From Gemmatimonadota bacterium (GTDB taxonomy: Bacteria; Gemmatimonadota; Gemmatimonadetes; Palauibacterales; KS3-K002), in contig JACQVD010000162.1 in the NCBI GenBank assembly GCA_016209945.1, positions 1 to 32,541 on the forward strand: 32,541 bases of DNA. Reading direction: 5' to 3'. The translations under genes were made by a program, and so were the position numbers. The notes under the pieces are model-generated. The model had not been told where the DNA came from. It saw only the letters and a list, made by a program, of their open reading frames with translations, and searched no databases. Shown here piece after piece: positions 1 through 32,541 of this stretch (positions are counted from its first letter, which is position 1; the number at the start of each line of letters is the position of its first letter).

Positions 1-2
1 GC

Positions 3-266
3 GCGGGGGGCGCGGGGGGCGCGGTGTTGGAGGCGCCGGGGGCGGTTCGCTCGGCGAAGATCCCCGTTCCCGCGGTCGAGGAGGGCGATCCGACGGGCTG
101 CGGCGACGTCTGGGGTATCGCCTGTTTCGTCGCGCTCCTGGAGGGGCGGAGCGTCGAGGAAGCCGTGACGCGCGCGAATCGCGCCGCGGCGCTGAACGTG
201 CGTCACCGCGGGGCGAGCGGGCTGCATCGCTTTCTCCGCGGCTGCATCGAGACCGCCGCCAGCTAG
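3..266 (+). CDS. PfkB-family carbohydrate/nucleoside kinase, C-terminal fragment (5' end outside window)
   Basis: Frame open to window edge; motif DPTGCGDVWG (PfkB signature 2, GxGD) followed by a C-terminal helix typical of ribokinase-like proteins. Confidence 0.8.
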   Translation, partial: AGGAGGAVLEAPGAVRSAKIPVPAVEEGDPTGCGDVWGIACFVALLEGRSVEEAVTRANRAAALNVRHRGASGLHRFLRGCIETAAS

Positions 267-267
267 G

Positions 268-1179
268 ATGCACGTCCTCACCGTACCCGAGACGCTCGAC
301 GAGCGGTCGTTCGAGACGTTGGCGGCCGACCTGGCTCGGGCCGACGGGTCGCGCGTGCTCTTTGACGCACGGCGCGTGCGCTGGGCGAACCCCTACGGCC
401 TCGTCGGACTGCTCGCGGCGGGCGCGGTGGCACGCCAGCGCTCGGGTGACGCGCCGCACCTCCAGGCGCCCGAATCCACGGACGTCGCCCACTACTGGGC
501 GCGCATGAACTTCTTCGTGCACGCGGCGGACGTCTTCGAGCCGAGCCGGCTGGCGCGCGCTCTGCGGCGGCCCGCCGCCGGGGAATCGGACGCGCTCCTC
601 GAGATCACGTCGGTCCGGTCGCCCGAGGATGTGCACGATGTGGTGGACCGGGTGCGCGAGCGTGCGGCGGCGATCCTCGGCCATCGTCTGAACTACCCGC
701 CGTCGGCGGTCGTGCAGTTCAGCGTGATCCTGTCCGAGGTCTGCCAGAACGTGGTCGAGCATGCCGGTGCGGAAGGCTGGGTGGCCGCCCAGACGTACAA
801 CTGGGCGCGAAGGCTGGGACGGGTGGTGGCGGTGATCGCCGTGGCGGATGTGGGGATGGGTTTCCGGGGCTCGCTCGCCGCCGAGCACGCGCGCCGTTAC
901 GGGGAGCGGTGGTCGGACGCCACGGCCCTCGAAGCCGCGTTCCTGCACGGCATGTCGCGCTACCGTGAGCCCGGCCGCGGCCAGGGGCTTCAGGGGATCC
1001 GGAAGCACGTGGCGCGGTGGAACGGCGAGGTCCTGATCCGCAGCGGCACCGCCCGGATCGCCGCCGTGCCGGACTGGGACGACCTTCCGCCGCTGGAGTC
1101 GGGTCTCGCCGAGTTCCCCGGCGCGCAGATCGTCGTCGTCCTGCCGGAACACAAGGCCGACGATACCAAGCGTCCCTGA
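268..1179 (+). CDS. Protein with STAS-like N-terminus and HATPase_c (anti-sigma/histidine-kinase-like ATP-binding) C-terminal domain
   Basis: N-terminal VLFDARRVRWANPYGLVGLLAAG is STAS-like; SEVCQNVVEHAG (N-box) and VADVGMGFRGSL (G1-box), then GQGLQGIRKHV (G2-like). Confidence 0.7.
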   Translation: MHVLTVPETLDERSFETLAADLARADGSRVLFDARRVRWANPYGLVGLLAAGAVARQRSGDAPHLQAPESTDVAHYWARMNFFVHAADVFEPSRLARALRRPAAGESDALLEITSVRSPEDVHDVVDRVRERAAAILGHRLNYPPSAVVQFSVILSEVCQNVVEHAGAEGWVAAQTYNWARRLGRVVAVIAVADVGMGFRGSLAAEHARRYGERWSDATALEAAFLHGMSRYREPGRGQGLQGIRKHVARWNGEVLIRSGTARIAAVPDWDDLPPLESGLAEFPGAQIVVVLPEHKADDTKRP

Positions 1180-1184
1180 TCGCG

Positions 1185-1763
1185 ATGGTCGAGCCCGCGT
1201 TCATCGATCTCGTCGCGCTTCTGCGGAAGTCGGTCACGACGCTGTACTCTGACCTCGTGACGCGGCCCACCGGCCGTGCGGTGCGGTTGGGGATCGAGCA
1301 GCAGCTGGGGTCGGCGCCGGGGCCTTGCGTGTCGGTGATCGACTTCTCGCAGGTCGGGATCCTGGACTTCAGTTGCGCGGACGAGATCGTCGCGAAGCTC
1401 CTCCTGCGCTACCGGGCCGCGGACCGGCCCGCCGAGGCCTTCTTCTTCCTCCGAGGGGTCGCCGAGCACCACCGTGAGCCGATCGACTGTGTCCTCGATC
1501 GGCATGGTCTTTTGCTCGGTGCGGAGGTGCGGACGGGCGAGCGGCTGCTTCTCGGGCCCGCGAGCGACGAGGTGCGGCGGCTCTGGCACGGTCTTGAGGA
1601 GCTGCGCCGGGCGACGCCGGCCGACCTCGCGCGGCGTCTCGGGATCGCGGAACCGGCGGCCCAGGCCGGGCTCGCGGCGCTGGCCGGTCATCGGGCGGCC
1701 GTGCAGGGCCCGGCCTGGCAGTACGTTGCCCTCGGCGCGCTCGTGAGCGGGGCCGCCCTCTAG
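1185..1763 (+). CDS. STAS-domain protein with C-terminal winged-helix-like segment
   Basis: ATG at 1185, 5 nt after the previous stop; CVSVIDFSQVGILDFSCADEIVAKLL resembles a STAS phosphoacceptor region; C-terminal ATPADLARRLGIAEPAAQAGLAAL is HTH-like. Confidence 0.6.
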   Translation: MVEPAFIDLVALLRKSVTTLYSDLVTRPTGRAVRLGIEQQLGSAPGPCVSVIDFSQVGILDFSCADEIVAKLLLRYRAADRPAEAFFFLRGVAEHHREPIDCVLDRHGLLLGAEVRTGERLLLGPASDEVRRLWHGLEELRRATPADLARRLGIAEPAAQAGLAALAGHRAAVQGPAWQYVALGALVSGAAL

Positions 1764-1767
1764 GCCG

Positions 1768-4158
1768 GTGGGTTCGCGGATTCGCAGGGCGCTTCTGTGG
1801 GGCGCCGTCGGGCTGGGCGTGCTCGTGGTCGCAGCCGCGGCGGGCTTCGCAGGCTCCAGGGCGTACCTGCGCCGTTCGCTGCCTCTCTACGACGACACCG
1901 CTTACGTCGCCGTTCGCGGGCACGTCAGGATCTCCCGCGATTCCTTCGGTATCCCGTCGATCACCGCCGGCGACCTGCACGATCTCGTCTTCGGGCTGGG
2001 GTACGTGCACGCACAGGACCGCCTGTGGCAGATGGAGATGGCGCGTCGCGCGGCGCAGGGGAGGCTGGCGGAGGCGTTCGGCCCGGATCTCCTCGAGGCG
2101 GATCGCTTCTTGCGAACGATCGGCTTCTGGCGCGCCGTGTTGCGTGCCGACTCCGCTCTCGCTGGCGAGGTGAGAGCTCTCTTGCAGGGGTACGCGGACG
2201 GCGTGAATGCGGGGATGGCGAGCCTCCGGGCGTGGCCGCCTGAGTTCGTACTCCTGAGGCTCACACCGGAGCCGTGGACGATCCTGCACAGCCTCGCCAT
2301 CACCCAGATCATGACGTGGGACCTGACCGAGTGGGACCTGAGTTTGAGTCTGGCCCGGGCGGTGGAAGGGGTCGGTCCGGACCTGGCACGGGAGCTCTTT
2401 CCGCGGGTCCGGGAGTGGTCGCCGAGGATCATGCCGAGCGCACCCCGGCGCCGTGTGCCGGCCGTGGCGTCGATCGGACCGCAAAGCTGGCCGGCGGGTG
2501 CCCTCCCCGAGGTTCCCGCGTCGCTCCGTCCTCTCCTGGAATCGTTCGCGATCGCCCGCGCGTCGAACTCGTGGGTGATCGGCCCGTCCCGCTCGCGCTC
2601 CGGGAAGCCGATCCTGGCCAACGACATGCACCTCGCGTTGCGCGCGCCGCCGCCGTGGTATCTGGCCGCGCTGCACGGCCCCGGCTTCGATGTGGTGGGG
2701 ATGACGCTCCCGGGCGCGCCCGGCATCGTGGCGGGCCATAGCCGGCGCGTGGCCTGGGGGTACACGGCGGCGTACGTGGACAACATCGACTTCTTCGTGG
2801 AGGAGTTCGATCCGGCGGACAGCACAAGGGTCCGCACGCCCGCGGGTTGGGAGACCATGACATTCCACGAGGAGACCATCCACGTCCGCGCGCGGAACGA
2901 GCCGGTGGTCGTCCGCGTGGCGGAGACGCGCCACGGGCCGGTGCTCACCGAGTCGGAGACGAAGCTTGCGGGAACCGCGCTGTCGATGCAGTGGACCGGT
3001 GCGCGACCCGGCGCCGAGCTCCGGGCGATCCTGTGGATGAACCTCGCACGGAACGTGACGGAGTTCGTGGACGCGCTTCGCGACTTCGCGAACCCGCAGG
3101 TGAACGTCGTCTTCGCCGATGCCGACGGCAGGATCGGATACTGGCTCGCGGGAAGCGTGCCCGTGCGCCGCTCGGGCGACGGCGTGCTCCCAGCCCCGGG
3201 CGCCTCGGGGGAGTACGACTGGATCGGCTTCGTACCCTTCGACTCGTTGCCCCACGTGCTGGATCCTCCCTCGGGGTACATCGTGACGGCGAACAACATC
3301 CCGCGGGACGGCGGACCGTTCATCGGCGCCCACTTCGATCCGGGGTACCGCGCCGCGCGCATCGCACAGCTCATCGAAGCGACGCGGACCCATGACGTGA
3401 CGACTGCGCACGCCATTCAGCTGGATGTGCACAGCCTGTTCGCGGCGCGGCACCGGGAGCGGGCGGCGGCAGCCGCACGGGCGGCCGGCCTGGAGGAGGT
3501 GGCCCGGCTCCTTGAGGACTGGGACGGGGACGCGCGCATGGAGGACTGGGCGCCCGCGGTCTTCTACACGTGGGTAGAGCACATGCGGCGGGCCATCGCG
3601 TCCGACGAGTACGGCGGATCTCTGGGCTACTTCCCCTGGGAGGTCCTCGACGAGATGATCCGGCGCGGCACGAGCCCCTGGTTCGATGACGGGAGAACGC
3701 CGGAGCCCGAGACCCTGGAGGCGGTGTCCGTCGGTGCCATGAAGGAGGCCGTGCGTTTTGTGCCGAACGGACGCTGGGGCGCCATCCACACGCTGACGAG
3801 CAGGCACACCCTCGGCGCCCGGGGCTGGCTGAACACGTGGCTCGGCTTGAACGTCGGTCCGTATCCCGCGCCGGGCGACCCCTTCACGGTGAACGCGGCG
3901 CACCACGTCGAAGGGGGACCGCCGTTCCGCGTGCAGTGGGGCGTGAGCCAGCGGCATGTGGTGGACATGGCGGATCCCGACGGCGCGGGCGGGTTCGTGC
4001 TCCCCACGGGCCAATCCGGGAATCCGCTCTCACCCCACTACCGGGATCAGGTCGAGCGGTGGCGGGGCGGCGGGCTCCGGCCTATCCTGCTCGATCGCGA
4101 TCGCGCGAGGGCGCGGGCCCGCCACGAGACGGTGCTCGTGCCGAACGGTGAGCGATGA
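1768..4158 (+). CDS. Penicillin acylase family protein (Ntn hydrolase)
   Basis: N-terminal TM; RDSFGIPSITA, GLGYVHAQDRLWQMEMARR, ASNSWVIGPSRSRSGKPILANDMHL (Ntn nucleophile Ser context), GAPGIVAGHSRRVAWGYT; C-terminal GQSGNPLSPHYRDQVERWRGG. Confidence 0.92.
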   Translation: MGSRIRRALLWGAVGLGVLVVAAAAGFAGSRAYLRRSLPLYDDTAYVAVRGHVRISRDSFGIPSITAGDLHDLVFGLGYVHAQDRLWQMEMARRAAQGRLAEAFGPDLLEADRFLRTIGFWRAVLRADSALAGEVRALLQGYADGVNAGMASLRAWPPEFVLLRLTPEPWTILHSLAITQIMTWDLTEWDLSLSLARAVEGVGPDLARELFPRVREWSPRIMPSAPRRRVPAVASIGPQSWPAGALPEVPASLRPLLESFAIARASNSWVIGPSRSRSGKPILANDMHLALRAPPPWYLAALHGPGFDVVGMTLPGAPGIVAGHSRRVAWGYTAAYVDNIDFFVEEFDPADSTRVRTPAGWETMTFHEETIHVRARNEPVVVRVAETRHGPVLTESETKLAGTALSMQWTGARPGAELRAILWMNLARNVTEFVDALRDFANPQVNVVFADADGRIGYWLAGSVPVRRSGDGVLPAPGASGEYDWIGFVPFDSLPHVLDPPSGYIVTANNIPRDGGPFIGAHFDPGYRAARIAQLIEATRTHDVTTAHAIQLDVHSLFAARHRERAAAAARAAGLEEVARLLEDWDGDARMEDWAPAVFYTWVEHMRRAIASDEYGGSLGYFPWEVLDEMIRRGTSPWFDDGRTPEPETLEAVSVGAMKEAVRFVPNGRWGAIHTLTSRHTLGARGWLNTWLGLNVGPYPAPGDPFTVNAAHHVEGGPPFRVQWGVSQRHVVDMADPDGAGGFVLPTGQSGNPLSPHYRDQVERWRGGGLRPILLDRDRARARARHETVLVPNGER

Positions 4159-4222
4159 CTGGTGCGACACGGATCGTGCGGCGAATCACCAAGGCGTACG
4201 TCTGAGAAAGGGGGATCGAACG

Positions 4223-4495
4223 ATGGCTGCCATCAAGGTCTACACGCACCCGACCTGACCGTACTGCAAGAAGGCCAAGGATTGGCTGACGGAACGCGGC
4301 TGCGAGTTCGAGGAGCTGGACATCAGCAAAGACGTCCAGAGCCTGCGCGAGTGGCGCGCGGTGAGCGGGGGAGTCGGCGTACCCGTCATCGCGCACGGGA
4401 AGGACATCATTATCGGGTTCAACACGAAGCGGCTGGAAGAACTTCTCGAGTGCTGCCGGAACACCACTCCTGTGGACGTAGCCGAGGCCGGTTAG
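4223..4495 (+). CDS. Glutaredoxin with in-frame TGA at the first active-site Cys position; candidate selenocysteine-containing glutaredoxin (UPYC)
   Basis: ATG 4223 preceded by AAAGGGGG; reads MAAIKVYTHPT-(TGA 4256-4258)-PYCKKAKDWLTERGCEFEELDISKDVQSLREWRAVSGGVGVPVIAHGKDIIIGFNTKRLEELLECCRNTTPVDVAEAG-TAG. All glutaredoxin motifs (CPYC context, GVPV, GF) continue in the same frame after the TGA. Confidence 0.75.
4256..4292 (+). promoter_or_regulatory. Candidate bacterial SECIS-like stem-loop immediately after the UGA
   Basis: CCGU(4259-4262)/ACGG(4289-4292) lower stem; G-GCCAA(4273-4278)/UUGGC-U(4282-4287) upper stem; apical loop GGA (4279-4281) starting with G; 20 nt between UGA and loop. Confidence 0.45.
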
Positions 4496-4510
4496 GCAGC
4501 GTCAAGGCGC

Positions 4511-4570
4511 GTGGACGCCGTGATCAGCAACGGGGTCATCAACCTGTCCACGAAGGAGGGCATCCCTTGA
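4511..4570 (+). pseudogene. Orphan 19-codon fragment resembling the ArsM-type methyltransferase motif (VDAVISNGVINLS)
   Basis: In-frame GTG...TGA reads VDAVISNGVINLSTKEGIP; no flanking methyltransferase sequence in any frame. Confidence 0.3.
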
Positions 4571-4577
4571 GAAGCTT

Positions 4578-5135
4578 GTGGAGCACGGCGATCTGGATCT
4601 GGACGTCCTCCACCCCGGCGGATTGGAAATCACGCGGGAGCTGGCCCACCGCTGCCGCATTCTCCCGGGGACGAGGGTGCTCGACGTCGCGTCAGGAACA
4701 GGGGAGAGCGCCTGCCTCCTCGCCGAGGAGCTGGGGGCCCGGGTCGTGGGGCTTGACGTGTCCGACCGCATGGTGGGGCGCGCAAGAGCGAAGGCGGTGC
4801 ACCAAGCGCTGGCGGAGGTGGAGTTCCTGCCGGCCGACGCGCACCGGCTCCCTTTCGAAGACGGAACCTTCGACGCCGTCCTCTGCGAGTGTACGCTCTG
4901 CCTCTTTGAGAAGGAGAGGGCCCTCGCGGACCTGGAAGCCATTGACCGGTCCCATCTCCTCCGCAACTGGATCGGGCTGACCCGGAAGGAGCTCGGTGGC
5001 CTCCGGCAGTGGAGGGTCTTCCTACGGATCGTCAGGCGATGGGGGATCCGCGGGCTCGGGCCGATCTGGGAATCGGTGCGGATCTTCCGAAGCGGGCACC
5101 TCGGCTACGCGGTCGCGGTCGGCCGAAAGCCGTAG
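4578..5135 (+). CDS. Class I SAM-dependent methyltransferase, apparently internally shortened
   Basis: HPGGLEITRELAHRC, GTRVLDVASGTGESACLLAEELGARVVGLDVSDRMV (motif I), LPFEDGTFDAVLCECTLCLF; then jumps to EAIDRSHLLRNW without the usual RVLxPGGR segment. Confidence 0.7.
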   Translation: MEHGDLDLDVLHPGGLEITRELAHRCRILPGTRVLDVASGTGESACLLAEELGARVVGLDVSDRMVGRARAKAVHQALAEVEFLPADAHRLPFEDGTFDAVLCECTLCLFEKERALADLEAIDRSHLLRNWIGLTRKELGGLRQWRVFLRIVRRWGIRGLGPIWESVRIFRSGHLGYAVAVGRKP

Positions 5136-5140
5136 ACCTC

Positions 5141-6853
5141 TCAGAACACGACGTGCCGGCCCTTCTGAGCCCGGCAGAACATCCGGATGGTGCTCTGCGC
5201 GTCGCCCACTCCCGTGTTCCCGCTGCTCCCGACACCCGACGCGCCGAACGCCTCCCACTCCAGGGCCGAGTCCGTCCCGTCGTTCTCCTTCAGCATCCCG
5301 CCGACCGTCTGCCGCGCCCGGTACAGCTTCCTGTCGTCCCGGGTGTAGATCGCCGTCGCCAGGTCGTGCGGGTTGTGAAAGAGCGAGAAGCGGAGGAATC
5401 CGTCGAACGAGGCCTCCATGGTGACGAGGATCGGCAGGAAGAACTCCTCTGAGGTGAGGTCGAACTCGCGCTCTCCCTTTCCATCCCAGTCACAGCGAAC
5501 ACGCGTCCCCGGCCTCAGGGGACCTAGGATCGCGGGTCGCACGACCTCGGCGTTCTGGGCGTACTCGCCCTCGGTGACCCGGCCGCCACGGCGGATGATC
5601 GGGACCCCGGCCTGCTCGGCAGCCCGGAGGATGTTGTCGAGCGTCGCCGCCTTGTGCGTCATGATGGGGCCGATCACCTCGGCCGCCTCCGTCGTACGGG
5701 GGTCGGCGACCTGCCAGCGGTCGATCTCGCGCTCCATGAGGGAGACGAGTCGGCCCAGCGTCTTGGGGCTCGCCGCCACCCCGTGCAGGCTCGTGCACTT
5801 GTGCGTGGAGAGCGATAGGAACGAGTACGTGAGTCGCTTCGCGATCCCTGCCAGGTCGTCGTCGCTGTAGCCGTCGTCGATCCACGCCCAGTTGCACCCC
5901 CCGCCCTCGAACCAGAGCCGCCCGAGTCCCCGGTCGCCCTGGATCGCCGCCGCCGTCTTGTCCGATCCTGTGATGCTCACCACGCGAATCCGCGGGTCGA
6001 TGGGCAGCGAGCCGACCTTGTGGCCGAACCCCTCGATCTTCTGCACGACCCGGGGATCCGCTCCGGCTACGAGCCACATGCGAACGAGCGTGGTGTTCGT
6101 GATGGCGGCGCCCGAGTGCCCCTTGAAGATGAAGGGGGAGCCGGAGAGGTAGCAGCCGACCATCTGGATCCCGGGGATCCCGTAGATGAAGTTCATCGGC
6201 GTGATGATGGCCGCGGGCCCCGCGGGGATGTACTCGTTCTTCCAGTAGGTGTGCCCCTCGATCATCGTGGGGACAAGGTCGCCCTGCATCGCCTTGTCGG
6301 CGGCGCCCTCCATGTGGTCGGCGGCGCGCTTCGCCTCCCAGAAGTCCTTCTGCGCCTCGAGCTGCGTCTTCGGGATCTGGTGCCGGATCTCCCGGACGCA
6401 CTCTTCTCGGAAATGGTGCAGGAGCCTCGAGAAGTTCTTGACGACCCACTTCCGGTACTGGAGCGTCTCGTTCGCCCACTCCAGGGACGACCAGAAGGCC
6501 CAGGCGGCGGCTACGGCCTCGTCCACCTCCGGGGCGTTCGAGTCGGGGATCTCCACGAGTCGCACCCGGCGGTCGAAGTGGGCCGGGAGAACCGCCGTCT
6601 GCTTCTTCGTCTTCCACTCTCCCGCGATGAGGTTCCGGGTCTGGACCGCTGGGTCGGTCGGCGTCTCGGGGAGGGAGGTGTAGCAGAAGATGTACGACCG
6701 CAGTGCCTCCATCTCGGCGTCGGAGAGGAGCGGGGCGTAGAGCGACCACTCGCTGCGGCGATCGCGATAGAGGGCGGCGAGCGGGTCGGGGCCCAGCTGC
6801 CCCCGGCGCTGGAACTCTTCAATGGACTCCGACAGGGACGTGAGATCGAGCAT
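5141..6853 (-). CDS. Aldehyde dehydrogenase family protein (1-pyrroline-5-carboxylate dehydrogenase-like)
   Basis: ITPMNFIYGIPGIQMVGCYLSGSPFIFKGHS, VVSITGSDKTA, WFEGGGCNWAWIDDG, STHKCTSLHGV (candidate catalytic Cys), EEFFLPILVTM. Confidence 0.85.
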   Translation of the reverse strand: MLDLTSLSESIEEFQRRGQLGPDPLAALYRDRRSEWSLYAPLLSDAEMEALRSYIFCYTSLPETPTDPAVQTRNLIAGEWKTKKQTAVLPAHFDRRVRLVEIPDSNAPEVDEAVAAAWAFWSSLEWANETLQYRKWVVKNFSRLLHHFREECVREIRHQIPKTQLEAQKDFWEAKRAADHMEGAADKAMQGDLVPTMIEGHTYWKNEYIPAGPAAIITPMNFIYGIPGIQMVGCYLSGSPFIFKGHSGAAITNTTLVRMWLVAGADPRVVQKIEGFGHKVGSLPIDPRIRVVSITGSDKTAAAIQGDRGLGRLWFEGGGCNWAWIDDGYSDDDLAGIAKRLTYSFLSLSTHKCTSLHGVAASPKTLGRLVSLMEREIDRWQVADPRTTEAAEVIGPIMTHKAATLDNILRAAEQAGVPIIRRGGRVTEGEYAQNAEVVRPAILGPLRPGTRVRCDWDGKGEREFDLTSEEFFLPILVTMEASFDGFLRFSLFHNPHDLATAIYTRDDRKLYRARQTVGGMLKENDGTDSALEWEAFGASGVGSSGNTGVGDAQSTIRMFCRAQKGRHVVF

Positions 6854-6959
6854 ATCCGCGAATCCTCCTAGGCCCTCCTGTGGTGCCCTGATTCTGGACC
6901 GCGGCGCTCTGGGAGCGCCTGCGCCCGAGACATTCCACGCGTCCCCCGAAATCTAGCCC

Positions 6960-7020
6960 GCAAGGGCAGGCTCGAACACCGTAACCCCACCCATTCGGGT
7001 GGTCCACTACCCGCCCTTGC
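6960..7020. repeat. Nested inverted repeats in the ALDH-rbcL divergent intergenic region
   Basis: Outer GCAAGGGC(6960-6967)/GCCCTTGC(7013-7020); inner perfect hairpin CCACCC-ATTC-GGGTGG (6987-7002). Confidence 0.5.
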
Positions 7021-7068
7021 CTAGGCGTTTGGGCGTCGCGGGGCGGCCGCATCCAATGTATCGTGTGA

Positions 7069-7086
7069 TTGTGACAAATTTCACAA
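7069..7086. promoter_or_regulatory. CRP/FNR-superfamily-type palindromic operator
   Basis: TTGTGA-caaatt-TCACAA, a perfect match to the TGTGA-N6-TCACA half-site arrangement, 38 bp upstream of the rbcL ATG. Confidence 0.6.
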
Positions 7087-7124
7087 ACCGCGGGTAGAGA
7101 CGCTGCAGCCTACGGAGAGTGCGC

Positions 7125-8501
7125 ATGCCGGGCACGCAGACCGTGAAACGACCGAGACCGATCGAGTCCATGGCGGCACCGCGCTTTGCGGCGGGCGTGC
7201 GCCCCTATCGCGAGGCGTACTGGGATCCGGGGTACGAGCCGAACCCGACCGATATCCTGTGCGCCTTCCGGATCCAACCGAAGCCCGGCGTGGACTTTGT
7301 CGAGGCCGCGGCCGCGATAGCGGCGGAGTCGAGCACGGGGACGTGGACCGAGGTGTGGTCGAACGCGCTCACGGAGATCGAGCGGTACAAGGCGCGCTGC
7401 TACCGGATCGAGGGCGACATCGCCTACATCGCCTACCCGATCGATCTCTTCGAGGAGGGATCGATCGTCAACATCATGTCCTCGGTGGTCGGGAACGTCT
7501 TCGGGTTCAAGGCGGTCGCTGCCCTCAAGCTCGAGGACATGCGCATCCCGTACGCCCTCGTGAAGACGTTTCCGGGGCCGACCACGGGGATCGAGAACGA
7601 GCGCGCGCGGCTCAACAAATACGGCCGGCCTCTCCTCGGCGGCACGGTCAAGCCGAAGCTGGGGCTCTCGCCGCGGCCCTATGCGAAGGTGGTCTACGAG
7701 TGCCTCGTCGGCGGCCTCGACACGACCAAAGACGACGAGAACATGAACAGCCAGCCGTTCAACCGCTGGCGCGACCGCTTCCTCTTCGTGATGGAGGCGG
7801 TGAGGAAAGCGGAGGCGGAGACCGGCGAGGCGAAGGGGCACTGGCTGAACGTGACGGCGCCGACCACGGAGGACGCGCTTGAGCGCACGGAATACGCGGC
7901 GCAACTCGGCAGCCGGTACATCATGAGCGACTACCTGACGATGGGGTTCGCGGCGCACCAGAGTGTCGTGAACCGCGCGGTGAAGCTGGGCCTCATGGTG
8001 CATGTGCACCGGGCCATGCACGCCGTCATCGACCGGCAGAAGCATCACGGGATTTCGTTCCTTGTCCTTGCCAAGTGGCTGCGGCTCGCGGGCGGCGACC
8101 ACCTGCACACCGGGACTGTCGTCGGAAAGCTGGAAGGCGATCGGGCAGCGACGATGGCGATCGCGGACATGCTGCGGAAGGACGTCGTGCCCGCGAACCC
8201 CAGCGTGGGCCTCTATTTCGACCAGGAGTGGGCGAGCCTCAAGACCGTGTTCCCGGTGGCCTCGGGCGGGATTCACGTGCACCACATCCCGGCCCTGTAT
8301 GCCATCTACGGGAACGACGCGTTCTGGCTCTTCGGCGGGGGCACCCACGGCCACCCGGGTGGAAGCCGGGCGGGCGCCAGGGCGAACCGTGTGGCCACGG
8401 AGGCGATCGCGCAGGGCTTGACGCTGGAGCAGGCCGCCAAGGACTGCCCGGAGCTCCGGGAGGCGATGGAGCTCTGGAAGGACATCTCGTTCGAAGACTG
8501 A
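7125..8501 (+). CDS. rbcL: Ribulose-1,5-bisphosphate carboxylase/oxygenase large subunit (form I-like, no small subunit adjacent)
   Basis: [67 protein letters not shown] (carbamylation K and DDE), [34 protein letters not shown] (loop 6 K), [28 protein letters not shown] at 7125 has SD ACGGAG. Confidence 0.95.
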
Positions 8502-8522
8502 GGATTCGCGGAGGGTCATCGC

Positions 8523-9488
8523 GTGCCATTCCGCGCAGGTCGGCCGATCATGCTGGGGGTCGTGGGCGACTCCGGGGCGGGGAAGTCCACGCTCTCCGAT
8601 GGCGTCGCGGGCCTCCTCGGGGCAGAGCGAGTTACCGATGTCTGTCTCGACGATTACCACGCGTACGACCGCAAGCAGCGGCTCGAGCTCGGGATCACAC
8701 CGCTCCACCCCGCGTGCAATCATCTCGATCTCATGGCCCAACACATGGAGCTACTGCGCGAGGGTCGGCGGGTCTTCAAACCCGTCTACGACCACAGCAC
8801 CGGCACGTTGGGGCCGCCCGAGATCGTGGCTCCGCGGGCCGTCGTGATCGCCCATGGCCTCCACGGATTCTTCACCCCGGAACTGCGTCGCGTCTGGGAC
8901 GTCTCCGTCTACCTGGACCCCGATCCGGAGCTGCGGATCGCCTGGAAGATCCAACGGGACACCGCGAAGCGCGGCTACATGCCGCGCCAGGTGCGGGAGG
9001 AATTGGAGCGCCGCAGGAGCGACTCGGAGCAGTTCATAGCTCCTCAGCGGGAGAGGGCGGATATCGTGGTCTCGTTCTACCCGCCGGGAAGCTACGGCGT
9101 GACCCAGGACAATGCGAAGCTGAACGTGCGGATCACCCTCCGCCATCCGATCCCGCTCCCCGACCTCGAGGAAGCCCTCGTCGTGGCGAGCGGAAACTCG
9201 AACGGATACGTGCGGATGACGCGGGGTACGACGGGCGCGGACGTTCTGGAGATTCAGGGAACGATCCCGGACGCCGTCATCTGCGCGATTGAGAAGCGCA
9301 TGTGGGACCACATGTCGGCGGCGCGGCACCTGCCCGCGAACGACCTCGGCATCTTCTCGGATGGCCCGGAACGGAAGAGGTCGAACAGCCTGCTCGTAAC
9401 GCAGCTCGTCCTCACCTACTACCTGGTGAAGGCCAGCGCGCTCGCCAGGAAGCAGGAGGAACTCGCCGGCGTCGGGGGTGGCCGGTGA
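8523..9488 (+). CDS. prk: Phosphoribulokinase
   Basis: [18 protein letters not shown]-loop; [55 protein letters not shown] start 8523. Confidence 0.93.
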
Positions 9489-11542
9489 ACGCGTCGCCGG
9501 CTCCGGCACGGGCCGTGCGCCTCCCGGCGAGTCGGAAGCGCGAAGACATCGAGCAGCGCTGCATTAACGCCATCCGTGCCCTGACCATGGACGCCGTGGA
9601 GCGGGCCAACTCGGGGCATCCCGGGACGCCCATGGCGCTCGCGCCAGCGGCCTTCGTCCTCTGGACCCGATTCTTGCGTCACAGCCCACGGAACCCCGAG
9701 TGGCCTGACCGCGACCGCTTCGTGCTCTCGTGCGGCCACGCTTCGATGCAGCTCTACGCTCTGCTCCACCTCACGGGCTACGATCTGCGGCTCGAGGAGC
9801 TGGTTCGTTTCCGGCAATTCGGCTCCCGCACTCCGGGGCACCCCGAGCGGGGCGTGACGCCTGGCGTGGAGACGACGACGGGTCCGCTCGGCCAAGGCCT
9901 CGGGAATGGCGTCGGCATGGCGATCGCGGAGCGGTTCCTCGCGCAGCATTTCAATCGGCCCGGCTATCCCATCGTGGACCACCGGGTATGGGTGCTCGCC
10001 AGCGACGGGGACATCATGGAGGGCGTGGCAAGCGAGGGGGCCTCGCTGGCCGGGCACCTGCGCCTGGGGAAGCTGAACGTCATCTACGACGACAATCGGA
10101 TCACGATCGAGGGGCCGACGGCGCTCGCCTTCTCGGAGGACGTGGGGCGCCGCTTCGAGGCCTACGGGTGGCACGTCGAGCGGGTGGAGGACGGAAACGA
10201 TCTCGAAGCGGTCGCCCGGGCTCTGCGGGCGGCGCAGACAGAGGTGAAACGGCCGTCTCTCATCGTGCTGCGCACCGAGATTGCGTACCCGGCCCCGACC
10301 AAGCGGAATTCGGCGGAGGCGCACGGGGCACCGCTCGGCGCGGACGAGGTCCGCCACACCAAGGAGATCATGGGCTGGCCCGTGGATCGGCCCTTCCATG
10401 TGCCGGACGACGTCCTGAGGTTCATGTGCGGAGCCGCCAGCGTGGGGGAGCGGCAGGAAGGGGCATGGAGGCGCCTCTTCGCCGAGTACGCTCGCGCGCA
10501 CCCGCAGCTGGCCGCCGACTACGAGCGCTGGCTCAAGGGCTCCCTCCCTGACGGCTGGGATGCGGAGCTCCCGGTCTTCCGCGCCGCCGACGGGGCCGTG
10601 GCGACCAGGGAGGCCTCGGGGAAGGCGCTGAACGCGCTGGCAAAGAATATCCCGAACATCCTGGGCGGGTCGGCGGACCTCGGGCCGTCCAACAACACTG
10701 TGCTGCGGGGCGCGGGCGACTTCGCGCCCGACTCCGCAGGGCGGAACCTGCACTTCGGCGTGCGCGAGCATGCGATGGGTGCGTGTCTGAACGGCATGGC
10801 GGCGCACGGCGGCGTGCGGCCGTACGGCGGCACGTTCCTCATCTTCACGGACTACATGCGGCCCGCGATCCGGCTCGCCGCCATGATGGAGCTGCCGGTC
10901 ATCTACGTCGGCACCCACGACTCGATCGGGCTGGGGGAGGACGGGCCCACGCACCAGCCCATCGAGCAGCTCGCGAGCCTGCGTGCGATCCCGAACCTGG
11001 TGGTGATCCGGCCGGCGGATGCGACGGAGACGGTAGAGGCATGGCGCGTGGCACTCGAGCGCCGGGAGGGACCCGTGCTCCTCGCCCTCACGCGGCAGAA
11101 AGTTCCGGTGATCGACCGGTCGCGCTTTGCGCCGGCCTCTGGGCTCCGTCGGGGCGCCTACGTGCTCGCCGACCCGCCATCGGGCGTCCCGGAGGTGATC
11201 CTCATCGGGACGGGATCGGAGGTGCACATTGCCCTGGAGGCCTGGGAGCGGCTCACACAGCGCGGGATCGCGGCGCGCGTCGTCTCGATGCCCTCGTGGG
11301 AGCTCTTCGAGGCACAGCCGCTGGAATACCGTGCGGCCGTACTCCCGCCCGCTGTGACCGCCCGCATGGCCATCGAAGCGGGTTCGTCCTTTGGATGGGC
11401 GCGGTACGTGACGGAGCACGGGGCGACCCTGACGATCGACCGGTTCGGCGCCTCGGCGCCCGCCGGCGTTCTCTTCAAGGAATTCGGGTTCACGCCGGAA
11501 CGTGTGGTCGCCGCTGTGGAGCCCTTGCTGAAGCGGAGGTGA
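9485..11542 (+). CDS. tkt: Transketolase
   Basis: GTG at 9485 overlaps prk stop (GTGA); [93 protein letters not shown]. Confidence 0.96.
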
Positions 11543-11544
11543 GC

Positions 11545-12657
11545 GTGGGGACGAACCCTCTCGTGCGCCTTGGTGAGCTGGGCCAGAGCCCGTGGCTGGA
11601 TTTCATCACCCGTGATCTCATCGTCTCAGGTGAGCTCAAGCGCCTCATTGAGGAGGACGGGCTTCGCGGAATGACCTCGAACCCGACGATCTTCCAGCAG
11701 GCGATCGCAGGCACGGCACTCTACGACGCCGACATCGAAGAGTTCGCCGAGGCCGGCCGTTCTCCCGAGGAGATCTTCGAGATCCTCGCGGTCGGCGATG
11801 TGGGCGCGGCCTGCGATGTGTTCCGGGCGCTCTACGAGGCCACCGACGGGGGAGACGGCTTGGTCTCGATCGAGGTTCCCCCTGCCCTCGCTCGCGATAC
11901 CGAAGGGACGATCGAGGCGGCGCGCCGGCTCTGGCGGGCGGTGGGCCGCCCCAACGTGATGATCAAGATCCCGGGCACGGGCGAGGGACTACCGGCGATC
12001 GAGGAGTGTACCGCCTTCGGGATCAACGTGAACGTGACGCTCCTCTTTTCCGTCCTGCGCTACGAGGAGGTGATCGAGGCCTACTGGGCGGGGCTTGAGC
12101 GCCGGCTGTCGGAGGGCGAGGAAGTGGAACGCGTGGCGTCTGTAGCGAGCTTCTTCGTGAGCCGGCTCGATACGAAGGTGGACGCACGCCTCGACGCTCT
12201 GGGCGGGGCACAGCCCCTGCGTGGCAGGATCGCGATTGCGAACGCGTGCACAGCGTACGCGGCGTTCGAACGCACCCACGCGTCGCTGCGGTGGCAGCGC
12301 CTGGCGCGGCAGGGCGCACGACCCCAGCGGCCGCTGTGGGCGTCCACCAGCACCAAGGACCCGCGCTACCCGGACCTCCACTACGTGGAGGCACTCATCG
12401 CTCCGAATACGGTGAACACGATGCCGCCGCACACCCTCGCCGCCTACCGCGATCACGGGCGCCCGGGGGTGCGGATCGGCGGAGCGATGCGAGCGGCAAC
12501 CTCCCGGCTCGGAGCGCTCCGGAACCTCGGGATCGATCTCGAACGGGTGACGGCGGAACTGGAAGACGAGGGGATCGAGAAGTTCGCGGCGTCCACCATG
12601 GAGGTCCTGACGCGGATCGAGGCGAAAGCCGACGCGCTCCTGGCGAGCCGGCGCTAG
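11545..12657 (+). CDS. tal: Transaldolase
   Basis: GMTSNPTIFQQAI, NVMIKIPGTGEGLPAIEECTAFGINVNVTLLFSV, ASFFVSRLDTKVD, LWASTSTKDPRYPDLHYVEALIAPNTVNTMPPHTL; SD GGAGG before GTG 11545. Confidence 0.95.
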   Translation: MGTNPLVRLGELGQSPWLDFITRDLIVSGELKRLIEEDGLRGMTSNPTIFQQAIAGTALYDADIEEFAEAGRSPEEIFEILAVGDVGAACDVFRALYEATDGGDGLVSIEVPPALARDTEGTIEAARRLWRAVGRPNVMIKIPGTGEGLPAIEECTAFGINVNVTLLFSVLRYEEVIEAYWAGLERRLSEGEEVERVASVASFFVSRLDTKVDARLDALGGAQPLRGRIAIANACTAYAAFERTHASLRWQRLARQGARPQRPLWASTSTKDPRYPDLHYVEALIAPNTVNTMPPHTLAAYRDHGRPGVRIGGAMRAATSRLGALRNLGIDLERVTAELEDEGIEKFAASTMEVLTRIEAKADALLASRR

Positions 12658-13286
12658 CCTGTTCGTGACCGGGAGGCAGCGAACTTCATCGCGGCCTCGG
12701 TTCTGTTCCTGACGCCGAGTTTCTGGAACAGGTGCTGGACGTGGTACTTGACGGTGTTCTGCCCGAGCCGGAGCCGCTGCGCGATCTGGCGATTGGTGAG
12801 GCCCGCAGCGACGAGTTCACAGACCTCGCGCTCGCGCGGCGTGAGCTCGCCGGGACGCGCCGTCTCGCGGCCGGCCAGCCAACGGCGCGCCGCCTGCGGG
12901 AAGACGAGCCGGCCGGCGAATACCTCTCGTATCGCGGCCACCGTCCGCTGCGGCGGCTCCGTCTTAAGTGACAGGCCGTCGGCGCCCGCGTCCAGCGCCG
13001 AGCGCACCGACTCCGCATCGTTGTAGGCCGTCAGAACCAGCACCTTGGGCGGCTCCGGCAAGTTCCGCAGCTCCGCGATCACGGGTGTCGCACGCACGCC
13101 GCCGATTTGAAGGTCGAGGACCACGACATCCGGACGGTGCTTCCGCGCCAGTGGGACGACCTCGTCCTCGCTCACCGTGGACGCGACCACCGCCATGTCG
13201 CGCTCGCCCTCCAGGAGCGCACGCAGACCCTCGAGGACGATCGCGTGATCGTCTGCCAGAAGCACTCGGATCTTCGGCGTCCTCAT
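12654..13286 (-). CDS. NarL/LuxR-family DNA-binding response regulator
   Basis: RVLLADDHAIVLEGLRALLEGE receiver, DVVVLDLQIGG, LTAYNDAESV; LTPREREVCELVAAGLTNRQIAQRLRLGQNTVKYHVQHLFQKLGVRNRTEA LuxR HTH. Confidence 0.93.
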   Translation of the reverse strand: MRTPKIRVLLADDHAIVLEGLRALLEGERDMAVVASTVSEDEVVPLARKHRPDVVVLDLQIGGVRATPVIAELRNLPEPPKVLVLTAYNDAESVRSALDAGADGLSLKTEPPQRTVAAIREVFAGRLVFPQAARRWLAGRETARPGELTPREREVCELVAAGLTNRQIAQRLRLGQNTVKYHVQHLFQKLGVRNRTEAAMKFAASRSRTG

Positions 13287-13990
13287 GTGCAGGGGACAGT
13301 GACCGTGAGCTTCGTCCCGCGGCCGGGCGCGCTCTCCACCGCGAAGGTGCCGGCCAGGACCGCCACGCGGTCCTGGATCCCGCGCAACCCGAAGTGCCCG
13401 CCTTCGACCCCGACCTCCTGTTCCGCGAGAAGCACACGCTTCGCGTCGAACCCGCGGCCATCGTCCGAGACCGTGAGTTCGAGAGCTGGTCCCGTGCGCC
13501 GCAGCTCAAGCCGCTGGCGACTCGCCCGGCCGTGCCGGTACCCGTTTGCCAGTGCCTCCTGCACGATCCGGTAGAGCGCGATCTTCGCCGCGAGCGCGCA
13601 GTCACCCACGTCGGGCTCGATGGCGATCTCGATCGCCTGCCCAGTCATCGTCTCGTGCTGGACGGCGAGGCCTTCGATGAGCTCTGCGACGGGTCGGCGC
13701 TCGAACCCGGGCGGGCGAAGCCCGCCGATGAGATCGCGGATCTCTTGGAGCGCTTGTTCCAGGAGGCGCAGTCCCCTGCGCACGCGCCGCCTCGATTCGG
13801 AGTTGGGCCGAAGCCTGGAGGCGGCCGTCTGAAGCTGGGAGACGGCAGCGAAGAGGTACTGGACCGGCCCGTCATGCATGTCGAGCACGAGCCGCTGCAG
13901 ATCCCGCTCGCTCGCGGCCAGGACGCGCCGGGCGGCCTCCTGGGGTTCGGGGTCCGTGCGCGTTTGCCTTGTCAAGGGTTCGGTGCTCAT
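13283..13990 (-). CDS. HisKA_3-type sensor histidine kinase without an evident input domain
   Basis: ERDLQRLVLDMHDGPVQYLFAAVSQLQ (HisKA_3 His), VQEALANGYRHGRA (N-box), VSDDGRGFD (G1), GGHFGLRGIQDRVAVLAG (G2); overlaps response regulator by 4 nt. Confidence 0.88.
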   Translation of the reverse strand: MSTEPLTRQTRTDPEPQEAARRVLAASERDLQRLVLDMHDGPVQYLFAAVSQLQTAASRLRPNSESRRRVRRGLRLLEQALQEIRDLIGGLRPPGFERRPVAELIEGLAVQHETMTGQAIEIAIEPDVGDCALAAKIALYRIVQEALANGYRHGRASRQRLELRRTGPALELTVSDDGRGFDAKRVLLAEQEVGVEGGHFGLRGIQDRVAVLAGTFAVESAPGRGTKLTVTVPCT

Positions 13991-14087
13991 GGCAAGGAAC
14001 CTGAGGCGGCGTGTGGAGCGGGGCAAGAATCGTTGCGCCCGGCGGCGAATCTGGGGCTCTCGGACGGCCGGTGCCGTGGCACGGGAA

Positions 14088-14116
14088 TTGACCATGTCGG
14101 GCCGTGTGGGTAAATT
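14088..14116 (+). promoter_or_regulatory. Sigma70-type promoter candidate upstream of the NifU-like gene
   Basis: TTGACC - 17 nt - TAAATT, about 40 bp upstream of ATG 14156. Confidence 0.55.
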
Positions 14117-14155
14117 GCGGGTTGGCGAAAACGTGATCGGCGCCGAGAGGTTCCC

Positions 14156-14395
14156 ATGCCAACGATGACTTCGCGAGACAAGATCGAGGCCGTCCTGGCC
14201 ACGATCCGCCCGGCCGTTCGGATAGACGGCGGCGAGGTGGAGTTCGTGGACTTCGATGAAGAGGAGGGGCGCGTGACGCTGCGTCTCCTCGGCGCCTGCA
14301 ACGAGTGTCCTCACTCGCTCGCGACCCTGAAGGCGGGGATCGAGCAGCGGCTCCGGCTCCAGGTGCCGGAGGTGAAATACGTGGACGCGGTCTGA
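14156..14395 (+). CDS. NifU C-terminal (Nfu) domain Fe-S scaffold/carrier protein
   Basis: AVRIDGGEVEFVDFDEEEGRVTLRLLGACNECPHSLATLKAGIEQRL; CxxC motif. Confidence 0.92.
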   Translation: MPTMTSRDKIEAVLATIRPAVRIDGGEVEFVDFDEEEGRVTLRLLGACNECPHSLATLKAGIEQRLRLQVPEVKYVDAV

Positions 14396-14418
14396 GGAGG
14401 CCGCGTCGGGCGTGCGAG

Positions 14419-14445
14419 CGCCGGCGCCGCGACGCCGGCGTTTTT
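14419..14445 (+). terminator. Rho-independent terminator after the NifU-like gene
   Basis: CGCCGGCG-CCGCGA-CGCCGGCG stem-loop followed by TTTTT. Confidence 0.8.
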
Positions 14446-14488
14446 GTTTCCGTTTTCGCGGGCCGTGAGGGGCTCTAGATTTCGTGCC

Positions 14489-15646
14489 ATGACCGATCCC
14501 GAACTTCTGAAGCGCGTCGTCGAGGCGCTGGGCAGGGTGACGAACCCGCAAACGGGGCGCGACCTCGTCCTCTCCGGGATGGTCAAGGAGATGCGGACGG
14601 ACGAGGACGGCAGTGTGCGCTTCCGCTTGCTCCTGAGACCCAACGATCCTCCGGACCTCGTGGGCCAGGCGCGGGACGCGGCGGAGTCGGTCGTTGGGAT
14701 CGGCCGCGTGACGATCGATGTGGATCCTCCGGAGAGGGCGCCGGCCCAACCGGCGCGCCGCGCGCTCCCCGTCCTGGGGCCGCGCGGAGCCCGGCCGACC
14801 GATCGTCACGGCGCCGCCCCGGGCCCGGGGCCTCGACCGGGTGCTGCGCCGCCGACGCCGCGGCGCTTGCCGGGGGTGAAGCACGTGATCGCGGTGAGCT
14901 CGGCGAAGGGGGGCGTGGGGAAGTCCACCGTCGCGGCGAACCTCGCCGCTGCGCTGGCTGTGAAGGGCCACGCGGTCGGGATCCTCGACTCCGATGTGTA
15001 CGGCCCCGATATCCCGATCATGTTCGGGATCCACGAGAAACCGCGCGTGCAGGGCGAGCGGGTCCTGCCGCTTACGGCCCACGGCGTGAAGCTCATGAGC
15101 GTGGGCTTCCTCATCGATGCCGAGACGCCGGCGATCTGGCGCGGCCCCATCGTCATGGGGATCATCCGCCAGTTCTTGGAGCAGGTCGTGTGGGGCGAGC
15201 TGGACTATCTCTTCGTGGACATGCCGCCGGGCACGGGCGACGCGCAGCTCTCCCTGGTCCAACTGGTCGAGCTGGTCGGCGCGGTCATGGTGACGACGCC
15301 GCAGGACGTTGCCGTGGCCGATGTGTTGAAGGGGATCAAGATGTTCGAGCGCGTCGAGGTGCCGGTCCTCGGGCTCGTGGAGAACATGTCCGGCTTTGTC
15401 TGTCCCCATTGCGGCGCGACCACGGACGTGTTCGGTCGCGGCGGCGGGCAGGCGCTGGCCGCGAGCGCGGGCGTGCCGTTCCTCGGCGTGGTCCCGCTCG
15501 GCCCATCGGTTGTCGCCTCGGGGGATCGCGGCCGGCCCGTGGTGCTCGAGGCTCCCGATAGCCCGGAGGCGAAGGCGTTGATCGAGATTGCCGAGAAGGT
15601 CGCGGCGGCGGTCGAGGCCGCTGCCAAGCCGGTCTCCGCGCGGTAG
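14489..15646 (+). CDS. Mrp/NBP35 (ApbC) family Fe-S carrier ATPase with N-terminal MIP18-like domain
   Basis: SSAKGGVGKSTVAANLAAAL deviant Walker A; DYLFVDMPPGTGDAQLSL; GLVENMSGFVCPHCGATTDVFGRGGG (CxxC). Confidence 0.95.
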   Translation: MTDPELLKRVVEALGRVTNPQTGRDLVLSGMVKEMRTDEDGSVRFRLLLRPNDPPDLVGQARDAAESVVGIGRVTIDVDPPERAPAQPARRALPVLGPRGARPTDRHGAAPGPGPRPGAAPPTPRRLPGVKHVIAVSSAKGGVGKSTVAANLAAALAVKGHAVGILDSDVYGPDIPIMFGIHEKPRVQGERVLPLTAHGVKLMSVGFLIDAETPAIWRGPIVMGIIRQFLEQVVWGELDYLFVDMPPGTGDAQLSLVQLVELVGAVMVTTPQDVAVADVLKGIKMFERVEVPVLGLVENMSGFVCPHCGATTDVFGRGGGQALAASAGVPFLGVVPLGPSVVASGDRGRPVVLEAPDSPEAKALIEIAEKVAAAVEAAAKPVSAR

Positions 15647-15699
15647 CCGCGCCAGCGCCCGGCCGCCGAGGCAACGTCTTCGGAACCGCAGCGCACGTC

Positions 15700-16530
15700 G
15701 TGGCGACGCCCGGGATCGTTACGCTCCTCACCGACTTCGGAACCGCGGACGGCTTCGTGGCCGCGATGAAGGGCGTCATCCTCTCGATCGCGCCGCAGGC
15801 CCGGGTGATCGACGCCGTCCACGACATCGCTCCAGGCGATGTGGAAGCGGCTGCGTGGGTGCTGGACCAGTACTTCTTCCTCTATCCCGAGGGCACGGTC
15901 CATGTAGCCGTGGTGGATCCCGGCGTCGGGACCGAGCGCCGAGCGCTGGCGGCTCGCCTGGAGGGTCGGTACCTCGTCGCTCCTGACAATGGGATCGGCA
16001 CGCGGGTCTTTCGGCGCGCGGCGCGCCTGGAGTGTGTGAGCATCGAGAATCCGACGTTTATGCGGCCGGAGATCTCACGCACGTTCCACGGCCGCGACAT
16101 CTTCGCCCCTGCGGCCGCCCATCTCGCTAGCGGCGTCCCGTTGGGCGAGCTGGGCCCGGTCCTCCCGGATCCCGTGCGGCTGGATCTTCCGGAGCCCCGC
16201 AGGATCGAGGGCGAGGACGGCGGGCCCGTTCGCCTCGAGGGCCACGTGGTCCACGTGGACCGCTTCGGCAATCTGATCACCGACATCCCCGCCGCCTGGC
16301 TGGAATCGCACTCGTGGGTCGTCTCGCTTGAGAAGGCCGGTGGAGCGTCGTCGGTTCAGCAGGTACCGCTCCGGCGCACGTACGGCGAGGTTGCGCGCGG
16401 TGAGCTGGTGGCCGTGATCGGGTCGATGGGGACGCTCGAAGTCGCGGTTCGTGAAGGATCTGCTGCCGCGGCGCTCGCTGTCGGGCGTCGCGCGCGGGTG
16501 CTCTGCGAGGTGGCGGTTTCGCCAGGGTAA
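15700..16530 (+). CDS. SAM hydrolase/SAM-dependent halogenase family protein (DUF62)
   Basis: IVTLLTDFGTADGFVAAMKGVI, HVAVVDPGVGTERR, LVAPDNGIGT, FHGRDIFAPAAAHLA, VDRFGNLITDI. Confidence 0.92.
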   Translation: MATPGIVTLLTDFGTADGFVAAMKGVILSIAPQARVIDAVHDIAPGDVEAAAWVLDQYFFLYPEGTVHVAVVDPGVGTERRALAARLEGRYLVAPDNGIGTRVFRRAARLECVSIENPTFMRPEISRTFHGRDIFAPAAAHLASGVPLGELGPVLPDPVRLDLPEPRRIEGEDGGPVRLEGHVVHVDRFGNLITDIPAAWLESHSWVVSLEKAGGASSVQQVPLRRTYGEVARGELVAVIGSMGTLEVAVREGSAAAALAVGRRARVLCEVAVSPG

Positions 16531-16644
16531 GCTCTCCGGTGTTCAACGGGTGCCGGTCACCCGGCCGGGCCGGCGCGCAGGAATCGGGAAGCCCCTCCTA
16601 GGAATCAGCCCACGATCGTGCTATGATTCAAAGGAGGGAGGTGC

Positions 16645-17022
16645 GTGAAGCGGCGGGATCTCATCTCCCACCTGGAGGCCGGGGGGGCTTCGGTGCACCC
16701 ACAGATTCGGTCTGCTCAGCAGTACGTGCGTGAGCATCACTTCGAGGCCCTCCCCCTCGGTCGGGTAGCGGGAGCGGTGCACCTCGGCCAGTACTACTTC
16801 AGTCGTCTGTTCCGGCGTTCCGTCGGCCTACCGTTTCGCGATTTCGTGGCCGGCATACGCGTCGAGCGCGCAGAGAAGCTCTTGCGAGCAGTCCCGCGGC
16901 GTTCGATCACCGAGATCGCGTATGCCGTGGGCTTCGGGACTCTTCGGAGCTTCGAGTTGCAGTTCAAGCGGCTGACGGGCATGACGCCGTCCGCGTATCG
17001 CCGCCGGGGAACCGCGCCGTGA
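16645..17022 (+). CDS. AraC-family helix-turn-helix protein (DNA-binding domain only)
   Basis: YVREHHFEALPLGRVAGAVHLGQYYFSRLFRRSVGLPFRDFVAGIRVERAEKLL...ITEIAYAVGFGTLRSFELQFKRLTGMTPSAYRR; GTG with AGGAGGGAGG SD. Confidence 0.9.
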   Translation: MKRRDLISHLEAGGASVHPQIRSAQQYVREHHFEALPLGRVAGAVHLGQYYFSRLFRRSVGLPFRDFVAGIRVERAEKLLRAVPRRSITEIAYAVGFGTLRSFELQFKRLTGMTPSAYRRRGTAP

Positions 17023-17116
17023 GGCAGCGGGCGGCCTGGATTTCCGAGCCGGACGGGCGGCGCGAGCGCAAATTTCTTCGCGACTTCTGGGGTTAGAGGG
17101 AATACATTCATGTCGT

Positions 17117-17188
17117 TGCGGGGTGGAGGAGTGGTACCTCGCCGGGGTCATAACCCGGAGGTCGTGGGTTCAAATCCCACCCCCGCGA
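17117..17188 (+). tRNA. Initiator tRNA-Met (CAT anticodon), no encoded CCA
   Basis: TGCGGGG TG GAGG AGTGGTA CCTC G CCGGG GTCATAA CCCGG AGGTC GTGGG TTCAAAT CCCAC CCCCGCG A; three GGG/CCC pairs in the anticodon stem, as in initiators. Confidence 0.9.
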
Positions 17189-17191
17189 CGC

Positions 17192-17243
17192 GGGGCCGGC
17201 CGGGGCTGATGCGACGGTCGTAGTGTTCGCGCCGGCCGGCCCC
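17192..17243. repeat. 12-bp perfect inverted repeat downstream of the tRNA
   Basis: GGGGCCGGCCGG (17192-17203) and CCGGCCGGCCCC (17232-17243). Confidence 0.75.
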
Positions 17244-17287
17244 ACCGCAGTACCCTCTCGGTTCTGTGCAACCGTTCTGGAGGCGCT

Positions 17288-18028
17288 ATGAGCTCCCATG
17301 CTCACAGCTGCACCCGCCGGTTCTTCCTCACACGAAGCCCCATCCTTGTCGGCTCCAGCGCCCTCTTTCCGGCATGCGAGCGGGATCCCTTCTCGCTGGA
17401 ACCCGACTCGGACGCGCCGCGAACCGACGGCCTTCACCTCTACATCGACGAGAGCGGCACGCCGTCGGGCGGTGGGATCTTCGTGGCCGGCGCCCTGGTC
17501 GCGCAGAACCCGGTTAAGCACGAGCGGAGGATTCAGCAGCTCAGGCGCGAGCATCGTTACTACACCGAGCTTCGCTACAGCAGCACCGACCGGTTCAGGG
17601 TCCCGTTCGCACGGGCCGTGATCCGTTACATCACGGGCGACCGGGACTTGCGTTTCATGGCTCGTGTGGCGGAAGGCGACGTCGCTGAGGGCTATGTGGA
17701 TCTGTACGCCACGTTGCTTCAGGAAACCGTCGCCGTCGAGGAGCCTTTCGTCGCCCATGTCGAGCGGCGCTCGAGCGGCGGACGCGACCGTCTGCTGCAA
17801 CAGGAGCTTCTCACTCGGGTTCGGAACCTGCGCCGGGTCGAGATCATCGACGGCTCTGCGGGCAACGAATTGGGCCAGGTGGCGGACCTGTTGACCGGCA
17901 GCATTTATGGGGAGATGAGCGGCGTGCGCGACCGGGCAAAGGCCGGGCTCCTTGCTGAGCTGAGGTCGCAGCTCGGTGTGAGCCGTCTCCTCCACGCCTC
18001 CGTCGCCGGCTTCCGATGCACGGTATGA
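17288..18028 (+). CDS. DUF3800-like protein with N-terminal Tat/lipoprotein-like leader
   Basis: LHLYIDESGTPSGGGIFVAGALV at the domain start and NELGQVADLLTGSIYGE near the C-terminus match DUF3800 features; preceded by TRRFFLTRSPILVGSSALFPAC. Confidence 0.65.
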   Translation: MSSHAHSCTRRFFLTRSPILVGSSALFPACERDPFSLEPDSDAPRTDGLHLYIDESGTPSGGGIFVAGALVAQNPVKHERRIQQLRREHRYYTELRYSSTDRFRVPFARAVIRYITGDRDLRFMARVAEGDVAEGYVDLYATLLQETVAVEEPFVAHVERRSSGGRDRLLQQELLTRVRNLRRVEIIDGSAGNELGQVADLLTGSIYGEMSGVRDRAKAGLLAELRSQLGVSRLLHASVAGFRCTV

Positions 18029-18044
18029 ATCGAGCCTAGGCCGC

Positions 18045-18356
18045 CTACGCGGCGGCCGGCTTCGGCCGCCGATGGAAGAGCCACCAAACGAGGAGCGCCA
18101 CGAGAAAGAGCGGTGCCGCGAGGATCGCGAGCGCGAACCCCAGTTTCAGGCCCACAGCGAGCAGGACCCCCAAACCGAGCGCGCCCGCCAGGCCCGCTAT
18201 AACGAGGGCCAGGATCACCCCGCCGACCACGAGCAGGACCGCGAACACGATCCCGCCGACGACTCCGCCCAGCGCCAGGAGCACGGTGAGCACCACGGCG
18301 CCCACCACGAGCGCCACGAGGAGCCCGACCCCGAGCACGAAAAGTTCGAACATCAT
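18045..18356 (-). CDS. Small hydrophobic membrane protein
   Basis: 103 aa, nearly all hydrophobic/Gly-rich; compact operon position after the toast-rack-like gene. Confidence 0.65.
   Translation of the reverse strand: MMFELFVLGVGLLVALVVGAVVLTVLLALGGVVGGIVFAVLLVVGGVILALVIAGLAGALGLGVLLAVGLKLGFALAILAAPLFLVALLVWWLFHRRPKPAAA
18050..18071. terminator. Possible bidirectional hairpin between convergent genes
   Basis: CGGCGGCCG-GCTT-CGGCCGCCG, 9-bp perfect stem with 4-nt loop; no U-tract; overlaps the 3' end of the minus-strand ORF. Confidence 0.35.
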
Positions 18357-18363
18357 CGTCTCC

Positions 18364-19212
18364 TTATCTCGTGCGCTCCACCTCCACGGAGCCCAGCGCA
18401 GCGTCGATCGAGATCGTCAACTTGTGCGGCGCTTCCGGCCAGTTCTCGCTCACCCACCGCTTCCCCTGACGGACCATCCCGGAGGCGCTGAACGAGATCA
18501 GGAACGTGTCCTTCTCGATCGTCACGCCCACGGCCTCGGGCACCCGGAGTGTGAGGGAGCCGATGCCCATGCTGACGTCCACCACCATGTCGCCGGACCA
18601 GACGCCGCCGAAGTCGAGCGTGAGATCGCCGACGCCGCCGTCGAAATCCAGCTTCGCGCAGCGCGCGTTCCCGAGGCCCTCGACGCGGAACGCCGCGACG
18701 CCCGCATTGAAGGAGCAACGCTCGATCGTCGCCCCGTTCGGCTGGCTGAAGCGCACCGTCGCGTCGCTCGCCCCCGTGTTCACTGAGAGGGCGGTGATGC
18801 GCATCCCGCCCAGCTCGATGTCGGCCTCACCGGCGCCGAAGTCGAGATCGAGTTCCACGGGGATGTCGGGCGCCAGCTGTAGACTCAAGGAGCCGGCCTT
18901 CCGTTTGAGCCCCCGAAGCGAGAACCCGTCCTTCGAGCGGAGCCCCAGCCGGAGCGTCCCAACGCCGCCGTCCTGCCTGAACTCGCGCCTGGGTTCGGAG
19001 CGGTCCGCGTCGTAGCGCAGCTCCGCGTGGTAGAGGGTCCCCGGACTGCCCGGCCGGATGGAGAGCTCACCCGCGCCGTACTCCACATCCACGCGCAGCG
19101 CACGCTCGCCATGGCGCTGCCGGCTGACGACGAGCGTCTGCCACGTTTGCCCGCTGGCCGTGCACGCGACGGCCGCGAGCAGGGCGACGGCGGCCGCGAG
19201 GCTCCTATGCAC
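18364..19212 (-). CDS. Secreted toast-rack/LiaF-like beta-repeat protein
   Basis: Signal-like HRSLAAAVALLAAVACTASGQ; VDVEYGAGELSIRPG, LDFGAGEADIELGGM, LDFDGGVGDLTLDFGG, VDVSMGIGSLTLRVPEAVGV repeats. Confidence 0.7.
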   Translation of the reverse strand: MHRSLAAAVALLAAVACTASGQTWQTLVVSRQRHGERALRVDVEYGAGELSIRPGSPGTLYHAELRYDADRSEPRREFRQDGGVGTLRLGLRSKDGFSLRGLKRKAGSLSLQLAPDIPVELDLDFGAGEADIELGGMRITALSVNTGASDATVRFSQPNGATIERCSFNAGVAAFRVEGLGNARCAKLDFDGGVGDLTLDFGGVWSGDMVVDVSMGIGSLTLRVPEAVGVTIEKDTFLISFSASGMVRQGKRWVSENWPEAPHKLTISIDAALGSVEVERTR

Positions 19213-20791
19213 CGGCCGATCCCTCCGGTCCGGTGGCGGGCGTCGGGCCCGCCGACACCGGAGCAGCAGCCGGCAATGGCGTCCGGCCGGCGAAGTCGCG
19301 GCGCGTCCCGAACCGTGACAGGACCACAGCACCGAGGCCCGCCGTCGCCGCCATCCATGTGAGCAGCCACGCGGCGACCAGCACGAGGATGCCCAGGAGC
19401 CCAAGGAACCTGCCGCCCATCCTGGCAAAGCCGCCGAGGACGAAAAGGCCCAAGAGCAAGCCGAGCCCAACGAGCAGCCGGGCGTACGGGTGCGACCATC
19501 GGACCCGCTCGGCCACGGCCGGCTGGGCCAGGAAATTCGCGCCCGCGGCCATCGCCACAGCCAGGTAGCCCAGAAGGCCGCCAAGCACCATCGCGAGGAC
19601 ATACACCGGGATCGCAGGGATGGTCACAAACAACAACGTGAGGATCAGCAACGCGATCGGGAAAACCGCCTCCGCCACGAGCCCCATCAGCAGCGACCGC
19701 CCGAAACTCGCCGCGAGCGTGTCGGCCACCATCTCGAGCTTCGACTTCAGGAACGAGAAGGCGACGGCGAAGAGCCCCAGAAGCGCGAAGAAGACGTAGA
19801 TGGCGACGGTGCTCAGCACCATCTGCACGCCCGACACGATGTTGTGGAACGCGCCCCGCACAAAGCGGACCGGCGCGGGCCGCGTCACATGACGCAACGT
19901 GCGGAGCGGGCGGAGCACCGCCACGCCCGAGATCTCGGAGATGGCGCCGCGGACCTCCGCACCCTCGTTCTCGATCGAGCCGTCGATCGCGAGCGCGTCG
20001 CCCTGGATGAGGGCACCGGGCCTGAGACGGACTTCTTTCTGGATCACGAGGAGGTCGCCCTTCACGACGCCCGCGATCCTCCCCTCCGTGTCCCACAGGA
20101 TGAGGCTCCCTTCAAGGGTGTCGCCTTCAGGGAGCTCGTATAGAGAGGCGAAGGCCACGACCTTGATGGGCGGCTCCAGCCGTTCCAGGCGGTCCTTGAG
20201 CTGAGCCGTGAGGTCGAGCCCCAGGTCTTCGACGATGTCCACGACATCGGCGAGGCTCTCGATCTCGACGACGACGCCACCGCGCGCTCGTTCACGCCTC
20301 GCACGGGGCGCGGCTGGTGCGGCTGGCGCTTGGATCGTGTCCTGCGCCCCCGTCGCCGCTGCTGGCGGCGCCGCGGGGGTTGGCTCTGTGGGGGCCATCC
20401 ACTCCAGCCCATCGAGCGCCCCGCGCACGGCGCGAAGGGCCTCGGCATCACCGCTCGTCACCTGCATCGCGGCGAGAGCGCTGTACGCGGCCGCGCCGGG
20501 CCGTCCCTCCTGTAGCCCCTCGAGGAACGACCGCCACGCGGTCTCGAGCACTCCACCGCGCTCGTACGTCGCGGCCCGCTGCCCGTCCAGGAGCAGCCGC
20601 CCCCCGCCGAACTCGACGGAGCGGCTGCGCCCGTCCTCGAGCTCGACCTCGACGCGCGCTCTGTCGGAGCCGAGCGCGACTTCGAGCGAGACGACTCGCT
20701 GCGCCTGCGCCTGCGGCGCCCAGCCCAGACTCCAAGCGCTGGCGGCAAGGAGCGCGGCCCACGACACCCACATCATCTTCTTCTTACGCAT
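19205..20791 (-). CDS. Membrane protein with bactofilin-like polymer-forming segment
   Basis: Signal peptide; EGSLILWDTEGRIAGVVKGDLLVIQKEVRLRPGALIQGDALAIDGSIENEGAEVRGAI beta-helix-like; multiple TM helices in C-terminal half. Confidence 0.65.
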   Translation of the reverse strand: MRKKKMMWVSWAALLAASAWSLGWAPQAQAQRVVSLEVALGSDRARVEVELEDGRSRSVEFGGGRLLLDGQRAATYERGGVLETAWRSFLEGLQEGRPGAAAYSALAAMQVTSGDAEALRAVRGALDGLEWMAPTEPTPAAPPAAATGAQDTIQAPAAPAAPRARRERARGGVVVEIESLADVVDIVEDLGLDLTAQLKDRLERLEPPIKVVAFASLYELPEGDTLEGSLILWDTEGRIAGVVKGDLLVIQKEVRLRPGALIQGDALAIDGSIENEGAEVRGAISEISGVAVLRPLRTLRHVTRPAPVRFVRGAFHNIVSGVQMVLSTVAIYVFFALLGLFAVAFSFLKSKLEMVADTLAASFGRSLLMGLVAEAVFPIALLILTLLFVTIPAIPVYVLAMVLGGLLGYLAVAMAAGANFLAQPAVAERVRWSHPYARLLVGLGLLLGLFVLGGFARMGGRFLGLLGILVLVAAWLLTWMAATAGLGAVVLSRFGTRRDFAGRTPLPAAAPVSAGPTPATGPEGSAGA

Positions 20792-21392
20792 ACGACCTCA
20801 CCCTTGCCGTCGGCCCGGCGAGCCGGTAGAGGGTCCACGCGCCCCACGTGGCGAAGGCGCCGAAGATTGCCCACAGGAGGAGCAGCGGCACGGCGTAGGT
20901 GCCGACGCCGCTCAGAGTGATCACCTCGGCCACGCGCACGATCCCGCCCCAGAACGCGTCCCGGAGCTCGCCGGCCGCCCATGTCAGGATTCCGCCCGGC
21001 GTCGCTCCCGCCCGGCGATAGAGCCAGAAGAGCGCGGCGGCGACCCCGCCGGTCCACAGCGCCCCTGCGCCCGCGGCGGCCGGCACGAGCCGGCGAGCCC
21101 AGCCCGGAACGCGCACCGCCCGCCGCGCGGCCTTCCCAGGCGCCGCTGCCGCCCCTGCCGCCCCAACGACCAGCCGGCTCAGGACCCGCTCGGCAAACCC
21201 CTGGGCTGGCGGGAGTTGCGGGAGGGCGGAGAGCTGGAGGAAGAGACTCTGCCACTCGGAGAGGCGCGCCCGGCAGGCGGGACAGGCCGCGAGATGCCGG
21301 TCGGCCGACGCCCGCGCGGCGCCCGCCAGATCCGCATCGGCGTAGCGCTCGAGGAGCTCGTCGCTCAGGTGCTGGTCTCGGTCGTTTCGCAT
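20784..21392 (-). CDS. Anti-sigma factor with putative zinc finger (zf-HC2)
   Basis: ADRHLAACPACRARLSEW (HxxxCxxC), TM segments, adjacent to ECF sigma gene. Confidence 0.85.
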   Translation of the reverse strand: MRNDRDQHLSDELLERYADADLAGAARASADRHLAACPACRARLSEWQSLFLQLSALPQLPPAQGFAERVLSRLVVGAAGAAAAPGKAARRAVRVPGWARRLVPAAAGAGALWTGGVAAALFWLYRRAGATPGGILTWAAGELRDAFWGGIVRVAEVITLSGVGTYAVPLLLLWAIFGAFATWGAWTLYRLAGPTARVRSYA

Positions 21393-21443
21393 GGTTTCGC
21401 CTCAATCTCCATATGTCCTTACGGCTGACTTTCGCCCCCGGTT

Positions 21444-22034
21444 TCACTCCCGGAGATGGCCCAGCATCGCCTTGAGCTCCGCCCGGGCCCGGTGCAGGTA
21501 CGTCTTCACCGTCCCGATGGGGAGGTCCATGATCTCCGCGATCTCCTCGTAGGCGCGGCCTTCGACGTGCCGCAGCAGGACCGCCGTCCTGTAGGCCGGG
21601 CGGAGCCGCCCGATCGCTTGTTCAATGGCACTGCCGAGCTCGCGGGCCTCGTACGCTGCCTCGGGCGACGCGCCGGGCGCCGCCACGGCGAGCTCCGACT
21701 CCCGCGCCTCCTCGGCGTCGAGCGCATACGGCGACCCGTGGATCGAGAGCGTGTCCACGCGTCGCCGCCGGAGGTGGTCGATGGCGTGGTTGTGGGCGAT
21801 CTTGAAGATCCACGAGGAGACTTTGTAGCGCGGATCGAAGCGGTCGAGGTTCTGAAACGCCTTGACGAAGGCTTCCTGGGCGAGATCCTCGGCGGTCTCA
21901 CGGTGGCGCACGAGCCGGAAGATGAGAGAAAAGACGGGACGCTCGAAGCGGCGGATGAGCTCCCGCAACGCGGCCTCGTCGCCGCTCCGGGCCTGAGCAA
22001 CCAGTTCGCGGTCATCGAGCCGGGGGGTGTCCAC
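21444..22034 (-). CDS. ECF-family RNA polymerase sigma factor
   Basis: PVFSLIFRLVRHRETAEDLAQEAFVKAFQNLDRFDPRYKVSSWIFKIAHNHAIDHLRRRR; EGRAYEEIAEIMDLPIGTVKTYLHRARAELKAML. Confidence 0.96.
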   Translation of the reverse strand: MDTPRLDDRELVAQARSGDEAALRELIRRFERPVFSLIFRLVRHRETAEDLAQEAFVKAFQNLDRFDPRYKVSSWIFKIAHNHAIDHLRRRRVDTLSIHGSPYALDAEEARESELAVAAPGASPEAAYEARELGSAIEQAIGRLRPAYRTAVLLRHVEGRAYEEIAEIMDLPIGTVKTYLHRARAELKAMLGHLRE

Positions 22035-22153
22035 CGAGCCTTCCGCAGACGGTGTTCCTCCACACCTGCCGCACCCTACGTGGTCCCCGCGCCCGCGGTT
22101 TCGGCGCGTGTTGCTGCCAGGCGGCCGCGTCGGTAACTTCCGCGCGCACCGCG

Positions 22154-22894
22154 ATGCCCAAGACCCATCCCGTCTCGTCGCCCGTCTACGCGCGAGGTTC
22201 CGAGAAGGCGGCCCAGGTCCGGGCGATGTTCTCGGCGATCGCTCCGCGCTACGATGTCCTGAACCATCTCCTGAGCCTGAACCTGGATCGAAGGTGGCGT
22301 CGCCGCGCCGTGGACCGCCTCGCCTGGGAGCGGGCGCCTGCGGGCGTGTATCTGGACGCGTGCAGCGGTACGTTCGATCTCGCCCTGGAGCTCGCGCGCC
22401 GGCCCGCGTTCACCGGCGCCGTCTTGGGTGTCGATTTCTCGGGCCCCATGCTGCGGCAGGGTCTCCGGAAGATTGCGGGCACTCGCGTTCGCCCGGTGTG
22501 TGCCGACGCGCTCGATCTCCCGTTTCCGGATCGGAGCCTCGACGGTGCCATGGTCGCGTTCGGGATCCGCAATCTGGCGGATCTCACGGCCGGCTTCCGG
22601 GAACTGAGTCGTGTGCTTCGCCGCGGCGCCCGCCTCGTCGTCCTGGAGTTCGCGACGCCGGCCCGAGGACCGTGGCGCGGCGTCTACCTCTTGTATTTCA
22701 GGCGCGTGCTTCCCGTGGTCGGACGCTGGATTTCGCAACATAACTTCGCGTATCGCTACCTTCCAGAGTCCGTCCTCCTCTTCGAGTCGCCCGAGGAGCT
22801 GGGCGATACGATGCGATCGGCGGGCTTCGAGGGCGTTGCGATCGAGCGCCTGACGGGCGGCGCCGTCGCCCTCCTGCGCGGGGAGAGGGCCTGA
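22154..22894 (+). CDS. UbiE/MenG-family quinone methyltransferase
   Basis: VRAMFSAIAPRYDVLNHLLSLNLDRRWRR; YLDACSGTFDLALEL; DGAMVAFGIRNLADLTAGFRELSRVLRRGARLVVLEF. Confidence 0.93.
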   Translation: MPKTHPVSSPVYARGSEKAAQVRAMFSAIAPRYDVLNHLLSLNLDRRWRRRAVDRLAWERAPAGVYLDACSGTFDLALELARRPAFTGAVLGVDFSGPMLRQGLRKIAGTRVRPVCADALDLPFPDRSLDGAMVAFGIRNLADLTAGFRELSRVLRRGARLVVLEFATPARGPWRGVYLLYFRRVLPVVGRWISQHNFAYRYLPESVLLFESPEELGDTMRSAGFEGVAIERLTGGAVALLRGERA

Positions 22895-24388
22895 GTGGCA
22901 TACCGCAACCTCCGTGAGTTCCTAACGGATCTCGAGCGCCGCGGGGAGCTCGTGCGCGTCCGGCGGCCGGTCTCCGTGGATCGCGAGATCACCGAGATCG
23001 CCGACCGGTGCATGAAGAGCGATGGCGGCGGGCCCGCGCTCCTGTTCGAAGACGCGCGCCTGCTCGATGGGTCGAGGAGTGCATTCCCGGTCGCCATCAA
23101 CCTATTCGGCAGTCACACACGGATGGGCATGGCGCTCGGGATCGAGCGCCTCGACGAGATCGGCCGGCGCATCGAGGAACTCCTGAAGCTCGGGATCCCG
23201 GAAGGGTTCGTCGAGAAGCTCGCGCTCCTTCCCAAGCTGGCCGAGCTCGCGAAGTACCCGCCGCGCAGGGAGAAGGGGAAGCCGCCCTGCCAGGAGGTCG
23301 TGCTGCGCGGGGACGACGCGGACACGACGCGGCTCCCGCACCTCAAGTGCTGGCCGGAGGACGGCGGCGCGTACATCACCTTCCCGATGGTGGTGACGGT
23401 GGATCCGCGGACGGGAACCCGGAACGTCGGCCTCTACCGGATCCAGATCCTCGACGCGCGGCGGCTCGCCATGCACTGGCAGCGGCATAAGGTGGGCGCT
23501 GCCCACTGGCGGGAGATGGGCGCCCGGGGCGAGCGCATGCCAGTGGCGATCGCGCTGGGCGCGGACCCGGCGACGATGTACAGCGCGAGCGCCCCTCTCC
23601 CGCCTCAGGTGGACGAGTACATCTTCGCCGGGTTCCTGCGGCGCGAGCCCGTCCCCCTGGCGAGGTGTGTGACCTCGGATCTCCTGGTCCCTGCGGAGTC
23701 GGAGATCGTGATCGAGGGGAGCATCGACCCCGCGGAGCCCCTCGTCATGGAGGGCCCGTTTGGCGACCATACGGGCTTCTATTCCCTCGCCGACCTCTAT
23801 CCGTGCGTGCATGTGGAGGCGATCACGCACCGCAGGGACGCCATCTACCCGGCGACGATCGTCGGCCGGCCGCCGATGGAGGACTACTACCTCGGCCACG
23901 CCACGGAGCGGATCTTCCTCCCGCTCATCCGCACGGTGCTCCCCGAGGTGGTGGACATCCACATGCCGCCCGAGGGGATCTTCCACAACCTCGTGTTCGT
24001 GGGCATCGACAAGCAGTATCCCGGCCACGCGTGGAAGGTGATGCACGGGCTCTGGGGGATGGGCCTCCTGTCGCTCGCCAAGGTGATCGTCGTCGTGGAT
24101 CGCGACACGGATGTGCAGAACACCGAGGAGGTGTGGTGGGTGGCGCTCAACCACATCGACCCGGAGCGCGACGTGCGCTTCGTCCTCGGGCCGATGGATG
24201 TCCTCGATCACTCCTCGAGGGCGTTCACGTTCGGATCGAAGATGGGGATCGATGCCACCCGGAAATGGCAGGAGGAGGGGTTCGAGCGCGAGTGGCCGGG
24301 GAGGATCGTCATGGACGAAGCCACGAAGCAGACGATCGACCGCCTCTGGCCGGAGTTGGGGATCCGGCTGCGGGGGCGCGGGGAATGA
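22895..24388 (+). CDS. UbiD-family decarboxylase
   Basis: [78 protein letters not shown]. Confidence 0.95.
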
Positions 24389-26529
24389 CGGGCAACGGCG
24401 GCGTCTCCGACCGCCCCGCAAGCCGGCGGGAGCTGCCCCAGAGGCTCGTCCTCTTCGGTGGAGGCGCTGCCCTTGTCCTCGTCGGGGTTGCGGTCGCGGG
24501 GTCGCTCCGCGTGGTTGAGCGCGTGCTCGTCCCCGCGGTCGAGGATCGGATGCGTGAGACGGCGACGCGCGTGGCGGACGTGGTCGAGCGTGAGGTGCGG
24601 GCTGCGCAGGACGCGCTGGCCCAGCTTGCGGCGTCACCGGTGCTCGCCGCCGCGGCGCTGGAAGGGGCGCGGCGGGCGGCCGACAGGGGCCTGCCGGCGC
24701 TGTCGGTGGAGCAGGCAGAGGCCCTGGCACCGCCTTCGAAATCGCTGGACGTCGATCCCGGCGCGTCCGACTACGTCCGGCGCGTGCAGTCGGCGTCGAA
24801 GTTCGCCGAGCTGTTCGTCACGGACGTGTACGGCCACGTCGTCGCGGGGAGCAATCCGACGGAGGACTTCGTCCAGCGCGACGAGGTGTGGTGGCAGAGG
24901 GCCGCGGCGGGCGAGCTCTTCGTTTCCGATGCGCGGTGGGATCCCTCGGCGCAGGTCCCCTCCCTCGAGATGGCGGCACCGTTGCGCACGCAGGAGGGCG
25001 CTCCGCCGGTCGGTGTGGTGAAGGCGGTGTTCGATCTCACGGCACTGTGGGCGGCCGTGCAGGCGATGCAGCCGGGTCGCGGCGGATATGTGCAGATCCT
25101 CGATGCGGCGGGCCGGATCGTCGCTGATCCCGATCGGGCACGCGTCATGGAGGCCTTTCCGCAGACGGCGCTCCTGCGGGCGCCAGCGGGGATGATCGTA
25201 AAGGCGGCTGGGGCGGGAGGCGTTCGGGAGGTGGGAGCGGTGCAACGCGCGCTGCGTGGCCGCTGGACGGTGCTCGCGTGGCTGCCTGAAGACGAGGCGT
25301 ACCGCGCGGTCGAGCGTGCGCGGGCCACGATCCTTGGCACGGCGGGGCTCGTGCTCCTCTTGGCCGGGACGACCGTCGTGCTGGCCGGCTCGTGGGTCGC
25401 GCGGCGGGTGACGGCGCCCGTCCGTGCGCTTGCCAGCGGGGCCCGCCGCGTGGCCGAAGGGGACCTTACGGCGCCGGTGCCTTCCGCGGGTGCCGTCCCC
25501 GAGGTTGCCGGCTTGGCCCGCGCGCTGGGTGCGATGGTGGACCGGCTGCGTGGGCTCGTGTCGTCGATCGTGGGGTCCGCGGTCGAGACGGAGCGGCGGT
25601 CCCATGAGATCGGCGCGGCCGTCGCGCAGTTCAGGGCGGCAACCGCGGAGATGCGCACGATGGTCTCGCGCCTCACGCGGGACGCGTCCGCTCACTCGGA
25701 TGCGCTCGCGCGGGTGGAAACCTCGGCGGAGGCGATGCGAACGCTTGCGGCACGGCTCGCGGAGGGGTCGGAGCAGTCGAAGGAACGGAGCGCCCGGCTG
25801 CGGCTCCTGGCCGAGCGACATCGCACGGAGGTCGAGCAGAGCCGGACTGTGATCCAGGCGATGGCGGAGCAGGCGATGCAGGCCGCGGCGCGGCTGCGGG
25901 AGTTCGTCGAAGCGTCGCGTGAGCTCGCTGAGTTCGTGGAGGTGATCCGCGGGCTCGCCCGCAAGACGAATCTCCTGGCGTTGAACGCGGCGATCGAAGC
26001 CGCGCGGGCGGGGGAGGACGCCCGGGGATTCGCGGCGCTGGCGGAGGACATCCGCAAACTCTCCGAGCAGGCGGGCCAGGCCGCGGAGCGCGTTCGCAAG
26101 GCGTCGGGCTCGCTCCTGGAACGAGTCGAGGACGCGCGCGGAGCGGTCGAGCAGGTGAACGAGACGACACAGACGATCGACTCGGTCGTCCGTGCCATGG
26201 GCGAGAGCTTCGAGCAGGTCACCCGCGGGATGGCAGACGCCGAGGCGTGGGCGGCGGACGTGGCGGGTGCGAGCCACGAGTTGGACGCGAGCGTCGGGGG
26301 GATGGCACCGCGTCTCGCGGAGCTCGCGGCGGGGATCCAGGAGTTCGTCGCCGCCATGGAGCAGATGGCGGCCGCGATGGGGCAGCAGACGACCTCGACG
26401 GGGGAGATCGCAGGGGCGCTCACGTCGCTGAACGAGGGCGCAGCCGAGCTCGCGCGGCTCGCCGCGCTGTTCAAGACGTCATCGACGGAGCGAGCGGTCG
26501 GCCCGGTGGCCGCGTCGGCGGATGGCTAG
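24385..26529 (+). CDS. Methyl-accepting chemotaxis protein
   Basis: Two TM segments flanking a periplasmic sensor region; HAMP-like segment; signalling tip [37 protein letters not shown]. Confidence 0.93.
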
Positions 26530-27424
26530 GGCCGAGCTCGAACCTCAGACCTTCACGGGCCGGGCGCGCTGGGTCGCGTACTCCAACCTGGTGCGGCTCC
26601 CGCACACGCTCTTCGCGCTCCCGTTCGCCCTCGTCGGGGCCACCCTGGCGTCCTACACGTATGGGGTGACGCTCCGCCAGGTCTTCTGGATCGTTGTCGC
26701 TTTCACCGCCGCGCGCTTCGCCGCGATGGCGTTCAACCGTGTCATCGATCGCGACTACGATGCGGCGAACCCGAGAACCCGGCTGCGCGAGATCCCGGCG
26801 AGACGGATCTCGGTGCGCGAGACGAAGATCGCCGTGGCGGTGGCGTCGGGCGTCTTCGTTCTCTCTGCGGCGATGCTGAACCCGCTCTGTCTCGCGCTCT
26901 CACCCATCGCCCTGGCGTGGCTTCTCCTGTACAGCTACGCGAAGCGGTTCACGACGTGGACGCATCTCGCCCTCGGGATCGCCGATGGGCTGGCGCCCGC
27001 GGGCGCCTACCTCGCGGTGTCGGGCGCATGGAGCGATCCGTGGGTGCTGTTGCCGCTGCTCGCTCTCGGCGTCGGTCTCTGGGTCGGCGGGTTCGATATC
27101 CTGTATGCGCTCCAGGACGTGGAGTTCGACCGCAGGGTCGGGCTGCGTTCGATCCCCGCTCGCTGGGGCGAGCGGGCTGGCGTGTGGTCGGCGCGGGTGT
27201 ACCAGGGGCTCGCGGTCGTGGCGCTCGCGGTGGCGGGCCTCGTCTATCCGGCGACAGGCGCTCTCTACTTCGCGGGAGTGGCGGTCGTTGCCGCGCTCCT
27301 CATCTACGAGCATTCTCTCGTTCGGCCCGGCGATCTCTCGCGGCTGAACGCCGCGTTCTTCAACGTCAACGCGATCATCTCCGTGATCTTTTCGGTTTTC
27401 GTGATCGCGGATCGGATGGTTTGA
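26522..27424 (+). CDS. UbiA-family prenyltransferase
   Basis: [70 protein letters not shown]. Confidence 0.95.
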
Positions 27425-27427
27425 TCG

Positions 27428-28024
27428 ATGTCGAACGCGTTGCCACTGGTCGTCGCCGTCACGGGAGCATCCGGAGCGCCGTACGCCGTCCGACTCCTGG
27501 ATGCGCTTGTGGGCGCAGGGCTGCCCCTCTACCTGATCGTATCCGGGCACGGGTGGCGGCTGCTCGAAATGGAGAGCGGGATCGCCGATCTCGCCGGGCT
27601 TCGCAAGGCCGTGGGCGGCGACTGGTCAGGGGTCCAAGTGTTCGACGACGGGGATCGCGGCGCCACGCCGGCCTCGGGATCCGCACCGACGCGCGGCATG
27701 GTCATCTGTCCGTGCTCTATGGGAACGCTGGCCGCGATCGCGCAGGGTCACTCGCGATCGCTCATCGAGCGCGCCGCGGATGTGACGCTCAAGGAGCGGC
27801 GCCGCCTCGTCCTGGTCCCGCGCGAGACGCCGCTCTCGGCCGTGCACCTGCGCAACATGCTCGCGGTGACACGGGCGGGTGCCGTCGTCCTCCCCGCGGC
27901 GCCCGGCTTCTACGGACGGCCCACATCGGTGCAGGACCTCGTGGATTTCGTCGTCGCCCGGGTCCTCGACCACCTCGGGGTCGAGCACCGCCTGGGAATG
28001 CGGTGGCGGTCGGGCGAGTGCTGA
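27428..28024 (+). CDS. ubiX: UbiX-family flavin prenyltransferase
   Basis: VAVTGASGAPYAVRLLDAL; MVICPCSMGTLAAIAQGHSRSLIERAADVTLKERRRLVLVPRETPLSAVHLRNML. Confidence 0.95.
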   Translation: MSNALPLVVAVTGASGAPYAVRLLDALVGAGLPLYLIVSGHGWRLLEMESGIADLAGLRKAVGGDWSGVQVFDDGDRGATPASGSAPTRGMVICPCSMGTLAAIAQGHSRSLIERAADVTLKERRRLVLVPRETPLSAVHLRNMLAVTRAGAVVLPAAPGFYGRPTSVQDLVDFVVARVLDHLGVEHRLGMRWRSGEC

Positions 28025-28043
28025 AGCCGCGGCGGCTTACCCA

Positions 28044-28535
28044 GTGCGCGTAGGCGTCATCTCCGACACCCACGGTCTCCTGCGAAACGAGGTGTACGCC
28101 GTCTTCGAGGGCGTGGAGCGCGTCATCCATGCGGGTGATATGGGCGAGCCCGGCATTCTCGTGGAACTGGAGGTGCTGGCGCCGGTCACGGCCGTCTGCG
28201 GGAACGTGGATCCGTGGGATCTCCGGGCGTCGCTACCGGAGGTGGCGCATCTGGAGCTCGAGGGAGCGCAGATCGTCGTCGTCCACGGGCACCAGTGGGG
28301 ATCGCCGAAAGTTGAAGACCTGCTGTCCGCGCACCACGACGCGGACGTCATCATCTACGGGCACACCCACAAGCCGCTCGTAGAGCGGCGCGGCAGGACG
28401 CTCGTCGTGAATCCCGGGAGCGCAGGCCCGAGGCGGTTCGGTCAGCAGGTCACGGTCGCGATCCTGGAAGTGGGGAAAGGCCGCGCGCCCTCGGCCCGTA
28501 TCGTGCCGCTGCTCGGCGCCGTGCGGGGCCTCTAG
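28044..28535 (+). CDS. YfcE/MJ0936-family metallophosphoesterase
   Basis: VGVISDTHGLLRNEV; VIHAGDMGEP; AVCGNVD; VVHGHQWG; IIYGHTHKPLVE; VNPGSAGPRR. Confidence 0.94.
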   Translation: MRVGVISDTHGLLRNEVYAVFEGVERVIHAGDMGEPGILVELEVLAPVTAVCGNVDPWDLRASLPEVAHLELEGAQIVVVHGHQWGSPKVEDLLSAHHDADVIIYGHTHKPLVERRGRTLVVNPGSAGPRRFGQQVTVAILEVGKGRAPSARIVPLLGAVRGL

Positions 28536-30763
28536 CGGGGCTTCTCTTCCGGTTCGACCCAGGCGAACGAGTAGGACGTCGTGGCCGTCTCTCCCGAGAC
28601 GAGGTCGCGCACCTCGACGATCGCGCGATAGCGGCCCGGCGTCCGCGCGCCCAGGCTCACCTCCACGTACTCCGGGCTGCGGTCGCCCGTCAACGGTGTC
28701 GTGCGTTCCCACCGCAGGCTCAGGTCCTCGCGGCGCGCAAGCCCCAAGGCGCGGCCGAAGAAGGTGAGGATGTCGGCGAGCACGCCCTTCTCGTCGGCGC
28801 CCTGCACGCGCAGCGTGACCTCGTAGCGCGCCAGCGAGTCGGCGCCAGGCCGAAGCCCGTACACCTCCCAGTAGAGCGCGAAGGGGAGGCCCAGCGGCAC
28901 CGTGTCGGTGCGAACGACTGCGATACGGAAGTCACGGCGGCCGCGCGGATCCTCGACCAGCGGCTCCACGCGTTCGGCCAGGAGGAGGTCGCTCAGGCTC
29001 AGGCGATCGGCGGGGACCGGCCGTGCCGCGACGCTGCCGCGGGTGACGCCTGCGGCGCGTACGGTATGCGGTCGCGCTTCCAGGCTGTAGAAGAGCGAGT
29101 CGCCCTCCTCGAGCGGTACCTGGAAGGTGAGGGGCCGCGGGCGGGTGGTGGCGGCGAAGCGCACCCGGCGCTCCAGGACGGTGCGGTGCTCGGTCGGCGC
29201 GAAGAGGAAGAGGCCGGCTTCCACGGTATCGCGCCTGACCGACATGAGCGTCTCCGCGGGGACTAGCGCGTAGAAGTCGATCTCCAGGGGCGACGTCACG
29301 CCCTTGAAGCGCGCGACACGCAGCGGAAGAGAGACGTACGCGAACGTGGGTCTGTACGTGGTCGGCTCGCGCTTTCGGCTCTCTTCCTCGAGCGCCTTGC
29401 TGTAGGTGCTCAGCCCGTGAGAGACGTGCCGCCACCTCAACAACTTCTCGAAGATGAAGTTCGGCAGCGAGTCGCTGTAGTTCCAGAAGATCCAACGACC
29501 CCCGGGTGTCATAAGCGAGGCGGTCTCGGATCCCCTCCTCACCTTCCAGATGTGGAGAGGCGGCCCGTAGCGGACGTAGATGATCCCGGGCTCCGTGGCG
29601 GCGCCGTAGGGCCCTTCGCTCGGGTCCTCGAACATCACATCCGCGTAGACGACCCTGGCCATGTGTTCCAGCCAGCGCTCGTTCTCCCCGGTCAAGTACA
29701 GAGGGTCTGATCTTCTCCACAGAAGCTCCTCGGCCGCGCGCCGGCCTTCCGGCCTGGCGTCCCGATATCCCTCGGCCTGATCGGGTCGCAAGAGACTCTC
29801 CACGTCCCGAAGGTGATCCGCGAAGGCCGGCGGGCTCTTGCGGAGGCCTTCCTGAAACGCGGCCGCCGCGGCGGAATCGCGTCCTGCCGCGTAGTGCCAC
29901 AGCCCGAGCAGGAGATAGCCCCAGGGGTCGCCGGGCGCGGCCTCGACGAACGCCTCACACACCCATCCCATCTCCTTGAGCTCGCCCCGGTCGTAGAGGT
30001 GGATCGCCAACCGGCGGAAGGCGCCCGAGTGAGTCGGGTCCGCCCGGAGCGCTTCCCGGAAGGCGTCGCGCGCGTCCTCCCATTCGTCCTCCGCGTCTCT
30101 CGAGAGGTCGGGGGCGTGCGAGAGGATCTCGTTGAACCGTCTCGGGCGCGTGAAGTTCAGACAGAATTGGCCGAGTTCCGCACACTCCGGGGTCTGCACC
30201 GGGAGGTAGTTGAGCCCGAGCGAGATCAGGTTGCGGTCGTCGAGGTAGACATCTTCCCGGAAGAGGCCGAGCTGGTACCACAGTTCCGCACGCTCACGCG
30301 CCTCCATTGACCCGGGTTGTTCGCGGAGCTCTTTCTCGGCGCGATTGAGCAGGCGGCGGGCGTCCAGGTAGATCTGCTGCTTCCGCATGAGGAGGCCGAG
30401 CGCCGTGAGATAGCGCGGGTGGTCGGGTTCGAGTTCCAGAGCCTTGCGCAGGGCCTGCTCTGCCTCCAGTCGCTCTTCGAGGGCCGTGCCCACGCCGCCC
30501 GCCTTCTGGGCGAGGAGCTGACCGAGCCGGCCCCAGCCCTCGGCGAGCTTCGGATGCTCTCGCGTGACCTGCCGGAGGAGGGCGAGCGCCCGAACGGTGT
30601 CGCCGCGGCCGGCGGCCCGGAGCGCCTCCCAATAGGCCTCCGGCGGACGCTCGGGTCCGGGCGCCTGGAGGGCTGCCGGCGCCGCGGGCGAGACGAGCAG
30701 CGAGGCCGCGAGCAGGGTTATCCCTAGCGCCACGCCTCGAAAGTGGTCTTGCGGCGCGGCCAT
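28532..30763 (-). CDS. TPR-containing GWxTD-like domain protein, secreted
   Basis: Signal peptide; TPR-like helical repeats in N-terminal half; GAATEPGIIYVRYGPPLHIWKV and C-terminal GWxTD-domain-like region. Confidence 0.6.
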   Translation of the reverse strand: MAAPQDHFRGVALGITLLAASLLVSPAAPAALQAPGPERPPEAYWEALRAAGRGDTVRALALLRQVTREHPKLAEGWGRLGQLLAQKAGGVGTALEERLEAEQALRKALELEPDHPRYLTALGLLMRKQQIYLDARRLLNRAEKELREQPGSMEARERAELWYQLGLFREDVYLDDRNLISLGLNYLPVQTPECAELGQFCLNFTRPRRFNEILSHAPDLSRDAEDEWEDARDAFREALRADPTHSGAFRRLAIHLYDRGELKEMGWVCEAFVEAAPGDPWGYLLLGLWHYAAGRDSAAAAAFQEGLRKSPPAFADHLRDVESLLRPDQAEGYRDARPEGRRAAEELLWRRSDPLYLTGENERWLEHMARVVYADVMFEDPSEGPYGAATEPGIIYVRYGPPLHIWKVRRGSETASLMTPGGRWIFWNYSDSLPNFIFEKLLRWRHVSHGLSTYSKALEEESRKREPTTYRPTFAYVSLPLRVARFKGVTSPLEIDFYALVPAETLMSVRRDTVEAGLFLFAPTEHRTVLERRVRFAATTRPRPLTFQVPLEEGDSLFYSLEARPHTVRAAGVTRGSVAARPVPADRLSLSDLLLAERVEPLVEDPRGRRDFRIAVVRTDTVPLGLPFALYWEVYGLRPGADSLARYEVTLRVQGADEKGVLADILTFFGRALGLARREDLSLRWERTTPLTGDRSPEYVEVSLGARTPGRYRAIVEVRDLVSGETATTSYSFAWVEPEEKPR

Positions 30764-30854
30764 GGCAACGATCTCGTGAGAGGCGCGATCCGATGGGGTA
30801 GCAGCGTTGAAACGCGTCGCGTCGCGGATTCGTAGGTCTGGTAGAGGAGGCCGT

Positions 30855-32015
30855 ATGCGAACGATCGCGTACCCCCGGTGCTCGCCGGTCTGGATCGACC
30901 TGGTTATGGTGGCGCTCGCCGCTTTGGCGGCAGCGGCCGGCCCTGCCGAAGCCCGCGGTCTAGCCGGGCTCCCGCTGCCTGCGACGTCCCAAGGCCATGG
31001 GGCGCAGGAGTGGACGCTTCAGGGCGACCGCATCCTGGTGTCGAATCTCGTGGGACACATCAAGGTGGGGGCGGCGACGGGCGGTCGGATCATCGTCCGG
31101 GTACAGGCCCAGGGCGCCGACGCGGAGAGGTTGCGCTTCGAGGCGGACGAGGGCGGCCGTGCCCAGTTCCACGTCGTCTTCCCGCTCGAGGATCATCGCC
31201 GGTACGTCTACCCCGAGATGGGGCGTGGGAGTAGCACGACGATCGGCTGGTGGCCGCCCAAAGATCGCACCTCGCTGCTGGAGGCGTTTCTCGGCCACCT
31301 GACGGGCGAGAGGATCGAGATCCGCGGCCGTCCGTGGGACGACGCCCTGGAGGCGTGGGCGGACGTGGAGATCCTGGTGCCGGAAGGGAAGCCGGCCGCG
31401 GTGATCCTCGGGGCGGGCAGCATCGAGGCTGCGGGCGTCCGGTCGTCGCTGGACCTCGACACGCGGAGCGGCCCGGTCAGCGTCACGGACGTCACGGGTG
31501 ATGTCATGATCGACACGGGATCGGGTCATGTGAGGGCGCGGAGCGTGCACGGCGACCTGGGCATCGACACGGGTTCCGGCTCGGTGGACGTGGAGGACGT
31601 GATAGGCGCGCGCGTGAGCCTGGACACGGGGAGCGGCAGGGTCGAGGCGAGGGGTGTGGAGGCCCGGCGGCTGGTCATCGACACGGGGAGCGGGTCCGTG
31701 CGGGCGGACGAGATCGACGCCAAGCGCGCGAACATCGACACGGGGTCGGGGTCTGTGCATCTCGATCTCGTCGGGATGGGCGTGGGCGACTACGTCATCG
31801 ATACGGGGAGCGGCGGCATCACGCTCAGGCTCCCGCCCAGCGCGTCCGCCCGGATCGAAGCCTCCACGGGGAGCGGCGGGATCGACATCGGTGTGCCCGG
31901 GGCGCGCGTCCGCAGGCTGAGCCGCGACGAGGTGTCGCTAGAGCTGGGCGACGGCCGCGCGCGCGTCGTGCTCGACACGGGCTCGGGCGGGATTCGGATC
32001 GTGCAGCGTTCCTGA
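30855..32015 (+). CDS. DUF4097-like secreted beta-repeat protein
   Basis: ATG with GAGGAGG SD; hydrophobic leader; repeated (I/L)DTGSG(S/G/R/H)V units. Confidence 0.8.
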   Translation: MRTIAYPRCSPVWIDLVMVALAALAAAAGPAEARGLAGLPLPATSQGHGAQEWTLQGDRILVSNLVGHIKVGAATGGRIIVRVQAQGADAERLRFEADEGGRAQFHVVFPLEDHRRYVYPEMGRGSSTTIGWWPPKDRTSLLEAFLGHLTGERIEIRGRPWDDALEAWADVEILVPEGKPAAVILGAGSIEAAGVRSSLDLDTRSGPVSVTDVTGDVMIDTGSGHVRARSVHGDLGIDTGSGSVDVEDVIGARVSLDTGSGRVEARGVEARRLVIDTGSGSVRADEIDAKRANIDTGSGSVHLDLVGMGVGDYVIDTGSGGITLRLPPSASARIEASTGSGGIDIGVPGARVRRLSRDEVSLELGDGRARVVLDTGSGGIRIVQRS

Positions 32016-32288
32016 GGCCGGCTTCGCGACCGCAAATGCGCTCCGAAAGCGCAAACGGTGTCCACCCTCCGGGTCCGTCCATGCCCATTCGGAGCGCCAG
32101 AAGTTCGTCGAACGCCATTCGAATCTGCGCCCGCCGGGGAACTCCAACACGCCTCCGCCAGTCCAGTTGGCCTCGTATGTCGCGAGGTCGGAATCCGATC
32201 CGGCGACCCGTGCGGTGACGCGCGGGCGGAGGAACCCGCCGCGCTTGAAAGTCCACCGGCAGGTTTCCAATCGCGTCAGCGCTGGCAC
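31938..32288 (-). CDS. Small uncharacterised protein overlapping the end of mutM
   Basis: ATG overlaps the mutM stop; WTFKRGGFLRPRVTARVAGSDSDLATYEANWTGGGVLEFPGGRRFEWRSTNFWRSEWAWTDPEGGHRLRFRS looks like a folded beta-domain; C-terminus overlaps the convergent gene. Confidence 0.45.
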   Translation of the reverse strand: MPALTRLETCRWTFKRGGFLRPRVTARVAGSDSDLATYEANWTGGGVLEFPGGRRFEWRSTNFWRSEWAWTDPEGGHRLRFRSAFAVAKPASGTLHDPNPARARVEHDARAAVAQL

Positions 32289-32541
32289 TGCGGGCAGAGG
32301 AATGCAGAACGCCCGCCGATGACGGTGCGCCGGAGTCGCGCGCCGCAGCGAATGCAGGGCTCGCCCTCGCGGCCGTACACGAGAAGGAAGTCCTGGTACG
32401 AGCCAGAGTTTCCCGCGGCGTCGCGGTAGTCGCGAAACGTCGTGCCGCGCGCTTCGATCGCCCGGCTCAGGACAGCCCGGATCGCCTTGTGCAGGCGTTC
32501 GATCTCCTCGCCTCGGAGCTTCCGCGCCCGCCGACCCGGAC
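32276..32541 (-). CDS. mutM: Formamidopyrimidine-DNA glycosylase, C-terminal part (5' end outside window)
   Basis: Reverse strand reads EEIERLHKAIRAVLSRAIEARGTTFRDYRDAAGNSGSYQDFLLVYGREGEPCIRCGARLRRTVIGGRSAFLCPQCQR*; Fpg zinc finger. Confidence 0.93.
   Translation of the reverse strand, partial: PGRRARKLRGEEIERLHKAIRAVLSRAIEARGTTFRDYRDAAGNSGSYQDFLLVYGREGEPCIRCGARLRRTVIGGRSAFLCPQCQR

Follow-up and report, generated by a model that had tools for sequence, protein, structure and literature searches.

A candidate deep lineage of small-subunit-free form I-type RuBisCO in a Gemmatimonadota genome

Small-subunit-free relatives of form I RuBisCO

The route by which RuBisCO acquired a small subunit (SSU), and the reason for it, are still open questions, and work on them rests on resurrected ancestors and a few SSU-free lineages (forms I′, I-alpha, and I″), mostly from Chloroflexota. 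The SSU-free forms I′, I″, and I-alpha were described mainly from Chloroflexi (PMC9833052, PMC10135865, PMC12168267). The form I′ enzyme of Candidatus Promineofilum breve is an octamer of large subunits (L8) without RbcS (PMC10135865, PMC9833052), and its specificity factor of 36 is low (PMC9833052). The substitutions R269W, E271R, L273N, G158C, and L192I help to make a resurrected RuBisCO SSU-dependent (PMC11696622). AncL (PDB code 7qsv) is not a natural protein but a reconstruction of the L8 ancestor shared by forms I″ and I. The "Firmicutes Rubisco" of PDB code 8u66, which contains eight large-subunit chains, is taken here to be form I″, after the 2023 structure paper.

The window, the whole stretch of 32,541 nucleotides that was analysed, belongs to a metagenome-assembled genome (MAG) of the phylum Gemmatimonadota and contains an rbcL gene. 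The gene very probably encodes a genuine RuBisCO working without a small subunit, of a lineage that branched deeply and belongs neither to SSU-bearing form I nor to the described I′ clade. On the sequence data, its product (window RbcL) is best read as a new, separate deep lineage of SSU-free form I-type RuBisCO.

The rbcL gene and its product

The rbcL gene started with ATG, with a Shine-Dalgarno-like GGAG just upstream, and encoded 458 residues in an intact frame without an internal stop. A genome-wide search found this single rbcL in the host. In the profile search, window RbcL scored 652 bits against the RuBisCO large-subunit model NF003252 of NCBIfam (cut-off of 438) and fell below the cut-offs of the form II, form III, and form IV family models. 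The catalytic motifs were all present, comprising residues Lys176, Lys178, Lys202, Asp204, Glu205, His295-Arg296, His328, Lys335, Ser380, and Gly404–Gly406. Following established RuBisCO enzymology, Lys202 is presumably the carbamylated lysine, acting with Asp204 and Glu205, and Lys335 the loop-6 lysine. With the carbamylated lysine, the Mg ligands, the loop-6 lysine, and the phosphate-binding residues in place, the protein is predicted to be a catalytically competent RuBisCO in the sense of forms I–III. The first-pass annotation, which had described a form I-type large subunit with its catalytic motifs, was borne out on these points.

An AlphaFold model of window RbcL was built with 22 sequences and gave a pLDDT of 77.9. 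The model is silent on oligomers and only confirms the RuBisCO fold. AncL was among its best structural matches.

Organization of the operon

The genes around rbcL are listed in Table 1. The rbcL stop codon was separated from the prk start by exactly 21 nt, the spacing given by the first-pass annotation. The four genes rbcL, prk, tkt, and tal were placed on one strand with close spacing, which suggests a single operon; they are probably cotranscribed, and the sequence points to the divergent intergenic region as the probable site of the promoter. The order rbcL-prk-tkt was common to the window and several form I′ loci, and the adjacency of prk and tal was also found in the host's class.

Table 1. 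Features of the rbcL locus (positions in the window)
Feature	Coordinates	Strand	Basis
Aldehyde-dehydrogenase-like gene, divergent from rbcL	5141–6853	-	Pfam PF00171
Divergent intergenic region between the aldehyde-dehydrogenase-like gene and rbcL	6854–7124		Sequence
rbcL-like, form I-type RuBisCO large subunit without small subunit	7125–8501	+	ORF, NCBIfam, phylogeny, discriminating residues
prk, phosphoribulokinase; GTG start, 321 aa	8523–9488	+	Pfam PF00485; NCBIfam NF005655, 349 bits; tree
tkt, transketolase; GTG start overlapping the prk stop, 685 aa	9485–11542	+	NCBIfam TIGR00232, 875 bits (above cut-off); start read from sequence
tal, transaldolase; GTG start 2 nt past the tkt stop, about 370 aa	11545–12657	+	NCBIfam NF002881, 493 bits, and TIGR00876, 324 bits (both above cut-off)

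The roles of phosphoribulokinase (PRK), RuBisCO, transketolase, and transaldolase in the Calvin cycle are established. In the proposed pathway, PRK would make ribulose-1,5-bisphosphate, window RuBisCO would carboxylate it, and transketolase and transaldolase would rearrange the sugar phosphates; from this gene content we infer a Calvin-cycle function for the operon.

Elsewhere in the window, positions 22052–28024 contained genes for a ubiE-like methyltransferase, a UbiD-family menaquinone decarboxylase (TIGR03701), a methyl-accepting chemotaxis protein (MCP) with a dCache domain, a UbiA-like prenyltransferase, and a flavoprotein, a cluster that probably serves menaquinone synthesis. A SAM hydroxide adenosyltransferase (SAM hydrolase) family protein was encoded at 15700–16530.

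Search for a small-subunit gene

The searchable host genome gave no match to the small-subunit family PF00101 and no first-look candidate, and the same search found the small subunit of Synechococcus elongatus, used as a positive control. The host MAG comprises 1.73 Mb and is 83.5% complete (about 16% missing), with an estimated contamination of 0.03%. Masked sequence, read as N, occurred in 8 of the 40 contigs sampled, none longer than 2.8 kb, and made up 19 of the 323 kb sampled (5.9%), a share that lay beyond the PF00101 search. Since rbcS adjoined rbcL in nearly every SSU-type rbcL locus seen, a distant rbcS hidden in the masked part of the MAG is unlikely. At the locus itself, rbcL and prk were too close together for an rbcS to lie between them, which is also the case in SSU-free loci. 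The first-pass annotation had reported no rbcS-like ORF anywhere in the window, had proposed a profile search of the whole genome, and had named an rbcS elsewhere in the genome as a possible refutation; the local observation was upheld, and the search agreed with it throughout the searchable part.

These data bear on the view that the gene is a canonical form I rbcL and that its rbcS has been lost, is located elsewhere, or is absent from the assembled sequence. The incomplete MAG with its masked short contigs speaks for this view, as does the host class, where every form I rbcL with an informative neighbourhood had rbcS. The gene arrangement just described speaks against it, together with the tree and the residues given below, and overall it is very improbable.

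Phylogenetic placement

A maximum-likelihood tree of 54 rows was calculated with the LG+C20+F+G4 model and a form III-like outgroup; in this tree, the window lineage was represented by one sequence from one MAG and form I″ by one sequence, PDB code 8u66. From the base, the tree gave the pair L195/L211 (below all others, 97/93), then form I″, and then the I′ side and the form I side. L195 and L211, from Chloroflexota, are presumably I-alpha-like, a label that we assigned from their position in the tree. SSU-bearing form I formed a clade without window RbcL (99/100). In the best tree, window RbcL was the first branch on the I′ side, grouped with L153 and form I′ (94/90), and the Chloroflexota form I′ clade excluded it (100/99). 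When another alignment was used and L153 omitted, window RbcL stayed with I′ (95/95), and when the form III outgroup was omitted, it shifted to the base with low support.

Alternative placements were compared by the AU test. The first-pass annotation had named placement inside canonical form IA–ID as a possible refutation of its reading; placement with SSU-bearing form I (IA–ID and relatives) was rejected, both beside L010, an SSU-bearing relative (p = 9.8e-9), and inside form I above L010 (p = 4e-4). Four placements were not rejected: sister to SSU-bearing form I as a whole (p = 0.33), sister to 8u66 (p = 0.26, with a log-likelihood 20 lower than that of the best tree), below I, I′, I″, and L153 (p = 0.45), and with form I′ without L153 (p = 0.07, disfavoured). 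On the aligned sequences, it is thus firm that window RbcL falls neither within SSU-bearing form I nor within the form I′ crown, and a position as the first branch on the I′ side is the most likely one. The earlier proposal of a candidate SSU-free relative of form I held insofar as window RbcL fell outside SSU-bearing form I; it did not belong to the form I′ crown and did not group firmly with form I″ or the I-alpha-like pair.

It is rather unlikely that window RbcL is the closest known SSU-free relative of SSU-bearing form I, having branched outside Chloroflexota just before the SSU was gained. If this were true, the protein would be an extant step between AncL and AncLS, and ideas on how the small subunit arose could be tested on it directly.

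Diagnostic residues and the C-terminal insert

Discriminating columns were chosen without window RbcL as those with one state in at least 93% of 29 SSU-bearing sequences and at most 11% of 19 SSU-free sequences. At these 25 columns, the form I state was found at 2 positions in window RbcL, 0 in form I′, 2 in L153, 1 and 4 in the I-alpha-like sequences, 7 in form I″, and 23–25 in form I. Residues 158, 192, 269, 271, and 273 of window RbcL were Gly, Met, Arg, Val, and Leu, respectively, and none of the five carried the derived SSU-entrenching state. The C-terminal tail of form I was missing. A 12-residue insert of the C-terminal domain, EGRDILAEGREI, was present in form I″, AncL, and form I and was missing in window RbcL, form I′, L153, and the I-alpha-like sequences. 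The alignment of 8u66 was obtained with an artificial mixed sequence, which was used for that purpose only. A secondary loss of rbcS from form I was rejected on the tree and these residues.

When compared with form I′ (Anaerolineae, Chloroflexota; PDB code 6ura), window RbcL shared the lack of a small subunit in the neighbourhood and the (searchable) genome, the position of prk directly after rbcL, often followed by tkt in form I′, the missing insert, and the SSU-free states at the diagnostic sites. The identity was 66% to 6ura and about 70% at most to any I′ member. Window RbcL could be an ordinary form I′ enzyme, either one that diverged within the known Chloroflexota clade or one whose gene was recently transferred from there. 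Its position on the I′ side of the best tree, the gene order, and the missing insert would fit. However, the form I′ clade excluded it and L153 was nearer to that clade, only 3 of 27 I′-specific residues were shared, the identity was limited, the host phylum differed, the window prk belonged to another clade than the Chloroflexota type, and a grouping with I′ that leaves out L153 was disfavoured. A form I′ assignment is possible but doubtful.

Form I″ resembled window RbcL in branching deeply between forms III and I and in having a large subunit only, and the identity of 70% to 8u66 equalled that to the best I′ sequence. Membership of form I″ is compatible with this identity and with the AU test of the sister placement. 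The lower likelihood of that placement, for which the tree held a single form I″ sequence, argues against it, and 8u66 has the insert and seven form I states, whereas window RbcL has no insert and two such states. This assignment is improbable.

The I-alpha-like sequences were similar to window RbcL in the absence of rbcS, the adjacent rbcL and prk, and the lack of the insert, but they were only 54–58% identical to it and branched below everything else. Of the natural sequences compared, only 8u66 (82.5%) was closer to AncL than window RbcL (77.3% identity), although AncL has the insert that window RbcL lacks.

Host and origin of the operon

In the prk tree, the window gene clustered with prk genes of the host class (100/100). 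The window PRK was 60–66% identical to most PRKs of the host class (66% to that of G090); with those of Chloroflexota form I′ loci, the identity did not exceed 49%. The GC content of the window, 69.4%, fitted the other contigs of the host genome. The tetranucleotide correlation of the window with these contigs was 0.64–0.77, as among the contigs themselves, and mostly 0.2–0.6 with Chloroflexota loci. The closest rbcL relatives are mostly from Chloroflexota and contigs of a MAG can be misplaced, so the contig might have been mis-binned from a Chloroflexota bacterium. The grouping of prk with the host class and the fitting composition make this unlikely, the estimated contamination of the MAG also stands against it, and we regard mis-binning as very improbable.

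The genomes listed for the host phylum had no member in common with those of two Chloroflexota searches, although these two overlapped widely with each other, and on this basis the host is placed outside Chloroflexota, where nearly all SSU-free genes of the survey occurred. A 16S rRNA gene was absent from the MAG, and no plasmid record matched closely. With such a host, the rbcL was either inherited from very deep or replaced the canonical rbcLS of the class in place. Two histories fit: an SSU-free rbcL may have taken over the site of rbcLS within the native operon, or the SSU-free type may be an old inheritance that was replaced in the relatives. The SSU-bearing form I loci of the host class (G029, G197, G281, and others) had related prk genes (52–66%), with tal beside prk in three genomes. 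In contrast, their RbcL was only 53–62% identical to window RbcL, and they had an adjacent rbcS and form I residues. The window thus combines a prk native to the host class with an SSU-free-type rbcL in a putative Calvin-cycle operon, although relatives in the class carry rbcL with rbcS.

Two different prk genes were found in G090 of the host class (L131 and L132), in which pieces of rbcL also lay at the ends of two contigs; one of these pieces was divergently oriented to prk-tal.

Predicted assembly and significance

By analogy with form I′ of P. breve and resurrected AncL, window RuBisCO would assemble as a bare octamer and is probably L8. A low CO2/O2 specificity is expected by the same analogy, given the low specificity factor of the P. 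breve enzyme.

A natural candidate from another phylum, 77% identical to AncL and without its insert, adds a new point that can break long branches of the tree. Window RbcL could be used to check ancestral reconstructions and to test which states make the small subunit useful or necessary.

Relatives in the genome collection

The survey covered a collection of 84,980 species genomes. The closest relatives of window RbcL in the collection were Chloroflexota sequences and one contig of a "Planctomycetaceae" MAG, with identities of 64–72%. The next relative, L010, was 64% identical and had an adjacent rbcS, and the SSU-bearing form I sequences that followed were 57–61% identical. None of the form I′-type Chloroflexota genomes tested had rbcS. 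Nearly all genomes with form I rbcL had rbcS adjoining it; the exceptions were G686 and G358, in which the contig breaks off shortly past rbcL, and G812 and G963, which carry deep sequences.

Among 395 sampled genomes of the host phylum, a complete form I rbcL was found in 7 besides the host and fragments in 2, with rbcS in 8, and an SSU-free rbcL like that of the window was found in none of the others. The host order gave no rbcL match in its 42 other genomes (43 including the host), no close relative of window RbcL was found in 346 genomes of the host class, and none of its relatives was found in viral contigs.

Several of the sequences surveyed are of interest in their own right. L153 (L186:2771–4114, from G518) was a lone, long-branched SSU-free RuBisCO of the sampled Chloroflexota class, 67% identical to window RbcL; it branched as the sister of form I′ (100/94), and its genome was without rbcS. 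L195 (G963) and L211/L217 (G812) were RuBisCOs of rbcS-less Chloroflexota genomes with an adjacent prk, branching below I″, I′, and I. Two form I rbcL genes of Chloroflexota with an adjacent rbcS, L189 (G946) and L190 (G1082), were on long branches at 64–65% identity to window RbcL; these deep SSU-bearing sequences may help to root form I. The MAG labelled Planctomycetaceae (G002) had a form I′ rbcL contig and a separate contig with form I rbcL and rbcS (L002 and L137). The prk of its form I′ rbcL contig grouped with Chloroflexota form I′ prk, and this contig is probably mis-binned. Distant RuBisCO-like proteins, with about 30–37% identity, were common in the host class and in the Chloroflexota class, and were far commoner there than true form I rbcL.
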